From Roseivirga sp. E12 (GTDB lineage: Bacteria > Bacteroidota > Bacteroidia > Cytophagales > Cyclobacteriaceae): a stretch of 64,000 bases of DNA. The notes under the pieces are model-generated. The model saw only the letters and a list, made by a program, of their open reading frames with translations, did not search any database and was not told where the DNA came from. This document shows, one piece after another, positions 1 through 64,000 of the stretch; within the stretch, counting starts at the first letter, position 1, and every line of letters starts with the position of its first letter. A program made the translations under genes and the position numbers. Location of the stretch: positions 62,001-126,000 of the forward strand of contig NZ_JAGFMD010000007.1 of NCBI RefSeq assembly GCF_017592825.1, written 5' to 3'.

Positions 1-498
1 CAATTGCGACTTCGAGATATGGGAGGCATCATTGTCATCGACTTCATTGACATGAGAAGAGCTGAGAATAAAAAGCAGCTTTATCAGTTCATGAAAGAAC
101 AGATGAGTGAGGATCGTGCTAAAAACACCATCCTACCACTATCTAAGTTTGGACTGATGCAGATCACTCGTCAAAGAGTTAGACCTGAGATGAATATTGC
201 TACTCGCGAAGTTTGCCCTACTTGTAATGGTACTGGTAAAGTGAGTGCGACTATTTTGGTCTCAGATCAGATTGAAAAGAATATAGAATACATTTTGAGT
301 ACTCAGAACGAGAAAGGTGTGGCAGTAGCCTTGCACCCATTCTTACATGCTTACTTCACTAAAGGTGTCTTTTCTAAAAGATGGCAGTGGTACAGAAAGT
401 ATCATACCTGGGTGAAAATTGAGAAAGACAGTTCTTTGGGACTCTCCGATTATACCCTCTACAATAAGATGGGAGAAGAGATCGAAATGAAAGCTTAA
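1..498 (+). CDS. rng: Ribonuclease E/G, C-terminal part (cut by window edge)
   Basis: The reading frame is open from base 1, so the gene begins outside the window; 165 residues remain. The segment starting QLRLRDMGGIIVIDFIDM is the end of the RNase E/G catalytic core, a single-strand endoribonuclease that processes rRNA and mRNA in the cytoplasm. The CPTCNGTG motif about 70 residues in is the zinc-link that joins subunits in this family. The remaining tail of about 95 residues is short, as in RNase G and Bacteroidota RNase E/G, with no long degradosome scaffold. A strong hairpin follows the stop. Identification is secure; G versus E naming is convention. Confidence 0.93.
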   Translation, partial: QLRLRDMGGIIVIDFIDMRRAENKKQLYQFMKEQMSEDRAKNTILPLSKFGLMQITRQRVRPEMNIATREVCPTCNGTGKVSATILVSDQIEKNIEYILSTQNEKGVAVALHPFLHAYFTKGVFSKRWQWYRKYHTWVKIEKDSSLGLSDYTLYNKMGEEIEMKA

Positions 499-502
499 AC
501 AT

Positions 503-530
503 AAAAAACCCCGACTTGTCGGGGTTTTTT
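503..530. terminator. Bidirectional intrinsic terminator
   Basis: CCCCGA and TCGGGG form a perfect 6-bp stem around a CTTG loop, flanked by six A on the left and six T on the right. It lies between the convergent RNase G/E gene and the barrel gene at 532-1182, so it can end transcription from both sides. Confidence 0.9.
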
Positions 531-531
531 A

Positions 532-1182
532 TTAGAACTTAATTCCGAATTCTAGACTGAAGAGACTGCTCTTCACTTTAAAGTCATCGTATATAGGGTT
601 CTGAGTCTTGACTTGGTTCAGAAAGCCGATATAATAGTTAAGGCCGGCATAAACTCGTGTGTTGACTCCAATACTCCTTTCGAGTCCACCTCCAAAGTTT
701 CCTGATAGATCGACACTCTGGAATTCACTTACAAAACCAACTCCCGGGGTTTCGTTATCGGTGTTTAACCTAATTTCAGGAACAACTCCAAAGTTGAAGA
801 ATACCTTTGTGTCCAATATAACTTCATTGGTATATAATTTTAGGAGCAGAGGTAGTTGAAGGTACTCGTGATCATAACGTTCTGACACGGTTTGGCCTGC
901 CAGAACACCTGGGTCTGTAAGGCTTATGCGAGTCGCTTTAGAAGCAAAGTTCAATCCGGCATGAAGAATGTAATTTTCTTTAAAGGGTAAATCGACAAAA
1001 GCACCGATCAGGAATTTAATTGCGGATCCGTCTTTTTGAATGTCAGTATTGTTCCCATCTGTAGAAGTACGAGAAAGTGAAAGTGATGGACCTACCTTGA
1101 TGCCAATTCTATAGTCCTGCTGAGCAGTGGCAAATTGACCTATAACCATCAGAATGATGGCTGAGAAAATGTATTTCTTCAT
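532..1182 (-). CDS. PorT-like outer-membrane beta-barrel protein
   Basis: A 216-residue protein with an N-terminal Sec signal peptide (MKKYIFSAIILMV...ATAQQ) followed by alternating polar/hydrophobic segments rich in Gly, Tyr and Phe, and a C-terminal aromatic strand ending in GIKF. This is the layout of small Bacteroidota outer-membrane barrels annotated as PorT family or outer membrane beta-barrel. The frame extends 8 codons upstream of the chosen ATG, but the ATG at 1182 opens directly into a normal signal peptide. No enzymatic role is suggested. Family assignment is by overall composition, not by a diagnostic motif. Confidence 0.7.
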   Translation of the reverse strand: MKKYIFSAIILMVIGQFATAQQDYRIGIKVGPSLSLSRTSTDGNNTDIQKDGSAIKFLIGAFVDLPFKENYILHAGLNFASKATRISLTDPGVLAGQTVSERYDHEYLQLPLLLKLYTNEVILDTKVFFNFGVVPEIRLNTDNETPGVGFVSEFQSVDLSGNFGGGLERSIGVNTRVYAGLNYYIGFLNQVKTQNPIYDDFKVKSSLFSLEFGIKF

Positions 1183-1201
1183 GTTCGATAAAATAAATAA
1201 A

Positions 1202-1209
1202 TACATTTG
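1202..1209 (+). promoter_or_regulatory. -7 box (TACATTTG) for the gldB-like gene
   Basis: An exact match to the Bacteroidota -7 consensus TAnnTTTG, 17 bases before the ATG at 1227. A purine-rich GAGGAG abuts that ATG. Confidence 0.55.
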
Positions 1210-1226
1210 TCATTTAAAAAGAGGAG

Positions 1227-2528
1227 ATGCTTAAACGGTGCTTAATTCTAGTTTTATTATCGGCTTTGGTAGCCTGTTCTAATGATGACTCTTGTGATAG
1301 TGATATAGACTTATCAGATATCAGTCTTGATTTTGAATTTGAGAACCTCACGCATACGTTAAACGAGATAGAAAGTACAGAAGCACTCAATATCTTTTTT
1401 GAGAAACACCCAGTGATCAGAGACGAGTTCTTCGAGTATGGTGGTCGACCAACAGAGGAACAAGTGCTTACGGACTTATCCAAACTAGTTCAAAATCCTG
1501 AAATCAAAGCAGTGTTTCAGACAAACTCCTACAGTGCTTTTGAGGAGGTATTGGACAAGAATAGAGACCTAAGGGAGTTTTTGAGCTATGATTATCTCTC
1601 AGTTAACAAGGGAAAAAACCTTAAGCATCTCTATGAGATGATATCTGGTTCGCGGATCATGTCATTAACCGGAAGGGAAAGCACCAGTGTAGAACCATTG
1701 AGGAATTACCTCAATGCTAACCCAAAAGAAAAGGATTACTACTATACAATTTTCGCTTATCGCTCGGATGACCAATTATTGAAGGATAACTACGAACTAT
1801 TGCAGAACCCTTTTGTAGATACTCTTTACCAAGAAACAATGAGTCTCATTGATGCGGGTATGGTGAGTTATGAGCTAGATAGGGCATACAAGAGAGTAAA
1901 GAAGGCTTATCCGAACTTTACTCCCCCAAAAGTTCAGACTGTTTACTCTGGGTTTGGTAAGGACATATACCTCACTGATTCTCTGTTGATCATTGGACTT
2001 GACTATTATTTGGGAGAGAATGCATCCTTTAGACCAAGTGTCTATGATTATCTACGAGTACGACTGACTCCTGATCATTTGGTGCCCCAACTCATTCAGT
2101 TTACCTCGTTGAAGTTCAATGCAACCAAAAAGGGTAAAAGAACGATTTTGGAGGATATGATCTATTATGGTAAGGCTATGGAGTTTACCAGTGAGATGTT
2201 GCCTTGCGTGGCTGATAGCATTATCATGGGCTATTCCAGTAAGCAGATTGCCGATGCCATGGTAAGCGAAGGAGTTATTTGGTCACATTTTCTAGAAAGG
2301 AAGCTTTTGTACAGTGATATTCCTTCAGATATCACTAAATACATTGATGAACGACCAAACATTCCAGAGATAGATAAAAACTGTCCAGGGCGAATTGGTC
2401 AATGGTTAGGTTGGCAAATTGTAAAAGCTTATCGCGAAGAGTCAGGTGTAGATATAAAGGAATTGATGGAAGAAACAGATGCTCAAAAAATCCTTACGCG
2501 GTCAAAATATAGACCTCGTTCTCGTTAG
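1227..2528 (+). CDS. gldB: GldB-family gliding motility lipoprotein
   Basis: 433 residues beginning with a lipoprotein signal peptide and lipobox (LVACS, Cys17). The C-terminal half carries the features I associate with GldB: a TPPKVQTVYSGF segment, LLIIGLDYYLG near residue 255, YDYLRVRL, DMIYYGKAMEF near 312, a segment on an IW...LLYSD pattern, and PGRIGQWLGWQIVKAY followed by LMEE and SKYRP at the end. GldB is a cell-envelope lipoprotein needed for gliding (with type IX secretion) in Flavobacterium johnsoniae. This protein is about 100 residues longer than typical GldB, mostly in its N-terminal half. No gldC lies next to it, unlike in Flavobacterium. The 3' end overlaps the convergent glycosyltransferase by 35 bases. 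Confidence 0.8.
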   Translation: MLKRCLILVLLSALVACSNDDSCDSDIDLSDISLDFEFENLTHTLNEIESTEALNIFFEKHPVIRDEFFEYGGRPTEEQVLTDLSKLVQNPEIKAVFQTNSYSAFEEVLDKNRDLREFLSYDYLSVNKGKNLKHLYEMISGSRIMSLTGRESTSVEPLRNYLNANPKEKDYYYTIFAYRSDDQLLKDNYELLQNPFVDTLYQETMSLIDAGMVSYELDRAYKRVKKAYPNFTPPKVQTVYSGFGKDIYLTDSLLIIGLDYYLGENASFRPSVYDYLRVRLTPDHLVPQLIQFTSLKFNATKKGKRTILEDMIYYGKAMEFTSEMLPCVADSIIMGYSSKQIADAMVSEGVIWSHFLERKLLYSDIPSDITKYIDERPNIPEIDKNCPGRIGQWLGWQIVKAYREESGVDIKELMEETDAQKILTRSKYRPRSR

Positions 2529-3723
2529 CCTTAATCTGACTTTCGTTATTCAATACCTTCACTAACTTGTTTATCTGAAGCTTTTTGGAATAGAGTGATT
2601 CCGCAATCGTACGCGCATTGTTTTTCGCAGTTTCCATTAACTCTCTGTTCTCAAGATAAAGTCTGAGTTTTTCAATAAACTGATCAGGTTGATGTGGGTC
2701 TGCGTAGAAACCGCACTTGTACTGTTCAACCATGTCCTTTGTCCAGCCAGGAGTGTTTACTATGGTGAGTTTTCCAGAAGCCAGACTATCAAAGAACTTG
2801 TTAGGGCTGTTAGTTGCCAATACGGGTAGGTCAGCAAAGCTCACATAAGTTGCATCCGTTACATTGAGTATTCTCCTGACTCCTTCCTTATTTTGATGAC
2901 CAATGAATTCTATGTTGGTCAACTTCTTTAGGTATGCCTTCAGTTTGATGTTTTGGAGCTGTGAACCCTCACCTACCACTTTAAAGTCAACATTGAGATT
3001 AGCCGACTTTGCCTCACTGGCTATGTCCAGTAGAAACTCGAGGTGGTTTGTCATGCCAATACTACCCAAATAAGTAACAACGAATGGCTTTTCGGCATGA
3101 TAGAACTCAACCAATTTTGGGTCTTTCAGCTCTTTCTTAAAGAACTGACAATCCGCCATATTCGGGATCATAAAAACATCCTTTTCAGGAACTACTTTTT
3201 TGATCCAATCCCTCATTCCCGGAGACAATGCCACAATTCGATCGGCATGACGATATATTCTGGCTTCTAGTCTATAAAGTTGTTTCTTGAAAAAACGACC
3301 CTTGATAGCTCCAATTTCGATAGGAGCTGTGGGCCAAAGGTCTCTAACTTCGAAAGTATAATCTATGCCTAGCTTTTTCTTTAGCCAAAGCCCTATCAAA
3401 CCTACTGTTAGTGGGGTTGAGGTGATGTAAGCGTGATCTATGTTGTCAATTTTCTTAGCCAGTTTTTTGGCCTTTCTAACGAATTTGAAAAATGAAAGAA
3501 CACGTTTAATGAAGCCCATGTCATTGTGATACTTCACAGGGAGGTAATGGACTTTTACACCATCGATATCTTTTACTGTATAAATAGAGTCATTGTGACT
3601 CGTAATCATTTCTACCTCAAACCCATTATCTACAAGGCCTTTGGAGAGGTAATAAGACCGAATGGCACCACCTTCTTGGGGCGTTTTGAAGTATTGGTGA
3701 ATATATAAAATGCGTGATGGCAC
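2494..3723 (-). CDS. Glycosyltransferase family 4 (WbuB/WcaI-like)
   Basis: 409 residues with the GT4 (GT-B fold) layout. The N-terminal domain opens with ILYIHQYFKTPQEGGAIRSYYL, the acceptor-side signature of the WbuB group. The C-terminal domain has FVVTYLGSIGMTNHLEFLL, VVGEGSQ, NIEFIGHQNKEGVRRIL and a late SPNKFFDSLASGKL segment where GT4 enzymes bind the nucleotide-sugar donor. Likely role is adding a sugar to surface polysaccharide or O-antigen. The start is GTG at 3723; a -7 box lies four bases before it. No other polysaccharide genes are adjacent, so the substrate is unknown. Confidence 0.88.
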   Translation of the reverse strand: MPSRILYIHQYFKTPQEGGAIRSYYLSKGLVDNGFEVEMITSHNDSIYTVKDIDGVKVHYLPVKYHNDMGFIKRVLSFFKFVRKAKKLAKKIDNIDHAYITSTPLTVGLIGLWLKKKLGIDYTFEVRDLWPTAPIEIGAIKGRFFKKQLYRLEARIYRHADRIVALSPGMRDWIKKVVPEKDVFMIPNMADCQFFKKELKDPKLVEFYHAEKPFVVTYLGSIGMTNHLEFLLDIASEAKSANLNVDFKVVGEGSQLQNIKLKAYLKKLTNIEFIGHQNKEGVRRILNVTDATYVSFADLPVLATNSPNKFFDSLASGKLTIVNTPGWTKDMVEQYKCGFYADPHQPDQFIEKLRLYLENRELMETAKNNARTIAESLYSKKLQINKLVKVLNNESQIKANENEVYILTA

Positions 3724-3727
3724 AGAT

Positions 3728-3735
3728 CAAATTTA
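3728..3735 (-). promoter_or_regulatory. -7 box (TAAATTTG) for the glycosyltransferase
   Basis: On the minus strand TAAATTTG ends four bases before the GTG start at 3723. That spacing puts the transcript start at or within a few bases of the start codon. Confidence 0.6.
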
Positions 3736-3746
3736 CGAAAATCACA

Positions 3747-4400
3747 TTATCGAATGATTTTCTCCTTCTTCTCAAAATAACGACAGAAGTGAATCAAATT
3801 GCATTCTTCACATTTAGGTTTTCGTGCTAGGCAGGTATACCGTCCGTGCAAAATCAGCCAATGATGGGCCAAAGGAATAACTTCTTTGTCAAGGTTCTTT
3901 ACGAGAACCTTTTCTACAGCAAGCGGAGTGGTTAGATTTTGATTGACTAGACCAAGCCTTTTGGAGACCCGAAAAACATGGGTGTCAACTGCCATTGAAG
4001 GCTGATTCCAAACTACGGAAGTAATAACATTAGCCGTCTTCCGGCCAACGCCTGGTAGCTTTTGTAAATCTTCTATTGTCTGGGGGATTTCCGAACCAAA
4101 GTCTTCCACCAACATCTTACCCAAGCCTATGAGATGCTTGGTTTTATTATTGGGGTAGGAAACGGATCTGATATACGGGAATAGTTCATCAAAATTGGTG
4201 GCGGCCAAATGTTCAGGCGTAGGAAAATCCTGAAACAACTTTGGAGTCACCAAATTGATTCTTTTATCAGTGCATTGAGCACTTAAAACTACGGCAACCA
4301 GTAATTCAAACGGGTTGTCGTAGTTGAGTTCTGTCTCAGCCTCTGGCTGATTTTCGCTAAAATAGGCTACAAATTTCTCGTACCGTTCCTTCCGTGTCAT
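3747..4400 (-). CDS. nth: Endonuclease III
   Basis: 217 residues, the usual length for this base-excision-repair DNA glycosylase/AP lyase. The helix-hairpin-helix LPGVGRKTANVI carries the catalytic Lys (K121) and VDTHVFRVSKRLG the catalytic Asp (D139). The C-terminal C-x6-C-x2-C-x5-C pattern (CLARKPKCEECNLIHFC) binds the 4Fe-4S cluster. It removes oxidised pyrimidines in the cytoplasm. It lies between the sigma-factor pair upstream and the glycosyltransferase downstream on the same strand, with a 15-base gap to the small gene at 4415. Confidence 0.96.
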   Translation of the reverse strand: MTRKERYEKFVAYFSENQPEAETELNYDNPFELLVAVVLSAQCTDKRINLVTPKLFQDFPTPEHLAATNFDELFPYIRSVSYPNNKTKHLIGLGKMLVEDFGSEIPQTIEDLQKLPGVGRKTANVITSVVWNQPSMAVDTHVFRVSKRLGLVNQNLTTPLAVEKVLVKNLDKEVIPLAHHWLILHGRYTCLARKPKCEECNLIHFCRYFEKKEKIIR

Positions 4401-4414
4401 TACGCTAAAATAGC

Positions 4415-4651
4415 CTAATCCACGGAATGTAAATGGTAAGATTTAGAATAACTGATAATAGCATCGATGGTCTTCTCTGAAGGAGACTTCATTGATGCTT
4501 CTAAATCATTTACTACACTGAAAAGGTCGGTATAGGCTTCCGCAAGCTGCTCATCGAAGAGCATTGCGATTTCTATCTCCGAATTTTCTTCAGGGGTAGT
4601 TTCTTTGTAAATGTAACGTACTAGGTCATCTTGGGTAAAGGTTTTGATCAT
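4415..4651 (-). CDS. Small acidic protein paired with the ECF sigma factor
   Basis: 78 residues from the ATG at 4651 (MIKTFTQDDLVRYIYKETT...). It has no signal peptide, no membrane segment and no cysteines; the middle is acidic and probably helical. Its start overlaps the last 26 bases of the sigma-factor gene, so the two are translated from one message and probably act together. Many ECF sigma factors are followed by an anti-sigma factor, but this protein lacks a zinc-binding anti-sigma motif and a transmembrane helix, so that role is only inferred from position. I do not recognise a named family. An open frame extends 16 codons upstream but runs inside the sigma gene. Confidence 0.7.
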   Translation of the reverse strand: MIKTFTQDDLVRYIYKETTPEENSEIEIAMLFDEQLAEAYTDLFSVVNDLEASMKSPSEKTIDAIISYSKSYHLHSVD

Positions 4652-5225
4652 ACGCAATGTTCTTTTTGTCCATCTTTTTTCTAAGGTTGATGAGTGCATA
4701 ACGCATACGGCCCAGAGCAGTGTTGATACTCACACCAGTGGTATCAGCAATTTCCTGAAAGCTCATTTGCATATAATGTCTCATCATAAGCACTTCACGC
4801 TGTGAATCGGGCAACTCTTTGATCAAGTCGCGCAACAAAGCGTGGGTGTCTTCTTTTATTTGTTTGGACTCAATTGAGTCCTCCGAAAATTCTAATGAAT
4901 TAAATACGCTACTGCCATCTTCCATGACAATAGTTGGGTAGCGCTTTGCCCTTCTGAAATTATCAATCGCCAGATTATGTGCAATTCTTGTCACCCATGG
5001 TAAAAATTTACCTTCCTCGTTGTAACGCCCTGATTTGATGGTGTTAACCACCTTTACAAAGGTTTCTTGTAACAAGTCTTCAGCCAAATATTGATCTTTA
5101 ACGATCAAGTAGATGGTTGTATGGATTTTTTTAGTGTGACGTTTTACCAGCGTGGTGAAAGCCTCTTCGCTACCATTTTTATACTGCGATATCAATTGAC
5201 TATCGCTTACAGCATATTTCCTCAT
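4626..5225 (-). CDS. RNA polymerase sigma factor, ECF subfamily
   Basis: 199 residues with region 2 (LISQYKNGSEEAFTTLVKRH, then YLAEDLLQETFVKVV and FLPWVTRIAHNLAIDNFRR) and region 4 (LPDSQREVLMMRHYMQMSFQEIADTTGVSINTALGRMRYAL). This is a group-4 sigma-70 factor that directs RNA polymerase to a dedicated set of promoters. The MRYALINLRKKM end is standard for Bacteroidota ECF factors encoded away from TonB/anti-sigma (FecR) pairs; no FecR or SusC-like gene is nearby. The start is the ATG at 5225. The gene for a small acidic protein overlaps its 3' end. Confidence 0.92.
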   Translation of the reverse strand: MRKYAVSDSQLISQYKNGSEEAFTTLVKRHTKKIHTTIYLIVKDQYLAEDLLQETFVKVVNTIKSGRYNEEGKFLPWVTRIAHNLAIDNFRRAKRYPTIVMEDGSSVFNSLEFSEDSIESKQIKEDTHALLRDLIKELPDSQREVLMMRHYMQMSFQEIADTTGVSINTALGRMRYALINLRKKMDKKNIAYDQNLYPR

Positions 5226-5481
5226 GTCAGTAATTGTTAGGTTAACGTAGAGGTTTATATCATATTGTGCCGGTTTTTAGGGTTGGAATTATTTTCAATA
5301 GTTTCAAAAGTAGAAAATCTCAATTACAAAGCAAATATCCATTTGTTTTTATCAAATCCAGATTAGTTCCTTTTGTCATTTTCATTTCACTCCAAACTTA
5401 AAGCAATCATAGTGCCAAAAAGTGAAATAATATTCTGAGAGATCCAGATAAAATTAAAGTCACAAAACATATTAGCTCTCT

Positions 5482-5489
5482 TATCTTTG
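5482..5489 (+). promoter_or_regulatory. -7 box (TATCTTTG) for uvrA
   Basis: Exact TAnnTTTG match seven bases before the uvrA ATG. The 270-base gap between the divergent sigma gene and uvrA is AT-rich and contains no reading frame I can support. Confidence 0.6.
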
Positions 5490-5496
5490 CACTCTC

Positions 5497-8325
5497 ATGA
5501 ATTTAACAACTGTTCTGAAAAACACCCCTATCGATGAGCTTGACCCTAAGCGGTTCATTATTATAAAAGGGGCTAAGGTAAATAACCTCAAAAGCCTTAG
5601 TGTGGCCATTCCACGCAATAAATTGGTTGTAGTCACAGGTCTGTCAGGCTCTGGAAAATCTTCTCTTGCCTTCGATACCCTTTTTGCCGAAGGTCAGCGT
5701 ATGTATGTGGAAAGTTTGAGCAGTTATGCCCGTCAATTTTTGGGTAGAATGGAAAAACCAGAGGTGGACTATATCAAAGGAGTCTCTCCGGCCATTGCAA
5801 TTGAACAGAAAGTCAGTACACGAAACCCTCGATCGACAGTTGGGACTTCCACTGAAATTTATGACTACCTAAAATTACTTTTCGCAAGAATTGGTAAGAC
5901 TTACTCTCCTGTAAGTGGCAAGGAAGTTCAGAGAGATAGTGTAAGTGGAATAGTCGATTTTATACTCACCAAAGAAGAGGGAAAAAGGGTAATGATCTTG
6001 TGTCCTTTGGTTAAAAAGGATGACAGAACACTAGAACAAGAATTAAACATACTGCTTCAAAAAGGCTATACGAGAGTACTTTCTGAAGGCGAACCTTATT
6101 TTATAGAAGACCTTTTAGGAGACTTAAAAAGTGGGGAAGGCAAGCCTCTTGAAATTTTAATCGATCGGGGCGTTGTTCAGAAAGATGAAGACACACAATT
6201 CAGGTTTGGCGACTCAGTACAAACGGCCCTTTTTGAGGGAGAAGGAGACTGCATAATCGATTTTCCAGGAGAAGAACGGTTCTCTTTTTCAGATCGATTT
6301 GAGGCCGATGGCATTATATTCGAAGAGCCTAGCGTCAACCTTTTCACTTTTAATAATCCCTTCGGTGCTTGTAAGCGTTGTGAGGGCTTCGGAAAGATTT
6401 TAGGTATAGACCCAGACCTTGTCATTCCTGATAAATCACTTTCCGTTTATGAAGGTGCAGTCGCTCCATGGCGAAGTGAAACCATGAAAAAATGGGTTGA
6501 ACCATTGCTAAAACACGGTATTGAATTTGATTTTCCGATTCACCGATCATTTAGTGAGCTGACTGCCGAAGAAAAAGAGCTGCTCTGGAAAGGCAATAAG
6601 TATTTCAAGGGCATCAATCAATTCTTTCAGTTTCTGGAGTCGAAAATGCACAAGATTCAGTACCGAGTGATGCTATCAAGGTATCGAGGTAGGACTGATT
6701 GTCCAGAATGCAAAGGCACACGACTTAGAATGGACGCCTCTTACGTGAAGATTGCAGGCGAATCAATTACCGGGTTGGTGTTAATGTCAGTTAATAACAT
6801 GTTGAAGTTCTTCGATCAGCTTGAACTTACTTCTTTTGAAGAAAAGGTGGCAGGCAGGTTGATGAAAGAAATTAGAAATCGCCTCGAATATCTCGATCGT
6901 GTTGGCCTTGGCTACTTAACGCTGAATCGATTGACAAATACACTTTCAGGAGGAGAGTACCAGCGAATTAAGTTGGCGACATCACTCGGAAGTGCTTTAG
7001 TGGGTTCTATGTATATTCTGGATGAGCCCAGTATTGGTCTTCACCCTAGAGATACCGATCGCTTGATCTCAGTATTAAAAACCCTCCGAGATTTAGGCAA
7101 TACTGTTGTTGTAGTAGAACATGAAGAGAAGGTAATGCAAGCTGCCGACCAGATCATAGATATTGGACCAGATGCTGGGTCAAATGGAGGTGAGTTAGTT
7201 TTCCAAGGCTCATTAGATGAGTTGAAGGAGGCTGGAAACACCTACACCGCTAAATATTTGAATGGCACCGAAAGGTTAGAAGTTCCAAAAGTCAGAAGAA
7301 AGTGGAGAGACAGTATATCCATTAAAGGGGCGCGTGAGAATAACCTTAAGAATATTGATGTTGAAGTTCCCTTAGGTGTGCTCTCTGTCATTACTGGAGT
7401 CAGTGGATCTGGAAAATCAACTTTGATTAAGCGTATTCTTTACCCAGCTCTGGGTAAGATGCTCGGAACGGTAGGTGAGCAAACGGGTAAAATGGATGCA
7501 TTAGAAGGTTCACTTAAGACAGTTACCCAAATTGAATTTGTAGACCAGAATCCGATTGGAAAATCATCGCGATCAAACCCAGTGACCTATGTCAAAGCCT
7601 ACGATGCCATAAGGCAATTGTTTACCGATCAACCAGTGGCTAAACAGCGCGGATATAAGCCTGCATTTTTCTCTTTTAATGTGGATGGTGGTCGTTGTGA
7701 GACTTGCCAGGGAGAGGGCATTGTTAAGATTGAAATGCAGTTTATGGCTGATATCCATTTGACCTGTGAAAGTTGCAAGGGGCAACGTTTCAAACAAGAG
7801 ATTTTAGAAGTCACTCATAGGGATAAGAATATTGCAGAAGTGTTGGATATGACCATTGACGATGCCATGGAGTTTTTTGAAGGTGAAAGATCGGTGATTT
7901 CGAAACTTGCGCCATTGCAGGAAGTAGGTTTGGGATATATCAGGTTAGGACAATCTTCTAACTCACTTAGTGGTGGGGAAGCTCAACGAGTGAAGCTTGC
8001 ATACTTCCTTGGTAAGGGGTCTCCAAAGTCTCGAGCAGCTTCAAAAGACAATATTCTTTTCATCTTTGATGAACCAACGACAGGCCTTCATTTTCATGAT
8101 ATCAGCAAGTTGATGAAGTCCATCAATGCGCTGATCGAGCAGGGAAACTCAGTATTGATTATTGAACATAATACTGAGGTAATCAAGTGTGCGGACTGGG
8201 TTATAGACCTTGGTCCTGAAGGTGGAGAAAACGGTGGTGACCTGTGCTTTGTCGGAACTCCGGAAGAAATGATAAAGCTAAAGGATAACTATACAGCCAG
8301 CTACCTGAAAGAGGCTCTCAATTAG
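5497..8325 (+). CDS. uvrA: Excinuclease ABC subunit A (Bacteroidota paralogue type)
   Basis: 942 residues, the normal UvrA length. There are two ABC ATPase modules: Walker [10 protein letters not shown] (about 48-56) with [12 protein letters not shown] and [12 protein letters not shown]; then GVSGSGKST (about 634) with [12 protein letters not shown] and [12 protein letters not shown]. UvrA dimers scan DNA for bulky damage and load UvrB in nucleotide excision repair. The C-terminal zinc module CETC...CESC is intact. In the first module the CKRC half before [10 protein letters not shown] is present, but the expected upstream CxxC is replaced by RFEADGI. That marks it as the zinc-reduced UvrA version I associate with Bacteroidota, which often carry a second canonical copy. 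Confidence 0.94.
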
Positions 8326-9169
8326 ACTTCTTAAAGCGCTTTTTATAAGCACTAAATACATTGGCCGAGACGATCAATGCTGCACCAATAAGCTTAGAAG
8401 AATTCATCTCTTCATTCAGGAAAATGTAACTCGTAACCATGGCTATAGGTGTTCCCAAATAGAAGATAAGACTTGTGGTAGCTGGTGCCAACATGGTAGA
8501 TGCCCTAAGCCAAAGTGTATGTGCGCCAACAGTACATACTACGCCTAGAATACCGAGGAAGATCCAGTCCTGCTGACTTAAGTCCCAGTTGGACTCTGAT
8601 GTAAATGTCAGAAAAACCAATAATGCAAAAGCATATTGGCCAAAAGCCCTAGTCATGGAGTCTATATGCTGATTTCTTCTTTGTACAAAGGGCAGAACAG
8701 CAAAGAAGAATGCACTGACCAAACCCACTAAAATTCCGGCCGTAAGGTCATTTTCTAAGTTGAACTCGGGTACAATAAGGAATATACCGAACAAGGCTAC
8801 CGCTACTGCAATCAAGTCTGATAAAACAGGTTTTTGGCCATTGATAATCCAGTTCAAGTAGATCATATGAAGCCCAAATGAGGAAACTGAGAGTATCGCA
8901 ATGGAAGGTGTAGCGAGCTTAACACTAATAAAATAGGTAATCCAATGTGCTCCAAAGAGTAAGCCGATATACAATAGGCCCTTCCAGTCCTTTTTGCTAA
9001 GCTTTTTTAGCTTGCCGGTCCTGATGATAGTAAATAAGAAAGCCGTCCCGATGACCAGCCTAACAATACCGATGGTAAATGCATTGGCAGAAACCTCTTT
9101 GATAAACACGGGTGTGATTCCAAAAAGAAATACAGCGATTAAGCCTTCGGTATAATAACGGGAGTTCAA
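8318..9169 (-). CDS. DMT-family (EamA) transporter
   Basis: 283 residues with about ten hydrophobic helices in two EamA repeats (first GLIAVFLFGITPVFIKEVSANAF..., second LVGLVSAFFFAVLPFVQRR...). The second half has APATTSLIFYLGTPIAMVTSYIFLNE, the usual EamA repeat end. Such proteins export small metabolites or amino acids across the inner membrane; the substrate cannot be read from sequence. The start is TTG at 9169, supported by a TACATTTG box five bases before it. The 3' end overlaps uvrA convergently by 8 bases. Confidence 0.88.
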   Translation of the reverse strand: MNSRYYTEGLIAVFLFGITPVFIKEVSANAFTIGIVRLVIGTAFLFTIIRTGKLKKLSKKDWKGLLYIGLLFGAHWITYFISVKLATPSIAILSVSSFGLHMIYLNWIINGQKPVLSDLIAVAVALFGIFLIVPEFNLENDLTAGILVGLVSAFFFAVLPFVQRRNQHIDSMTRAFGQYAFALLVFLTFTSESNWDLSQQDWIFLGILGVVCTVGAHTLWLRASTMLAPATTSLIFYLGTPIAMVTSYIFLNEEMNSSKLIGAALIVSANVFSAYKKRFKKSN

Positions 9170-9174
9170 GAATT

Positions 9175-9182
9175 CAAATGTA
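9175..9182 (-). promoter_or_regulatory. -7 box (TACATTTG) for the DMT transporter
   Basis: Exact consensus on the minus strand, five bases before a TTG start. It supports TTG as the true start, because any start further upstream would precede the promoter. Confidence 0.55.
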
Positions 9183-9257
9183 ATTGAAAACTCAATGATG
9201 CACTATGAAGCACAATGTTGATTTCCACCAAGAAAGATTTCACAGAAAATTCGGTGC

Positions 9258-9749
9258 CTAGTCTTCAGACTTATCTCCTTTTAGTAAGCCTTTACGCTTT
9301 AGGATCGTCTCTACAAACTTGACTTCATTCTGTGTTTTGAAAGCGTTGAAAGGAAAGAGCATCAATTGCGCCTTACTTACAACAAGAACAATCTGTTTTT
9401 TATCTACCCAGGCTCTTTTGATTTGATCCCATTTCATAGGCATTCCTTGCTTGGAATTCATCTTGATTAAGATCTGCTGGCTGTTGATCTCATATGAGAG
9501 CTTTTCAAAAAGCATTTTGCTTTGCTCCAACTGAGTTACACCAGCGAATTGGATTAACCAGAAAAGTAGATAAAGTGTGAAAGCGATAAGTGCTCCGATC
9601 CACCACCAATTAGATGGTATAACGAAAGTCATTGAAGAAATGGCAAGAACTATCAAACCAACCCACCATTGTTCTTTCAGTACATTGCGCATACCTGCGC
9701 GTCTGTAAGCCTTCTTATCTAAGGCGTATTTTTTAGTTTTTACTATCAT
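9258..9749 (-). CDS. YcxB-like membrane protein
   Basis: 163 residues. Two adjacent transmembrane helices (about residues 29-48 and 50-70) come first. The C-terminal domain of about 80 residues reads KMNSKQGMPMKWDQIKRAW, then IVLVVSKAQLMLFPFNAF and a final ETILKRKGLL, matching the YcxB-like (PF14317-type) arrangement of a small cytosolic beta domain after two helices. The function of that family is not established. The gene stands alone between the DMT transporter and nadC. Confidence 0.7.
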   Translation of the reverse strand: MIVKTKKYALDKKAYRRAGMRNVLKEQWWVGLIVLAISSMTFVIPSNWWWIGALIAFTLYLLFWLIQFAGVTQLEQSKMLFEKLSYEINSQQILIKMNSKQGMPMKWDQIKRAWVDKKQIVLVVSKAQLMLFPFNAFKTQNEVKFVETILKRKGLLKGDKSED

Positions 9750-9858
9750 CTTAAAGCCTTTCTATACACAGTGTCGAAAAAGGAACACAAACATAATGAT
9801 CAAAATGAAGGCTTCAATCATCTTAACTAAAAAATTGCGTTTGTTTCGAGCCAAAGTG

Positions 9859-10716
9859 TTATTCTGCTTTTAGACTGATATCCAGACTTTTGATAGAATG
9901 GGTAAGTGCACCAACGGAAATATAGTCAACTCCGGTCTCTGCAACCGAGCGAATGGTTTTTTCGGTAATTCCACCGGATGCTTCTGTCTCTGAACGGCCT
10001 GCCACATGCTGAACCGCTGCTGTCATTTCTTTGGGAGACATATTGTCGAGCATTATTCTGTCTACGCCACCAACGGCCAGGGCCTCCTGTACTTCTTCTA
10101 AGTTTCTTGTTTCAACCTCAATCTTTAGGTTGCGACCAGTCTCTGATAAGTACTTCTTGGTAGCATTGACAGATGCCGTTATGCCTCCGGCAAAGTCATT
10201 ATGGTTGTCTTTGAGCATGATCATATCATAGAGACCATATCGGTGGTTTACACCCCCTCCTATAACAACTGCCCACTTTTCCAGCATACGCATATTAGGG
10301 GTGGTTTTCCTGGTGTCGAGAAGTTTTGCCCCAGTACCTGAGATCAATTCTGTGAGTTGCGCAGTTTTAGTGGCGATACCGCTCATTCGCTGCATACAAT
10401 TAAGCAGTAATCGTTCTCCACCTAGAATGGCACGAACCTTTCCATGGAGTCTGAGAATGACATCACCAGTCTTTACATGATCACCATCTTTTACCAAACG
10501 CTCAATGGTCATTTCTCTATCAAGTCTGCTGAAAATGAGTGGTGCCAACTCCATTCCTGCTATCACGCCATCCTCTTTCATGATTAGGTAGGCTGATTTT
10601 ACTGCATCAGCAGAAATTGACGCGAGCGAAGAGTGATCACCATCTCCAAGATCTTCCTTGAATGCACGATCTATAAAATCTTCTAATCCCTCTTGGGTTA
10701 CGTAAGCAGGTCTCAT
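9859..10716 (-). CDS. nadC: Nicotinate-nucleotide pyrophosphorylase (carboxylating)
   Basis: 285 residues from the ATG at 10716. NadC converts quinolinate and PRPP to nicotinate mononucleotide, CO2 and pyrophosphate in de novo NAD synthesis. Seen are the quinolinate-site segments LLNCMQRMSGIATKT, LLDTRKTTPNMRMLEKWAV, GGGVNHRYGLYDMIMLKDNH, the core IEVETRNLEE and the late ASGGITEKTI plus GVDYISVGALTHS. An upstream frame of 10 codons is open but passes through the promoter box, so the ATG at 10716 is preferred. The DUF4783 gene lies upstream on the same strand, a pairing typical of Bacteroidota; nadA and nadB are not in the window. Confidence 0.96.
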   Translation of the reverse strand: MRPAYVTQEGLEDFIDRAFKEDLGDGDHSSLASISADAVKSAYLIMKEDGVIAGMELAPLIFSRLDREMTIERLVKDGDHVKTGDVILRLHGKVRAILGGERLLLNCMQRMSGIATKTAQLTELISGTGAKLLDTRKTTPNMRMLEKWAVVIGGGVNHRYGLYDMIMLKDNHNDFAGGITASVNATKKYLSETGRNLKIEVETRNLEEVQEALAVGGVDRIMLDNMSPKEMTAAVQHVAGRSETEASGGITEKTIRSVAETGVDYISVGALTHSIKSLDISLKAE

Positions 10717-10720
10717 GGTA

Positions 10721-10728
10721 CAAAAGTA
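10721..10728 (-). promoter_or_regulatory. -7 box (TACTTTTG) for nadC
   Basis: Exact TAnnTTTG match ending four bases before the nadC ATG, between nadC and the DUF4783 gene. It suggests nadC has its own near-leaderless transcript. Confidence 0.6.
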
Positions 10729-10764
10729 GCCAAAAGAGGAGTTCAATAAATGATTTTAGGGGAA

Positions 10765-11172
10765 TTAGCGGTCTTTCGTGAATTCTAAGCGATAGACCTT
10801 GTAGACCTTGTTGTATTCTTTTGCTCGAATGACAACGCGGTGCTTTCCAGAAGCTGATTTGTAGGTACCGATGGCATAGATTCTTGCACCAGAGTCATTA
10901 TCGCCATCATGGATAAACTCAAAACTATCGGCAGGATGTTGTTGAAAGAATTTTTTCAAGACAATCTCCGCTTGGTTGACACTGTATTCCTTGCGGACAC
11001 CATCGAGCTTGATTTCAACTTTTGAATGCAGATGCTTGGTCAACTCTTTGGAACTACTTGCCTTTAATGCCTCTTCTACATTCTCAATAATGCTTTCAGC
11101 GTCCTGTGCGTTTGCGGAAAACGCAACGCAAAGGGCGAGTACTAGAAGTGTGTTTCTTAATAGGTTATACAT
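10765..11172 (-). CDS. DUF4783 family exported protein
   Basis: 135 residues from the ATG at 11172: a Sec signal peptide (MYNLLRNTLLVLALCVAFSANAQ) and a mature domain of about 112 residues (SIIENVEEALKASSSKELTKHL, KLDGVRKEYSVNQAEIVLKKFF, ASGKHRVVIRAKE, VYRLEF). This matches DUF4783, a small NTF2-like periplasmic protein commonly encoded beside nadC in Bacteroidota. The function is unknown. A frame of 31 extra codons upstream is open but lacks a credible start. Confidence 0.82.
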   Translation of the reverse strand: MYNLLRNTLLVLALCVAFSANAQDAESIIENVEEALKASSSKELTKHLHSKVEIKLDGVRKEYSVNQAEIVLKKFFQQHPADSFEFIHDGDNDSGARIYAIGTYKSASGKHRVVIRAKEYNKVYKVYRLEFTKDR

Positions 11173-11287
11173 GTCTAAGGCTTGTATTCGATTCTTGAAC
11201 GAAAATTGTGCCAAATAGTATGCATCAGAGCATAATGAATTGAAATTAATACAATGCACCTCCACTTACAAACCAGCCTTTAATATT

Positions 11288-11295
11288 TATATTTG
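11288..11295 (+). promoter_or_regulatory. -7 box (TATATTTG) for gpmI
   Basis: Exact consensus, four bases before the gpmI ATG, implying a leaderless or nearly leaderless message. Confidence 0.6.
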
Positions 11296-11299
11296 AGGC

Positions 11300-12805
11300 A
11301 TGAACAAACGCGTTTTATTGATGATCCTTGATGGTTGGGGACTGGCACAAGATAAGTCGGTTTCTGCTATTGATCAGGCTAGAACACCTGTCTTAGATGG
11401 TCTTTTTCAAACCTACCCTAGTTCAAAACTTGAAGCATCGGGTTTGGCTGTTGGTTTACCAGCGGGCCAAATGGGTAATTCGGAGGTGGGCCATATGAAT
11501 ATCGGTGCCGGACGAGTGGTGTATCAAGACCTTGTTAAAATCAATAAGGCCGTTGAAGAAGGGACTTTAGGAGATAATGAAACGCTCAAGAAAGCTTTGA
11601 ACTATGCTCAGTCTGAAGGAAAGAAAGTCCACTTGATAGGTCTGGTTTCTGACGGTGGTGTACACTCTCATGTCAACCATTTGAAAGGCCTATTGTCTAT
11701 TTGTGCTGACTATAAGCTGGATCAGGTTTTTATTCATGCCTTTACGGATGGCCGAGATACAGACCCAAAAAGTGGGAAGGCCTTCGTACAAGATGTAATG
11801 GACCATGCTGAGAAGACTACCGGAAAAATAGGTTCAATCATCGGTAGATACTTTGCAATGGATCGAGATAACCGTTGGGAACGCGTTAAACTTTCCTATG
11901 ACGCCATGGTCAAAGGTGAAGGTTTGAAAACTGACGATCCAATTTCAGCCATCCAAACTTCTTATGATGAAGGGGTGACCGATGAGTTCATCCAACCCAT
12001 TATCAATACGGAGGGTGCCAATATTGAAGAAAGTGACGTAGTAATATGTTTCAACTTCAGAACGGATAGAGGCCGAGAAATTACTCAGGCATTGACACAG
12101 TCAGATTTTCCAGATCAAGAAATGACTAAGCTTGACTTAAAGTATGTGACCATGACTAATTATGACTACTCCTTTAATGGAGTTGAAGTAATGTTTGATA
12201 AAGACAATTTGACGAACACACTTGGTGATGTACTAGCTCAGGCGGGCAAAAAGCAGATAAGAATAGCAGAGACAGAAAAGTATCCGCATGTAACTTTCTT
12301 CTTTAGTGGCGGAAGGGAAACGGAGTTTGACGGTGAGAAAAGAATACTATGTCCATCGCCTAAGGTGGCCACATATGATATGCAACCTGAGATGAGCGCA
12401 AATGACATCAAAGGTGCAATTGTTACAGAATTGAATGCCGGAGAGGTTGATTTTGTCTGCCTGAATTTTGCAAATGCAGATATGGTAGGTCATACTGGAG
12501 TATTTGAAGCAGCGGTCAAGGCCTGTGAAACAGTCGATACATGTACCGGGCAAGTGTTGGAAGCAGCGCTCGCCAATGACTACACTTCCATTGTAATTGC
12601 GGATCATGGAAACTCAGACATTATGATTAATGCTGATGGCTCACCAAATACTGCGCATACCACAAACCTTGTACCCTGTATTCTAGTTGATAAGGATATG
12701 AAACCTGAAATGAAGGATGGTAAGCTTGGAGATTTGGCTCCGACTATACTAAAATTGATGGGTGTTCAAATTCCTTCAGAAATGACAGGCAACTTTCTTC
12801 TATGA
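11300..12805 (+). CDS. gpmI: 2,3-bisphosphoglycerate-independent phosphoglycerate mutase
   Basis: 501 residues, about the family length. It interconverts 3- and 2-phosphoglycerate in glycolysis. The alkaline-phosphatase-type metal sites are visible: LMILDGWG (Asp11), the phospho-acceptor Ser61 in GQMGNSEVGHMNIGAGR, VSDGGVHSH, the FTDGRDTDP segment, IGRYFAMDRDNRW, and the late NADMVGHTG and ADHGNSD metal ligands. The stop overlaps the start of the downstream lipoprotein gene by four bases (ATGA), so the two are cotranscribed. Confidence 0.97.
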   Translation: MNKRVLLMILDGWGLAQDKSVSAIDQARTPVLDGLFQTYPSSKLEASGLAVGLPAGQMGNSEVGHMNIGAGRVVYQDLVKINKAVEEGTLGDNETLKKALNYAQSEGKKVHLIGLVSDGGVHSHVNHLKGLLSICADYKLDQVFIHAFTDGRDTDPKSGKAFVQDVMDHAEKTTGKIGSIIGRYFAMDRDNRWERVKLSYDAMVKGEGLKTDDPISAIQTSYDEGVTDEFIQPIINTEGANIEESDVVICFNFRTDRGREITQALTQSDFPDQEMTKLDLKYVTMTNYDYSFNGVEVMFDKDNLTNTLGDVLAQAGKKQIRIAETEKYPHVTFFFSGGRETEFDGEKRILCPSPKVATYDMQPEMSANDIKGAIVTELNAGEVDFVCLNFANADMVGHTGVFEAAVKACETVDTCTGQVLEAALANDYTSIVIADHGNSDIMINADGSPNTAHTTNLVPCILVDKDMKPEMKDGKLGDLAPTILKLMGVQIPSEMTGNFLL

Positions 12806-13380
12806 AAAGACTTCCGATTACTTTAATTATACTCCTGTTCGCTTTGGTGACCAACTGCTCTTCCCAATTGGAAGGAGATAAGGATGACATCAATTCCTAC
12901 TTCGATTTAGGTGGCTTGCTTGATCAAGAGATCAAAAAACTAACCAGTCAAGGAGCGACTTTAGAAAAGTTACTTCAAACAAATGATGAGGAAGAAAAGA
13001 TCACACTTAGCCCTGATTCTGCCCAATGGCATGAACAACTAATGCTATTTTACGAAGCAGACATCAACAAGCCAGGGTTCATAGGAGAATATTTCCAAGA
13101 AGAATTACCATCTATCAGTGGTATTTCTAAAGTGATTTATACTTCCAAGAGTCAGAGGCATCCCGTGCAGGTGATGGAGTGTTTTTATGAGAATGAATCC
13201 ATGACCAAAGTTCGTCTCTTGGTCAAAGAAATCAATGCCATATATAGTGTCACTAAAGAGTTGAGCCTTTACTTTGATGAAAACGGCTTGAGCAGTTTTG
13301 ACATAAAAGGAGAAGAGTCGATGCGACTAAAGAAAGATTTGAATTATAAAATTCAGGGAGCGATAGTGAGGTCTTTATAG
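12802..13380 (+). CDS. Hypothetical lipoprotein cotranscribed with gpmI
   Basis: 192 residues. A short signal peptide ends in a lipobox (LVTNCSS, Cys about 19), so it is membrane-anchored. The mature part is charged and mainly alpha/beta, with segments such as WHEQLMLFYEADINKPGF and KVIYTSKSQRHPVQVM. I do not recognise a family. Its start lies inside the gpmI stop (ATGA). Its stop is nested against the convergent stress-protein gene (6-base overlap). No function can be assigned. Confidence 0.8.
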   Translation: MKRLPITLIILLFALVTNCSSQLEGDKDDINSYFDLGGLLDQEIKKLTSQGATLEKLLQTNDEEEKITLSPDSAQWHEQLMLFYEADINKPGFIGEYFQEELPSISGISKVIYTSKSQRHPVQVMECFYENESMTKVRLLVKEINAIYSVTKELSLYFDENGLSSFDIKGEESMRLKKDLNYKIQGAIVRSL

Positions 13381-14301
13381 CCTGAACAGTGCTTCTAGAA
13401 AACTCATGTTTTCCTTTCCTTTCTTGACTAAAAAGAGAGGGATATCCCGATCCTCCATTAATAACTTCTCCGCCACACTGCCAATTAAGAAAGCAGCGCC
13501 ACTAGACCTTCCTTTTGACCCTAAAATGATCATATCTACATTAAGCTCAGCGCCCGTCTTATAGATTTTATCGGCCGGGTGAGGGTCATCATCCAGAGCG
13601 TAAGTATGATCATATTCAACTCCCTCCAGGTTTATTTTCTTGAAGAACCGCTCACACTCTGCTCTGGTATTTTCAAGCATGATATCTGCAAATTCCTCGT
13701 AACTCTTTCCTGATTTGGCATAGCCCACAGGCACGCGATATACATTGTTACTCAAAAGTTTAGCGCCCGATTTCTTCTGTATATCAATGCCTATTTCAAA
13801 GGCCATTTGAGAGTGTTCAGAATAGTCGATCGAGACAAGCACTTTTCCGAGCTTGTTTTTTGGCTCCTCAGGTACAAAAATGATTGAGGAGGCTGTTCCC
13901 TTGGCAATTTTTCTAGAGTTAAGCCCACTTCCAGTAAGGGTTTCCTTTCTGCCTAAGAGCATCACGTCTACCACTTTGACCTTTGCAAACTTGAGTATTT
14001 CATCTGTGACAGTACCAGCCAAGACATTAAGACTGATGTCGCAGTTTTCAGGTGTCACGAAGTGTTCGTTAATAACCACTTCCATTTCTTTCATCAATGT
14101 CTCATCGACAGGAGCAATTACATTCCCATATTTTTCCTGAATCTCTTCAGGTAGCTCAAGAGAGGTGGTCACGTGAAGAAAGTAAACCGCGTCAATTCCA
14201 AAAACCTTAGCGATCATTGAAGCATACTTGACTACGAATACGTCCATATCCGAAAGATCAAGTGCGACTAACATTCTTCGAAACTTACTTAAATCATGCA
14301 T
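13375..14301 (-). CDS. Tandem-domain universal stress protein (UspA)
   Basis: About 308 residues with two Usp domains. Domain 1 starts FRRMLVALDLSDMDVFVVKYA; domain 2 starts LGKVLVSIDYSEHSQMAFEIG. Domain 2 ends with GSKGRSSGAAFLIGS, a full G-x2-G-x9-G-S ATP-binding loop; in domain 1 the corresponding LGRKETLTGSGLNSRKIA is degenerate. Cytosolic Usp proteins are induced by stress and bind nucleotide. The ATG at 14301 is chosen because it opens into the first domain; the longer frame would need GTG at 14343. Confidence 0.88.
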   Translation of the reverse strand: MHDLSKFRRMLVALDLSDMDVFVVKYASMIAKVFGIDAVYFLHVTTSLELPEEIQEKYGNVIAPVDETLMKEMEVVINEHFVTPENCDISLNVLAGTVTDEILKFAKVKVVDVMLLGRKETLTGSGLNSRKIAKGTASSIIFVPEEPKNKLGKVLVSIDYSEHSQMAFEIGIDIQKKSGAKLLSNNVYRVPVGYAKSGKSYEEFADIMLENTRAECERFFKKINLEGVEYDHTYALDDDPHPADKIYKTGAELNVDMIILGSKGRSSGAAFLIGSVAEKLLMEDRDIPLFLVKKGKENMSFLEALFRL

Positions 14302-14415
14302 GGCTGAAGTTAGGTTTGTACGGTAATTTATTGAATTAATCACGCCTATTCCACCCCCTGATGAAATTTTTGACCCAAAAAGCGAAGGTTTTTTTAGATA
14401 AACAGCTGGCTTAAT

Positions 14416-14423
14416 TACCTTTG
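14416..14423 (+). promoter_or_regulatory. -7 box (TACCTTTG) for the DUF6787-like gene
   Basis: Exact TAnnTTTG. Its last three bases are the TTG at 14421 that would open the longest frame, so that TTG cannot be the start and the gene must begin at GTG 14439 or 14445. Confidence 0.6.
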
Positions 14424-14438
14424 CAGCCTTTAAACCGA

Positions 14439-14777
14439 GTGAGTGTGGAAGAGAAATCGTATTTAAAGAGATTACAGGACAAGTGGGGTTTAAAATCTCT
14501 GTTTCAGACCATCATGGTCCTAATTGTTTTTGCATGTACGGGAAGTACTGTGCTTTTTATCAAACCATTTCTCTTTGATCTAATCGGTTTTGATAGTATC
14601 GAAGGAATAGCAGGTATATTGCTATACATAGTCATGATATTCCCCCTCTATCAAATTTTGATATTGATCTATGGATTTATTTTCGGTCAGTTTGCGTTTT
14701 TCTGGGCATGGGAGAAGAAGATGGTCCACAGAATGACAGGTCGTGGTAGAAAAGACAGGGCATCAAAGAAGGCTTAA
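14439..14777 (+). CDS. DUF6787-like small membrane protein
   Basis: About 110-112 residues, starting at GTG 14439 or GTG 14445; the exact choice is open. After a basic LQDKWGLKSLFQ segment there are two transmembrane regions (TIMVLIVFACTGSTVLFI and GILLYIVMIFPLYQILILIYGFIFGQF), then FFWAWEKKM and a Lys/Arg-rich tail. This matches DUF6787, small Bacteroidota inner-membrane proteins of unknown function, sometimes mislabelled as diacylglyceryl transferase. It is followed 24 bases later by the Fur-family gene on the same strand, so they may be cotranscribed. Confidence 0.7.
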   Translation: MSVEEKSYLKRLQDKWGLKSLFQTIMVLIVFACTGSTVLFIKPFLFDLIGFDSIEGIAGILLYIVMIFPLYQILILIYGFIFGQFAFFWAWEKKMVHRMTGRGRKDRASKKA

Positions 14778-14801
14778 AGTCGGTTTTAATTATATTTAGG
14801 C

Positions 14802-15218
14802 GTGGAAGCACAGGTTAAGAATTTATTGAAGGAACATTCATTGAGACTCACTCAAGGTAGAGCTGATGTTATTTCTATTTTCTTAAATCGAAACATAGCT
14901 ATATCACATGGGGATATTGAATCCGATGTTGATGGTAAATATGATAGGGTAACTATTTATAGAACCTTAAAGTCGTTTCTTGAAAAGGGACTAATCCATA
15001 AGGTGCTGGATGATTCAGGAGCAACACGATATGCTCTTTGCAGCGACAATTGTAGTGAGGTGAGTCATCAACATAACCATATCCATTTTAAATGTCAGGT
15101 CTGCAATGAAACAACCTGCCTTGACAACGTCCATATACCAGACGTTGCATTACCCAATGGATTTAAGGTTTCAGAGAGCAATTACCTTATCACAGGTACT
15201 TGCGATAAGTGCAACTAG
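14802..15218 (+). CDS. Fur-family metal-responsive repressor
   Basis: 138 residues from a GTG start. The N-terminal winged helix (LKEHSLRLTQGRADVISIF ... YDRVTIYRTLKSFLEKGLIHKV) binds DNA; the dimerisation half carries metal ligands SHQHNHIHFKCQVC and a final CDKCN pair, giving the two CxxC motifs of the structural zinc site. Family members sense iron, zinc or peroxide. The short N-terminus and the CQVC/CDKC pairs fit the Fur/Zur branch; the specific metal is not readable. Its stop overlaps the next convergent gene by four bases. Confidence 0.9.
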   Translation: MEAQVKNLLKEHSLRLTQGRADVISIFLNRNIAISHGDIESDVDGKYDRVTIYRTLKSFLEKGLIHKVLDDSGATRYALCSDNCSEVSHQHNHIHFKCQVCNETTCLDNVHIPDVALPNGFKVSESNYLITGTCDKCN

Positions 15219-15433
15219 ACCAAAACTTCCTCTTTGCTAGATGACAACACTTTAGGGTCATCAGGCCATATAATACCAGGGGGCAAGTCAATCTTTGGAG
15301 AATTTGAAATGGCTTCCCCTCCATCGTCATCCGAACCTTTTGACTTTCTCTTTTTCATCAATCGAAACGTCAAGTAGATTAATAGCACGTAAGTCAGCCC
15401 ACTGAGAAAGATATCGTAATAGAATGATTTCAT
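15215..15433 (-). CDS. Small single-pass membrane protein
   Basis: 72 residues from the ATG at 15433 (or 81 from TTG at 15460). One transmembrane helix (about residues 8-25, LSGLTYVLLIYLTFRL) is followed by a basic MKKRKSKG stretch, an acidic SDDDGG patch and a proline-containing tail with WPDDP. No family recognised. It lies directly downstream of the antiporter gene (about 55 bases), so it may be a small partner of that transporter; this is inference from position only. Confidence 0.55.
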   Translation of the reverse strand: MKSFYYDIFLSGLTYVLLIYLTFRLMKKRKSKGSDDDGGEAISNSPKIDLPPGIIWPDDPKVLSSSKEEVLV

Positions 15434-15487
15434 AGGTTCTGTTAAACCAATATACTTCAAGTAGCAGAGAATAGTTGCGCTGGATGG

Positions 15488-17023
15488 CTAAAAAACGAAG
15501 AAGATAAGCCAAATAACAAAGAAGATTGGCAATAGAATTGGTATCGAGTACCGGAGAATGTAGCCGAAGAAAGAAGGCATGTGGATACCAGTTTGCTCAG
15601 CGATTGACTTAACCATGAAGTTTGGCCCATTGCCAATGTAGGTCATGGCACCAAAGAAGACAGCACCAACTGCAATGGCCATAAGGTTGACAACAGAGTT
15701 TTCGTAAACTCCGCCAGCTGCATAATCCTGAACATTCGCGATCACGCTGATGTCTCCTCCTTGAGAAGCCAATGCGGCTGCTAAGAAATTCAAGTAAGTA
15801 GGAGCATTATCTAGGAAGCCTGATAAGATGCCAGTTCCCCAGTACAATGAATTTGGACCAATTAAATCAGCACCGGATGGCGATTGTGCAAATTCACTAA
15901 CCAAGGCGAGTGCTGGCATCATGGTACCAAAAATGCCAACAAAAATGAATGCTACTTCTCTTATTGGCTCGAAATTGAATTCATTGCCATCGATAGCCTT
16001 TTTATCGGCAAACTTAAAAGAGAGGAAGCCAACAGAAAGCATAATAATTTCTCTGATAAAGGAGAATTTCTGACCATCATAAACAATTGCCGGAACACCT
16101 TCAATTACGTTGGGATCAATGAAAACGGCACCAATAATGATTGCCAACCATAAGAAGTTTTTACTGCCTACAATGGTTGTCTTATTAGTGAATTGTACCT
16201 CAGGTTCTAAATCAAGGTCTATGTCTTTGTTACGAGCATCAAAGAAGTAGAATAATACGGCAAGTATTAACAATGCCACTGCCCATGGCAAAATGTTTTG
16301 AGTCAGTGTCCACATGAATGGGACACCCTTTAGGAATCCAAGGAAAAGTGGAGGATCGCCAATTGGCGTTAATGCACCACCAATATTACTTACCATAAAA
16401 ATGAAGAAGATGATATGATAAGGCCTGATGCGTCCTTTATTCAGTCGTATAAATGGACGTATTAAAAGCATCGATGCTCCTGTAGTTCCGATAAGATTTG
16501 AAATAACAGCACCAACAATCAATAGTCCAACATTGGCCATTGGGGTCGCTTTTTTATCCACATTGATCATAATGCCTCCAGAGGCAATGTAAAGGGATGA
16601 AAGCAGTGCTATAAACTGTACATACTCGGCTAAGGCGTGAACGGGTGCATGCGTATCATGTAGCGCAAACAAATAGTATATGACCACCAAAGTGGCCAAT
16701 GAGACAGCAATAAGGGGGTAATTCTTATGCCAAAAGTGTTCATAGAACAACGGTCCAGTAGCAATCATGCCCAATAGAAGGACAAAAGGAATGACCGTCC
16801 AACCCGGAGGCGCTCCGTGATGTTCTCCCTCAACTTCTCCATGGCCGTCATCTGTTTTGCCATGAGTGTCTTGAGGGGTATGATCATCAGGAGTGTCATG
16901 GTCCTGGACAAACTCTAGATTAGCGCCTTTCAATTCAGAAGAGTTTTCAGCAATCAAAGTGGCTTTGGGCAAGAAAATCCCAAGCATTATTATGACTACC
17001 AAGAAGTGAAGACTCTTTAGCAT
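15488..17023 (-). CDS. nhaD: NhaD-type Na+/H+ antiporter
   Basis: 511 residues of the ion-transporter superfamily: about 12 membrane helices with SNLIGTTGASMLLIRPFIR, IFFIFMVSNIGGALTPIGDPPLFLGF and a late FGAMTYIGNGPNFMVKSIAE, the paired reentrant motifs of NhaD/citrate-transporter proteins. It exchanges Na+ or Li+ for H+ at the inner membrane, fitting a marine lifestyle. Before the first core helix there is a signal-like hydrophobic stretch and about 50 residues rich in His, Asp and Glu (HDTPDDHTPQDTHGK...), probably facing the periplasm. Confidence 0.87.
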   Translation of the reverse strand: MLKSLHFLVVIIMLGIFLPKATLIAENSSELKGANLEFVQDHDTPDDHTPQDTHGKTDDGHGEVEGEHHGAPPGWTVIPFVLLLGMIATGPLFYEHFWHKNYPLIAVSLATLVVIYYLFALHDTHAPVHALAEYVQFIALLSSLYIASGGIMINVDKKATPMANVGLLIVGAVISNLIGTTGASMLLIRPFIRLNKGRIRPYHIIFFIFMVSNIGGALTPIGDPPLFLGFLKGVPFMWTLTQNILPWAVALLILAVLFYFFDARNKDIDLDLEPEVQFTNKTTIVGSKNFLWLAIIIGAVFIDPNVIEGVPAIVYDGQKFSFIREIIMLSVGFLSFKFADKKAIDGNEFNFEPIREVAFIFVGIFGTMMPALALVSEFAQSPSGADLIGPNSLYWGTGILSGFLDNAPTYLNFLAAALASQGGDISVIANVQDYAAGGVYENSVVNLMAIAVGAVFFGAMTYIGNGPNFMVKSIAEQTGIHMPSFFGYILRYSIPILLPIFFVIWLIFFVF

Positions 17024-17154
17024 GAAGGTTGATGTGAGTTGCTAATATATAATTAGTTCGTCAAAATTCTTATTCGATAATTCGATTAGAATTTAACTAC
17101 TCAATTTTTTTGAATGTTATCACAACACCAAGTTATTCCAACAAGAGCAAATAT

Positions 17155-18207
17155 TTAGACCTTATGAAGGTCACCCCCGCTGCTGTCAGTGCTTGCCCCC
17201 GTAACGGAGGATAGGCAATTTGGTTGATCCAAATGCCTTAAAAGACCTAGATATGCAAAAACAAGTGCCTCTTTGAAATTAATCGTTTGCTGATCTGGAA
17301 TTGATATCGTTGTTGAAGTGTGTGATTTTAGACGGTGAATGAAATAGTCGTGAAAAGCCCCTCCACCGGTAATCAGTGTTTTATCACTTTGCGAGCCTTT
17401 TAGTGCTTTGCCAATTTCCATTGCCACATGTTCGGTAAAAGTGCACATTTTGTCTTCAATAGAAACCTTGGACGAGCTAACAATAGGCTGCCAAAACTTT
17501 CTGTAGTCCTCTATACCGAGTGATTTTGGAGCGGCCGCTGATAAATATGGGATGTCACTCAGTGCTTCCAGTAGAGTATTGTCAACCTTGCCTTGGCTAG
17601 CCAAAATTCCCCTATCGTCAAAATCAAGACCTATTTCATTCGCTAAGACATTGAGTGCCATATTAAATGGGCAAATGTCATAAGCTAATCGCAGTCCATT
17701 AAAATCATAAGAAACATTCGCTATTCCTCCCAGGTTTAGACAGTAAGAATACTCTGAAAACAAGTCTCTATCACCAATTGGTACCAGTGGTGCTCCCTGA
17801 CCACCGAGCGAAACATCTTTAGCACGGAAATTATTAATGACCGGAAAGCCTGATGATTCTGCAATGTGTGCTCCACTACCAATTTGGAGAGTTATGCCTT
17901 CTTCAGGTTGGTGAAAGATAGTATGACCGTGCGATGCTATAAAATGAATGTTAGCATCGTTATTTAAGAATGTCTTTACAGCCTGACCTATGAATTTGCC
18001 TAATAAGGTGTCCAACTTTTGTATTTCTACCTTGGTAAGGTCAACAGCTGCCCGAAGGCTACTTTGTAGGGTTTGTGGATAAGCGACAGTCTCAGATTTA
18101 TCGATCACGAATTGCCATCCTTTGCCCACCTTCTTGAAAGTCACTAAGACCAAATCCAAGCCATCAAGGGATGTACCCGACATGATACCAACAATTTTAT
18201 ACTGCAT
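17155..18207 (-). CDS. anmK: Anhydro-N-acetylmuramic acid kinase
   Basis: 350 residues. AnmK phosphorylates and opens 1,6-anhydro-MurNAc released from peptidoglycan, giving MurNAc-6-phosphate for recycling. Seen: GIMSGTSLDGLDLVL at the N-terminus, ASHGHTIFHQP, LQIGSGAHIAE, NNFRAKDVSLGGQGAPLVP, LNLGGIANVSY and the late LITGGGAFHDYFI. The start is ATG 18207, with a -7 box 21 bases upstream. No murQ or nagK is in the window. Confidence 0.95.
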   Translation of the reverse strand: MQYKIVGIMSGTSLDGLDLVLVTFKKVGKGWQFVIDKSETVAYPQTLQSSLRAAVDLTKVEIQKLDTLLGKFIGQAVKTFLNNDANIHFIASHGHTIFHQPEEGITLQIGSGAHIAESSGFPVINNFRAKDVSLGGQGAPLVPIGDRDLFSEYSYCLNLGGIANVSYDFNGLRLAYDICPFNMALNVLANEIGLDFDDRGILASQGKVDNTLLEALSDIPYLSAAAPKSLGIEDYRKFWQPIVSSSKVSIEDKMCTFTEHVAMEIGKALKGSQSDKTLITGGGAFHDYFIHRLKSHTSTTISIPDQQTINFKEALVFAYLGLLRHLDQPNCLSSVTGASTDSSGGDLHKV

Positions 18208-18228
18208 TTGTGGTGGTTTAGGTATTCA

Positions 18229-18236
18229 CAAAACTA
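18229..18236 (-). promoter_or_regulatory. -7 box (TAGTTTTG) for anmK
   Basis: Exact TAnnTTTG on the minus strand, 21 bases before the anmK ATG, in the 60-base gap shared with the divergent coaX. Confidence 0.5.
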
Positions 18237-18267
18237 AACTTTTCGTTATAATTGCCATTCATTTGAT

Positions 18268-18981
18268 ATGAATCTCGTAATCGATTTTGGAAACACCAAT
18301 ATTAAGTGTGGCGTATTTGACGCTGACCGTCTTATAAATTATTTGACATTTGCTGATTTGCGTGAAGCCCGAGACTTTATCAATAAAGATATATACTATC
18401 AAATGGGTGTTTGTTCGGTGAATCAGTCGAAAGAATACATACTAAAAGCTGTCCCTGAACTCAAAAACGCACTTTTCCTATCTTATGACACGCCTTCCCC
18501 GCTGAAAATTAACTATGACACTCCACTGACTTTGGGGATGGATCGGTTGGCCGCAGCTATTGGTGCAAACACAATATTTCCTAACAAGCCACTAATGGTA
18601 ATCGATGTCGGTACTTGTATTACCTATGATTTTGTAAACAAGGGCGTTTATGAAGGCGGCATTATTAGTCCCGGAGTAGAGCTTCGATACAAATCAATGA
18701 ACGATTATACCAAGAACCTTCCATTACTTAATGAAAGAGAAAGTGAAGTACTTATTGGTAAGTCAACTGAACAAAGTATGGTGAGCGGAGTGGTCAATGG
18801 AATCATCGGTGAAATAGAATCACATATCTCACAATTTATGTTAAATAATGCTGATTTAAAGGTGATTATGACTGGTGGTGGAGCCAAAATATTTGAATCT
18901 AAAATAAAATCTGACATCTTTGTAGCCCTCGAAATTGTGCTCGTTGGAATGAATCGTGTTTTGGAATACAATGTGGAGTAA
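18268..18981 (+). CDS. coaX: Type III pantothenate kinase, Bacteroidota type (first copy)
   Basis: 237 residues. CoaX phosphorylates pantothenate, the first step of coenzyme A synthesis. Motifs of the ASKHA fold: NLVIDFGNTNIKCGVF (phosphate 1), LGMDRLAAAIGA, MVIDVGTCITYDFV (phosphate 2), GGIISPGVELRYKSM and MTGGGAKIFES (adenosine). It heads the envelope block through lptC and a CNNM protein, a gene order conserved in Bacteroidota. The downstream barrel gene begins inside its 3' end. A second, different CoaX is encoded at 48541-49308. Confidence 0.93.
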   Translation: MNLVIDFGNTNIKCGVFDADRLINYLTFADLREARDFINKDIYYQMGVCSVNQSKEYILKAVPELKNALFLSYDTPSPLKINYDTPLTLGMDRLAAAIGANTIFPNKPLMVIDVGTCITYDFVNKGVYEGGIISPGVELRYKSMNDYTKNLPLLNERESEVLIGKSTEQSMVSGVVNGIIGEIESHISQFMLNNADLKVIMTGGGAKIFESKIKSDIFVALEIVLVGMNRVLEYNVE

Positions 18982-20263
18982 AATCAGAATTTCATTAGCT
19001 CTTATCTCGAGCTTATTTTTGTTTAATGAGGCTTCTGCTCAGTACGATCAGTCGAGTTATTCAATAATCGGTCTTGGAACTGTCAATTGGGGTGGTTACT
19101 CCCATAATGCTGCCATGGGTGGGCTTGGTGTTTCCTATGGTGACAGACTATTTTTGAGCAATGGGCTTAACCCGGCATTAGGCGCCATCAACTTGGAGGC
19201 AGTCTTTCAAATGGGCGGCTCTCTAGATATCAGACAGTACACCCAAGGTCAGACAGTACACAACACTACAACTGGAGGGTTCAAAGATTTTGGTCTAAAC
19301 CTGCCTATTAAACTAGGTAAATGGAATATGGGTTTAAGCCTAAGTCCATATTCAGCGGTTAACTACGGTTTTATCAATAGAAATGAAGGCGGAGGGCCAG
19401 AGGGATCTACTACTGTGGTAGAAGTTGGCGGTACTGGTGGTATTGATAAGCTTTCTCTAACAAACTCATTTAAGTTGAATAATCTATTGATAGGCATTGA
19501 TGCCCAATTCCTATTTGGTTCTATTCAAAAGGAAGACCTCTTCTTCTTAGAAGGACTCTCCCAGGCAGGCTTTGGTAATACAGTTGTAGCTAGAAGACAA
19601 AGTTTCCATAACCTGTCTCTTGGCGTTGGTGCAGTTTACCAATTACCATTGGCCGAAAGAACTAAACTCAATATTGGTGGTTTCTATCATCCAGAGATTA
19701 AAGTAAGACAAAATACACTAACTACTTTCGAGAATCAAACACAGAGTGGTGTGGCTTTCAGCACAGATACATTGGTGTTTGATGAGGCGGATAAAAAGAC
19801 GGTGCTCGTTCCTCAGAAATTTGGATTTGGTATTTCATATGAAAAAACTAGAGCGCTTACCATAGGCTTGGATTTTCTTTCACAAGATTGGTCATCATAT
19901 AGAGATGAAGATGGTGCGGCAGAAACCGCTTATGGAAATTCTTACCGATTAGCACTGGGAGGAACCTTCGTTCCAGACTATGAATCAAGAAAACTGTTAA
20001 GTTTGACAACTTTTCGCTTCGGAGTTCACTACGAACAGACACCTTTTTTGGTCAATAACGAAACGATTGACGATATTGGGCTTAGTTTAGGTGCGTCATT
20101 CCCTTTAAATGCTGTTTGGGGACAGGCACATATAAACTTAGGAGCAACTATTGGAAGAAGAGGAAGTGTCTCCAATAGCTTGGTAAGAGAGAATTACTTC
20201 AAAGTCCATTTAGGATTTAGCTTGCAGGATGTTACCTGGTTTACTAGACAAAGATTTAACTAA
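18971..20263 (+). CDS. Outer-membrane beta-barrel protein of the coaX-lptC block
   Basis: 430 residues from the ATG at 18971, which overlaps the coaX stop by 11 bases. A signal peptide (IRISLALISSLFLFNEASAQ) precedes a barrel that resembles FadL/PorV-like proteins: YSIIGLGTVNWGGYSHNAAMGGLGVSYG and NPALGAINLEAVFQMGGSLDIRQ near the start, then repeated amphipathic strands. In Bacteroidota an uncharacterised protein of this kind normally sits between coaX and the TPR gene. The ligand is unknown; a role in envelope assembly is suggested by the lptC linkage only. Confidence 0.75.
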   Translation: MWSKIRISLALISSLFLFNEASAQYDQSSYSIIGLGTVNWGGYSHNAAMGGLGVSYGDRLFLSNGLNPALGAINLEAVFQMGGSLDIRQYTQGQTVHNTTTGGFKDFGLNLPIKLGKWNMGLSLSPYSAVNYGFINRNEGGGPEGSTTVVEVGGTGGIDKLSLTNSFKLNNLLIGIDAQFLFGSIQKEDLFFLEGLSQAGFGNTVVARRQSFHNLSLGVGAVYQLPLAERTKLNIGGFYHPEIKVRQNTLTTFENQTQSGVAFSTDTLVFDEADKKTVLVPQKFGFGISYEKTRALTIGLDFLSQDWSSYRDEDGAAETAYGNSYRLALGGTFVPDYESRKLLSLTTFRFGVHYEQTPFLVNNETIDDIGLSLGASFPLNAVWGQAHINLGATIGRRGSVSNSLVRENYFKVHLGFSLQDVTWFTRQRFN

Positions 20264-20275
20264 ACTACTATTACT

Positions 20276-21598
20276 ATGAGATTTAAAGCTCTACTATTGA
20301 CTGCCATGCTGGCGTTGTGCACAACAGCACAAGCCCAGTTCTTTTGGCCTGAAGATCCAGAGCAAAGGTCAGATGCTCAGACATTATGGACGTTGTTTGA
20401 CGATACCTATGGTCAGGGCGACTATGAGGCTGCCAAGCCTTTTCTGGAAAAAATTGTTGAGAAGTATCCAACCTTAGGCACAGCGGTGTATATCAATGCC
20501 ATTAAGGTGTGGAAAGATACTTACAGGAATGAAAAAGATGCTAGTCTAAAAGCAGCAGCTGCCGATAGAATCATGGAGCTGTATGAATTGAGATATAAGA
20601 ACTTTCCTGATGAGAAGGCTAAGGTAATTGACAGACAGGCAATTGATGCTTTTCAATATTACTACTTGGCAAAGCCCAAAACGCAAGAGCTGCTAGACCT
20701 TTTTTCTGAAGCTTATAAGATGAAGGGAAATAATGCTTATTACCCTTTGGGTAGATATTATATGAATATAGCTGCACTGGCTTACACTAGAAATACAGGC
20801 ATTACTGACGAGGAAATATTGAAGATTTATGATACATGCACCCGTCATATTGACTTTCAAACCGCAAAAGCTAAATCTGAAAATAAGAGCTTAAAGCGAT
20901 ATGTTTCTATTAAGGAGTTTATAGATAAAAAATTGGTTGATCTTAACTTGATTGATTGTGAATTCATTGTTGAAAAGTTAGTTCCCGAGTTTGAGCAAAA
21001 CCCGGACGATGCTGAATTGGCCAATAAAATTTTCGTTTATGCCTACGAGGGAGGTTGTACAGATGCCGAGTGGTTTGTTACTGCCGCAGAAAGAGTATTT
21101 GAAAGCGATCCTCAATATGGTGTCGGTTATTTGTTGGGAGCGAAATTTGGAGCTGAAAAGAATTTCGATAAATCGAAAGATTACTTCATGAGAGCCGCGG
21201 AGGTTACTGATGATAATACCGATAAAGCCAAGGCAATCAAGCAAGTAGCCGTTACAGAAAGGATTCAAAAGAACTTCCCTGAGGCTAAGAAGTATGCTCT
21301 TCAAGCAGCCGAGGTAGACCCTACTTTGAAAGAAGAGATGTTCACTTTAATCGGTGATATGATCATGGGTAGCTTAGAATGTGACGCCAAGAAGAGTCAG
21401 GTAGACGATAGAGCAAGATACATCCTTGCCTATGACTACTACATGAGAGGCGGTAACACAATGAAGGCAAGTTCAGCTAGCGAACAATTCCCTACAATGG
21501 GTGACATCTTTACTGCAAATAAGGAAGAAGGTCAGTCGGTATTTGTTGGGTGCTGGATTCAGCAAAACGTTAAGTTGAAGAAGAGACCTGACCAATAG
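20276..21598 (+). CDS. Exported tetratricopeptide-repeat protein
   Basis: 440 residues with a signal peptide ending AQAQ and then helix pairs typical of TPRs (QTLWTLFDDTYGQGDYEAAKPFLEKIVEKYP; GAEKNFDKSKDYFMRAAEV; NFPEAKKYALQAAEVDP). Probably a periplasmic or outer-membrane-associated scaffold. It follows the barrel gene by 12 bases and precedes lptC, an order conserved in the phylum. No enzymatic motif seen. Confidence 0.82.
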   Translation: MRFKALLLTAMLALCTTAQAQFFWPEDPEQRSDAQTLWTLFDDTYGQGDYEAAKPFLEKIVEKYPTLGTAVYINAIKVWKDTYRNEKDASLKAAAADRIMELYELRYKNFPDEKAKVIDRQAIDAFQYYYLAKPKTQELLDLFSEAYKMKGNNAYYPLGRYYMNIAALAYTRNTGITDEEILKIYDTCTRHIDFQTAKAKSENKSLKRYVSIKEFIDKKLVDLNLIDCEFIVEKLVPEFEQNPDDAELANKIFVYAYEGGCTDAEWFVTAAERVFESDPQYGVGYLLGAKFGAEKNFDKSKDYFMRAAEVTDDNTDKAKAIKQVAVTERIQKNFPEAKKYALQAAEVDPTLKEEMFTLIGDMIMGSLECDAKKSQVDDRARYILAYDYYMRGGNTMKASSASEQFPTMGDIFTANKEEGQSVFVGCWIQQNVKLKKRPDQ

Positions 21599-21618
21599 AA
21601 ACGAGAACAAAATATTAG

Positions 21619-21653
21619 AAACGGTCTTCTTCGATTTCGGGGAAGACCGTTTT
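21619..21653 (+). terminator. Strong hairpin between the TPR gene and lptC
   Basis: AAACGGTCTTC and GAAGACCGTTT form an 11-bp perfect stem with a 12-base loop, followed by a short T run, ending only about 7 bases before the lptC ATG. It may be a weak or regulated terminator, or an mRNA processing or stability element, inside what is otherwise one operon. Confidence 0.65.
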
Positions 21654-21659
21654 ACTTAA

Positions 21660-22202
21660 ATGAAAAAGCTTTTCACATATTACCCTCTGATTGTTTTAGT
21701 ACTGCTAGTCAATGCTTGTTCCCCCGATGACCAAAAACTATCAGAGATGGAAGAATATACTGGCCCTTTGTTCGAATCGGACAATGTCGAAATCAATTTA
21801 AGCCAGTCTACCATTACTAAGGTGATCATGAAGGGGAAAAAACAGCTTCGACATCAAAATGATGATATAGAATTTCCGGAAGGTATTGAGGTTACTTTCT
21901 TTGATGAGTTGGGCGAAAAGACATCAATATTGACTGCCCAAAAGGGATTTAAATCGGCTAAAGAAAATGTATATCGCGCCAATGGTGACGTGGTGGTTCG
22001 CAACTTAGAAAAACAGGAAACACTGAGAACTGAGGAACTTTTTTGGAACCCTGAAACTGCCAAAATTTATACTAATAAGTTTGTTACAGTGCAAACACCG
22101 ACTGAACTCATTAGGGCTGAAGGTTTAACAGCTCCTCAAGACTTTTCTACCTACGAGTTTACAAAAGCTAAAGAGGGCAAATTCGAAATACAGGAGAATT
22201 GA
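21660..22202 (+). CDS. lptC: LPS export periplasmic protein LptC (lipoprotein form)
   Basis: 180 residues with a lipobox (LLVNACS, Cys about 20). The body has the LptC/OstA-like beta-jellyroll pattern: ...IEFPEGIEVTFFDELGEKTSILTAQKGFKS, then VYRANGDVVVRNLEKQETLRTEELFWNP and KIYTNKFVTVQTPTELIRAEGL. LptC passes lipopolysaccharide from the LptBFG transporter to LptA across the periplasm. Bacteroidota LptC is often a lipoprotein rather than a single-pass protein. The stop overlaps the following TTG start. Confidence 0.9.
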   Translation: MKKLFTYYPLIVLVLLVNACSPDDQKLSEMEEYTGPLFESDNVEINLSQSTITKVIMKGKKQLRHQNDDIEFPEGIEVTFFDELGEKTSILTAQKGFKSAKENVYRANGDVVVRNLEKQETLRTEELFWNPETAKIYTNKFVTVQTPTELIRAEGLTAPQDFSTYEFTKAKEGKFEIQEN

Positions 22203-22420
22203 AGAATCTAGGAGACACCATAATCTTTTCTTTGACCGTTGTCACTTTTATTATTGGGGTGCACCAAACCATGACCTTTGGCATTGGTTACGCCTATTTC
22301 ATTTTCATGGTCTCAATGGGTTTGCTATTTTTATATAGGTATCGCATCGCCAAACGAAAGGAAAAAGAAAAATTGGAAGCGGCTAAAAAGACAAAATCTA
22401 AAAAGGGTAAAAAACGTTAA
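22199..22420 (+). CDS. Small two-helix membrane protein between lptC and the CNNM gene
   Basis: 73 residues from TTG at 22199, overlapping the lptC stop by four bases. Two hydrophobic helices (TIIFSLTVVTFIIGVHQTM and YAYFIFMVSMGLLFLYRY) are followed by a Lys-rich tail (KEKEKLEAAKKTKSKKGKKR). The stop shares one base with the next ATG (TAATG), so it is translationally coupled on both sides. It occupies a conserved slot in this operon; function unknown. Confidence 0.75.
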   Translation: MKNLGDTIIFSLTVVTFIIGVHQTMTFGIGYAYFIFMVSMGLLFLYRYRIAKRKEKEKLEAAKKTKSKKGKKR

Positions 22421-23688
22421 TGGACCCTACTCAGTTAACGATCATTCTCGTATGCTTGGTGTTTTCAGCATTTTTTTCCGGAGCTGAAATCGCTTTTGTC
22501 AGTGCAAGTAAACTTCAAATTGAACTTCAAGGTCAGCAGGGGAAACTGGGAGGTAGAATCTTATCTTTTTTTACCAAAAAGCCTTCTCGTCTAATCAATA
22601 CGGCACTTGTAGGTAATACAATTGCTCTTGTTATCTATGGTATCTATATGGCAACCCTTTTGGAGCCATGGATTGCCGAAAGACTGCCCGAATCGATTAA
22701 CACAACAAGCACGGTAGTTCTATCTCAAACCATATTGTCTACTATTATTGTATTAGTGACAGCAGAGTTTACACCTAAAAGCATTTTTCTGATTAACCCC
22801 AATAGTCTGCTGAATATTTTGTCCATTCCGCTGATCATTGTCTTTGGCCTAATGTTTCCATTTGTCTGGATAATAGAGCAAATGTCTCGGTTCATCATCA
22901 TCTATGTACTGAGGCAGAAGTATGCAGAAGATCGTCAGGTCTTCGGTTTGACAGATCTTGGTAACTATATCAAGAGGAATACACATGAGGATGTGAAGAA
23001 GGCTAAGATTGAAGTAGACACTAAGATTTTCAATAATGCCCTTGAGTTTAAGACCGTAAGAGTTCGAGAATGCATGATTCCTAGAACGGAGATTTCGGCA
23101 GTCGATGTTGAAGACGACATTGAGGAACTGAAGAAAGAATTTTATGAAAGCAGCCATACAAAGGTGTTGGTTCATAAAGGGAGCATTGACGAAATAATTG
23201 GTTACTGCCATGTACTTGAGCTATTCAAAAAACCCCAAGACATTGAAAGCATTCTCACCCCTATACTAATTGTTCCGGAAACCATGCTCGCCAATGAGCT
23301 GATGATCCAATTCATTCAAGAGAGAAAAAGTCTTGCATTGGTTGTCGATGAGTTTGGTGGTACCTCAGGTATCGTCAGTCTTGAAGACGTGATTGAAGAG
23401 ATATTCGGAGAAATCCAAGATGAACATGATGAAGATGAAGATTGGGTCGAAGTTAAGCTAGGTGAGGGCAAGTATAAGCTCAGTGCACGGCATGAAATTG
23501 ACCATCTAAATGATACCTACAACTGGGATATTCCAGAAGGGGAGTATGACACTTTGGGAGGGTTTATTTTATCAATAACTGAAAATATTCCTGAAGTTGG
23601 AGACATCATCGAATATCCACCATTTGAGATTAAAATTGAGACAATGGAAGATGCAAGAATCGATAATGTCTTGTTCACCATCAAATAA
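22420..23688 (+). CDS. CNNM/CorC (HlyC) family CBS-domain membrane protein
   Basis: 422 residues: an N-terminal DUF21/CNNM membrane domain (FSAFFSGAEIAFVSASKLQIEL, three to four helices to about residue 160), paired CBS domains (VRECMIPRTEISAVDVEDDIEEL; LALVVDEFGGTSGIVSLEDVIEEIFGEIQDE) and a C-terminal CorC_HlyC domain. The family is tied to Mg2+ or Co2+ efflux and is often mislabelled hemolysin. The Flavobacterium gliding protein GldE belongs to this family, but it lies in a different neighbourhood, so that name is not applied. Confidence 0.9.
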   Translation: MDPTQLTIILVCLVFSAFFSGAEIAFVSASKLQIELQGQQGKLGGRILSFFTKKPSRLINTALVGNTIALVIYGIYMATLLEPWIAERLPESINTTSTVVLSQTILSTIIVLVTAEFTPKSIFLINPNSLLNILSIPLIIVFGLMFPFVWIIEQMSRFIIIYVLRQKYAEDRQVFGLTDLGNYIKRNTHEDVKKAKIEVDTKIFNNALEFKTVRVRECMIPRTEISAVDVEDDIEELKKEFYESSHTKVLVHKGSIDEIIGYCHVLELFKKPQDIESILTPILIVPETMLANELMIQFIQERKSLALVVDEFGGTSGIVSLEDVIEEIFGEIQDEHDEDEDWVEVKLGEGKYKLSARHEIDHLNDTYNWDIPEGEYDTLGGFILSITENIPEVGDIIEYPPFEIKIETMEDARIDNVLFTIK

Positions 23689-23731
23689 CACGGAGACATC
23701 TGATTTTTAGGGAGTTTTGTCCCCTTTTTCC

Positions 23732-23763
23732 TTTGATTTTAGGCCATAATTCCGTTATGTTTG
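23732..23763 (+). promoter_or_regulatory. Promoter for the PpiD-like gene (TTTG, 20-base spacer, TATGTTTG)
   Basis: A -33 TTTG at 23732-23735 and a -7 TATGTTTG at 23756-23763, separated by 20 bases, match the Bacteroidota housekeeping promoter. The box ends 21 bases before the ATG. Confidence 0.65.
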
Positions 23764-23784
23764 CGCCTGTTTAAAAAATAACCG

Positions 23785-25887
23785 ATGGCAATAATTAATA
23801 CGCTTCGTGAGAAAATGGGAAAACTACTGATCGTAGTAGTTGGATTGTCAATTGTGGCTTTCGTCTTAGGCGACCTTTTAGGCCAGAATTCGACTTTGCT
23901 AGGTAATGGCAGAAACGTAGGAGAGATTGACGGAGAAGAAATTACTCAGGAAAACTTTGCTACTATGGTGCAGAATGCTCAGCGAAATTCTGGCTACCCT
24001 TCTGGCAACCCGCAAATCATGCAGTTCTTGAGAGATCAAGTATGGAACAGCATCATCGCTGACGTAGCTTACTCAAATAAATTAGACGAATTAGGATTGG
24101 AGATTGGTCCTAATGAAAGAGTTGATATGGTTCAGGGCCGAAACCTTTCGTCTGAAATGAGCAATTTCTTCTTGCAAAGAATTGGATCTAACGACCCAAC
24201 AGCAATCAAGCAATACTTGTCGAGTATTCAGTTCGATCAGAATGAGCAATACCTTTTTGCTTCTTATGAGCGTCAGGCTATGATTCAAAGAACTATTCAG
24301 AAGTTTGAAAACCTTTTGGCTAAAACGGAATATGTGACGCTCGCAGAAGCACAGAAAGCTTATCAAGAGCAATTAGGCTTCAGGTCTGTAGAATATCTAT
24401 CAGTTCCTTTTTCAAGTGTGAGCAATGATCAGATAGGGACGATTCCAGATAACGAAATTAAAGCATACCTAGACAGTCACGAAGATGAGTTTACTGTAGA
24501 CGAGACAAGAGCCATTGACTTTGTTTCATTCCCAGTTATCCCTTCGGCACAAGATACTGCTCAGTATGATCAGCAAATGGCTGACATCAAGGCAAGGTTT
24601 GAGACGGGAGACAATGACTCAATTTATGCTTCGAGCATTACAGAGCAGGGTAATGGTTTCATGGAGTACGATCCTACCGCACTACCAATTGCTGTAGCCG
24701 ATCAATTGACTTCTCTTAAAGAGGGTGATATCATTGGTCCTAACCTAGAGAATGGTATCTACACGATTCATAAATTGACAGAAATTGTTCCTACTGCTGA
24801 TAGCGAATTTGCGAGAGCAAGTCAAATCGTTTTCAGTATAGCTGGAAAATCAGTTTCTGAAATTGCGGGTGTAAGGGCTAATGCAAATGATATTCTGCGA
24901 CAAATTAGAAATGGTGCTGATTTTGCTGATATGGCAAGACAACATAGCGAAGGAGCTTACAACAATGTTGGAGGTGATGCCGGTTGGATGAAGAAAGGTG
25001 ATACAAGAACTGTAGACATCGAAGCAGCAGTATTTGGTACTACAAGAAAAGGCTTGATCAGAAGACTGATCGAAACGGACAATAACATTTACATTGTAAG
25101 TGTAACTGAGCCAAAAATCAAAAACAGATACAAAGTAGCTCAAGTAATAGTGGAGCTCATCCCGTCAACTCAAACCATTGATGAAGTCTATAGAAAAGCA
25201 GGCCTTTTTGCCAGCGATGTTAATAACGTTCAGGAGTTTAATGACTATGCTGCTGAGAATGGTTATTCGGTATTCAATGGTAATGGAATTGACAAGAACG
25301 CAATCTCAATAGGAAGATTGACTAATGCTCGTCAAATCGTTTCTTGGTTATATGGTGAGGCCTCAGTGGGAGATGTTAAAGATTTTGACTTGGAAGATGA
25401 ATACGTTGTAGCAGTTTACAGAGACAAGACAGAAGAAGGAGTTCAGCCTCTAGAAGATGTCAGAATTCAGATTGCAGCCAAACTCATGAACGAGAAGAAA
25501 GCTGAGTTCATCAAAGCTAAAATCAACGGACTATCAGGAAATGTTAGTGCTATGGCAACTGCTTACGGACCTGAAGCCAGCCTTTATAGTAGCAACGCGT
25601 TAAAACTGGCAGATGTGAGTTTGCCAAATACTGGTGTTGCCCCTGAAGCTATCGGTGCTGCTTTTGCTCTTCAAAATGTTGGTGACAAGACTAAACCATA
25701 TGTTGTGGACAATCAAGGTGTGGTTGTGCTAGAGTTGAAATCAATTTCTAGCGCTGCCGAAATTGGCGACTATACATCCTACGAAAACCAGATTCTACAA
25801 GCAGCGTTTGCTGCGATTCAAGGCAAGCTAAGGCAAGCCGTTATTGATCGAGTAGAAGTTGTCGATGAACGATACAAATACTTTTAA
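23785..25887 (+). CDS. PpiD/SurA-like peptidylprolyl isomerase
   Basis: 700 residues. One N-terminal transmembrane helix (KMGKLLIVVVGLSIVAFVLGDLL) anchors it in the inner membrane. A SurA_N-like chaperone region follows (VGEIDGEEITQENFATMVQ...), then a parvulin domain around residues 335-440 (ARASQIVFSIAG ... ADFADMARQHSEG, NVGGDAGWMKKGD), then a second, degenerate parvulin-like stretch. It folds secreted and outer-membrane proteins in the periplasm. It ends the coaX-lptC block, but has its own promoter and terminator. Confidence 0.92.
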   Translation: MAIINTLREKMGKLLIVVVGLSIVAFVLGDLLGQNSTLLGNGRNVGEIDGEEITQENFATMVQNAQRNSGYPSGNPQIMQFLRDQVWNSIIADVAYSNKLDELGLEIGPNERVDMVQGRNLSSEMSNFFLQRIGSNDPTAIKQYLSSIQFDQNEQYLFASYERQAMIQRTIQKFENLLAKTEYVTLAEAQKAYQEQLGFRSVEYLSVPFSSVSNDQIGTIPDNEIKAYLDSHEDEFTVDETRAIDFVSFPVIPSAQDTAQYDQQMADIKARFETGDNDSIYASSITEQGNGFMEYDPTALPIAVADQLTSLKEGDIIGPNLENGIYTIHKLTEIVPTADSEFARASQIVFSIAGKSVSEIAGVRANANDILRQIRNGADFADMARQHSEGAYNNVGGDAGWMKKGDTRTVDIEAAVFGTTRKGLIRRLIETDNNIYIVSVTEPKIKNRYKVAQVIVELIPSTQTIDEVYRKAGLFASDVNNVQEFNDYAAENGYSVFNGNGIDKNAISIGRLTNARQIVSWLYGEASVGDVKDFDLEDEYVVAVYRDKTEEGVQPLEDVRIQIAAKLMNEKKAEFIKAKINGLSGNVSAMATAYGPEASLYSSNALKLADVSLPNTGVAPEAIGAAFALQNVGDKTKPYVVDNQGVVVLELKSISSAAEIGDYTSYENQILQAAFAAIQGKLRQAVIDRVEVVDERYKYF

Positions 25888-25893
25888 CTAAGA

Positions 25894-25919
25894 ATCGGCC
25901 AATTGGCCGATTTTTTTTT
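25894..25919 (+). terminator. Intrinsic terminator after the PpiD-like gene
   Basis: ATCGGCCAATTGGCCGAT is a perfect palindrome (stem about 7 bp with a small loop) followed by a run of eight or more T. Confidence 0.92.
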
Positions 25920-25957
25920 GCGTAACTTTTTTCAGGCTATTGATGTTATTTTGATCC

Positions 25958-26221
25958 ATGAGTCAATTTACAACCGAAGAATTCAAAAAGAAGCTGGACG
26001 ATATCCATGATTTTCCAACGTTATATATGTTTAAGTTCATAGTAACCGAAGACAAGAAAAGTGAAGTAAAAGCGCTCTTCCCTTCTAGCGAGTTGAACTA
26101 TAAGCCTTCTAGCAAAGGAAAATATACAAGTGTGACAGCCAGAGTAATGATGCAGTCCAGTGATCATGTTATTGATATCTATAAGAAAGCACAGAAGATA
26201 GATGGTATTATAGCCCTTTGA
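25958..26221 (+). CDS. DUF493 (YbeD-like) family protein
   Basis: 87 residues, the usual size for DUF493. Typical segments are FPTLYMFKFIVTED, SSKGKYTSVTARVMMQS and a closing DIYKKAQKIDGIIAL. E. coli YbeD has an ACT-like ferredoxin fold and no settled function; it is presumed cytosolic and regulatory. The stop overlaps the next ATG by one base (TGATG). Confidence 0.85.
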   Translation: MSQFTTEEFKKKLDDIHDFPTLYMFKFIVTEDKKSEVKALFPSSELNYKPSSKGKYTSVTARVMMQSSDHVIDIYKKAQKIDGIIAL

Positions 26222-26916
26222 TGAATAGAAAGCTTTTCATACTGATAGTACCAATACTCCTATTGTCTTGTGGAGGTAGCAACCTGGAGAAAAAAGAGGA
26301 AAGCAATCCTTCTTCTGATAGTACACCTAGTGTTACTGAACGGGCATCCACGGGAAGAGAGGCAATCCAAGTTGATATTGAAGATCCCAAAAGAACACAA
26401 TGGCAAAATCCAGACTTGATCCTAGATCGAATAGGAGACCTGACGAATAAAACTGTGGCGGATATTGGTGCAGGTTCTGGATACTTTACATTTAAAATTG
26501 CCAGAGATGCATCCAAGGTCATTGCCTTAGATATTGACCCAAAGGCCCTAGAATACATCGATAGCCAAAAAGAGATTGTTGGAGAATGGTCTAACAATAT
26601 CGAGTCCAGATTGACTCCCCCTGACGTGCCTAATCTTTTGGAGGGGGAAGTGGATATTGTCCTCATCGTAAATACCTACGGCTATATACCCAATAAAGAG
26701 GTGTATTTCCCTCGTCTCTTGAATGGTATGAAATCTGGAGGTCGATTAGTTATCGTTGATTTCAAAAAAGGTGAGATTCCAGTGGGGCCAGCAGACGAAT
26801 ACAAGGTAGAACCAAGTGATGTCAGGTCTTTTTTAAGAAAGTCCTCTTTCAGAAAGATCGACATTGACGAAAAAAGTTTACAGTATCAATACATTATTAC
26901 AGCCGAAAAGAAATAA
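26221..26916 (+). CDS. Class I SAM-dependent methyltransferase with a lipoprotein signal
   Basis: 231 residues from the ATG at 26221. The N-terminus is a lipoprotein signal peptide (MNRKLFILIVPILLLSCGG, Cys17) followed by a Ser/Glu-rich linker. The rest is a class I methyltransferase: motif I ADIGAGSGYFTFKIA (81-95), acidic loop LDID near 103-106, motif IV VDIVLIVNTYGYI, then LNGMKSGGRLVIVDF. SAM is a cytosolic cofactor, so a lipidated, outward-facing enzyme is unexpected. Related lipoprotein or signal-bearing methyltransferases of this type do occur in Bacteroidota. It is coupled to DUF493 upstream, and a pterin dehydratase follows after 3 bases. Confidence 0.85.
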   Translation: MNRKLFILIVPILLLSCGGSNLEKKEESNPSSDSTPSVTERASTGREAIQVDIEDPKRTQWQNPDLILDRIGDLTNKTVADIGAGSGYFTFKIARDASKVIALDIDPKALEYIDSQKEIVGEWSNNIESRLTPPDVPNLLEGEVDIVLIVNTYGYIPNKEVYFPRLLNGMKSGGRLVIVDFKKGEIPVGPADEYKVEPSDVRSFLRKSSFRKIDIDEKSLQYQYIITAEKK

Positions 26917-26919
26917 GCC

Positions 26920-27150
26920 ATGTGGAATGAAGTAGATAACAAACTGGTAAGAACTTTTGAGTTTAAAGATTTTGTCGAGGCATTTGGCTTTATGACACGC
27001 GTTGCGATAGCAGCAGAGAAGGCGGATCATCATCCCAATTGGTCAAATGTATACAATAAGGTCACTATCGAATTGACTACACATGATGCAGGAAATGTGG
27101 TTACAGATAATGATCGTAACTTAGCGCGAGTCATTGATACCTTGGCCTAA
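26920..27150 (+). CDS. phhB: 4a-hydroxytetrahydrobiopterin dehydratase (pterin-4a-carbinolamine dehydratase)
   Basis: 76 residues with the PCD/DCoH signature: [57 protein letters not shown] in outline, including the HHPxW active-site motif and the T-T-H-D-x-G segment. The enzyme regenerates tetrahydropterin after aromatic amino acid hydroxylases. No hydroxylase is in the window, so its partner is elsewhere or it has another role. The stop overlaps the rsmI ATG by one base (TAATG). Confidence 0.92.
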
Positions 27151-27827
27151 TGCCAGAAAAGATCAACCTTTACTTAGTACCAACTCCCATTGGGAACCTC
27201 GAAGACATTACGCTTAGAGCACTCCGAGTGCTTAATGAAGTAGATGTAATTCTCGCGGAAGACACCCGCACATCAGGAAAGCTTTTAAAGCATCACAACA
27301 TTACCAAGCCGCTTCAGAGTTACCACATCTTTAATGAGCACAAGACTGCTGAAAAGCTGGTTGAGCGTATGGAGAGCGGTGAAGTATTTGCGCTGATTTC
27401 AGACGCAGGAACGCCTGCTATTTCAGACCCAGGGTTTCTTTTGGTAAGAGAAGCTTTAAAAGCGGGTTTGGAAGTGAATTGTCTGCCAGGAGCAACGGCT
27501 TTCGTTCCTGCTCTTGTGAATTCAGGTCTACCCTCAGACAAGTTCGTGTTTGAAGGATTTCTGCCACATAAAAAAGGACGCCAAACACGCCTGAAATTGT
27601 TAGCGGAGGAGGAAAGGACCATTGTATTGTATGAGTCGCCTCACAGGCTCATAAAAAGCTTAGAGCAGCTAAAGGAATTCTTAGGTGATCGTCAAGTTTC
27701 CGTGTCTAGAGAATTGACCAAGATGTTTGAAGAAACAGTCCGAGGTACTATCACTGAAGTAGTCGCTCACTTCACGGAAAAAGGTGTCAAAGGAGAATTT
27801 GTATTGGTTATAGACGGAAAGTCTTAA
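27150..27827 (+). CDS. rsmI: 16S rRNA (cytidine-1402-2'-O)-methyltransferase
   Basis: 225 residues of the tetrapyrrole-methylase fold. Signatures are LYLVPTPIGNLEDITLRAL at the N-terminus, AEDTRTSGKLLKHH, LISDAGTPAISDPGFLLV and NCLPGATAFVPALVNSGLP, all diagnostic for RsmI. It methylates the ribose of C1402 in the 30S decoding centre. The C-terminal extra domain present in longer RsmI is absent, as usual in Bacteroidota. Confidence 0.96.
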   Translation: MPEKINLYLVPTPIGNLEDITLRALRVLNEVDVILAEDTRTSGKLLKHHNITKPLQSYHIFNEHKTAEKLVERMESGEVFALISDAGTPAISDPGFLLVREALKAGLEVNCLPGATAFVPALVNSGLPSDKFVFEGFLPHKKGRQTRLKLLAEEERTIVLYESPHRLIKSLEQLKEFLGDRQVSVSRELTKMFEETVRGTITEVVAHFTEKGVKGEFVLVIDGKS

Positions 27828-29092
27828 ACCGATTTCAAAGCCTCAACCAAATAGTCAACATCGGCTTTGGTTGTAAATACCGATAGAGAAATCCTAACTC
27901 CGTTAATACCGTGGCTTCCTATAGGCCGACAATCGATCATGTGGTTGTCAAACAAAGCCTTCTTAACATCACCAACCTTCCTGCCGATCACTTCTACGTT
28001 TTGAATGGCACAAGAAAGATCAGCAGCTCCGGGCGTTTTTAACTTGAAACGATCATCCGCTTCAATTTTTCCTCTGAAGTAAGCCTTCAAATCTCGAAGC
28101 CTGGCCTCACGTTTTTCGGCACCAATCAAGTTATAGTAATCTATAGCAGTACCCATACCGAGCAATTCAGGATAGTTACGGGTGTTATAGTTTTCCAGTC
28201 TTCTGATGGACTTGTCTCTGAAATGAGCACGAGAAACAATAAGTGGCTTCAAGTGCTTTTGTGATTCCTTTCTAGCATAGAATACGCCCATTCCTTTAGG
28301 GGTAAACATAAATTTATGACCACTGCCAGCATAAAAGTCACAGCCCAAATCATGTAAATCAATCTTGAAGGTGCCAGCTGTTTGTGCAGCATCCACAGCA
28401 ACGAGAATACCTCTCTCATGGGCCATAGCACTTACCTCCTTGACCGGAAGAATCATGCCATTGGTATTGGTGCCGTGCACCATAGAAATCACTTTCGTGT
28501 TGGGGGTAATTGCTTTTCGGTAAACTTCCACCAACTCTTCCTTGCTTTCTGGTAGAATGGGAAGTTTTGGCCTAACGATTTTGAAGCCTCTAATCTCTTG
28601 CCAATGTTGCCAAGGCACGGTACCGCTTGGATGCTCATGATCGGCCAAGATCACCTCGTCACCAGGTCCTAATTCTATAGAATGTGCGACAAGATTCATC
28701 CCTTCGGTGGTATTATGCACCATCGCGATTTCTTCTTTATCCGCAGAGAACATGTCTGCAATTTTTTGACGAGTCGCTTCCTTTTCATCTTGCCAGCCAC
28801 CCCACATATACTTCGAAGGGAATCCATCTAGAAGTGCCCTAAACTCATTAGTAGCATCAACCACTAATTTGGGACATGGTCCAAGGGAAGCATTATTGAA
28901 ATAATAGAGTCCTTTTGCCATCGAAAACTCACTTTTAACAAGCTCCCAATAATCTTCATCATTATCATTTGAAGTAAGGTCGAAACCTGTTTTCTCAATT
29001 TTTTCAAGAAAGGAGGTTCTCATTCCACTAGCGAGCAACGAGGACGCTGCAATCCCGGAGAACGAATACTTTAAAAGGTTTCTTCTATCCAT
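27824..29092 (-). CDS. Exported class V aminotransferase-fold PLP enzyme
   Basis: 422 residues. The N-terminus MDRRNLLKYSFSGIAASSLLASG looks like a twin-arginine signal (RRNLLK plus a hydrophobic stretch). The body is an aminotransferase class V / isopenicillin-N-epimerase-like domain: NNASLGPCP, NTTEGMNLVAHS, LADHEHPSG, the PLP-pairing Asp in VAVDAAQTAG (D234) and the Schiff-base Lys in SGHKFMFTPKG (K260). PLP enzymes loaded in the cytoplasm fit Tat export. Substrate unknown. A lipoprotein gene ends two bases upstream, suggesting one operon. The 3' end overlaps rsmI by 4 bases. Confidence 0.88.
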   Translation of the reverse strand: MDRRNLLKYSFSGIAASSLLASGMRTSFLEKIEKTGFDLTSNDNDEDYWELVKSEFSMAKGLYYFNNASLGPCPKLVVDATNEFRALLDGFPSKYMWGGWQDEKEATRQKIADMFSADKEEIAMVHNTTEGMNLVAHSIELGPGDEVILADHEHPSGTVPWQHWQEIRGFKIVRPKLPILPESKEELVEVYRKAITPNTKVISMVHGTNTNGMILPVKEVSAMAHERGILVAVDAAQTAGTFKIDLHDLGCDFYAGSGHKFMFTPKGMGVFYARKESQKHLKPLIVSRAHFRDKSIRRLENYNTRNYPELLGMGTAIDYYNLIGAEKREARLRDLKAYFRGKIEADDRFKLKTPGAADLSCAIQNVEVIGRKVGDVKKALFDNHMIDCRPIGSHGINGVRISLSVFTTKADVDYLVEALKSV

Positions 29093-29093
29093 T

Positions 29094-29861
29094 TTATTTC
29101 AAAACTTGATCCAAGTAAGGTGTCATTTCTTTGATGACGATATCATCTCGCTTTCTTAATTCTCTGAGAAACCAGCCTTTATGACCCGCACCATAAGTAA
29201 TTAAGAATCGCTTCCCTTCGCCACGGTGTTTTTCGATAGCTTTTTCGATGTGCCAATAATGTGCAATGTTGATGTTGTCCCAGCCGCCCAAGAGCAGTGT
29301 CTCGTTCAAAATTCGATTATATGCCTCATACCTTATTTCCCCTGCTTCGTCATAAGCATTTGAATTAATAAAGTAAGGATCATTGCTGTCGCCTGCAGAA
29401 TTCATTGCCTCTCTTGATTTTCTACCAGCTTCTTGATACTCCTCCCATCTTTCTGCCCAAGCAGTATCTTGTCTGATTTCTCTTAGGCGTTGATTCCTGT
29501 AATCATTCATGGGTTTGGTCCAACCAGCAGTAGGAATAATTTCAAAATCCATTTCCTTGGTTAGTGGGAAGATGGCATCTACATATTCTGGGAACACTCG
29601 GACCCGCGATTCCATAATGGTGTCCAGCTCGTCAAACTCTTTTCTTGCTTGCGGATAGCGATCTGGTGGAATTTCAGTCAGGATGTAGTCAGGATCTATG
29701 GCCCTTACGAGATTCTTTACTGTTTCGATATCATAGTTTGGGTTTGTGCGATGCCCACTATGTATCATACCCATCACAATCACTTCATTCTTTGGAGGTT
29801 CTTTTTGACAGGATAAAAAAAGCAATGTAGGTAAGACTAAAAGCAGAAAAACTCTCTTCAT
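29094..29861 (-). CDS. DUF5694/TraB-Tiki-like lipoprotein
   Basis: 255 residues with a lipobox (LLFLSCQ, Cys18). The mature part starts VIVMGMIHSGH and ends YGAGHKGWFLRELRKR: two G-x-x-H motifs that bracket the domain as in the TraB/PrgY/Tiki/ChaN-like superfamily, with a conserved ILTEIPPDRYP between. That superfamily includes metalloprotease-like enzymes, but activity here is inferred. It is the upstream gene of the exported PLP enzyme pair and is probably periplasmic-facing. Confidence 0.68.
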   Translation of the reverse strand: MKRVFLLLVLPTLLFLSCQKEPPKNEVIVMGMIHSGHRTNPNYDIETVKNLVRAIDPDYILTEIPPDRYPQARKEFDELDTIMESRVRVFPEYVDAIFPLTKEMDFEIIPTAGWTKPMNDYRNQRLREIRQDTAWAERWEEYQEAGRKSREAMNSAGDSNDPYFINSNAYDEAGEIRYEAYNRILNETLLLGGWDNINIAHYWHIEKAIEKHRGEGKRFLITYGAGHKGWFLRELRKRDDIVIKEMTPYLDQVLK

Positions 29862-29930
29862 GATAGCATCAAGTTAGTGAATTAATGAAAATGTAAGTGT
29901 CAGATATAGGCGTTCTTTCGGCCATTCATG

Positions 29931-29938
29931 TAATTTTG
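29931..29938 (+). promoter_or_regulatory. -7 box (TAATTTTG) for the inositol phosphatase gene
   Basis: Exact TAnnTTTG four bases before the ATG at 29943. Confidence 0.55.
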
Positions 29939-29942
29939 AAGC

Positions 29943-30725
29943 ATGCAAAAATTGCTTCAAGATGTCATTGTTTTGGTAAAGGAGACCGGAGAGTTTATTC
30001 GCCAAGAATCGCGCAAATTCGATGAATCGAAGATTGAGTACAAAGGAAAAAATGACTTGGTGTCATACGTAGATAAGGAAGCTGAGCAAAAGCTGGTTAA
30101 AGGCCTGTCGGATATCTTACCAGGGAGTGGCTTTATTGCTGAAGAGGGCACCTCAACACATAAGTCAGATATCTATAACTGGATCATCGACCCACTGGAT
30201 GGAACAACCAATTTTACGCATGGCATTCCAGTGTATGCAGTGTCAGTGGCCTTGATGAAACGCGGAGTTTTAGCCCTTGGGGTAGTTTATGAGATCAATA
30301 GAGATGAATGCTTTCACGCCATCAAGGGAGAGGGTGCTTTTTTGAACCACACGGCTATTAAGGTTTCGGAAACCAGAACGCTAGAGAAATCATTGTTGGC
30401 TACGGGCTTTCCATATTACAACTTTGATCAGATGCGGCAATATTTGACCATTATCAATGAGTTTATGCAAACCACTCACGGTCTAAGGCGTATGGGAAGC
30501 GCTGCTGTAGATTTAGTTTATACAGCATGCGGAAGATTTGAAGGCTTTTTTGAATACAATTTGAATGCCTGGGATGTTGCTGCGGGAGCACTGATTGTCC
30601 AAGAAGCAGGTGGGACAGTGACTGATTTTAAGGGGGGAGAAGACTTTCTATTTGGAAGAGAAATTGTGGCAGGCAATATCACTCAACCACGGATGTTATC
30701 TACAATTCAAAAGCACTGGAAGTAG
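29943..30725 (+). CDS. suhB: Inositol-1-monophosphatase family (SuhB-like)
   Basis: 260 residues, the family length. The metal-site motifs are present: GFIAEEGT (Glu67/68), IIDPLDGTTNFTHG (Asp83, Asp86) and the late WDVAAGALIVQEAGG (Asp). The enzyme hydrolyses inositol phosphates or related sugar phosphates with Mg2+. In many bacteria SuhB also takes part in rRNA antitermination; that role cannot be judged here. No inositol pathway genes are adjacent. Confidence 0.93.
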   Translation: MQKLLQDVIVLVKETGEFIRQESRKFDESKIEYKGKNDLVSYVDKEAEQKLVKGLSDILPGSGFIAEEGTSTHKSDIYNWIIDPLDGTTNFTHGIPVYAVSVALMKRGVLALGVVYEINRDECFHAIKGEGAFLNHTAIKVSETRTLEKSLLATGFPYYNFDQMRQYLTIINEFMQTTHGLRRMGSAAVDLVYTACGRFEGFFEYNLNAWDVAAGALIVQEAGGTVTDFKGGEDFLFGREIVAGNITQPRMLSTIQKHWK

Positions 30726-30755
30726 TTTTTTAATATTGAATCGACAACGTTTTGT

Positions 30756-30763
30756 TACTTTTG
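30756..30763 (+). promoter_or_regulatory. -7 box (TACTTTTG) upstream of the FeoB-associated gene
   Basis: Exact TAnnTTTG, with a TTG at 30736-30738 that could be the -33 element (17-base spacer). An ATG follows two bases later, opening a ten-codon frame before the real gene. Confidence 0.55.
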
Positions 30764-30765
30764 CC

Positions 30766-30798
30766 ATGATTTTAAGAACTAAGAATTCGAAAAGTTAG
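30766..30798 (+). CDS. Possible ten-codon leader peptide
   Basis: ATG, nine more codons (MILRTKNSKS) and TAG. It sits at the position relative to the TACTTTTG box where true starts occur elsewhere in this window, and ends 11 bases before the ATG of the FeoB-associated gene. It could be an upstream frame that couples translation, or chance. Confidence 0.25.
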   Translation: MILRTKNSKS

Positions 30799-30809
30799 TT
30801 TAATAGTCA

Positions 30810-30971
30810 ATGCAAGAAGTTTTAGTCATCATATTGTTTTTAGCAGCAGCCATCTATATGGGTAGAAAGCTTTACAAACAGTACAAAGCTGAAAGTGGCT
30901 GTGCTTCTGGTTGCGATTCTTGTGCTCCACCAAAAAAGGAGATTAAGCTACCTGGTCATTTAAAACCCTAG
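30810..30971 (+). CDS. FeoB-associated Cys-rich membrane protein
   Basis: 53 residues: an N-terminal membrane helix (EVLVIILFLAAAIYMG), a basic KLYKQYKAES turn, the cysteine motif CASGCDSC and a short tail PPKKEIKLPGHLKP. This is the FeoB-associated Cys-rich protein layout, linked to ferrous iron uptake. No feoA or feoB gene is in the window, so this copy is detached from the transporter. The stop overlaps the convergent radical SAM gene by four bases. Confidence 0.82.
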   Translation: MQEVLVIILFLAAAIYMGRKLYKQYKAESGCASGCDSCAPPKKEIKLPGHLKP

Positions 30972-31990
30972 GCCCAAACCTTGGTGCCTTCAGAGCAGTT
31001 TTTGCACATTTCTATTTCGCTTCGTGACTTGATTAGTGATGCCCGAAAGTTTTGATAAGCTTTCCCCCGCCAAACTGATTTAAATGATTGACCCTCCATA
31101 GTGCCTAATTGGTAATGAGCGTCTTTGTCGAAACAGCAAGGGACTACCTTTCCATCCCAAGTAATGACGCAGGAGTGCCACATCTTCCAACAGTGATTCA
31201 CAAGTTTATTCTTGATCTTCCACTTACCGTTAGGTAGTTGCTTATACCTCGAATATTGTTCAATGGTGGGTATCAATTCAGAACCATCTTCATAGTCATA
31301 GATTTGGGCGGTTTTGAAAGCGACCTCATCTACCCCTAATTCTTTAGCAAGGCTTTTAACCTCTTCAAGCTGATGTTCGTTTGGCTTAACAACTAAGTAT
31401 TGAAAAATGACATGAGGAGTACTTGATTTCAATTCATTTTTCCATTTGATCACATTGCGCGTACCCTCAATTACCTTCTCGAGCTTTCCGCCTACGCGGT
31501 ACTGTTCATAAGTTTCCTGACTTGTTCCATCAATCGATATGATCAGACGATCCAGACCAGATTCTACTGTTTCCTTGGCGAGTTGATCATCCAAATAATG
31601 CGCATTGGTAGAAGTAGCCGTATAAATGCGTTTTTGATGAGCATACTTTACTTGGCCTAGAAAGTTTGGATTTAAGTAAGGTTCACCCTGAAAATAGAAA
31701 ATCAGATAGGACAGGCTGGGCGCTAATTCATCGATTACCTTTTTGTAAGTATCATCCTGGAGCATGCCAGTAGGTCTTGTAAAGTTTCTAAGTCCGCTAG
31801 GGCATTCAGGACACCTTAGGTTACAAGAAGTGGTAGGCTCCAAAGAGATACTGGTGGGCATACCATAGTGAGCCGGTCTGCCTGTCAGCTTAGATAGATA
31901 GTAGCTTCCAACTAACTGAACCATGTTGAATATTCGCAGCGGTGTCAGTTTAGACACGTAGTTGAATCCATCCCTCCAATTTCGGTTCAT
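30968..31990 (-). CDS. Radical SAM/SPASM protein
   Basis: 340 residues. The radical SAM cluster motif is CNLRCPEC (Cys56, 60, 63), followed by a TIM-barrel core (YFQGEPYLNPNFLGQVKYA; DRLIISIDGTSQETYEQYRVGGKLEKV). The C-terminal SPASM-like region supplies more cysteines (HCWKMWHSCVITWDGKVVPCC and EMCKNCSEG) for auxiliary Fe-S clusters. Such enzymes modify peptides or small molecules. No precursor peptide gene is obvious next to it; the upstream neighbour is DUF4105. Substrate unknown. Confidence 0.9.
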   Translation of the reverse strand: MNRNWRDGFNYVSKLTPLRIFNMVQLVGSYYLSKLTGRPAHYGMPTSISLEPTTSCNLRCPECPSGLRNFTRPTGMLQDDTYKKVIDELAPSLSYLIFYFQGEPYLNPNFLGQVKYAHQKRIYTATSTNAHYLDDQLAKETVESGLDRLIISIDGTSQETYEQYRVGGKLEKVIEGTRNVIKWKNELKSSTPHVIFQYLVVKPNEHQLEEVKSLAKELGVDEVAFKTAQIYDYEDGSELIPTIEQYSRYKQLPNGKWKIKNKLVNHCWKMWHSCVITWDGKVVPCCFDKDAHYQLGTMEGQSFKSVWRGKAYQNFRASLIKSRSEIEMCKNCSEGTKVWA

Positions 31991-32034
31991 GTGCTCAAGT
32001 TAGCTGCACATAGGTAGGCATCAAAATTGATCAT

Positions 32035-32042
32035 TACATTTG
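32035..32042 (+). promoter_or_regulatory. -7 box (TACATTTG) for the DUF4105 gene
   Basis: Exact TAnnTTTG, 34 bases before the GTG start at 32077. No good -33 TTG is at the right distance. Confidence 0.45.
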
Positions 32043-32076
32043 CATCAAAATCATTTCAAAATCATAGCTTTAAACT

Positions 32077-33252
32077 GTGAAGTATTTCATTTTTTCTCTC
32101 CTTCTGATTTTTTCGTTTAAGCTTTCAGCCCAATTTGGGAGGCTTTCGGATCAAGCCGAGGTAAGCATCATCACCGTTGGGCCTGGTGCTAATCTGTACG
32201 ACTGCTTCGGGCACAGTGCCTTTCGCATTATAGACCCGAGTAAAGGTTTAGACAGAGCCTACAACTATGGACAATTCGATTTTACCGAGGGTGGCTTTGT
32301 CGCAAAGTTTAGCATGGGCGTTGCACAGTATAGATTGGGTGCATATCCCTTCGAGCGCTTTTATAATAACTATGTACAAGAAAACAGGTGGCTCACGGAG
32401 CAAGTCTTAAACCTGAGCCTGGAAGAGAAACAGGCGATTTATGAAGCTTTGGAGACAAATTATCTTCCAGAGAATCGAAAATATGTTTACGATCCCTTCT
32501 TCGATAATTGCGCCACTAGAATGCGTGACATTGTCAAGGAGGTGATGGGTGATGCCATTCTGTATAATAGCGATCATTTGACGAAAACATCTACCATCCG
32601 ATCGCTAGTCGATGAAAACTCTTATAACCATCCATGGGTAGACTTCGGTATTGATGTAGCACTCGGTACGATTATCGATAAGAAAGCTACGCCAGAACAG
32701 TACATGTATTTGCCAGACTACGTACTGGCCGCTTATGCAAATGCGACCATTCTGAGAGATGGCCGAGCCGTACCTGCTGTTAAACAGACTAACAAACTTT
32801 TTGAATCGGATTATTATGAAGTCAGGCAGGAGAAAATGTCTCCGACATTGTTGTTTGTTGTTGTGGCAGTTGTACTGATTGTATTTACTGTGAGGGACTA
32901 CATGAAAGGAGGGCGTTCCAGATTTCTTGACTTTGGTATTATGTTCCTAACAGGGCTTCTAGGAGCCTTTTTGATCTTTTTATGGTTCTTTACTTATCAC
33001 AAAACCACAGTTAATAACCTGAATATACTATGGGCATTCCTTCCCAATATTGTGGTTGCTTTTTACCTCATTAAAAGAGAAACTCCTAAGTGGGTGAGGG
33101 TGTATGTAAGGTTTCTGTTCATCCTACTAATAGCAATGGCTTTTGTTTGGATACTGAGGCTCCAAGTGTTTAACACGGCCATGCTTCCAATAATGGTATT
33201 ACTTGGAGTTAGGTATGGTTATCTGTGGCAAAAGGGACTAACGAAAAGCTAG
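32077..33252 (+). CDS. DUF4105 domain membrane protein
   Basis: 391 residues from a GTG start. A signal peptide (ending KLSAQF) is followed by a DUF4105 domain (about 25-200) with VSIITVGPGANLYDCFGHSAFRI, AYNYGQFDF and PFFDNCATRMRD: the conserved His and Cys/Asn residues make a papain-like (NlpC/CHAP-type) arrangement. The last third has about four transmembrane helices. The domain faces the periplasm. Reaction unknown; homologues are widespread in Bacteroidota. The stop overlaps recX convergently by 4 bases. Confidence 0.87.
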   Translation: MKYFIFSLLLIFSFKLSAQFGRLSDQAEVSIITVGPGANLYDCFGHSAFRIIDPSKGLDRAYNYGQFDFTEGGFVAKFSMGVAQYRLGAYPFERFYNNYVQENRWLTEQVLNLSLEEKQAIYEALETNYLPENRKYVYDPFFDNCATRMRDIVKEVMGDAILYNSDHLTKTSTIRSLVDENSYNHPWVDFGIDVALGTIIDKKATPEQYMYLPDYVLAAYANATILRDGRAVPAVKQTNKLFESDYYEVRQEKMSPTLLFVVVAVVLIVFTVRDYMKGGRSRFLDFGIMFLTGLLGAFLIFLWFFTYHKTTVNNLNILWAFLPNIVVAFYLIKRETPKWVRVYVRFLFILLIAMAFVWILRLQVFNTAMLPIMVLLGVRYGYLWQKGLTKS

Positions 33253-33749
33253 TTTTCCTCGCTGAGGACTTGTTTTATTGCTTCTTGAATCAAGTCCATT
33301 TCGAACCCCTTGGCAATTAAATGCTGAGTGAGTTTGCCCTTAAGAATGTACTGTGAGTCAGTTTTTATCGAAGGCCTTTTCTTCTCCAAGTGTTTGATGA
33401 TTGTATTGAAATAATCATCAGAGTCAATCTCCAACATTCCCTTTTTCACACAGTACTCAGAGATTCTGTGCTGCTTAAGACCTTGAAGAATTTTCCTTTT
33501 CCCCCAACCCTTCATTCTGAACTTTCCGCCAGCATAGGCCTTGGCAAACCTTTCTTCATTGATATACCCTTGGGTGATTAACTCGTATATAGTCTCCTCA
33601 ACTTCATCACGGTGTAAGCCATAGCCATAGAGCTTATCTCTTACCTCTTGTTGGGAGCGTTCTTGATAGGCGCAGTAATCAGCGGCTTTTAAGAGCGCTG
33701 TTTTTCGATCAAGCGGTTTTTTGCGTTTTCGAGAATCGAAATCGTCCAT
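33249..33749 (-). CDS. recX: Regulatory protein RecX
   Basis: 166 residues from ATG 33749. Three RecX helical repeats can be seen: AADYCAYQERSQQEVRDKLYGYGL; ETIYELITQGYINEERFAKAYAGGKF then the basic WGKRKILQGLKQH; and a third unit ending HLIAKGFEMDLIQEAIKQVL. RecX binds and restrains RecA filaments. recA is not adjacent. A TTG two codons upstream lies in the -7 box and is rejected as start. Confidence 0.9.
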   Translation of the reverse strand: MDDFDSRKRKKPLDRKTALLKAADYCAYQERSQQEVRDKLYGYGLHRDEVEETIYELITQGYINEERFAKAYAGGKFRMKGWGKRKILQGLKQHRISEYCVKKGMLEIDSDDYFNTIIKHLEKKRPSIKTDSQYILKGKLTQHLIAKGFEMDLIQEAIKQVLSEEN

Positions 33750-33752
33750 GAA

Positions 33753-33760
33753 CAAATGTA
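33753..33760 (-). promoter_or_regulatory. -7 box (TACATTTG) for recX
   Basis: Exact TAnnTTTG on the minus strand, three bases before the recX ATG, with the response-regulator gene ending-side just beyond. Confidence 0.55.
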
Positions 33761-33775
33761 AGAAGGCTGATTGGA

Positions 33776-34456
33776 TTAGCAGACGAGTTTGTAACCATAA
33801 CCACGCACATTCATAATCTGTATTTCTGGATCAAGGGTCAACTTCTTACGTAACTTGGTAATAAATACGTCCATGCTTCGGGCATTGAAGAAGTCATCAT
33901 TTCCCCATAGGGTGTTAAGGATAAGCGTGCGTTCGGTTAACTCGTTTTTATGCCTGTAGAGTTCATGCAGTAGTTGTGCTTCTCTATGAGTCAGCATTAT
34001 TTCATTACCATCAAAACTCAGGATTTGCTTTGAAAAATTGAAGGTATACTGCCCTATTTGTACATCTTCGGAAGCGGATTTGCCAGGCTTTCTATCCAAA
34101 AGGGCTTTGATCCTTACTATTAACTCTTCCATGCTGAAAGGCTTTTTAAGATAGTCGTTGGCGCCATAGCCAAAGCCTTCAACAACATCTTCGGTTCTTG
34201 ACTTGGCCGTCAAAAAAATGATTGGAATACGGTCGTCAACCTTCCGGATTTCTTTCACCAACGTAAAGCCATCTTTTTTGGGCATCATTACATCCAGTAC
34301 CAAAAGTTCTGGCTTATCCGTCTGGTAGAGTTTTTTTGCCTCTTCACCGTCCATCGCATAGCTTACTTCAAAACCCCTTGTTTCAAGGCTTTCTTTCACA
34401 ATGGTGCCAAGTGCCAATTCATCTTCGGCTAGCAATATTTTTGCGTTTTCTGACAT
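33776..34456 (-). CDS. OmpR-family response regulator
   Basis: 226 residues. Receiver domain: acidic pocket AEDE (10-13), phospho-acceptor Asp55 in LLVLDVMMPKKDG, and the conserved Lys in FLTAKSRTED. C-terminal winged-helix DNA-binding domain: MLTHREAQLLHELYRHKNELTERTLIL and MDVFITKLRKKL ... IMNVRGYGYKL. Its start lies one base after the stop of the kinase gene, so they form one operon and a cognate pair. Confidence 0.94.
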   Translation of the reverse strand: MSENAKILLAEDELALGTIVKESLETRGFEVSYAMDGEEAKKLYQTDKPELLVLDVMMPKKDGFTLVKEIRKVDDRIPIIFLTAKSRTEDVVEGFGYGANDYLKKPFSMEELIVRIKALLDRKPGKSASEDVQIGQYTFNFSKQILSFDGNEIMLTHREAQLLHELYRHKNELTERTLILNTLWGNDDFFNARSMDVFITKLRKKLTLDPEIQIMNVRGYGYKLVC

Positions 34457-34457
34457 G

Positions 34458-35951
34458 TTAGATCTGAATGGTAAAGTCTGTCATATGCTCGGCAACGTTA
34501 ACCGTAATGGTCCCATCATGTTTTTCAACAATCTTTTTGGTATAGTATAGGCCTATTCCGAAACCTTTTACATCGTGAATGTTACCAGTAGGGATTCGGT
34601 AAAATTGATCGAAAATTCGTTGCTGCTGAGTTTTGTCAATCTTGCCCCCATTGTCAACAACCTGCCAGATTAACTGATCAGACTCGGAACTAAGTTTCAG
34701 GCTTATTTCATCACCGCCATATTTAATAGCATTATCAATCAAGTTGGAAATAGCATTTTCCATATGGAAAGGATCTATCTTATTCCATTGCTCCGAAATG
34801 GCCGTTTGGAAGAATAATTTCTTATTTCCTTTTATCAATTGGAACTTATCGAAGATCTGTTGAGTAAACTTGACCAATTCCACAGACTCTAAATTGAGTT
34901 CAAGCTCATCGGAGTCCAAGGATGCCGTTTCAAGCAACTTCTCTACCATACCATTAAGCTTTTTCAGCTGGTTGTTTGATATGTCTAGGTATTTCGCTGT
35001 TTTGGCAGGGTCGTTGGCCTGATTAAAACTTGAGATTGCCTCTATGGCGGTAGATACTGTTGCTATGGGTGTCTTAAATTCGTGGGTAATATTGCTGATC
35101 AGGTCATTCTTAATCTCAGCCAATTGTTTCTGTTCAGAGATCACTTTGTATAGATACAATAGACAACCTATCACTGCTCCAGTAATGAGTAAGGAAATGA
35201 ACAAATCCAAAGCACCTCGTTTCAAAATATTCAGAGAGGCATTTTCATAATTCATGACCAGTTTTTGGTCTCTCGGTAGATAATTAGATTGAGAAACAGT
35301 TCTTAGGTTGTAGTAATCGTGATTGGGCTCCGAGATTAGCGAATCATCAACATAATGCCATAGCACGAAGCCAGCATCTATATTTTTTCTATCTAACTCG
35401 GTGACCATTATTTCAGTGAGCCTGTCATGGTCAAGGTCAGTACGAGAAAGAGAGAACATCACTTTTTTAAAGAAGCCTTTGATGTCGTTCAGAGAATCAA
35501 AATTTGTAATCTCACTCTTAACACTTATACCTGTGAGCGAATTCTCATTAAGAAAAAGACTGTCCAGAGCTGGGAGATTATTTCTAAAACTCACAGAGGT
35601 AGTGGCATTGGTAGCTCTACCATTAATGGACAGAAACCTCCTTGTACTACTGTCTGTAAGCCCCGAGAGAAGGTGTGCGGTGTCACCTCCCATGCGGTTT
35701 ACCATCGACCATGACCTACCGCCCAGTCGATTAAACAAGGTGTCTTGTGATGAAAAGATGATAAGATCATTTCTTGCCAGATCCGTGAAGTAAGATTCTA
35801 CGCTAGTGTCCAATGCCGTTTGCATGTCGCTCATAAATCGCTGCTTATTCAATTGATAGTTTTGAATATTGCGGTATACCTGAATACCAACAGTAATCAG
35901 AGCCGTCAGGGCAATCAGATAGCTTATACGTTTGAATTTCAATGCTTTCAC
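34458..35951 (-). CDS. Sensor histidine kinase
   Basis: 497 residues. Transmembrane helices at about 8-26 and 247-270 enclose a periplasmic sensor of about 215 residues with no recognised family. The HisKA phospho-acceptor is His290 in LISNITHEFKTPIATVS; the HATPase has N-box AISNLIDNAIKYGG, the VVDNGG turn and GFGIGLYYTKKIVEKH. It phosphorylates the OmpR-type regulator downstream. Divergent from a GLPGLI gene and a TonB-receptor-like gene, which are natural candidate targets or partners. Confidence 0.93.
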   Translation of the reverse strand: MKALKFKRISYLIALTALITVGIQVYRNIQNYQLNKQRFMSDMQTALDTSVESYFTDLARNDLIIFSSQDTLFNRLGGRSWSMVNRMGGDTAHLLSGLTDSSTRRFLSINGRATNATTSVSFRNNLPALDSLFLNENSLTGISVKSEITNFDSLNDIKGFFKKVMFSLSRTDLDHDRLTEIMVTELDRKNIDAGFVLWHYVDDSLISEPNHDYYNLRTVSQSNYLPRDQKLVMNYENASLNILKRGALDLFISLLITGAVIGCLLYLYKVISEQKQLAEIKNDLISNITHEFKTPIATVSTAIEAISSFNQANDPAKTAKYLDISNNQLKKLNGMVEKLLETASLDSDELELNLESVELVKFTQQIFDKFQLIKGNKKLFFQTAISEQWNKIDPFHMENAISNLIDNAIKYGGDEISLKLSSESDQLIWQVVDNGGKIDKTQQQRIFDQFYRIPTGNIHDVKGFGIGLYYTKKIVEKHDGTITVNVAEHMTDFTIQI

Positions 35952-36068
35952 AGTTCAAATATACGGACATTGACAAGTTCAGTATTGTGACTTAACACTC
36001 GTTAACACTGGTTAACCCATCGTTTGCAGAGTTCCACTTTTATTTGTACCCATCAAACTTTTCGAAAC

Positions 36069-36935
36069 ATGACAGCACTCAAAAAAAGAATTTCACTAAT
36101 AGTAGGTCTCTTACTGGTCACCATAGGGACTATTCATGCTCAAAACTTTCAGGGGATCGCTACCTATCAGTCTTCAAGAAATATGAAGAACATGCAGATT
36201 AAGGCTGAGGGAGTCACTGAAGCAATGCAAAAACAATTGATGGAACAGATGAAAAAACAGTTCCAGAGAGAATATGAATTACAGTTCAACTTGACCGAAT
36301 CTAGTTGGAAAGAAGAAGAGAGTCTGGATAGCGGACCGGCTACTGCTTCATCCGGAGGTATGAGAATATCTTTTTCAACTGCTGGTGGAGGTACGACTTA
36401 TAAGAACACCTCAGAGAACTTATACATTCAGGAAACTACAGTTTTCAGTAAGCCATTTTTGGTGAAGGATGAACTGCAGGCTTACGAATGGCAAATGACC
36501 GATGAGACTAAAACTATCGGAAATTACACTGCATATAAAGCCGTTTATAAAGATATCAGAGAGAGTAGATCGATTTCATTCACTTCTGATAGTGATGATA
36601 AGGACAAGGATTCTGGTGAGTCAACAGTTGTTATGGATACTATCAGTGTCTCGGCTTGGTATACTCCTGAAATTCCTGTTTCTCAAGGTCCAGAAGACTA
36701 TTGGGGATTGCCTGGATTAATCTTGGAATTGAGTGATGGTAGTACTACTTATTTATGTACAAAAGTTGTTCTAAATCCAGAAGAGGAAATCAAAATCAAA
36801 AGACCAAGCAAAGGGAAAAAAGTAACCAGAGAGGAACTAAGAGTGGAAATGGATTCCAAGATGGAGGAAATGTCCAAGAAGTTCAAGCAAGGAGGAAAAG
36901 GTGGCGCTACTTTTAGAATAGGCGGAGATCAGTAA
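36069..36935 (+). CDS. GLPGLI family exported protein
   Basis: 288 residues from ATG 36069: a Sec signal peptide (ending GTIHAQNF), then AYEWQMTDETKTIGNYTAYKA and WYTPEIPVSQGPEDYWGLPGLILEL, which contains the family's namesake GLPGLI motif. The last 60 residues are a charged, Lys-rich, Met-containing tail. GLPGLI proteins are Bacteroidota exported proteins of unknown function commonly encoded next to TonB-receptor-like barrels, as here (27-base gap). A two-component system is divergent. Confidence 0.9.
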   Translation: MTALKKRISLIVGLLLVTIGTIHAQNFQGIATYQSSRNMKNMQIKAEGVTEAMQKQLMEQMKKQFQREYELQFNLTESSWKEEESLDSGPATASSGGMRISFSTAGGGTTYKNTSENLYIQETTVFSKPFLVKDELQAYEWQMTDETKTIGNYTAYKAVYKDIRESRSISFTSDSDDKDKDSGESTVVMDTISVSAWYTPEIPVSQGPEDYWGLPGLILELSDGSTTYLCTKVVLNPEEEIKIKRPSKGKKVTREELRVEMDSKMEEMSKKFKQGGKGGATFRIGGDQ

Positions 36936-36962
36936 TCATTTAAGGTCAAAAACAACTCAATT

Positions 36963-39647
36963 ATGAACAGATTTTCACTGATTCTAGTGGCATTGGTATG
37001 CTTATGTTTTACTGCCAATGCACAAAAAGTCACCTTCAATGGTGAAGTAAGAGATTCCCTGGGTACCCCGCTTCAATTTGCCAATGTCTTGGCGATAGAT
37101 ACGGTAAAAAATACAATGGCCGCCTTTGGTGTTACCAATCAGCAAGGGCGATTTAAACTCTCATTGGATCGAGGAACTACCTACCGTTTAAAAGTGAGCT
37201 TTATAGGGTTCTTGCCTTTTGAGCGAGTTTTTACACCCGGTGAAAGCAATGATATCCCATATGGCATAGTGCTGAGTTCAGATGTAACCCAACTGGGTGA
37301 TGTTGAGGTGGTTTCTGAAATGCCAGTGCTCATTCAGGGAGATACTATTACTTACAAAGCAGATGTCTTTACTCAGGGAAATGAACGAAAACTTGAAGAT
37401 GTGCTTGAAGATCTACCCGGTTTCGAAGTAGATGAAGATGGCGGGGTCAAAATTCAGGGTAAAGATGTGAGCAAAGTACTGGTCGATGGCAAGGAATTTT
37501 TTGAAGGAGATACTAAGTTGGCGACCAAGAATCTTCCAGCGAATGTGGTAGATAAGGTCCAAGTTTTGCAGAATTATAATAATGTGGGTCCGCTCAGTGG
37601 AGTAAATAATAGTGAGCAGATTGCTTTGAACATTCAGCTGAAAGAGGACAAAAAGAACATCGTTTTTGGAGATATTTCTGCTGGAGCGGGTCCTGAGGAG
37701 CGCTATAAAGCCAAGGCCAATACTTTCTACTATAACCCGAAAACTAACCTCAACTTAATCGCAGGATTAAATAATGTGGGTGAGCTGACCTTCACCATGC
37801 GTGACTACTTCAGGTTTACTGGCGGACTAGGAAGCTTTGCGCGAGGAGCAGGTTCGTCCTTTCAAGTGAGTTCGAATAACCTTGGTATTCCCATGGCCGA
37901 ACGTAACAATGCCCGTGACCTTAAGAATATTGTTGGAGCATTCAACTATAACCTGACTCCGACAAATAAGTGGAGTTTCTCAGGCTTTGCCATAGGTTCT
38001 AAAGTAGATAATACCTTGGGCTCAGTGCAACAGAGAACTTACATCCTTCAGCCCAACAGTGATCAGGAAACGCTTAGTTCTACACAAAGGGTCAACAGCA
38101 CTTCAGGGTTGTTCAAGTTTGCGGGTAAGTTCACACCTAATCCGAGCTTACAAATAGACTACAGCGCTTTTGGAAGGCTTTCGGATATTTCGAATTCAGA
38201 TGCTCAAACATCTGTTTTTGGAGCATTAACCAATGATATTTCAGGTTTGAGAAATCAAAAACCAAGGTCAGTTGAGCAACAATTACGTGGGTTTTATGCT
38301 CCAAATGAACGAGATGTTTTCTCCTTTGAAGCCTCCTATCAGTATCAAAATCAGGATCCATCCTATAACTTAGTTACCACAGGTCAACCATTTGCAAGTA
38401 TTATCCCAATGACGGCAAGCAGCCCTTACGATTTGACACAGTTGAGGGATGTGACAACCAAGAAGCAGGAGGCAGTTTTAAACTACTATCGCATTCTTAA
38501 CAAAACCAACCATATCAATTTTAAGGTTGGAAATACTTATTCAACGCAGACCCTGACCTCTAATATGTTCGAAAGGTTGAGTGATTTGTCTACCAATCAG
38601 TTTAGCGATCCAACGTTGGTCAACCTAGTGGACTACACTTATCAGAATTATTATCTGGGACTGCTTTACAAAACCAAACTGGGTAAACTGGTACTTACGC
38701 CTGCTTTGAACCTCCATTACTATGATATAGCCAATGAGCAAAATGGAGTTGAGGAAGGCTTTGATAAGACCTTGTTACTACCTTCGGTGAATGCCAAGTA
38801 TACCTTTAGAAGCTCCCACTCCTTGACATTGGATTATAGAGTGACGGCCGAATTTACTGATGTGGCTAATATTGCAGAAGGACTTTTGGTAAGGGGTTAC
38901 AACACCTTGTTTGGAGGAAACGCCAATTTGCAAAACAGCCTCTATCACAGTGTGCAGTTGAACTACTTCAACTTTAATATGTACAACTTCTTCAATGTAT
39001 ATGGTGGCTTGACCTATTCAAAACGCTTTGATGATATCACCAACATTGTAAGTTTTAATAACCTTGAGCGTGTCAATAGTCCGATTAATATCAATACCGC
39101 AAATGAGGTGCTTTCGGGTTTTGCTAGTACTGATAAACGATTTGATGCCTGGAGATTTAATTTCAGAGCCAATTGGTCTAAAAGCATCAGCAACAATATT
39201 ATTAGTGACACCCCTAATGAGAATACTAGCTTCTTACAATCCTACAGAGCAACAATCTCTACCACGTTGTTCAAATCTTTGTTTCTGGACTTAGGTTATG
39301 ATGTATCATTCAATACTTATGAAGGAAGAAACGTCTCGAGCCAGTTTGAAAATCACAAGCCGTTTGCGAGCTTGAGTAAGAAGTTCCTTAAGGGTTTTGA
39401 GCTAGAGGTTGAGTACGAATACAACAGTTATATAAGCTCTGGAAGTAACTCCAGTACTTATGATTTGTTAGATGCAAACCTAACCTATCGTCAAGATGGT
39501 AGTCCATGGGAATTCAAAATAGAAGGGATGAACCTAATGAATACTACTGGAATCAGAAGGGACTCATTTAGTGAAAGCTTGATCAGCACTTTCGAGTACT
39601 TTATTCAAAAGCGATACTGGCTCTTCAGCGTGATGTATGATTTATAA
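36963..39647 (+). CDS. TonB-dependent receptor-like outer-membrane protein
   Basis: 894 residues. A signal peptide is followed by a carboxypeptidase-regulatory-like domain (VTFNGEVRDSLGTPLQFANVLAI, about 22-110), a plug-like region (LEDVLEDLPGFEVDEDGGVKIQGKDVSKVLVDGKEFF in outline, then NLPANVVDKVQVLQNYN) and a large beta barrel ending in an aromatic strand (WLFSVMYDL). It looks like a receptor of the GLPGLI-linked branch, without a clear TonB box. Ligand unknown. A terminator hairpin lies about 28 bases past the stop. Confidence 0.87.
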   Translation: MNRFSLILVALVCLCFTANAQKVTFNGEVRDSLGTPLQFANVLAIDTVKNTMAAFGVTNQQGRFKLSLDRGTTYRLKVSFIGFLPFERVFTPGESNDIPYGIVLSSDVTQLGDVEVVSEMPVLIQGDTITYKADVFTQGNERKLEDVLEDLPGFEVDEDGGVKIQGKDVSKVLVDGKEFFEGDTKLATKNLPANVVDKVQVLQNYNNVGPLSGVNNSEQIALNIQLKEDKKNIVFGDISAGAGPEERYKAKANTFYYNPKTNLNLIAGLNNVGELTFTMRDYFRFTGGLGSFARGAGSSFQVSSNNLGIPMAERNNARDLKNIVGAFNYNLTPTNKWSFSGFAIGSKVDNTLGSVQQRTYILQPNSDQETLSSTQRVNSTSGLFKFAGKFTPNPSLQIDYSAFGRLSDISNSDAQTSVFGALTNDISGLRNQKPRSVEQQLRGFYAPNERDVFSFEASYQYQNQDPSYNLVTTGQPFASIIPMTASSPYDLTQLRDVTTKKQEAVLNYYRILNKTNHINFKVGNTYSTQTLTSNMFERLSDLSTNQFSDPTLVNLVDYTYQNYYLGLLYKTKLGKLVLTPALNLHYYDIANEQNGVEEGFDKTLLLPSVNAKYTFRSSHSLTLDYRVTAEFTDVANIAEGLLVRGYNTLFGGNANLQNSLYHSVQLNYFNFNMYNFFNVYGGLTYSKRFDDITNIVSFNNLERVNSPININTANEVLSGFASTDKRFDAWRFNFRANWSKSISNNIISDTPNENTSFLQSYRATISTTLFKSLFLDLGYDVSFNTYEGRNVSSQFENHKPFASLSKKFLKGFELEVEYEYNSYISSGSNSSTYDLLDANLTYRQDGSPWEFKIEGMNLMNTTGIRRDSFSESLISTFEYFIQKRYWLFSVMYDL

Positions 39648-39674
39648 TTAAAGACGACTTAACTAAAACTAACG

Positions 39675-39711
39675 ACCGGCCTTCAATGTAAATTGGGCCG
39701 GTTATTTTTTG
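39675..39711. terminator. Terminator between convergent receptor and aminotransferase genes
   Basis: ACCGGCC and GGCCGGT form a 7-bp stem with a loop of 14 bases, followed by T-rich sequence on the plus strand. The right arm touches the stop codon of the minus-strand aminotransferase. Confidence 0.75.
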
Positions 39712-40808
39712 TAGAAAAGATTGATTGAGTCGATTACATGATCTATTTGTGCCTCTGTTAAGCCAGGAAATATTGGCAGAGAAAGGCAGTTTTCTTGAAG
39801 TTGATAGGAGTGGGGAAAGTCGCTCTTACCAAAACCCATTTGGGAATAGGCCTTAGTAAAGGGTATAGCCTTAGGGTAGTGAACCTGAGTTTGAATACCT
39901 CTTTCCTCCAAAAATGCTCGAATTTCATCTCTGGTTGCAGTCTGAATAATAAAGATATGAAAGACGTGACTAGAAGGGTCGCCCAACGATGGCAGCGTTA
40001 AATCACCAACACCGTGCAAAGCAGATAAATATCGGTTGGCAATCCGCTGACGTTCTGCCGTCCATCCATCAATGTGTTGGAGCTTTAGGGAGAGAATGGA
40101 TGCTTGTAACGTGTCCATGCGACTGTTGACCCCTGGAAATTCATGCTCATCTTTTCCAATACCTCCATGGTTGGCAAGCTTCCGACATCGAGTGGCCAAT
40201 TCCTCATTGTTAGTCAGAATACAACCGGCATCACCAAGGGCTCCTAGATTCTTAGAAGGATAGAAGCTGAAAACACTTGCGTCCCCAAAAGAGCCCGCCA
40301 TATTTCCCTCTTTCTGTGCAAAATGGGATTGAGCACAGTCCTCAATCACCTTCAAATCGTGTTTGTTAGCAATGGATTTTATCACTTCCAAGTTTGCTAA
40401 TTGACCATAGAGATGAACTGGAATAATGGCCTTGGTCTTTTCGTTGATCAGTCCTTCGATTTGGCCACTGTCAATAGTATAGCTCATTGGGTCTATGTCA
40501 ACAAAGACAGGCTTGGCTTTCAATTGTGTAACCACTTCGGCATCTGTAATCCACGTCATGGCGGGCACCAACACCTCATCACCAGGGCCAATACCCATCA
40601 TCTTCAGGGTAATGTAAAGTGCGTCTGTACAATTGGCAACAGCAATGCAATGGTCTACACCGCACTTTTCTGCAAAGGAGTTTTCAAATGTTGTGACTTC
40701 GGATCCATTAATAAATTGTGATTCTCTAAGTACTTTTCGATACACCTCTTCAAGCTCATTCTTGATGGGCTCATGTATTAAGGAAAGGTCCAGAAAAGGC
40801 ACTTGCAT
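39702..40808 (-). CDS. DegT/DnrJ/EryC1/StrS aminotransferase
   Basis: 368 residues. PLP-dependent sugar aminotransferase fold: VPFLDLSLIHEPI at the start, the ANCTDALYITLKMMGIGPGDEVLVPAMTW pocket in outline, VIEDCAQSHFA (Asp for the pyridine nitrogen) and the Schiff-base Lys186 in FSFYPSKNLGALGDAG. These enzymes make amino sugars on nucleotide-sugar precursors for surface polysaccharide. No partner sugar genes are adjacent. Confidence 0.93.
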   Translation of the reverse strand: MQVPFLDLSLIHEPIKNELEEVYRKVLRESQFINGSEVTTFENSFAEKCGVDHCIAVANCTDALYITLKMMGIGPGDEVLVPAMTWITDAEVVTQLKAKPVFVDIDPMSYTIDSGQIEGLINEKTKAIIPVHLYGQLANLEVIKSIANKHDLKVIEDCAQSHFAQKEGNMAGSFGDASVFSFYPSKNLGALGDAGCILTNNEELATRCRKLANHGGIGKDEHEFPGVNSRMDTLQASILSLKLQHIDGWTAERQRIANRYLSALHGVGDLTLPSLGDPSSHVFHIFIIQTATRDEIRAFLEERGIQTQVHYPKAIPFTKAYSQMGFGKSDFPHSYQLQENCLSLPIFPGLTEAQIDHVIDSINLFYKK

Positions 40809-40894
40809 GCAGGAAAGATAAATATTTTTTGACCAGAGAGATGGAGGTTTGCCTCTGATTTATATAATTTCATTTCAAATCAAAATAATCCGAT

Positions 40895-41464
40895 ATGGCT
40901 ACTCCTGAAGAAATGCTACAGACCATGATTAATAATATGCCTGAAAAGACTGGTAAGTCTTTGGACGAATGGAAGGCAATGCTTGGCACCACTGATCTTG
41001 CTAAACATGGTGACATTATGAAGCTCTTAAAGGGAGAGTATGGAGTAACCCATGGTTTTGCAAATACTATTTCGCAGCTCTATTTGAAGCCAGAATTATT
41101 GGCACCACAAACTAATTCGGGTAATGAGGATGAGGTATTACTCAATGGGAAAGAGGCCATCGCAGATATCTTTAAAAGTGTCAAAGCCCAGTTTGAATCA
41201 ATTAATGGAGATGTAGAGTTCTCATATAAAAAGACTTATATCAGTCTTCGAACTCCCAAAAAGCAGTTTGCCCTATTGCAGCCTAGTACTAAAACGAGGG
41301 TAGATGTGGGACTGAATTTAAAGGGTGTAGACCCGGAAGGAATTGTGCAAGCCGCAGGAAGTTGGAATGGTATGGTTACCCATAGAGTAAAGCTTACAGA
41401 ACCAGGTCAAGTAGATGCTAACCTATCCGCTTGGCTTCAAAAGGCATATGACGCGAATTGCTGA
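40895..41464 (+). CDS. DUF4287/DUF5655 protein
   Basis: 189 residues in two parts. The N-terminal half (MINNMPEKTGKSLDEWKAML ... LKGEYGVTHGFANTI) is DUF4287-like; the C-terminal half (AIFKSVKAQFE-type helix, then VEFSYKKTYISLRTPKKQFALLQPSTKTRVDVGLNL) is DUF5655-like. Both are small domains of unknown function, cytosolic. The stop shares one base with the next ATG (TGATG), so the DUF1801 gene is coupled. Confidence 0.82.
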   Translation: MATPEEMLQTMINNMPEKTGKSLDEWKAMLGTTDLAKHGDIMKLLKGEYGVTHGFANTISQLYLKPELLAPQTNSGNEDEVLLNGKEAIADIFKSVKAQFESINGDVEFSYKKTYISLRTPKKQFALLQPSTKTRVDVGLNLKGVDPEGIVQAAGSWNGMVTHRVKLTEPGQVDANLSAWLQKAYDANC

Positions 41465-41856
41465 TGAACAAATTCCAACCTGTAGATTTTCAAGACTTAG
41501 ACGACCTTTACGCATTTCTGCCTGAAGATGAATTGAATGTTGTAAAACTACTGAGAGGATTGGTATATGAGTGCATCCCCGAGGTCAAAGAGAAACTATC
41601 TTATAATGTGCCATTCTTTCGGGGGCGAAAAACGATCTGTTTTATCTGGCCTGGCTCAGTGCCTTGGGGTGGGACTTTCGAAGGAGTACAATTTGGCTTT
41701 GTAAGAGGACATCTAATGCTCAACGAAGACGGGTTTCTAGATGCGGGAAAACGGAAGTATGTTAGAACAAAAACTTTCTACTCAGTTCAGGAGATTGATT
41801 TCGAAAAGCTGAGAAGCTTACTCTACGAAGCGGCAATTATTGATGCAGAGGCATAA
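41464..41856 (+). CDS. DUF1801 domain protein
   Basis: 130 residues from the ATG at 41464. Segments VKLLRGLVYECIPEVKEKLSYNVPFFRGRKTICFIWPG and FGFVRGHLMLNEDGFLDAGKRKYVRTK are DUF1801-like (YdhG/frataxin-like fold; role unsettled). Coupled to the DUF4287/DUF5655 gene; both families often appear as small stress or conserved hypothetical proteins, and neither shows a catalytic motif. Confidence 0.78.
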   Translation: MNKFQPVDFQDLDDLYAFLPEDELNVVKLLRGLVYECIPEVKEKLSYNVPFFRGRKTICFIWPGSVPWGGTFEGVQFGFVRGHLMLNEDGFLDAGKRKYVRTKTFYSVQEIDFEKLRSLLYEAAIIDAEA

Positions 41857-41883
41857 AAAAAGCCACTCTTATTAAGAATGGCT
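41854..41883 (-). terminator. Terminator for the metallo-beta-lactamase-fold gene
   Basis: On the minus strand AGCCATTCTTAAT pairs with its right arm around a short loop (one mismatch) and runs into seven T. It lies between two convergent genes. Confidence 0.75.
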
Positions 41884-41903
41884 CCTCAGTTCTTTAATCT
41901 TGC

Positions 41904-42803
41904 TTACTCATCAAACAACTCCGTCCACGCAGCATTAACGGGTCGGGTTTGTCTTCCCTTCCATTCAGGAGCGCCAGGGATTTCTGTGGCATTCGCTAAC
42001 TCTTCTTTAGTTTTGCCTGCGACCTGCCCCTTCTTCACAAACTCCATTACTTTACCTAAGTAATTTTGGAAAGCTTTTAAATCTTCTCTGGTTCCTGTAA
42101 TTCCAAACCCATTGCCTGAGTGACCAAATACAAATTGAGTGTCTTTGTCAAACGCTTTGTAACCCTTTTCCATTACCACTTGCCAGTTGGTCATATTGGC
42201 GCCAGCGGACTTGTCTACAAATGGGGCCCTCCTATTAAAAAGCAGGTCACCACAGTGTACAATGTTTGCATTTTCAAAGTGGACGAAAGAATCACCATCA
42301 GTATGCGCTGCTCCAAAATAGTGTAAAGCCATTCTTTCATCGCCTACCTTTTGTCTGAACCTTCCCTTTTTATATGTCGTGTCTGGGAAGAGTTGTTTAT
42401 CAGCATTACCTGCTCTTTCGGCATTTGCTTTTTGATTCTTCAATGAGTTTTCATGAGCCATTACGGTCTTCACTATTCCTTTGAAAGCAACATTACCTGC
42501 ACTATGATCACCATGGTGATGCGTATTGATCAATAGATCAATCTGTCTGTCAGATTTCTTCTGAATTTCACCCACCAAATTTTTGGCTTGGGCGGGAAAC
42601 TGAGAGTCAACTACCACAATGCCACCATCAGAGATCATCCAGCCAATAGTGCCTCCCCTTTCGGTGAAAATACCAACGTTATTTCTCAAGGCTTCCATTT
42701 TGTATCCGCTTTGAAAGAGGCTCTCCCAAAGCGAAGCATTTGGTAAAATAGAAAGTGCACTAAGCGCTGTGCTTTGCTTAATGAATGATCTGCGATTTGT
42801 CAT
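41904..42803 (-). CDS. Tat-exported metallo-beta-lactamase-fold hydrolase
   Basis: 299 residues. The N-terminus NRRSFIKQSTALSALSIL is a good twin-arginine signal. The MBL-fold zinc motif THHHGDH is at 94-100, with further ligands in GAAHTDGD, VHCGDLLF and FGHSGNGFG, each at the place where MBL proteins put them. Exact substrate unknown; the family includes lactamases, glyoxalase II and others, and no beta-lactamase-specific motif is seen. Confidence 0.88.
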   Translation of the reverse strand: MTNRRSFIKQSTALSALSILPNASLWESLFQSGYKMEALRNNVGIFTERGGTIGWMISDGGIVVVDSQFPAQAKNLVGEIQKKSDRQIDLLINTHHHGDHSAGNVAFKGIVKTVMAHENSLKNQKANAERAGNADKQLFPDTTYKKGRFRQKVGDERMALHYFGAAHTDGDSFVHFENANIVHCGDLLFNRRAPFVDKSAGANMTNWQVVMEKGYKAFDKDTQFVFGHSGNGFGITGTREDLKAFQNYLGKVMEFVKKGQVAGKTKEELANATEIPGAPEWKGRQTRPVNAAWTELFDE

Positions 42804-42926
42804 GACATTTTAATTTATTGAAATTTAGTAGCCTTAGGCCTGAACTACTAACCACTGATGTAAATGAAAGTTCGACTGCTCAGGATTATTAGGGCTTTTT
42901 GTAATTTGGTGGACAAAGTTTATTCA

Positions 42927-44555
42927 ATGAAAAGATCAGCTCTTCTAATTCTCAGTTGTTTTCTCACATTTCAATCCCTAGCACAACAAGTAGACCGCAG
43001 TCTGCTCATCAAGCCGGAGAGAACCAACTATCGTGAAACCTCCACTTACCAAGAGGTGATTGACTTCACCAGCCTTGTGACCAAAGACAGTAAATACGTC
43101 TCTAAAGTCAGTATGACTACTAGTTTAGAAGGGAAGGACATTCCCGTCTTCGTTTTAGCTAACCCGAAAATAGAAACCCCTGAACAGGCAAAGGCTAGTG
43201 GCAAACCTGTCATTTACATTCAGGGAAATATTCACTCGGGCGAAGTAGAAGGGAAGGAAGTAGTTCAAATTCTGATGAGAGATATCCTCACAGGAGACAA
43301 GGGCTACTTGTTAGATAACCAGATCATTCTTTTTGTACCCATCTACAATACCGATAGTAACGATAAAATGGAAGCGGGCCGAAGACCATCTCAAGAAGGA
43401 AGTCCTATCGAAACGGGCATCAGATCAAATAGCCAAGGATGGGATTTGAACAGAGATGGTATGAAAATGGAAACCATCGAGTCGAGAGGTTTGATCCAAA
43501 ATATCATCGTTCCATGGGACCCAACGCTTTTTGTTGATTTACATACCACCAATGGAACATGGCATGGCTATTCATTGACCTGGGCTCCTAGTTATCATTC
43601 TGCTGGAGAGAAAGCCCCTTATGATTTTACTTGGGATAGAATTCTTCCAGAAGTCACAGAGAAGGCCTTAGATAAGCATAATGTACATTTAGGCCCATAT
43701 GGCTACTACTATACCCGAAGAGAAGGCTGGCCAATCAAGTCAATTTACACGTACAATCACCACCCTCGCTATCTAGTCAATCAGTTTGGTCTTAGAAACC
43801 GGATGGCCATACTAAGCGAAGCCTTCGCTCATGAAAGGCTATATCAGCGAATTAATTCTACCTATGCATTTGTGAGTGAGATCCTTGAGTTCACCAATAA
43901 GAACGGAAGTGAAATGTTGAAGATCAATGCACAGGCAGAACAAGATGCTATCAATTTGGTCAAAGAACAGGGAGGTAAAGTACAGAAAGGCGTTCGTTTC
44001 CAAATGGCTGCTCTAGATGACCCAATTACTGCTTATAGAACTTACAATCATATGGAAACCACGAATGAACGTGGTCAAAAGACTTACCTAAGGAAGCCCG
44101 AAATCATCGAGCTAAAGGATGTGGTAAACTATAGCGCCTTCGAAGCGACTAAGACGGCAACTTTACCAAAAGGGTACCTCATTCCAAAGGAGTTTGCCTC
44201 TATTGCCGAACACCTAAGAATGCATGGTGTAAAGGTGACTGAACTGACGAAGAATAAGAGAGCCAAAGGAGAAATCTTTACGGCTACTAAGCTGGAACGA
44301 TCTAACAGAGCTTTTGAAAAACATAAAATGGCTACAATAGAAGGTAGCTATGCTGCATCAAACAAGAAGTTTGGTAAAGGCGATTTCTGGGTAGATATGG
44401 CACAGCCATTGGCCAATTTGATTTTCTATTTGTTAGAGCCTGAGTCAGATGACGGCCTTGTCACTTGGAATTTCTTTGATGAGCATTTCGACAGCAATGG
44501 AATTGCTGAAAAACCAGTTGAGTACCCAATTTTTAAGTATTTCGAGATTAAGTAA
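42927..44555 (+). CDS. M14-family zinc carboxypeptidase-like protein
   Basis: 542 residues from ATG 42927, which opens into a signal peptide (SALLILSCFLTFQSLAQQ). Zinc site: GNIHSGEVEGKE (His and Glu, near residue 100) and later DLHTTNGTW (His). A further conserved segment LSEAFAHERLYQR may hold the catalytic Glu. M14 enzymes remove residues from peptides or hydrolyse amidated cell-wall material, here in the periplasm or outside. An M28 peptidase gene follows after 6 bases, so the two are one operon. The upstream frame extends 21 codons but lacks a signal peptide. Confidence 0.87.
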   Translation: MKRSALLILSCFLTFQSLAQQVDRSLLIKPERTNYRETSTYQEVIDFTSLVTKDSKYVSKVSMTTSLEGKDIPVFVLANPKIETPEQAKASGKPVIYIQGNIHSGEVEGKEVVQILMRDILTGDKGYLLDNQIILFVPIYNTDSNDKMEAGRRPSQEGSPIETGIRSNSQGWDLNRDGMKMETIESRGLIQNIIVPWDPTLFVDLHTTNGTWHGYSLTWAPSYHSAGEKAPYDFTWDRILPEVTEKALDKHNVHLGPYGYYYTRREGWPIKSIYTYNHHPRYLVNQFGLRNRMAILSEAFAHERLYQRINSTYAFVSEILEFTNKNGSEMLKINAQAEQDAINLVKEQGGKVQKGVRFQMAALDDPITAYRTYNHMETTNERGQKTYLRKPEIIELKDVVNYSAFEATKTATLPKGYLIPKEFASIAEHLRMHGVKVTELTKNKRAKGEIFTATKLERSNRAFEKHKMATIEGSYAASNKKFGKGDFWVDMAQPLANLIFYLLEPESDDGLVTWNFFDEHFDSNGIAEKPVEYPIFKYFEIK

Positions 44556-44561
44556 GTAGCC

Positions 44562-46052
44562 ATGAGAAAGCATTTGAACATATTATCTATAGTCGTTTTG
44601 GTAGCCACTTTTGGTTGTGCCGAAAAATCTGACCTCAAGAAAACTCTCGATACGGTTAACCAACAGACCATCAAGGACCATATCTACTATATAGCTTCAG
44701 ATGAGATGCGAGGTAGAAATACAGGGTCGCCAGAAATTTTAAAGGTCGCAGACTATTTGGCTGATCAATTGAAAAGTTATGGCGCAGAGCCGGTTCCGGG
44801 TGCTGATGGTTTCTTTCAGCCTGTTCCATTTAGGCAGAAGACACCTGCGACCGCTGGTAGCTTCAGCTATTCCGGTAGAAACTTCAACCTTAATGATGAC
44901 TTTCTTGTTGTAGATGGGAAAAGTGGCGAGTATGAAGGAGAGGTGGTCTACCTGGAGTATGCCCTTGAAGGGGACTATGAAGGAAAAGACGTTAAGGGTA
45001 AAATTGTTTTTGCCAAAGCGGGTGATGGAACTACCGCTGACCGAAGAGCAATTCTTAGGCTCAGCCGACAGAAATATGAATTTGCGAGAGAGAATGGTGC
45101 CGCAGGACTAGTAGAATTTTATAGTTCACCAGCTACACCTTGGGCACAACTAGGCTTCACCTTCAATCGAGTCAATCTGACACTCGATAGCTTCGACAAT
45201 GAAAAAGAGATTATTCCGCACTTGTGGCTCAAGGATCTCGACAATGCCAATCAGCGCTTTATGAGGACTCGCAGCATCAAAAGAGCTTCTTTGAAGATTG
45301 AAGGGATGACCAATGAAATCACTAAGGACAAGAACATTCTGGCAATAGTAGAGGGAACAGACCCTGAATTGAAGAATGAGTTTATTATGTTTTCCGCACA
45401 CTATGACCATGTGGGTGTGGGTAGACCGAATGCCGAGGGAGATTCAATCTACAATGGCACAAGAGACAATGCCATAGGTACTGTTACGGTGCTTTCTGCT
45501 GCTGAGAATATTGCCAAATATCCAATGAAGCGATCAGCATTGTTTGTGTTGTTTACCGGTGAGGAAAAAGGCCTATTAGGAAGTCGCTATCTGGCGAATA
45601 ACCCGATCATTCCTAATGAAGAGGTCGTCTTTTGCTGGAATAGTGATAACGGAGGGTATAATGACAAAACGATTTCGACCATTATCGGACTTGAAAGAAC
45701 CACTGTTTCTCAATACATAAAAGATGCAAATGTAGCTTTCGGCTTAGAAGCAATTGATGACCCTGCAGGAGAACAAGGTTTGTTTGATAGATCTGATAAT
45801 GTGAGCTTCGCTCGAAAGGGAATCCCTGCTCCAACCTACAGTTTGGGTTTCCGTGCCTTTGATAATGAAATTACCAAGTACTATCACCAACCTGGAGATA
45901 ATCCCAACACTGTCGACTATGACTACCTAGAGAAATTCTTTAAGAGTTATGTTTTGGCTTCAAGAATGATTGGTAACGCTGCAGAAAGACCTTTCTGGAT
46001 TGAAGGCGATAAGTATTACGAAACAGGCAAGAAGCTTTATGGGGTGAATTGA
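44562..46052 (+). CDS. M28-family zinc peptidase lipoprotein
   Basis: 496 residues with a lipobox (VATFGCAE, Cys about 20). The peptidase core is M28: MFSAHYDHVGVG (zinc His/Asp), GTRDNAIGTVTVL (bridging Asp), VLFTGEEKGLLGSRYL (catalytic and zinc Glu), VFCWNSDNGG and a late YHQPGDNPNT (zinc His). A PA-type insertion (VVYLEYALEG ... GKIVFAKAG) sits before the core. It is probably an outer-membrane-anchored aminopeptidase that acts on peptides after the M14 enzyme. A terminator hairpin follows. Confidence 0.92.
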   Translation: MRKHLNILSIVVLVATFGCAEKSDLKKTLDTVNQQTIKDHIYYIASDEMRGRNTGSPEILKVADYLADQLKSYGAEPVPGADGFFQPVPFRQKTPATAGSFSYSGRNFNLNDDFLVVDGKSGEYEGEVVYLEYALEGDYEGKDVKGKIVFAKAGDGTTADRRAILRLSRQKYEFARENGAAGLVEFYSSPATPWAQLGFTFNRVNLTLDSFDNEKEIIPHLWLKDLDNANQRFMRTRSIKRASLKIEGMTNEITKDKNILAIVEGTDPELKNEFIMFSAHYDHVGVGRPNAEGDSIYNGTRDNAIGTVTVLSAAENIAKYPMKRSALFVLFTGEEKGLLGSRYLANNPIIPNEEVVFCWNSDNGGYNDKTISTIIGLERTTVSQYIKDANVAFGLEAIDDPAGEQGLFDRSDNVSFARKGIPAPTYSLGFRAFDNEITKYYHQPGDNPNTVDYDYLEKFFKSYVLASRMIGNAAERPFWIEGDKYYETGKKLYGVN

Positions 46053-46083
46053 CCGACTAGACTTCCTAGTACTAAAGAATGGA

Positions 46084-46108
46084 GCCCTCTTACGGAGGGC
46101 TTATTTTT
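46084..46108 (+). terminator. Terminator after the M28 peptidase
   Basis: GCCCTC and GAGGGC form a 6-bp stem around TTACG, followed by TTATTTTTT. Confidence 0.88.
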
Positions 46109-46217
46109 TGTCTTTCTGTCAATCTTTCTAGTAGTATACTGAATACGTATTTTAAAAAATTGTTATATTTAATGAATATACAGATTTATAAGTTGTAAAA
46201 AATGTAAAACACTCTTT

Positions 46218-47384
46218 GTGTTGAAAATTATAATCATACTTTGTTCGGTTGTAGCATTTTGCTCGTGTTCTAATCAAAACGGAGAGAAATATCTTTTGGA
46301 GACTACATTTTCTAGTCAAAAGAATTTAGTCTTGGAGGTCGATAGCATCTCAATCGATGTAGGAGATTACGGGTTATTCTATTATCCGTTAAGTACAACA
46401 GCTGAAATTCAAGGGACACGTTTCTATTTTGGCTGGAACCATACGACTTTTTCACTTGATATAGTCAACTTAGACAAATCAGAGTATTACAAATCCATTA
46501 AGTATGAGGTCAATGGACCGAATGGCATCGGTGATGTGAAAGGATTGTCAGTGGTAGATTTTGATTCAATATTTTTTCTGTCATCTCAATACTTGACTTT
46601 GATTGATTCTAATACCAACGTTACTTCCAAATGGGGTATTAATGAAAAGAATGAGTTTCAAGGATTTAGTTCTCAGGATCATAATTTAACTACTGAAGAA
46701 ACATTCAATATTTTCTTTGATAATAGAACAAAGAAACTTTATGCAAGACTTCACTTTCCACGCTTCGCTTGGTGTGACACAGAACTTGGCTATTATAATG
46801 AGAATTTTATTGGCGAGTTAGACTTGTTTAATCTCTCATTTAGGGAATTGAACATTGGCTACCCCCCAGAGTTTCGAGAACTATCATTTGGTTTTCGAGA
46901 TATTCCTGCAGTGACCTTCGATCCATCTGGCTTAATTAACTACACCTTTTCTATCAGTTCGAATATTTATCAATATTCGTTAGAAACCGGTAAAACATCC
47001 TCCTTTGGTGGTGCTAGTGACTTCACAAGGAACCATGCCGATGCTTTACAAATTGAAGACTGCCCCGATACACCGCTTGGAATGAAGCATAATTTGCTGA
47101 ATGTTAAGTTCATGCATTTGTTACAGGACCCTTATAGGAAACTCTACTATAGGTTTCATTGGGGAGATGTTCCAGAACATAGGGCAGATGGGCGATTCAA
47201 TGCTTACAACGATAAACCTCTATTCTTGACAGTCTTTGATGATCAGCTCAAAAAGTTGATGGAAATGGAGGTAGATAGAAAGCAAGGAGCTGCTTGGTGT
47301 TTTGTGGACGAAGCCGGACTACATATTTTAAAACCAAGGGGAAGTGAGAATGTATTAGGGTTTAACCTTTATAAATTTTTATAA
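46218..47384 (+). CDS. DUF4221-like lipoprotein (probable beta propeller)
   Basis: 388 residues from GTG 46218. A lipoprotein signal peptide ends CSCSNQ (Cys about 17-18). The rest is mainly beta strands in repeated blocks (YFGWNHTTFSLDIVNL; FDSIFFLSSQYLTLIDS; KKLYARLHFPRFAWC; KLYYRFHWGDVPEHRADGRFNAYN), compatible with a DUF4221 or six-bladed-propeller Bacteroidota lipoprotein. DUF4221 is my best match by pattern and not certain. It heads a tight run of four short exported products (gaps of 2, 9 and 30 bases). The function is unknown; a binding or sensing role is inference. Confidence 0.62.
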   Translation: MLKIIIILCSVVAFCSCSNQNGEKYLLETTFSSQKNLVLEVDSISIDVGDYGLFYYPLSTTAEIQGTRFYFGWNHTTFSLDIVNLDKSEYYKSIKYEVNGPNGIGDVKGLSVVDFDSIFFLSSQYLTLIDSNTNVTSKWGINEKNEFQGFSSQDHNLTTEETFNIFFDNRTKKLYARLHFPRFAWCDTELGYYNENFIGELDLFNLSFRELNIGYPPEFRELSFGFRDIPAVTFDPSGLINYTFSISSNIYQYSLETGKTSSFGGASDFTRNHADALQIEDCPDTPLGMKHNLLNVKFMHLLQDPYRKLYYRFHWGDVPEHRADGRFNAYNDKPLFLTVFDDQLKKLMEMEVDRKQGAAWCFVDEAGLHILKPRGSENVLGFNLYKFL

Positions 47385-47386
47385 CC

Positions 47387-47785
47387 ATGAAGAATTCTGC
47401 ATTGAGCTTTGTCTTCTTATTGCTCTTTTGCTCATGCACTAATAATGAGCCAGATGACAGTTCTGTAATAATTAAATCGATTGTTGAGAACGAAATGTCT
47501 CATGAAATAAGAAAGGAAGGAAAGACTTTTATATTCTTTCTTCAAAACGCGGAATGCAAGTGTTCAGAAGAAACTTTGGACAGAATTAGAGCCTTTGATG
47601 AGACAAAAGGTAAGCTAATAATCGTAGTTAATAAACGCTCACACTTTTCTGTCCCGAAGCTTCAAGCGAAGCAAGAAAGTTTAAAATATATAAGCATAAA
47701 TACATTGCTGTCTTATGGCTTCTTCCAAGACAAAGACATGCTTGTTGAACTTGATGGAAATAAATTGATTTATACGAACCTTTAA
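47387..47785 (+). CDS. Small thioredoxin-like lipoprotein
   Basis: 132 residues, lipobox FCSCT (Cys about 17). The mature part has KTFIFFLQNAECKCSEETLDRI, LIIVVNKR and a final DMLVELDGNKLIYTNL, a strand-helix-strand order like a reduced thioredoxin or AhpC/TSA fold with a CKC pair in the place of the active-site CxxC. This is inference from pattern; no family is confirmed. It begins 2 bases after the DUF4221-like stop and is followed by two Cys-containing secreted mini-proteins. Confidence 0.6.
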   Translation: MKNSALSFVFLLLFCSCTNNEPDDSSVIIKSIVENEMSHEIRKEGKTFIFFLQNAECKCSEETLDRIRAFDETKGKLIIVVNKRSHFSVPKLQAKQESLKYISINTLLSYGFFQDKDMLVELDGNKLIYTNL

Positions 47786-47794
47786 TTAGAAGAA

Positions 47795-48025
47795 ATGAAA
47801 AAACTATTAGCGAGCGTACTGTCATTATCATTTGTGATAGCAATGACTATTTATCAGCCTAGTAATGTAAACGCTAGAGAGTATGGCGAAGGGGATAGGT
47901 ATAGACCTGGTACCTGTACATTGATCGATGAAGAAGGTCCTGTGGAGATAGCAATATGTACTAAAAAAGTTGCAGATGGCCCTTGTTTTAAGGAGGTGAA
48001 ATGTGAGCAGCCTATTCCAGAGTAA
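47795..48025 (+). CDS. Secreted four-cysteine mini-protein (copy 1, NVEALA-like)
   Basis: 76 residues. Signal peptide (MKKLLASVLSLSFVIAMTIYQ...) with probable cleavage after SNVNA. The mature part, about 47 residues, has TCTLIDEEG, then C, then VADGPCFKEVKC: four cysteines. It shares T-C-T-x-I-D-x-E-G and V-x-D-G-P-C-x-K-E-x-x-C with the next gene. The NVNA near the cleavage site recalls NVEALA-family Bacteroidota peptides, but the match is weak. RBS-like AGAAGAA lies just before the ATG. Confidence 0.72.
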   Translation: MKKLLASVLSLSFVIAMTIYQPSNVNAREYGEGDRYRPGTCTLIDEEGPVEIAICTKKVADGPCFKEVKCEQPIPE

Positions 48026-48055
48026 AATTCTTATGTAATATTAGAACTTCAAAAA

Positions 48056-48280
48056 ATGAAAAACTTATTAAAAGCTTTATTCATCATCACAATGTTTGCC
48101 TTTAGCACGACTTTAAATGGACAGTCTGAGACCAATTATTACAAACTCAAAACCTGTACTGGTATTGACCCTGAGGGGAATACATTTGACGGTGCGATGT
48201 GTAAAGATATTGTTGAGGATGGTCCTTGTGACAAAGAATCTATATGCTATGGGCCTGATGATGTAATTCCTTATGAGTGA
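48056..48280 (+). CDS. Secreted four-cysteine mini-protein (copy 2)
   Basis: 74 residues. A signal peptide with likely cleavage after TLNG or at Gln23 is followed by about 52 residues with KTCTGIDPEG, C in DGAMCKD, IVEDGPCDKESIC and an acidic end PDDVIPYE. Four cysteines align with those of the previous gene after a 3- or 4-residue gap, so the two are tandem paralogues, diverged outside the cysteine frame. Probably two disulfides outside the cytoplasm. Role unknown. Confidence 0.72.
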   Translation: MKNLLKALFIITMFAFSTTLNGQSETNYYKLKTCTGIDPEGNTFDGAMCKDIVEDGPCDKESICYGPDDVIPYE

Positions 48281-48316
48281 TTTCTGATAACCTCAAAAGC
48301 CCTAAAGTTTAAACAA

Positions 48317-48538
48317 CTACTTCTTGTCCTTATCCCTTTGTGCCATCTTTTTAGGCAAAACGACAAAGCGATAGTAACCCCAAAGCAATCCTGCCGGAAC
48401 AGCAAAGAATAGTTCTGTCAGGTGTTTCTCAGGTTCTCCAATCTGATCTTCGCTAAATTGCGGGAAGATAACATACATCAAAACCCAAACTAATCCGCCA
48501 AAAACAAGCCCTTTTACAACCCAACCGTAATTTTTCAT
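48317..48538 (-). CDS. Small two-helix membrane protein downstream of coaX copy 2
   Basis: 73 residues with two hydrophobic helices (WVVKGLVFGGLVWVLMYVIFP and ELFFAVPAGLLWGYYRFVVLP) and a charged tail (KKMAQRDKDKK). It begins two bases after the stop of the second coaX gene, so they are cotranscribed. Not recognised as a family. Position suggests only an operon link. Confidence 0.65.
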   Translation of the reverse strand: MKNYGWVVKGLVFGGLVWVLMYVIFPQFSEDQIGEPEKHLTELFFAVPAGLLWGYYRFVVLPKKMAQRDKDKK

Positions 48539-48540
48539 AC

Positions 48541-49308
48541 CTACTTAATTATTGCTTTATGAATAAACCTGAGTCCCTCTAACGTGAGGTGACGATTCAC
48601 CTGATCGAATCGATCATGGAGTGGATGCAAGATAGAAGAAAGACCACCCGTGGCGACTACTTTCACCTCCTTATTTAACTCAGCCTGAATCCGATCTAGC
48701 ATACCTTCGACCATACTGACATAACCCCAAAGCACACCATTTTGTATAGCCGTTGTCGTATTTGTTCCAATGACGGAATCTGGGAGCTCCAAAGGAACTT
48801 CTGGTAGTTGAGCCGTATTACCAACCAATGCCACAATTGCCGTCTTTAGCCCAGGCGCTATATTGACTCCTTTTATCTTTCCACTCTTTTCTACAACTGT
48901 GAAAGTCAGGGCCGTGCCAAAATCCACAATGACAATATCCTCCTTGTAAAGCACGTGCCCAGCCATGGCGTTGGCGATTAAATCAGTGCCAATCTCATGT
49001 GGGTTTTGGGTGCTGATAGGTAAGTCCCCATAGATTTTTGGTCCTACAAAAACGGGCTCTTTGTCAATAAGTGGTTTTGTGAACTCTGAAAGAATGTCGT
49101 TCAATTGTGGAACGACAGAAGAAATAACTATTCGATTGACATCTTCCAATTTCAGATTTGCCTCCAAAAAGTTCAACCTGAGAAATAGCTCATACTCAAT
49201 CTGGTTTTTTATAGGTACGGTTTCAAAGCGCCATTCTTGAATCCATGAGTTTCCATCATGAATACCGAATACAATGTTGGTGTTGCCCGCATCAATTGCT
49301 AATAGCAT
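48541..49308 (-). CDS. coaX: Type III pantothenate kinase, classical type (second copy)
   Basis: 255 residues, the length of the classical CoaX. ASKHA motifs: LLAIDAGNTNIVFGIHD (phosphate 1), EIGTDLIANAMAGH, IVIVDFGTALTFTVV (phosphate 2), GVNIAPGLKTAI and VVATGGLSSIL (adenosine). Compared with the copy at 18268, this one reads IGTD where that reads LGMDR, and differs across most of its length, so they are old paralogues, or one came by transfer. Both keep the main catalytic motifs. One base pair of coupling to the 73-residue gene downstream. Confidence 0.92.
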   Translation of the reverse strand: MLLAIDAGNTNIVFGIHDGNSWIQEWRFETVPIKNQIEYELFLRLNFLEANLKLEDVNRIVISSVVPQLNDILSEFTKPLIDKEPVFVGPKIYGDLPISTQNPHEIGTDLIANAMAGHVLYKEDIVIVDFGTALTFTVVEKSGKIKGVNIAPGLKTAIVALVGNTAQLPEVPLELPDSVIGTNTTTAIQNGVLWGYVSMVEGMLDRIQAELNKEVKVVATGGLSSILHPLHDRFDQVNRHLTLEGLRFIHKAIIK

Positions 49309-49412
49309 GTTTGAAGATATTAATTATTCCATAACCAGTCGTTATGCTGAACTCGTTTCATCATTTAGCACAGCACCAAAAACCAGCCATTTGTGGATAA
49401 TGACCTTAATTT

Positions 49413-51104
49413 TTAATTGATAAAGCCTGGTGGATGTTGTTCGTCAAAATCCGTTGCTTCTTGGTATGCCCTTGCTACTGCCAAAATTGTGGCTTCGTCA
49501 AACAAGTTGCCAATAAATGAAATACTGGTTGGGCCTCCGTTTTGGTTGTAGCCGTTCTTTAAGACTACACAAGGGTGTCCGGTTAGGTTAGTTGTCAAAA
49601 GCTGGCTGCCTCCAAAACTTGGTGTTATGATTACATCATAGTCTTCCATAAGAGCATTCACCTTTTGCACAACTTCATGCCTCACGCGATTAGCATTGAT
49701 ATAATCAACCGCTGAAGTAAATCGAGCGCTGCGAAACAAATTGGGCCAGGCTCCTGCACTTTGTCTCACTAAGAGGGTGTCCCTATCAGATCGAGTAAGT
49801 GCATCAAATGCTGCTGAAGCTTCCGCACTGAGTATAGCTTGCATGGCCGGGAATGGTAAGTCAGAAACCCATTCTACTGGTTGAAGATCGGCACCTAACG
49901 ATCTTAATACTTCAAGAGACTTGTCATCATTGGCCTTTTGATTGGGCCGGTTTCGCTCGAAGTAAGATTTGAGATAACCTACCTTGAGCTTAGAAAGATC
50001 AACCTTCCCAATATAGTTAAAGGGGTGATCTTCGACCGTCAAGTCAATATCGTCTTCGCCTCGAATCACATCAAAAACGAGAGCGCAGTCAAAGGCATTT
50101 CGAGTAATTGGACCAATCTTATCCATGCTCCAGCTTAGTGCCATTGCTCCAGCTCTGCTTACCCGGCCAAAAGTTGGTCTTAGGCCAGTAACACCATTCC
50201 TGGTAGATGGAGAGACTATTGATCCGAGGGTCTCAGTGCCGAGTGCAAAGGGTACAAGTCCGGCAGAAGTACTCGAGGCTGAACCTGCTGAAGAACCACT
50301 AGAACCTTGTTTTAGATTCCATGGATTCTTGGTAGTACCACCATACCACACATCTCCCATGGCAAGAGCGCCAAGTGTGAGTTTGGCAATCAAGACCGCC
50401 CCGGCTTCATCTAGTTTTTTTACCACTGTAGCCAATTCACTCCCGCGGTTTTGCTCCTTATAAGGGCCAGCACCCCATGTAGTCTTATAATCCGGAACAG
50501 ACATCAAATCTTTAGCACCATAAGGAATGCCATGAAGTGGCCCTAGATAAGTACCATTTTTTAATAAATCATCAGCGCGCCTTGCCTGAGCCATCGCCCG
50601 TTCTTCGGTGATGCTGATTACAGCTTTCAATGAATCGTCATGCTTCCTTAGTCTGCCAATGAAGAATTCGGTTAGTTCAACGGAAGTAATTTTTCTTTCC
50701 TTTATCAACACCGATAACTCAGCAACTGTATAGAAAGCCAGATCATTTTTGTTTTCAGGGAGCTTGACGTTTTTTGGAAGTTCCCACTGAATGCGTTCCT
50801 GCTTTGTCGGAATAGGTCGAGTTCCTTTCTGGGGTTTAAACCATAGGGCTGGTGGAACACTGTTATCAATCGAATACTGATGTAACTCTTTTAATCCCCT
50901 CAAATTACGATTGATATTGGGTAGCATTTGGGCAATCTCCTGATCGTCAAAATCAAGGTCTAGGATCTTCTGAGCAGCTTTTATATCCTCTTTTTCTATG
51001 GCCATATTCTGAGCCATTTTGAAGCCAGCCAAAAAACCAGCCATTACCAGCAACCCAATTAAAACAACTGGTGCCTTTTTAAACTTTGTATTGAGTATCG
51101 TCAT
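49413..51104 (-). CDS. Amidase-signature family hydrolase with N-terminal membrane anchor
   Basis: 563 residues. A membrane helix at about 12-30 (VVLIGLLVMAGFLAGF) is followed by a charged linker, then the amidase-signature core from about residue 130. Catalytic triad candidates: Lys198 in GIPYGAKD, the cis-Ser in GSSGSSAGSA (about 268-276), and the nucleophile Ser295 in ETLGSIVSPS. The usual partner motif GALAMGDVWYGGTTKNPWN precedes. These enzymes hydrolyse amides; the substrate is unknown. The anchor implies a periplasmic or membrane location. Confidence 0.9.
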   Translation of the reverse strand: MTILNTKFKKAPVVLIGLLVMAGFLAGFKMAQNMAIEKEDIKAAQKILDLDFDDQEIAQMLPNINRNLRGLKELHQYSIDNSVPPALWFKPQKGTRPIPTKQERIQWELPKNVKLPENKNDLAFYTVAELSVLIKERKITSVELTEFFIGRLRKHDDSLKAVISITEERAMAQARRADDLLKNGTYLGPLHGIPYGAKDLMSVPDYKTTWGAGPYKEQNRGSELATVVKKLDEAGAVLIAKLTLGALAMGDVWYGGTTKNPWNLKQGSSGSSAGSASSTSAGLVPFALGTETLGSIVSPSTRNGVTGLRPTFGRVSRAGAMALSWSMDKIGPITRNAFDCALVFDVIRGEDDIDLTVEDHPFNYIGKVDLSKLKVGYLKSYFERNRPNQKANDDKSLEVLRSLGADLQPVEWVSDLPFPAMQAILSAEASAAFDALTRSDRDTLLVRQSAGAWPNLFRSARFTSAVDYINANRVRHEVVQKVNALMEDYDVIITPSFGGSQLLTTNLTGHPCVVLKNGYNQNGGPTSISFIGNLFDEATILAVARAYQEATDFDEQHPPGFIN

Positions 51105-51165
51105 TGAAGAAGTGTTTTATAGATTTGAGGGAGATTTTGCCCTGACTATAATTGAAAGATAAGTT

Positions 51166-51606
51166 ATGAATTCCATCAAGACACCACAAACCATTTTCCC
51201 TAACTGGATGCGTGGTTTTCTACTTGTTTCAGCTGCATACAATATCCTCTGGGGTATCTTCATTGGCTACTTTACTGAGACGTTCTTTCAGTGGGTCACT
51301 GAGTCTGACGCTACAGCACCTGGTATAATCGAATGGCAAGGGAAATTTGTATTGTTAATGGCCGCTGTTTATTTAACATGTGCCATCCATCCGGGTAGGT
51401 TTTGGTACCTTTTGTTTGTTGCAGCCTTTACGAAGGTGGCAGGTGGTCTATGGTTCTATTTCAGTATTCTTGAACAACAAGTAGGAGATAAGGCCATTTT
51501 TCACCTATTAATGAACGATGGTATTTGGGTGCCTTTCTTGGTATTTATGGGCTTTAGGGCGATTGCATACAAGAAGGCAAAAAGCGCTGTGGAACAGGCG
51601 GCTTAG
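51166..51606 (+). CDS. Four-helix membrane protein, unknown
   Basis: 146 residues with four hydrophobic helices (RGFLLVSAAYNILWGIFIGYF; FVLLMAAVYLTCAIHPG; YLLFVAAFTKVAGGLWFYFSI; FHLLMNDGIWVPFLVFMGF). No family is recognised. The stop overlaps the convergent DUF5723 frame by four bases, an overlap that would vanish if that gene ended in the -1 frame. Confidence 0.68.
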   Translation: MNSIKTPQTIFPNWMRGFLLVSAAYNILWGIFIGYFTETFFQWVTESDATAPGIIEWQGKFVLLMAAVYLTCAIHPGRFWYLLFVAAFTKVAGGLWFYFSILEQQVGDKAIFHLLMNDGIWVPFLVFMGFRAIAYKKAKSAVEQAA

Positions 51607-53087
51607 AAAAAGAGAAACTTCTTTCGCTTATAAAGGGGTGTTCTTTGTGATCTGGTGAACCCACTGCCCACTCTCGAAGAACCAAAGCAATAAGTCTTTT
51701 TTGAATTCGCCTTTAACTGATTCAAGCTGATGCTAAAGAATGCCCCTCCTGACTTTTTCTCTTTGGAAAATATAGACCCTAAACTGTGAGTACCAATAGT
51801 GAAGGCGCCATATCGTAGGGCAGCTCCAAGCTCTGAGTCTCCATCTAAATTGCGATAAAAAGGAAGGTAGAACCCCCCATAACCAGTTTCATAGCGAGGA
51901 GTAATGGTGATACTGCTTGGGTAATTGACTCTATAATCTGCCGGGATAAGGCCGGTTAAATCAAACCTACCAGCTACATTGAGATAAAAGTTATTCCAAA
52001 AATTGTAGTCATAATTAAGGTTTAGGGAAGTCGGTAAGGTAACCGTATAAGCTCCAGATTTGTCCTGAATTTGTAATACCGTTTCGAGTGAGTCCCGGAC
52101 TTGCCGAAAGCTATCAAGGTTTCCAAAAAGGTCGTCAAAATTGATGTCACCTTGATTTGGCAGTATACCGGTGGCCGCAAAAGCAGCAGATCCTTGTTCA
52201 AATCTCATGACCCCGATGTCGGTGATGGAAATTCCCAGTCTGAACTCATAGGTAATATCAGGCTTGAGTCTTGTTTCTCTGTTTCCACTAGGGTCTTCTC
52301 GATACGCGACTCTCTCATACACTACTCCAATATCTCCTCCAGGCTTAAAACCAGTACCCTTTGGTAGTCTATTGAAGCTTTGTGTACCATCAAACTGTTG
52401 GAAATCATCAAGGGTAGATGAGTAACCGAGCTCAGCCTCTAAATTCGTAAACTGTGCAAGTCCCGCACCGGTAATGTTGTAATCAATATCCTGTACAGTA
52501 GCCCACACATTGGCTAAAGGGTTGATCAATTTGAATGTCGCGCCCACCTTCCAGCGATGAAAGCCATCATCTTTTTTTACAAAGGCATAACTGAAAGCCA
52601 CTTCTTGCCACAGGCTAGTAGCAAAGTCACCCTTCTGGTTGGAAACGGTCGTATTTAGGAAGCGCGAGTCGGTAAAGCGATTTACCTGAGTAATAAACTG
52701 GGGTGAAAGATCATTGACACTGCTCACTGATCTTAAACGAAACTGTAAGGCAATTCCCTGATTTCTTGGTAAAGAAAGCATAGCTGATAGTCCTCCTAAG
52801 CCCACATTTGCATGTAAAAATCTAGGGTCTAAATCTACATACCTTATAAGGCTCGTGCCCTCTGCGTTGGTTCTGGTAAATCCAATATTATTGGTTAAGT
52901 AGTAGTTGGCATTGATCAAATTGAAATCGAATTTATAGGGAGAATCTGCGATAGATGCAGGCTGCGTTCTGGCACCCAGGACACCCGAGAAGTCAGATGT
53001 TATAAACCCATTGAACTCTTGAGCCCTAAGGTTTGGGGCGATGAGAATTAGGGATAAAAAAAGTACTCTCCGATTTATAATGACCAA
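51603..53087 (-). CDS. DUF5723 family outer-membrane beta-barrel protein
   Basis: 494 residues with a signal peptide (ending NLRAQEF) and a FadL/PorV-like start (ARTQPASIADSPYKFDFNLINANYYLTNN in outline, then GLGGLSAMLSLPRNQGIAL). The rest is barrel-like to about residue 462 (GGAFFSISLNQLK). The last 30 residues are basic and Cys-containing and do not look like barrel or like a known end. A slippery heptamer A AAA AAG lies in frame there (51702-51696), and the -1 frame gives a different 22-residue end that stops at 51628. DUF5723 is assigned by pattern. Confidence 0.75.
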   Translation of the reverse strand: MVIINRRVLFLSLILIAPNLRAQEFNGFITSDFSGVLGARTQPASIADSPYKFDFNLINANYYLTNNIGFTRTNAEGTSLIRYVDLDPRFLHANVGLGGLSAMLSLPRNQGIALQFRLRSVSSVNDLSPQFITQVNRFTDSRFLNTTVSNQKGDFATSLWQEVAFSYAFVKKDDGFHRWKVGATFKLINPLANVWATVQDIDYNITGAGLAQFTNLEAELGYSSTLDDFQQFDGTQSFNRLPKGTGFKPGGDIGVVYERVAYREDPSGNRETRLKPDITYEFRLGISITDIGVMRFEQGSAAFAATGILPNQGDINFDDLFGNLDSFRQVRDSLETVLQIQDKSGAYTVTLPTSLNLNYDYNFWNNFYLNVAGRFDLTGLIPADYRVNYPSSITITPRYETGYGGFYLPFYRNLDGDSELGAALRYGAFTIGTHSLGSIFSKEKKSGGAFFSISLNQLKANSKKTYCFGSSRVGSGFTRSQRTPLYKRKKFLFF

Positions 53088-53333
53088 AAATGATTAGGGA
53101 TTACCTTAAAATTACGACTAGTACAGCAGATTATTTTATGTAAACCACGGATTTCGTGAGATATTGGCAGAATCTTTCTTTTTAATGGTCAAATAGATAT
53201 TTGGCCAAAGAGTATTTTGTCAAATTTGATTCTTAGAGAAGATACTCAATTTAAGAGTATATACATGCATTGATAAAGAGCAGGGAAATGTATGTGAACG
53301 GCATAAAAATTTGTGACGAACGACTTTTTTCTG
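53088..53333. other. Gene-free stretch between divergent DUF5723 and S41 genes
   Basis: AT-rich, with no reading frame I can support and no repeat I can see. It holds the minus-strand promoter region of the DUF5723 gene and ends at the plus-strand promoter. Confidence 0.5.
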
Positions 53334-53341
53334 TATGTTTG
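53310..53341 (+). promoter_or_regulatory. Promoter (TTTG, 20-base spacer, TATGTTTG) for the S41 peptidase leader
   Basis: -33 TTTG at 53310-53313 and -7 TATGTTTG at 53334-53341 match the Bacteroidota promoter and have the same spacer length as the PpiD-like promoter. It implies a leader of about 250 bases before the ATG at 53598. Confidence 0.65.
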
Positions 53342-53344
53342 AAC

Positions 53345-53597
53345 TCTTTCACAAGAACACCTCCTTACTATCTTCTTATAATCTACCCTCAGGTATTTCG
53401 CTAAAACAACCTGTATACTTCCTATTGCGCTAAGTCGAACGAGCGCTACCTCATAATTTTTCCTACGCCCTGATTTCTCAGGGTGATCATTGGAGGTTTA
53501 TTGCCGAACTCTTTAAATCTCACTTTCATGTAAAGCCAAGTCGAACGGGCAATTGAAAGATCTACGATGAAGTCACCCTGGCTTAAAAACCGGGGTT
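53345..53597 (+). promoter_or_regulatory. Structured 5' leader with mutually exclusive hairpins
   Basis: Four pairings can be read. (1) GCGCT/AGCGC at 53427-53446, with loop AAGTCGAACG. (2) GCC/GGC at 53535-53550, with the identical ten-base loop. (3) CCCTGA/TCAGGG at 53468-53483. (4) ACCCTGG/CCGGGGT at 53575-53596, ending one base before the start codon. A long-range alternative, CAGGGTGA (53479-53486) with TCACCCTG (53573-53580), excludes both (3) and (4). This is the shape of a translational switch. It is not a class I recognise. Confidence 0.5.
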
Positions 53598-55115
53598 ATG
53601 AAAAGAAATTTAATTACAATCAATAAGGTAGTATTGGTCGGTCTGTTAGTACTGACAAATACATTTTCCCTTTTATCTAACAACTATAATCGAACAATTA
53701 CTCGTAAAGAGGCTGCTGATGATCTGGAAGTTTACTTTCAGATCATCGACAAGCAGCACGGTAATCCTTACCAGTACATCAGCCGCCAGGCTTTTCAAAA
53801 ATTGGTAATGGATCAAGTGGCTTCTCTTCCTGATGCTATTACTTTCAAACAATTTGAAGTGCTACTTGCCGAACTCAACAATACGCTTCGTTGTGGACAT
53901 ACAAAAGTGGGAATGGACAGATCCGTTGTTCGCCAAGACTTTGATTTACCTCAGTTTTTTCCTTTGCCAATAAAGATTATTCAGGGCAAGGCTTACCTTG
54001 ACTTTGAGCGTAGTGATATTCCTCATGGTGCCGAATTATTGAGTATTAATGATGAAGACATTCCAAGTCTTTTACCGGAACTCATAAACCTTACAGTCAC
54101 TGATGGTTTCAGTGAAACAAAACCTTTAAGAGAAGTAGAAAGCAAATTTGGCTATTATTACTTCTTAAAAAACGGTGCTTCTTCTAGCTTCTCAGTAAGC
54201 TATAAGGACCCTATTGGTCAAGTTCGACAAGTGGTTGTTGAAGGCGTGGCGGGAAATACCATGCTGGCGAACAATTACTACAGACCAATCAACATGTCGC
54301 ATGAGCGATACAATCGGTTTACGAACCTTGATGCGATCGACTCCCTTCAGACGCTCGTTTTAACATTGAATACATTCCAGGCTAACCCGGACTGGTTTGA
54401 TCAAAAGTTAGGATCACGTTACAATGAGGAAGACAAGGAGTTCGACTTTGAAAATCTCGTTATTGATCTGAGAATAAACGAGGGGGGCGATCGCAGATTG
54501 TTGAACACTATGTATCAGTTTTTAACTGGTAATAGACTCAACGATCCGTCAAAAACGTACACCCGATCTCAAAACATCGAAATGAAGCAATATGTAGCTT
54601 CAATTAATGGCCGCTTAAAAAGCGATGAGTCATTGCAGGGAGCTGAGGACTACATTCAGAAATATTTCAATTCATCTAAAGAAGATCGCTTCGAAGCACC
54701 ATTGCTTAACTGGTATGATGAATTTGAAGGAACGGTCGATTACAAAGGCGCTAGGTTCGAAGGCAATGTTTATGTTCTAATCTCAGGTAGAACCTTTTCT
54801 GCAGCAGCTGACCTTGCTAGAATATTAGGCCAGATGGATAATGTCATTTTAATTGGAGAAGAGACTGGAGGAGCCCATGTAGGTAGAGCAGCCAACATGT
54901 TGGTAAACTACAGCTTGCCGAACACAAGCTCAACACTACAGGTGCCAGTTATTTATGAAGAGTTTGTGAACGTATCTGCTGACAATGCAGGCAGAGGAAC
55001 ATTCCCGGACTACTCCGTGCAGACAACGTTTGAAGACCTTATAGAAAAGAGAGACTCAGTTTTTGAGTATACGATTGGTTTAATCAGTCAGCGTAATTCT
55101 TTCGGTTCGAATTAA
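53598..55115 (+). CDS. S41-family (C-terminal processing) peptidase
   Basis: 505 residues with a signal peptide (VVLVGLLVLTNTFSLLSNN). The S41 core is in the second half: FENLVIDLRINEGGDRRLL, then VYVLISGRTFSAAADLARILG with the nucleophile Ser near residue 400, and VILIGEETGG. The N-terminal half (residues about 30-230) has AADDLEVYFQIIDKQHGNPYQYIS and FEVLLAELNNTLRCGHTKV, typical of Bacteroidota S41 proteins. A PDZ domain is not clear. It acts in the periplasm or outside. It has an unusual 250-base leader. Confidence 0.9.
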   Translation: MKRNLITINKVVLVGLLVLTNTFSLLSNNYNRTITRKEAADDLEVYFQIIDKQHGNPYQYISRQAFQKLVMDQVASLPDAITFKQFEVLLAELNNTLRCGHTKVGMDRSVVRQDFDLPQFFPLPIKIIQGKAYLDFERSDIPHGAELLSINDEDIPSLLPELINLTVTDGFSETKPLREVESKFGYYYFLKNGASSSFSVSYKDPIGQVRQVVVEGVAGNTMLANNYYRPINMSHERYNRFTNLDAIDSLQTLVLTLNTFQANPDWFDQKLGSRYNEEDKEFDFENLVIDLRINEGGDRRLLNTMYQFLTGNRLNDPSKTYTRSQNIEMKQYVASINGRLKSDESLQGAEDYIQKYFNSSKEDRFEAPLLNWYDEFEGTVDYKGARFEGNVYVLISGRTFSAAADLARILGQMDNVILIGEETGGAHVGRAANMLVNYSLPNTSSTLQVPVIYEEFVNVSADNAGRGTFPDYSVQTTFEDLIEKRDSVFEYTIGLISQRNSFGSN

Positions 55116-55160
55116 GCAAATTCCTCTTTCTCAGTTTTCCGGAATACTTACCTTTATAAT

Positions 55161-57977
55161 ATGAGTAAACCGGAAAAAACCCTTTTTCTTTTAGACGCAA
55201 TGGCGCTCATTTATAGAGCCCATTTTGCTTTTAGTAAAAACCCAAGAATTAACTCAAAAGGTCTCAATACAGGAGCACCTTTCGGTTTTACCAATAGCCT
55301 GTACGAAATAATAGACAAGCGAAAGCCATCACACATAGCAGTGGCTTTTGATACCAGCGCCCCGACTTTCCGGCATGTGCAATACGAACCATATAAGGCA
55401 AATCGCGAAGAAACTCCGGAAGACATAAAGATTGGTACACCCATCATTAAGGACATCGTGAGAGCCTTCAATATTCCTGTTTTGGAACTAGATGGCTACG
55501 AAGCCGATGACGTCATCGGTACTTTCGCTAAAAAGGCTGCGCGTCAAGGGTTTGAGGTTTTTATGATGACACCAGATAAGGACTATGGTCAGCTGGTAGA
55601 AGAGCATGTTTACTTGTATAAGCCAGCCTTTATGGGCAATGGCGTAGACATTATGGGAATCCCAGAAGTGTTAGCCAAATGGGATATAGAACGGATTGAT
55701 CAAGTGGTAGATATGCTTGGTTTGCAAGGTGATGCTGTGGATAACATCCCTGGAATCCCGAGTGTTGGGCCTAAGACTGCAGCCAAATTGTTGAAGGAAT
55801 ACGACACAGTAGAAAACATTGTGGCGCATGCCCATGAATTAAAGGGGAAGCTTGCCGAAAAAGTTGCTGAGTTCGGACAACAAGGAATTCTGTCAAAAGA
55901 GCTGGCACGTATTGAAATTGAGGTGCCTATAGAATTCATAGAGGAAGATTTGGTTTATAAAGGGCCAAATGTTGAAAAGCTGACAGAAATATTTGAAGAG
56001 CTTGAATTCAGAACGACACTGAAGAGAATACTGGGGCAACCAACATCCCCAGCGCCTAGGACATCCAAACCTAAACCAGCAGCTTCAGAGCAGATGGGAC
56101 TGTTTGCTGATGACGCACCAACGCTAGAATCTTCTTCGGAGGAAATGGCTATTCAGGAAAAGAGTAACCTAGCCAGTACGGAACATGATTATCATTTAAT
56201 AGACACTCCAGAGCTAAGGCAACGCCTTGTGAAATACTTGCTACTCCAAAGCGAGATATGTTTCGATACAGAAACCGACAACCTGGAGCCTATCGAGGCA
56301 AATATGGTCGGTTTGGCATTTTCGTATCGTCAGGGAGAAGCTTATTACGTTCCAACACCACCTGACGACAGGGAAGAAACCCAACGGATAGTTGAAGAGT
56401 TTCGATCTGTTTTTGAAAGTGAAAGCATTGCTAAGATCGCTCAGAATGCCAAATACGATGTCCAGATTTTGAAGAATTATGACGTGGAGGTGAGAGGTCC
56501 CATTTTCGATACCATGTTGGCTCACTATCTGATTGACCCTGATACACGACATAATATGGATGTCCTATCCGAGAATTACCTGAACTATACTCCGGTCTCC
56601 ATTACCGAACTGATTGGAAAGAAAGGAGTGAAGCAAGGTAACATGAGGGATGTGCCTGTCCACCAAGTAGCCGAATATGCTGGTGAGGATGCCGACATAA
56701 CCTATCAGCTCAAAAACTGTCTTGAGCCTATGTTGGAAGAAGGGCAGCTTAAGAAACTCTTAAATGAAGTTGAAACGCCACTTATGCATGTGCTGGCGGA
56801 TATTGAGTATAATGGTGTTAAAATCGACACTAATACACTGGCTGCTATGTCCAAAGAACTGGAGGAAGAAAGCCGTAAGGCACAGGCAGCCATCTTCGAG
56901 ATGGCAGGTGAAGAGTTCAATATTGCCTCGCCTAAGCAATTGGGTGTAGTGTTGTTCGATAACCTAAAACTTGTCGATAAACCCAAAAAGACAAAGACAG
57001 GACAGTATGCAACTGGGGAAGATATACTTTCCAAACTCGCTGTGGAACATGATATCGCCAGACTTATTCTTGAATTCAGAGAGTACCAAAAACTTAAGTC
57101 TACTTATGTGGATGCCTTGCCTACCATGATTAGCCCTGTGGACGGATTGGTGCATACAGATTACAGGCAAGCCGTAGCTGCTACAGGCAGGTTAAGTTCA
57201 AATAACCCGAATCTTCAGAACATTCCTATTCGTACACCGAAGGGAAGAGAAATAAGAAAAGCCTTTGTTCCGCGGTCAGAAGAATTCACCCTTCTTGCAG
57301 CTGATTATTCTCAGATCGAATTACGAATTGTGGCTTCTTTTGCCGAGGATGAAAGTATGATAGAGGCGTTCAAATCTGGTAGAGACATCCACTCCACCAC
57401 CGCTTCAAAAGTCTTTAATGTTCCATTGGAAGATGTAGACCGTGATATGCGTAGAAAGGCAAAAGAGGTGAACTTTGGACTTATTTATGGAATCTCTGCC
57501 TTTGGGCTGGCACAGAATATTGGTATTTCAAGAACTGAAGCCCAACAAATTATCACTGCCTACTTTAATGAGTTCCCAGGAGTGAAAAGCTATATGGATG
57601 CTCAGGTAAATAAAGCCAGAGAGTTTACATATGTGGAAACTATCTTGGGTAGAAGACGCTACTTGAGAGATATTCACTCTAAAAACATGACAGTTCGTGG
57701 GCACGCAGAACGAAATGCTATCAATGCTCCAATTCAAGGAAGTGCAGCAGATATGATCAAGGTGGCAATGATCAATATCCATGACTGGATGAAGAAAGGC
57801 AATATGAAGTCGAAGATGATCATGCAGGTGCATGATGAATTGGTCTTTGATGTTCATAATTCTGAACTGGAAATCATGAAGACAAAGATCCCTGAATTAA
57901 TGATGGGAGCCGTTGAGTTAGATGTACCTATGGACGTAGAAGTAGGCGTTGGCCAAAATTGGCTTGAAGCACATTAA
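55161..57977 (+). CDS. polA: DNA polymerase I
   Basis: 938 residues, the family length. The N-terminal 5'-3' exonuclease (about 1-290) has FLLDAMALIYRAHFAF, AFDTSAPTFRH, LDGYEADDVIGTFAKKA and NIPGIPSVGPKTAAKLL. The 3'-5' exonuclease follows with an intact DTET near residue 369, so proofreading is likely. The polymerase domain has LLAADYSQIELRIVASFA (about 710), RRKAKEVNFGLIYGISAFGLA and MQVHDELVFDV (about 890). It fills gaps in repair and replaces Okazaki primers. A TACCTTTA box close to the -7 consensus lies just before the ATG. Confidence 0.97.
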   Translation: MSKPEKTLFLLDAMALIYRAHFAFSKNPRINSKGLNTGAPFGFTNSLYEIIDKRKPSHIAVAFDTSAPTFRHVQYEPYKANREETPEDIKIGTPIIKDIVRAFNIPVLELDGYEADDVIGTFAKKAARQGFEVFMMTPDKDYGQLVEEHVYLYKPAFMGNGVDIMGIPEVLAKWDIERIDQVVDMLGLQGDAVDNIPGIPSVGPKTAAKLLKEYDTVENIVAHAHELKGKLAEKVAEFGQQGILSKELARIEIEVPIEFIEEDLVYKGPNVEKLTEIFEELEFRTTLKRILGQPTSPAPRTSKPKPAASEQMGLFADDAPTLESSSEEMAIQEKSNLASTEHDYHLIDTPELRQRLVKYLLLQSEICFDTETDNLEPIEANMVGLAFSYRQGEAYYVPTPPDDREETQRIVEEFRSVFESESIAKIAQNAKYDVQILKNYDVEVRGPIFDTMLAHYLIDPDTRHNMDVLSENYLNYTPVSITELIGKKGVKQGNMRDVPVHQVAEYAGEDADITYQLKNCLEPMLEEGQLKKLLNEVETPLMHVLADIEYNGVKIDTNTLAAMSKELEEESRKAQAAIFEMAGEEFNIASPKQLGVVLFDNLKLVDKPKKTKTGQYATGEDILSKLAVEHDIARLILEFREYQKLKSTYVDALPTMISPVDGLVHTDYRQAVAATGRLSSNNPNLQNIPIRTPKGREIRKAFVPRSEEFTLLAADYSQIELRIVASFAEDESMIEAFKSGRDIHSTTASKVFNVPLEDVDRDMRRKAKEVNFGLIYGISAFGLAQNIGISRTEAQQIITAYFNEFPGVKSYMDAQVNKAREFTYVETILGRRRYLRDIHSKNMTVRGHAERNAINAPIQGSAADMIKVAMINIHDWMKKGNMKSKMIMQVHDELVFDVHNSELEIMKTKIPELMMGAVELDVPMDVEVGVGQNWLEAH

Positions 57978-58031
57978 CATTATCACATGAATATGTGAAT
58001 TGGCTCAAGTTAGAATTCCTTAACTTGAACC

Positions 58032-61000
58032 ATGTCTTTGCGACTTTTGACGCGTTCCATTCTACTCTTATTTGCCTTCCTTTTCGGTTCGTTATTATCG
58101 CTTCAACATCATTTAGTTGCGCAGACAATTACTGTCCAAAGTTTCACTTCCGAACAAGGTTTATCTACCGATGATGTCAGAGACATTCATGAGGACCGCT
58201 TTGGTTATAAATGGATATCCACGGGGCATGGCCTTAACAAATTCGATGGATATAACTTCGAGGTTTTCCGACATAACCCGCAAGATGCTTATTCACTCCA
58301 AGCCAATAGCCAAGGGAAACTGTTTGAAGACTTGCAAGGTAATATTTGGGTGACACTGGATATTGGAGGGGTAAATAAGTATGATCGTGCCTCTAGAAGG
58401 TTCTTTTTCTACAACTACGATAGTCAGAAACCTGAGGACCAAAACAACTTTGTTACAACAATGATTTTCGACACCCATAGTAGGGCCTGGGTGGGTACAA
58501 GTGAAGGCATAAATTTGATAGATGAGGAGACCAGAAAATTCATTCCTGTTTCTGTACTTGGCAGTAAAGAGGTGAACGTCATAAGTGTTTTCGAGAGTGG
58601 AAATGGTGATGTCTGGATGACAGCTTCAGAGGGACTTTTTCTGTATAACGCATCAGAGGGGCAGTTTAAGCCGATACTGTATCAAGAAGCTCCTATAATC
58701 AACGGTACTAAATTAGTCGAAATTGATAAAGAACTTTGGCTCGCTACTTTCGACAATGGGCTTTATCACATAAGTCTCTCTGATAAGCAAGTAGCCAAAG
58801 TTGATATTGACCTGAAAGGTACTTTCATTACTAATCTTTTCAGACGGAACGATAATGCATTGATTATTTCGCTGAGCCAAAAAGGAGCCTACGAGTTAGT
58901 GGATGGTAATAAATTAAAGAGCCTAACTAATGGCCTAGAGGAAGAGAGGTTTTTAGTAGCTCATGGAAATTCGAAAAACCACGATTTACTAATTATTACA
59001 ATGAATAATGAGGCGTTGATGCTTAGGGCAAATGGTTCACTGGAATCTTTATGGAGGTCCAATTACATTTTTTCATCACTCTATTTGGGTGATTTGGAGA
59101 ATGGTTTGTGGCTTGGCTCACGAGGTGGTGGTATAATTCAGGCTTCGAATAACTTGGACTACTTCGAGCTTGTCAACTGGAAGGGGGAAGATAGGTTGGG
59201 TAGTTCCAAATATGCGACTATTGTGGGAAAGTCATCCGAAGGCGAGATTTATCTGACAACGACAAAGGCGCTGATAGCGCTTGATCCAGTTACCAAGAAC
59301 CCCATATCGGTTTTTGAGTACGCGGCTAAAAGTTTTGATCAATCCATTACAATGGTATGGGATAATCAGGATGATATCTTAATTGGTACGCGCGATGGCT
59401 TTTATAGATTGGGTAAAAAGACTAGAACGCTTGAAAAAGCGGCTGACCTGAAAGTTTCTGGAGGAATATTGGACTTCTTATATGACAACAAGGGAGATCT
59501 TTGGACCATAAATGATGAGCGATTAGTCAAACAAACAAAGGATGAATTTGTAGACTTGAAACAGTTGGAGAGTGCTCCCCAACAGTTCAAATCTGCTACG
59601 GGAAGGCGCCTCTTTGTTGATTCAGAGCAAACAATATGGTTTGCAACGGTCAGGGAAGGGATGTTTCGCATCATTGAGCATAATGGTTCCTACGAGATAA
59701 AGCAGTTTAAGTACTCAGGTATCAGAGTGTCGGGTTTTCAAAGCCAAACAGTCAATGATGTTTTCGAAGATAGCCAAGGTCGTTTGTGGGTTGGAGGCTT
59801 TAGTAGTGGTTTGATAGAATTTGATCGAAAGAATGAAGAATGGATTACTCACACCCCTCAGGGGTCCATGCCTATACCAAACATTCAATCCATTCAGGAG
59901 GCGGATAATGGAGTCTTGTGGATTTCATCAATTAATGGCTTGCATAGTTATAGACCCGACCAACGACAGTTTAAGCATTATACAAATCGCAATGGACTTC
60001 CAGGCAACACATTTAGACTCCAGTCTTCCATCAAAACGCATTCTGGTAAGCTGTTTTTTGGTTCGACAAAGGGTATTACCTATTTCGATCCGATGGAAGT
60101 AAAAGATCAAATGACCTATCCAAATGTTCAAATCGAAAGTGTTAGGCTGTTTGATGAATTGGTTCAGAAAGAAGCACCAATTCAAGAAGTGGATGAACTA
60201 GAGTTTAGGTATAATCAGAACTTTATTGGCTTTGACTTTATCGCAATCGACTATCTCAACCCTAACGATATTGTTTACTCCTATATGCTCGAAGGGGTAG
60301 ATGATACATGGTCAAATAGCACGAAGCTAAGATCCGTCAATTATGCCAGCCTCTCCCCGGGTTCTTATACTTTTAAGGTTAGAGCAGGAAGGGATTCTGG
60401 TGATTGGGGACCTAATGAAAAGACATTAATAATTAACATACTAAGTCCTTTTTGGCAGAGATGGTGGTTCTATTCCATCGTTTTCGTACTGGTTTGTTCA
60501 GTTCTGTATGGTATCCATCATTTTCGAGTTCAACAGAAAATTCAACGACTTTCTTTCATGGAGTCTATTAGAAAGAAGGCTGCCGCTGACTTTCATGACG
60601 AGATGGGTAACAAACTCACGAGAATAGCGCTTTTCTCGGAAGTGTTAGAACGGCAAATGAATGGTTCAAACCCTGATGCAACAGCCTATGTCCAGAAGAT
60701 CAAACACAATTCAAGAAATCTGAATAATTCAATGCGCGATTTTCTTTGGGCCCTAGACCCAAAGAAGGATTCGGCTTACGACTTGGCAACTATGCTGAAG
60801 GATTTTGGAGAAGAGCTCTTCGATAAAACAACCATTGCTTTCTCTGCTGATCAGATACCTACTGACCTCCAAGGTATCAATCTGACGATGGATTGGAAGC
60901 GACATTTGATCATGACATTCAAAGAAGCGATGCACAATGTGCTAAAGCATTCTGATGCAGAGAATGTCTCGCTTAGTTTCAAGTATGAAAATGATCAGCT

Positions 61001-61187
61001 TGAAATTCTTTTGCTAGATGATGGTCAGGGTTTTGATCTGGGAGGACATCATGAAGGTTATGGAATAAGAAACATGAGATCAAGAGTAAAAGAATTGGGC
61101 GCAGAGATTGAAATTGACACTACGATTGGGTCAGGAACGAAAATAAGATTCGAAGGAAAGCCATCAATAATTGAAAGCAAATCATGA
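58032..61187 (+). CDS. Propeller-type sensor histidine kinase (two-component regulator propeller)
   Basis: 1051 residues. After a signal-like helix (ILLLFAFLFGSLLSLQHH), residues about 35-720 are repeated propeller blades of the form EDRFGYKWISTGHGLNKFDGY and EDSQGRLWVGGFSSGLIEFD, then a Y_Y_Y domain (NFIGFDFIAIDYLNPNDIVYSYMLEG in outline), one transmembrane helix (WWFYSIVFVLVCSVLYGIHHF), and a HisKA_3-type core with His855 in AADFHDEMGNKLTRIALFSE. The HATPase has MHNVLKHSDAENVSLSF, DDGQGFDLGG and GYGIRNMRSRV. It senses an unknown extracytoplasmic ligand. The partner regulator starts inside its stop (ATGA). Confidence 0.92.
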   Translation: MSLRLLTRSILLLFAFLFGSLLSLQHHLVAQTITVQSFTSEQGLSTDDVRDIHEDRFGYKWISTGHGLNKFDGYNFEVFRHNPQDAYSLQANSQGKLFEDLQGNIWVTLDIGGVNKYDRASRRFFFYNYDSQKPEDQNNFVTTMIFDTHSRAWVGTSEGINLIDEETRKFIPVSVLGSKEVNVISVFESGNGDVWMTASEGLFLYNASEGQFKPILYQEAPIINGTKLVEIDKELWLATFDNGLYHISLSDKQVAKVDIDLKGTFITNLFRRNDNALIISLSQKGAYELVDGNKLKSLTNGLEEERFLVAHGNSKNHDLLIITMNNEALMLRANGSLESLWRSNYIFSSLYLGDLENGLWLGSRGGGIIQASNNLDYFELVNWKGEDRLGSSKYATIVGKSSEGEIYLTTTKALIALDPVTKNPISVFEYAAKSFDQSITMVWDNQDDILIGTRDGFYRLGKKTRTLEKAADLKVSGGILDFLYDNKGDLWTINDERLVKQTKDEFVDLKQLESAPQQFKSATGRRLFVDSEQTIWFATVREGMFRIIEHNGSYEIKQFKYSGIRVSGFQSQTVNDVFEDSQGRLWVGGFSSGLIEFDRKNEEWITHTPQGSMPIPNIQSIQEADNGVLWISSINGLHSYRPDQRQFKHYTNRNGLPGNTFRLQSSIKTHSGKLFFGSTKGITYFDPMEVKDQMTYPNVQIESVRLFDELVQKEAPIQEVDELEFRYNQNFIGFDFIAIDYLNPNDIVYSYMLEGVDDTWSNSTKLRSVNYASLSPGSYTFKVRAGRDSGDWGPNEKTLIINILSPFWQRWWFYSIVFVLVCSVLYGIHHFRVQQKIQRLSFMESIRKKAAADFHDEMGNKLTRIALFSEVLERQMNGSNPDATAYVQKIKHNSRNLNNSMRDFLWALDPKKDSAYDLATMLKDFGEELFDKTTIAFSADQIPTDLQGINLTMDWKRHLIMTFKEAMHNVLKHSDAENVSLSFKYENDQLEILLLDDGQGFDLGGHHEGYGIRNMRSRVKELGAEIEIDTTIGSGTKIRFEGKPSIIESKS

Positions 61188-61810
61188 GTGAAAACATAAG
61201 ATTGAATATTGTTGAAGACGATCCTGAGATTAGGAGCAACTTGGCACTGATTATTAATACCAGTGAGGGGATGATTTGCGACCGGACTTTTGAAAATGCC
61301 GAAAGCTTTCTCGAAAACCTTGAGCTTCAGAACCCAGACATTGTACTGATGGATATTTCATTGCCCGGTATTACGGGAATTAAGGCGGTGGAAAAGATGA
61401 AGGAAAAGATGCCCAACATAGAAGCGCTGATGCTCACCGTTCATCAAGACGATCAATTAGTGTTTGATTCCTTGTGTGCCGGTGCATCGGGTTATTTGGT
61501 CAAAAGTACGCCTCCACAAAGAATCATTGAAGCCATTCGTGAGGCAATGAGTGGTGGTGCACCGATGAGTACGAGCATTGCGCGTATGGTGGTGAAGTCA
61601 TTTAGAAAACAGACTGAATCAGACCTCACCGAAAGAGAAATGGACGTTCTCGATCAACTTTGTAAAGGGAAGAGCTACAAACTAATTGCAGATGCTCTTT
61701 TCATAAGCCAAGACACGGTAAGGTCTCACATTAAGAGTATCTACAAAAAGTTAGAAGTCAACTCAAAGTCGGAAGCTGTCGCAAAAGCCCTCAAAGATCG
61801 ACTTGTTTAG
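61184..61810 (+). CDS. LuxR/NarL-family response regulator
   Basis: 208 residues. Receiver: acidic pocket VEDDPE (10-14), phospho-acceptor Asp57 in IVLMDISLPG, Thr/Lys partners in ALMLTVHQ and GYLVKSTPP. C-terminal GerE/LuxR helix-turn-helix: LTEREMDVLDQLCKGKSYKLIADALFISQDTVRSHIKSIYKKL in outline. It overlaps the kinase stop by four bases, so they are cotranslated as a pair. Targets unknown; the next genes are an NHL lipoprotein (convergent) and a dehydratase. Confidence 0.94.
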   Translation: MSENIRLNIVEDDPEIRSNLALIINTSEGMICDRTFENAESFLENLELQNPDIVLMDISLPGITGIKAVEKMKEKMPNIEALMLTVHQDDQLVFDSLCAGASGYLVKSTPPQRIIEAIREAMSGGAPMSTSIARMVVKSFRKQTESDLTEREMDVLDQLCKGKSYKLIADALFISQDTVRSHIKSIYKKLEVNSKSEAVAKALKDRLV

Positions 61811-63133
61811 CTATTGACGCTTGAAACGCACTCTTTTTAAGTAAGTAGGTTTGATATCACTATTGGCGGGAGTTCCGGTTAATGGTTTGGAGTCGTTGAT
61901 GTACAAAAACTGTCCATCAGGACTGAACTCAAGGTCATTTGGTAGGGACAGGCCGCCTTGCAATGCATTTCCTTCTTGATGGCCTCTATTACCACTACCT
62001 ACTATTAACTCACTATTGCCGTCCAAATCGACTTTGTACACTTGATTTGATGCCCTGGCTACCACATACAAATTGTCTTGATAGAATGTTAAGTGCCCAT
62101 TGTTGCCCCCTGGGAATCCTACTAGCACGGATGATGTTCCTTGAGGGTCAATCTTGACCACGTTAGCACTACTAAAATTGGCCACGTACAAATTCCCATC
62201 ATTGTCTATTGTGATTCCGTTTGGACAGGCGAATAGATTTCCACTAGCAAAAACGCTTACCTCACCTCCAGGTGTGACTTTCTTGACTGTATTGTCACCA
62301 CAGTTGGCCACATACAAATTTCCAGCATTGTCGAATACGACACCTACTGGAGATGACATTCCTGAAACGAAAGGAGATACTTGTCCCGAAGAATTAATCG
62401 TACTCACGCTGCCTCCTTGAATGTTTGATTGGTAGAGTAGAGAGCCATCAGCATTGAAGGTATTGCCAGAAGCGCCTACTAGACCATTAGCAAATACACT
62501 GGCTTCACCTTCAGGAGTAATTTTGTAAACCAACGTACCTGGAGGACTGCCGAGTGATTGCCCAAAATCTGCACAATAGATATTGCCTTCGCTATCTACC
62601 TCTAAACCACCTGTACCTATGGGCAATTCAGCCATTATTTCTAGCACATCTGCATTTTCAAGCGTAACGGGATTTGATTGGTTACTCAGCTTGTTGGCTG
62701 TCACATTAGTGCCGTCTCCAATGGCCAAGACGAACACACTGTATGTCTCTCCTTCAACAATTTCATTTCCTTCTACGTCTAATAACCCAGCATTTAGGTT
62801 TGTACTAATATTACCTCCTGTCTTTGAAATCCGGAAGTAGCTGCTCGCAGGTAATGCTTCAATCGAGGCTAGAGATAGGTTACTAATAGCAGATTGCTTG
62901 GTGATAATTGCCCGGTATTCTTGAACAAAACCTTCATTGACTGAAACGTCAAATGATACTCTGAAATCTGAGGCATTGGCGTTATTATTAAGGTCTGTGA
63001 TGACTAGGCTGGCCACTGCTATTGAGGGTTCAGGAGTTCCTCCATCATCGCCACCTTCATCACTTCCACATGAAAAAGATGAGATCAAGATTACTATTAA
63101 GCAAAGGATTGAGGTTATGGTTGGTTTTAGCAT
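61811..63133 (-). CDS. NHL-repeat/SMP-30-like beta-propeller lipoprotein
   Basis: 440 residues with a lipobox (SSFSCGSDE, Cys22) and a Gly/Asp-rich linker. Residues about 35-160 form an FNIII-like beta domain. From about 165 the NHL-type blades repeat: GLEVDSEGNIYCADF, GVVFDNAGNLYVANCGDNTVKKV, GITIDNDGNLYVANFSSANVVKI and so on. An anchored propeller, likely on the outer membrane, for binding rather than for a known catalysis. Convergent with the response regulator; its stop is one base from it. Confidence 0.85.
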   Translation of the reverse strand: MLKPTITSILCLIVILISSFSCGSDEGGDDGGTPEPSIAVASLVITDLNNNANASDFRVSFDVSVNEGFVQEYRAIITKQSAISNLSLASIEALPASSYFRISKTGGNISTNLNAGLLDVEGNEIVEGETYSVFVLAIGDGTNVTANKLSNQSNPVTLENADVLEIMAELPIGTGGLEVDSEGNIYCADFGQSLGSPPGTLVYKITPEGEASVFANGLVGASGNTFNADGSLLYQSNIQGGSVSTINSSGQVSPFVSGMSSPVGVVFDNAGNLYVANCGDNTVKKVTPGGEVSVFASGNLFACPNGITIDNDGNLYVANFSSANVVKIDPQGTSSVLVGFPGGNNGHLTFYQDNLYVVARASNQVYKVDLDGNSELIVGSGNRGHQEGNALQGGLSLPNDLEFSPDGQFLYINDSKPLTGTPANSDIKPTYLKRVRFKRQ

Positions 63134-63277
63134 CAGTAAGTATTTGCAGCTAAAACGAGATCAAGGAGAAAAGCAGCGTCAATTTTGCAAAAACCACATG
63201 TTTATGTAGGTTCCAATAAAAATGGAGATTGAAAGAATTGTGTTTAACAGGACTACCAATGAATGTATAAAAATCGA

Positions 63278-63285
63278 TAAGTTTG
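63278..63285 (+). promoter_or_regulatory. -7 box (TAAGTTTG) upstream of the dehydratase gene
   Basis: Exact TAnnTTTG, 21 bases before the ATG at 63307. No clear -33 TTG at the usual distance. Confidence 0.5.
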
Positions 63286-63306
63286 AATCAGACTTTAACC
63301 AGACCT

Positions 63307-64000
63307 ATGGAGTTTCCTGTTTCACTTCAAGATATTCAAACAGCTCATCAAAGAATAGTGCCTTATGTACACCGAACGCCTATCTTGACATCAGAAAGTG
63401 TCAATGAAATAGCGGGTTGCGAGCTCTATTTTAAGTGTGAGAACTTTCAGAAAGTTGGAGCTTTTAAAGCTAGAGGAGGGGTAAATGCAGTGCTGTCATT
63501 ACCTGAGGAACAAAGGAAAAAGGGAGTTGTTACCCATAGCTCTGGAAATCACGCTCAGGCCATTGCGATGGCTGCGAAAATGGCTGGAATTCCTGCGTAT
63601 ATCGTTATGCCCAAAACTGCACCCGAAGTAAAAAGGAAGGCTGTGGCTGGTTATGGTGCTCAAATCACACTTTGCGAACCCACTCAACAGTCAAGGGAAG
63701 AAAATGCCGTTCGCATCCAAGATGAAACAGGGGCTACTTTCATTTCACCTTACAATGACTATTCGGTAATCACAGGTCAGGCCAGTTGTGCTAAGGAGCT
63801 GATGGAAGATCAGCCTGGCTTGGATGCAATTATTGCTCCGGTTGGTGGTGGAGGTTTAATGGCTGGCACCCTGCTATCAGTCCACTATATGGACAATAAA
63901 ATTGATGTTTATGCCGGTGAGCCGGAAGGAGCTAAGGACACCTACCTCTCGATGCAGACAGGAGAGATTACAAAAGTAGATCACCCGAATTCTATTGCAG
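63307..64000 (+). CDS. PLP-dependent threonine/serine dehydratase or serine racemase (cut by window edge)
   Basis: The frame is open from ATG 63307 to the last base; 231 residues are visible and the C-terminal part is missing. It is a fold-type II PLP enzyme: YVHRTPILTSESVNEIAGC, the Schiff-base Lys in KVGAFKARGG, the THSSGNHAQAIA substrate loop, IVMPKTAPEVKRKAV and the phosphate-binding VGGGGLMAG. The short N-terminus and this motif set fit the catabolic threonine dehydratase / serine racemase branch, which deaminates Thr or Ser or racemises Ser. An ACT domain would lie beyond the edge, if present. Confidence 0.9.
   Translation, partial: MEFPVSLQDIQTAHQRIVPYVHRTPILTSESVNEIAGCELYFKCENFQKVGAFKARGGVNAVLSLPEEQRKKGVVTHSSGNHAQAIAMAAKMAGIPAYIVMPKTAPEVKRKAVAGYGAQITLCEPTQQSREENAVRIQDETGATFISPYNDYSVITGQASCAKELMEDQPGLDAIIAPVGGGGLMAGTLLSVHYMDNKIDVYAGEPEGAKDTYLSMQTGEITKVDHPNSIA

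What the first reader, a model, noticed from the sequence alone, without database searches (positions are those of the whole stretch)
46218..48280. Locus of a DUF4221-like lipoprotein, a reduced thioredoxin-like lipoprotein and two secreted four-cysteine mini-proteins
Four exported products are packed with gaps of 2, 9 and 30 bases. The two smallest are tandem paralogues with a strict frame T-C-T-x-I-D-x-E-G ... C ... V-x-D-G-P-C-x-K-E-x-x-C, and differ elsewhere, which suggests selection on a disulfide-knotted secreted product. The layout (large beta-rich lipoprotein plus small Cys peptide) recalls Bacteroides NVEALA loci, whose function is unknown, but the NVEALA motif itself is only faintly visible (SNVNA at the cleavage site of copy 1). 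The CKC-bearing lipoprotein between them could be a thiol partner. A peptide made and handled by its own operon partners is inference.
Basis: partly seen in the sequence, partly recalled or inferred. Interest (0 to 1): 0.75.

Follow-up and report, generated by a model that had tools for sequence, protein, structure and literature searches.

The report
Cysteine peptide, propeller and thioredoxin cassette
Four neighbouring bacterial genes encode two small, probably secreted cysteine peptides, a ring-shaped (beta-propeller) lipoprotein and a small thioredoxin-like lipoprotein, and similar kits with different peptides recur in related bacteria, gut Bacteroides included, which makes their unknown job testable.

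Summary
The four ORFs are real and lie as described. ORF 1 is DUF4221, a beta-propeller by model, with solved relative 3s9j. ORF 2 is a small lipoprotein with CKC whose model best resembles thioredoxins, weakly. ORFs 3-4 are paralogous acidic four-cysteine peptides of no known family. The layout recurs: in the genus 28 of 99 DUF4221 genes have a predicted exported mini-protein with >=4 Cys within 150 bp (controls 2 of 79) and 26 of 99 a small CxC/CxxC lipoprotein (controls 2 of 79). The window's peptide type goes with CxC lipoproteins (2 of 2 in the genus, two more loci in another family; none of 22 CxxC loci). By sequence the peptides are not NVEALA, but NVEALA peptides have a propeller gene adjacent in 64 of 73 loci, 3 of them DUF4221. 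In both groups the mature peptide, far more than its signal or leader, tracks the neighbouring propeller. Best reading: a co-inherited module in which the thioredoxin-like protein oxidises or isomerises a secreted peptide recognised by its own propeller; antagonism, immunity or signalling remain open. No paper on it was found.

The parts
46082..46102 (+). intrinsic-terminator-like hairpin after the upstream gene
46218..47384 (+). DUF4221 lipoprotein, beta-propeller (GTG start at 46218; a TTG start at 46221 is possible)
   Evidence: PF13970 E 5.1e-20, 72.7 bits, cut-off 23.4; model pLDDT 84; Foldseek first hit 3s9j, a DUF4221 crystal structure, E 7.1e-22
47387..47785 (+). small thioredoxin-like lipoprotein, 132 aa
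   Evidence: model pLDDT 78.7; 48 of the 50 hits shown carry titles of thioredoxin-fold proteins as I judge them, best E 4.5e-3, none <= 0.001, TM at most 0.47; no Pfam or NCBIfam family over a cut-off
47555..47563 (+). codons of the Cys-Lys-Cys motif (residues 57-59)
   Evidence: aligned with CxxC of 22 relatives; CGC in L012, CAC in L029; CSC in L227
47795..48025 (+). four-cysteine mini-protein 1, 76 aa, signal peptide predicted by a simple rule of mine, acidic mature part (net -4)
   Evidence: no Pfam/NCBIfam family over a cut-off
48056..48280 (+). four-cysteine mini-protein 2, 74 aa, paralogue of mini-protein 1 (net -8)
   Evidence: no Pfam/NCBIfam family

Best explanation
This is one instance of a co-inherited three-part export module that occurs patchily in class Bacteroidia: (1) one or more Sec-type, acidic, mostly even-cysteine peptides; (2) a lipoprotein beta-propeller (here DUF4221; in Bacteroidales mostly the six-bladed DUF5128/TolB_like type) that recognises the mature peptide of its own locus; (3) a small thioredoxin-like lipoprotein (CxC here, CxxC elsewhere) that makes or shuffles the peptide's disulfides in the periplasm. 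Shown: the parts, their recurrence, the matching of mature peptide to propeller, and the matching of peptide type to thioredoxin type. Inferred: that the propeller physically binds the peptide, and that the thioredoxin-like protein acts on it. Most likely use (inference, about 0.35): the peptide is a polymorphic ligand or effector between cells and the propeller is its cognate immunity or receptor protein; solitary propellers, tandem diverged peptides and a patchy, AT-rich locus fit this. Membrane lysis is unlikely because the mature parts are acidic and hydrophilic.
For: Recurrence: 28 of 99 and 26 of 99 DUF4221 genes against 2 of 79 controls each (2 of 37 among exported controls); 17 of 99 have both. 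Other anchor: a CxxC-lipoprotein profile over 395 genomes of the class gave 11 matches in 9 genomes; of the 9 upstream proteins tested 7 are DUF4221, 1 DUF5128, 1 unassigned. NVEALA: propeller adjacent in 64 of 73 loci, 59 downstream and 5 upstream (control ORFs followed by one: 13 of 134); CxxC lipoprotein within 3 kb in 28 of 73, no control run. Pairing: mature peptide vs DUF4221 similarity r 0.78 (38 loci), 0.52 after removing near-orthologues (33), against 0.14 and 0.06 for the signal peptide; NVEALA r 0.61 (55 loci) and 0.34 (49), leader 0.04 and -0.01. Thioredoxin-like vs DUF4221 r 0.76 (24 loci), vs mini r 0.72 (21). CxC only with GPC-type peptides. Even cysteine number in 47 of 55 NVEALA mature parts. 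Precedent: deleting the bacteroidetocin locus's thiol oxidoreductase attenuates toxin activity (PMC6671954, section 7).
Against: 55 of 99 DUF4221 genes have neither a nearby mini-protein (>=2 Cys) nor a small thiol lipoprotein by my rule, so the propeller has other uses or the rule misses them. L027 has the window's peptide type and no thioredoxin-like gene. 45 of 73 NVEALA loci show no CxxC lipoprotein within 3 kb (some contigs are short). Correlations can come from co-inheritance without binding; when permuting only within genomes the largest chance r for thioredoxin vs DUF4221 is 0.70 and for mini vs DUF4221 0.55. The thioredoxin fold of ORF 2 rests on weak hits. Nothing here shows secretion, disulfides or binding.
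Confidence: 0.5

Rival explanations
1. Peptide toxin (bacteriocin) system: the peptide kills relatives, the propeller lipoprotein gives immunity, the thioredoxin-like protein matures the toxin.
For: Tandem diverged peptides; variable mature part behind a conserved NVEALA leader (median pair similarity 0.11 against 0.44); peptide-propeller matching; solitary propellers that could be orphan immunity genes; patchy distribution (2 of 19 genus genomes; 7 of 390 order genomes at E <= 0.1); thiol oxidoreductase precedent in bacteroidetocins.
Against: Mature parts are acidic and hydrophilic (median net charge -5 in 50 genus minis, -2 in 131 NVEALA copies; 6% at +2 or more in each), unlike the two basic bacteroidetocins (+2, +6); none of the four genes is an ABC transporter-peptidase; no PADLOC match; two orthologous peptide pairs (L048/L049) show a constrained codon pattern.
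Confidence: 0.25
2. Peptide signal: the oxidised peptide is a pheromone or self-marker and the propeller is its receptor.
For: Peptide-propeller matching; acidic soluble peptides.
Against: None of the four genes looks like a regulator, kinase or sigma factor; a lipoprotein alone cannot signal inward without a partner.
Confidence: 0.2
3. Structural or metal-handling module: the peptide is a stable subunit or metal-binding cofactor of the propeller and the thioredoxin-like protein keeps its thiols in the needed state.
For: Cysteine peptides with a thiol partner; the DUF4221 model resembles BtuG-type vitamin-B12-capturing propellers from rank 10 on; about 10 of 99 DUF4221 stretches hold an RND-like efflux gene (no control).
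Against: Strong diversification of the peptide; preference for even cysteine numbers fits disulfides better; RND neighbours are a minority.
Confidence: 0.15
4. Coincidence: chance small ORFs beside an ordinary lipoprotein pair.
For: Open frames of about 75 codons do occur by chance; no proteomics.
Against: Paralogy and recurrence with matching partners in another family, enrichment, codon-position pattern.
Confidence: 0.02

Closest known systems
NVEALA peptide loci of Bacteroidales (PF14055)
   Same: Small exported cysteine peptide with a beta-propeller lipoprotein gene adjacent (64 of 73 loci; 3 of them DUF4221) and in 28 of 73 a CxxC lipoprotein within 3 kb; mature part tracks the propeller.
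   Different: No PF14055 match for the window peptides; an ordinary short signal peptide instead of the NVEALA leader; CxC rather than CxxC; DUF4221 rather than mostly six-bladed propellers; peptides last in the unit.
DUF4221 family (PF13970; crystal structure 3s9j, BVU_1028)
   Same: ORF 1 is a member, and its model has 3s9j as first structural hit.
   Different: No function found for the family; 3s9j was seen only as a hit title.
Bacteroidetocins (class IIf bacteriocins; PMC6671954, passages and section 7 read)
   Same: Four-cysteine peptide with a dedicated thiol oxidoreductase gene in Bacteroidota.
   Different: Bacteroidetocins have GG leaders, an ABC transporter-peptidase, a five-TM protein, basic peptides and no obvious immunity protein; here a Sec-type signal, acidic peptides, a propeller lipoprotein and no transporter among the four genes.
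DUF6436 thioredoxin-like proteins (PF20029) with a CPC motif
   Same: The CxC profile A9 reaches such proteins weakly (E 1.9e-5 for L217); L217 matches PF20029 (E 3e-16) and AhpC/thioredoxin families over their cut-offs.
   Different: The window protein has no Pfam match over a cut-off; its G072 relatives match DUF6436 only below the cut-off.

Membership tests
DUF4221 (PF13970) | profile match over the curated cut-off | tested here: met
   72.7 bits, cut-off 23.4, profile positions 4-309 of 311
DUF4221 (PF13970) | same fold as the solved member 3s9j | tested here: met
   E 7.1e-22, TM 0.72/0.77 (predicted model)
Thioredoxin fold | structural match of the CKC lipoprotein | tested here: inconclusive
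   top hits are thioredoxin-fold proteins, best E 4.5e-3, none at <= 0.001, TM at most 0.47; profile hits to thioredoxin chains only at E 0.022-0.49
Thioredoxin fold | homology of the CxC group to thioredoxin-family proteins | tested here: met
   profile A9 (3 rows, window first) matches DUF6436/AhpC-type proteins at E 1.9e-5 to 8.6e-4 per genome (family names checked for L217 only); modest
Thioredoxin fold | CxxC active site | tested here: not met
   CKC instead
NVEALA (PF14055) | profile match over the cut-off | tested here: not met
   none at the locus, 0 of 19 genomes over the cut-off
NVEALA-type locus (architecture) | exported Cys peptide in one unit with a beta-propeller lipoprotein gene | tested here: met
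   window; 64 of 73 NVEALA loci
NVEALA-type locus (architecture) | thioredoxin-like lipoprotein in the locus | tested here: inconclusive
   28 of 73 NVEALA loci have a CxxC lipoprotein within 3 kb, no control; window has a CxC one
Bacteroidetocins | GG leader and ABC transporter-peptidase | tested here: not met
   not among the four genes; neighbours judged by eye only; features
Anti-phage defence systems (PADLOC) | model match | tested here: not met
   0 families for all four proteins at E <= 1
Disulfide-bonded secreted peptide | oxidised cysteines outside the cytoplasm | not testable with these tools
   signal peptide by a simple rule only; even cysteine counts in NVEALA peptides

The most novel reading that the evidence does not exclude
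NVEALA loci and DUF4221/four-cysteine-peptide loci are one class-wide polymorphic ligand-receptor (or effector-immunity) system: a propeller lipoprotein reads the mature, disulfide-bonded peptide of its own locus, and a locus-matched thioredoxin folds it, giving bacteria, gut Bacteroides included, many private peptide channels for recognising self and rivals.
Probability: 0.3. Interest if true: 0.88.

Novelty: new variant of a known kind. Interest (0 to 1): 0.64.

Why it matters
NVEALA and DUF4221 are named families for which I found no paper by name in the held library. Showing that both sit in the same peptide-propeller-thioredoxin layout, and that the mature peptide but hardly its signal or leader tracks the propeller, turns two unknown families into one testable question: does each propeller bind its own peptide? 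The answer would apply to many loci in Bacteroides, Phocaeicola and Parabacteroides.

Tried and rejected
Rejected: NVEALA membership by sequence; anti-phage defence; a 409-aa protein beside the second own-genome locus L012 as a DUF4221 member (not among the six matches; it still stood as seventh row of A3). Weak: PDDEXK_4 and TraF matches of the CKC protein and DUF5981 of mini 1 are below cut-offs. A phylum-wide profile search for the peptide type matched 10 of 395 genomes at E <= 0.01, of which only the own genome is strong (next best 1.1e-4), so this type is rare. Promoter scans gave nothing above shuffles. A tree of 102 DUF4221 proteins does not place the five GPC-peptide loci in one supported clade (0.49; window with L027 0.95; the two G072 loci 1.0). 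Counting caveats: two nearly identical membrane proteins (L079, L081) and one chance ORF (L067) are false >=2-Cys minis; they do not enter the >=4-Cys count and were dropped. The 26 DUF4221 genes with a thiol lipoprotein share 24 such genes. One of 100 match rows was dropped as a second piece of the same frame. The six-bladed profiles were seeded with neighbours of NVEALA peptides, so the two B. ihuae loci L142 and L144 match by construction, and the 73 loci include several from one contig and one near-identical pair (L205, L206). The first NVEALA pairing test (57 loci, mature r 0.49) included two with very short mature parts; one search repeats it without them. The 131 NVEALA copies count peptides in overlapping loci more than once. 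Papers: PMC6671954, 12 of 29 passages and section 7; PMC10434189, passages, nothing relevant; all others search listings only (one search listed 30 of 68, one search listed 12 of 18).
Full report
1. The observation. Four + strand ORFs with gaps of 2, 9 and 30 bases occupy 46218-48280. A terminator-like hairpin precedes them (46082-46102) and a convergent gene follows (48317). GC is 34-38% across the unit against 40-46% in the 6 kb before and 4 kb after. The two small ORFs share the stated frame.

2. The parts. ORF 1 is DUF4221 (PF13970, E 5e-20, over the cut-off). Its model (52-row alignment, pLDDT 84, pTM 0.82) finds the solved DUF4221 protein 3s9j first (E 7e-22) and then many beta-propellers. 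ORF 2 has no Pfam or NCBIfam match over a cut-off. Its model (25-row alignment, pLDDT 78.7, pTM 0.63) gives Foldseek hits of which 48 of the 50 shown are, by title and my knowledge, thioredoxin-fold proteins; but the best E is 4.5e-3, none reaches 0.001, and TM is at most 0.47. A profile of its relatives finds thioredoxin chains only at E 0.022-0.49. It carries CKC where 22 relatives have CxxC. ORFs 3 and 4 have no family. Their mature parts, cut by a simple rule of mine, are acidic (-4 and -8).

3. The same layout in the genome and genus. The own genome has six DUF4221 genes. One (L012) repeats the order DUF4221, CGC lipoprotein, two GPC peptides. Three of the other four have one or two exported cysteine mini-proteins just upstream, and one has none. 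Across 19 genomes of the genus there are 100 matches in 15 genomes, of which I used 99 frames. Of these, 28 have a mini-protein with at least 4 cysteines within 150 bp, 37 one with at least 2 (three of them false), 26 a small CxC/CxxC lipoprotein, 17 both (>=4 Cys and thiol), and 44 at least one (>=2 Cys or thiol). Control genes of 250 aa or more, over 2 kb away in the same stretches, give 2, 4 and 2 of 79; the 37 exported controls give 2, 3 and 2. The window itself counts only by its thioredoxin-like gene under this rule, since its peptides lie beyond 150 bp. 55 of 99 have neither. Genes in related genomes are not independent, so the Fisher p values (1.5e-6 and 6e-6) are only a guide.

4. Checks from other anchors. 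A profile of the four own-genome peptides hit one more genus genome, G007 (2 of 19 with the own; E 5e-8 and 0.005), where one hit (L027) lies beside DUF4221 without a thioredoxin-like gene and the other (L028) beside a 430-aa protein that I did not identify. In the order it hit 7 of 390 at E <= 0.1, of which, beyond the own genome, only G072 of another family was strong (E 3e-8). There the peptides precede a DUF4221 gene and a CAC lipoprotein. A CxC profile (6 of 194 genomes with matches) and a peptide profile (2 of 59 with matches), both of which contained the first G072 locus, each hit a second G072 locus that neither contained. That locus (L227) has two GPC peptides, DUF4221 and a CSC lipoprotein in that order. 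A CxxC-lipoprotein profile over 395 genomes of the class matched in 9 (11 matches); of 9 upstream proteins tested by Pfam, 7 are DUF4221, 1 is DUF5128 and 1 is unassigned. One of the 9 (L119, genome G018) belongs to the genus census; two loci, L125 and L126, were not tested.

5. Pairing of peptide type and thioredoxin type. Of 24 such genes beside DUF4221 in the genus, 22 are CxxC and none of these has a GPC peptide (three have no mini at all by my rule); the 2 CxC ones, both in the own genome, have GPC peptides. Both G072 loci are CxC with GPC peptides. They were found by these very features, so they add less than they seem. L027 has GPC peptides and no thioredoxin-like gene. The five DUF4221 proteins of these loci do not form one supported clade.

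6. The NVEALA comparison. In the genus no PF14055 match passes the cut-off (0 of 19), so the peptides are not NVEALA proteins. In the class, 4 of 295 genomes match at E <= 0.001, 3 over the cut-off. A scan of named genomes with the NVEALA leader gave 73 loci; 69 titles name Bacteroidales-type organisms as I judge them and 4 (L168, L183, L205, L206) name Firmicutes MAGs, possibly mis-binned. A propeller gene is adjacent (within 400 bp) in 64 of 73, 59 downstream and 5 upstream: 34 and 27 by two six-bladed profiles, 3 by the DUF4221 profile; a CxxC lipoprotein lies within 3 kb in 28 of 73, a count without control. Control ORFs are followed by a propeller in 13 of 134. Pfam confirms DUF4221 beside an NVEALA peptide in L132 (E 8e-44), DUF5128 or TolB_like beside others, and a CxxC protein with a DUF1573 domain in L129.

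7. Peptide and propeller match. In 38 genus loci, similarity of mature peptides correlates with similarity of their DUF4221 (r 0.78; largest of 2000 permutations 0.25, or 0.55 when permuting within genomes). For the signal peptide r is 0.14 (p 0.0025). After dropping near-orthologous propellers (33 loci) the values are 0.52 and 0.06. In 55 NVEALA loci (of 73; the others lack a detected peptide, motif, downstream propeller or a mature part of 20 residues) r is 0.61 for the mature part and 0.04 for the leader; in 49 loci 0.34 and -0.01. Thioredoxin-like proteins track DUF4221 (r 0.76, 24 loci; largest permutation 0.29, within genomes 0.70) and peptide (r 0.72, 21 loci; largest 0.48). A specific peptide-propeller relation predicts this. 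Co-inheritance of whole loci would also raise r; the flat leader speaks against that as the whole story, but leaders are short and alike and carry less signal.

8. Are the peptides real proteins? Between orthologous loci of G013 and G007 (L048/L049), differences at codon positions 1/2/3 are 25/16/50 and 16/10/40 for the two peptides, and the window pair shows 26/26/44. Synonymous sites are saturated there, so no dN/dS is claimed. In the pair L044/L047 peptides evolve fast (dN and dS 0.56 and 1.0 for one, 0.99 and 1.19 for the other). NVEALA mature parts have an even number of cysteines in 47 of 55.

9. Mechanism. Shown: co-inheritance and matching. Inferred: Sec export; oxidation or isomerisation by the CKC lipoprotein (the own genome has one VKOR match, so an oxidising partner is possible); binding of the oxidised peptide by the propeller. 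Membrane lysis is unlikely given acidic, hydrophilic mature parts. The bacteroidetocin work is a precedent for a locus-borne thiol oxidoreductase whose deletion attenuates peptide activity (PMC6671954, section 7), but that four-gene region has a transporter and no propeller. The choice between effector-immunity, signal-receptor and structural roles is open; I lean to effector or ligand with a cognate binding protein.

10. Novelty. DUF4221 and NVEALA are known by name. The library held no paper with either word, and the listings showed none on such a module; the library lacks most subscription journals and preprints.

Noticed in passing
L012, L041, L042, L046, L053, L057, L059, L104 (RND); L118, L029 (HlyD): 10 of 99 genus DUF4221 places have an RND-like permease ORF in their stretch (no control; two pairs of places share one stretch), and HlyD-family genes lie beside the cassettes of L118 and L029. 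Possible insertion hotspot or functional link.
   Followed up: partly
L012, minus strand, 9722-11943: A 119-aa exported protein, a 409-aa lipoprotein that looks like a six-bladed propeller (by eye) and a 186-aa lipoprotein lie just upstream of the second own-genome locus; the small ones have no Pfam match. Perhaps two cassettes side by side.
   Followed up: partly
NVEALA peptides, e.g. L128, L129, L148: The conserved stretch [LM]SxLxLxN[VI]EALA follows a hydrophobic helix by about 15 residues, more like a processed propeptide than a plain signal peptidase site.
   Followed up: no
L079:4626-4964, L081:6124-6462: A conserved 113-aa membrane protein precedes one DUF4221 subfamily in two genomes; not a cysteine mini-protein.
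   Followed up: no
L066, L069, L090: A conserved 167-aa exported protein precedes another DUF4221 subfamily in three genomes; it looks DinB-like (recalled, not tested).
   Followed up: no
window 48541-49308: The gene beyond the convergent small ORF looks like type III pantothenate kinase (recalled likeness, not searched); useful as a flank for an empty-site test.
   Followed up: no
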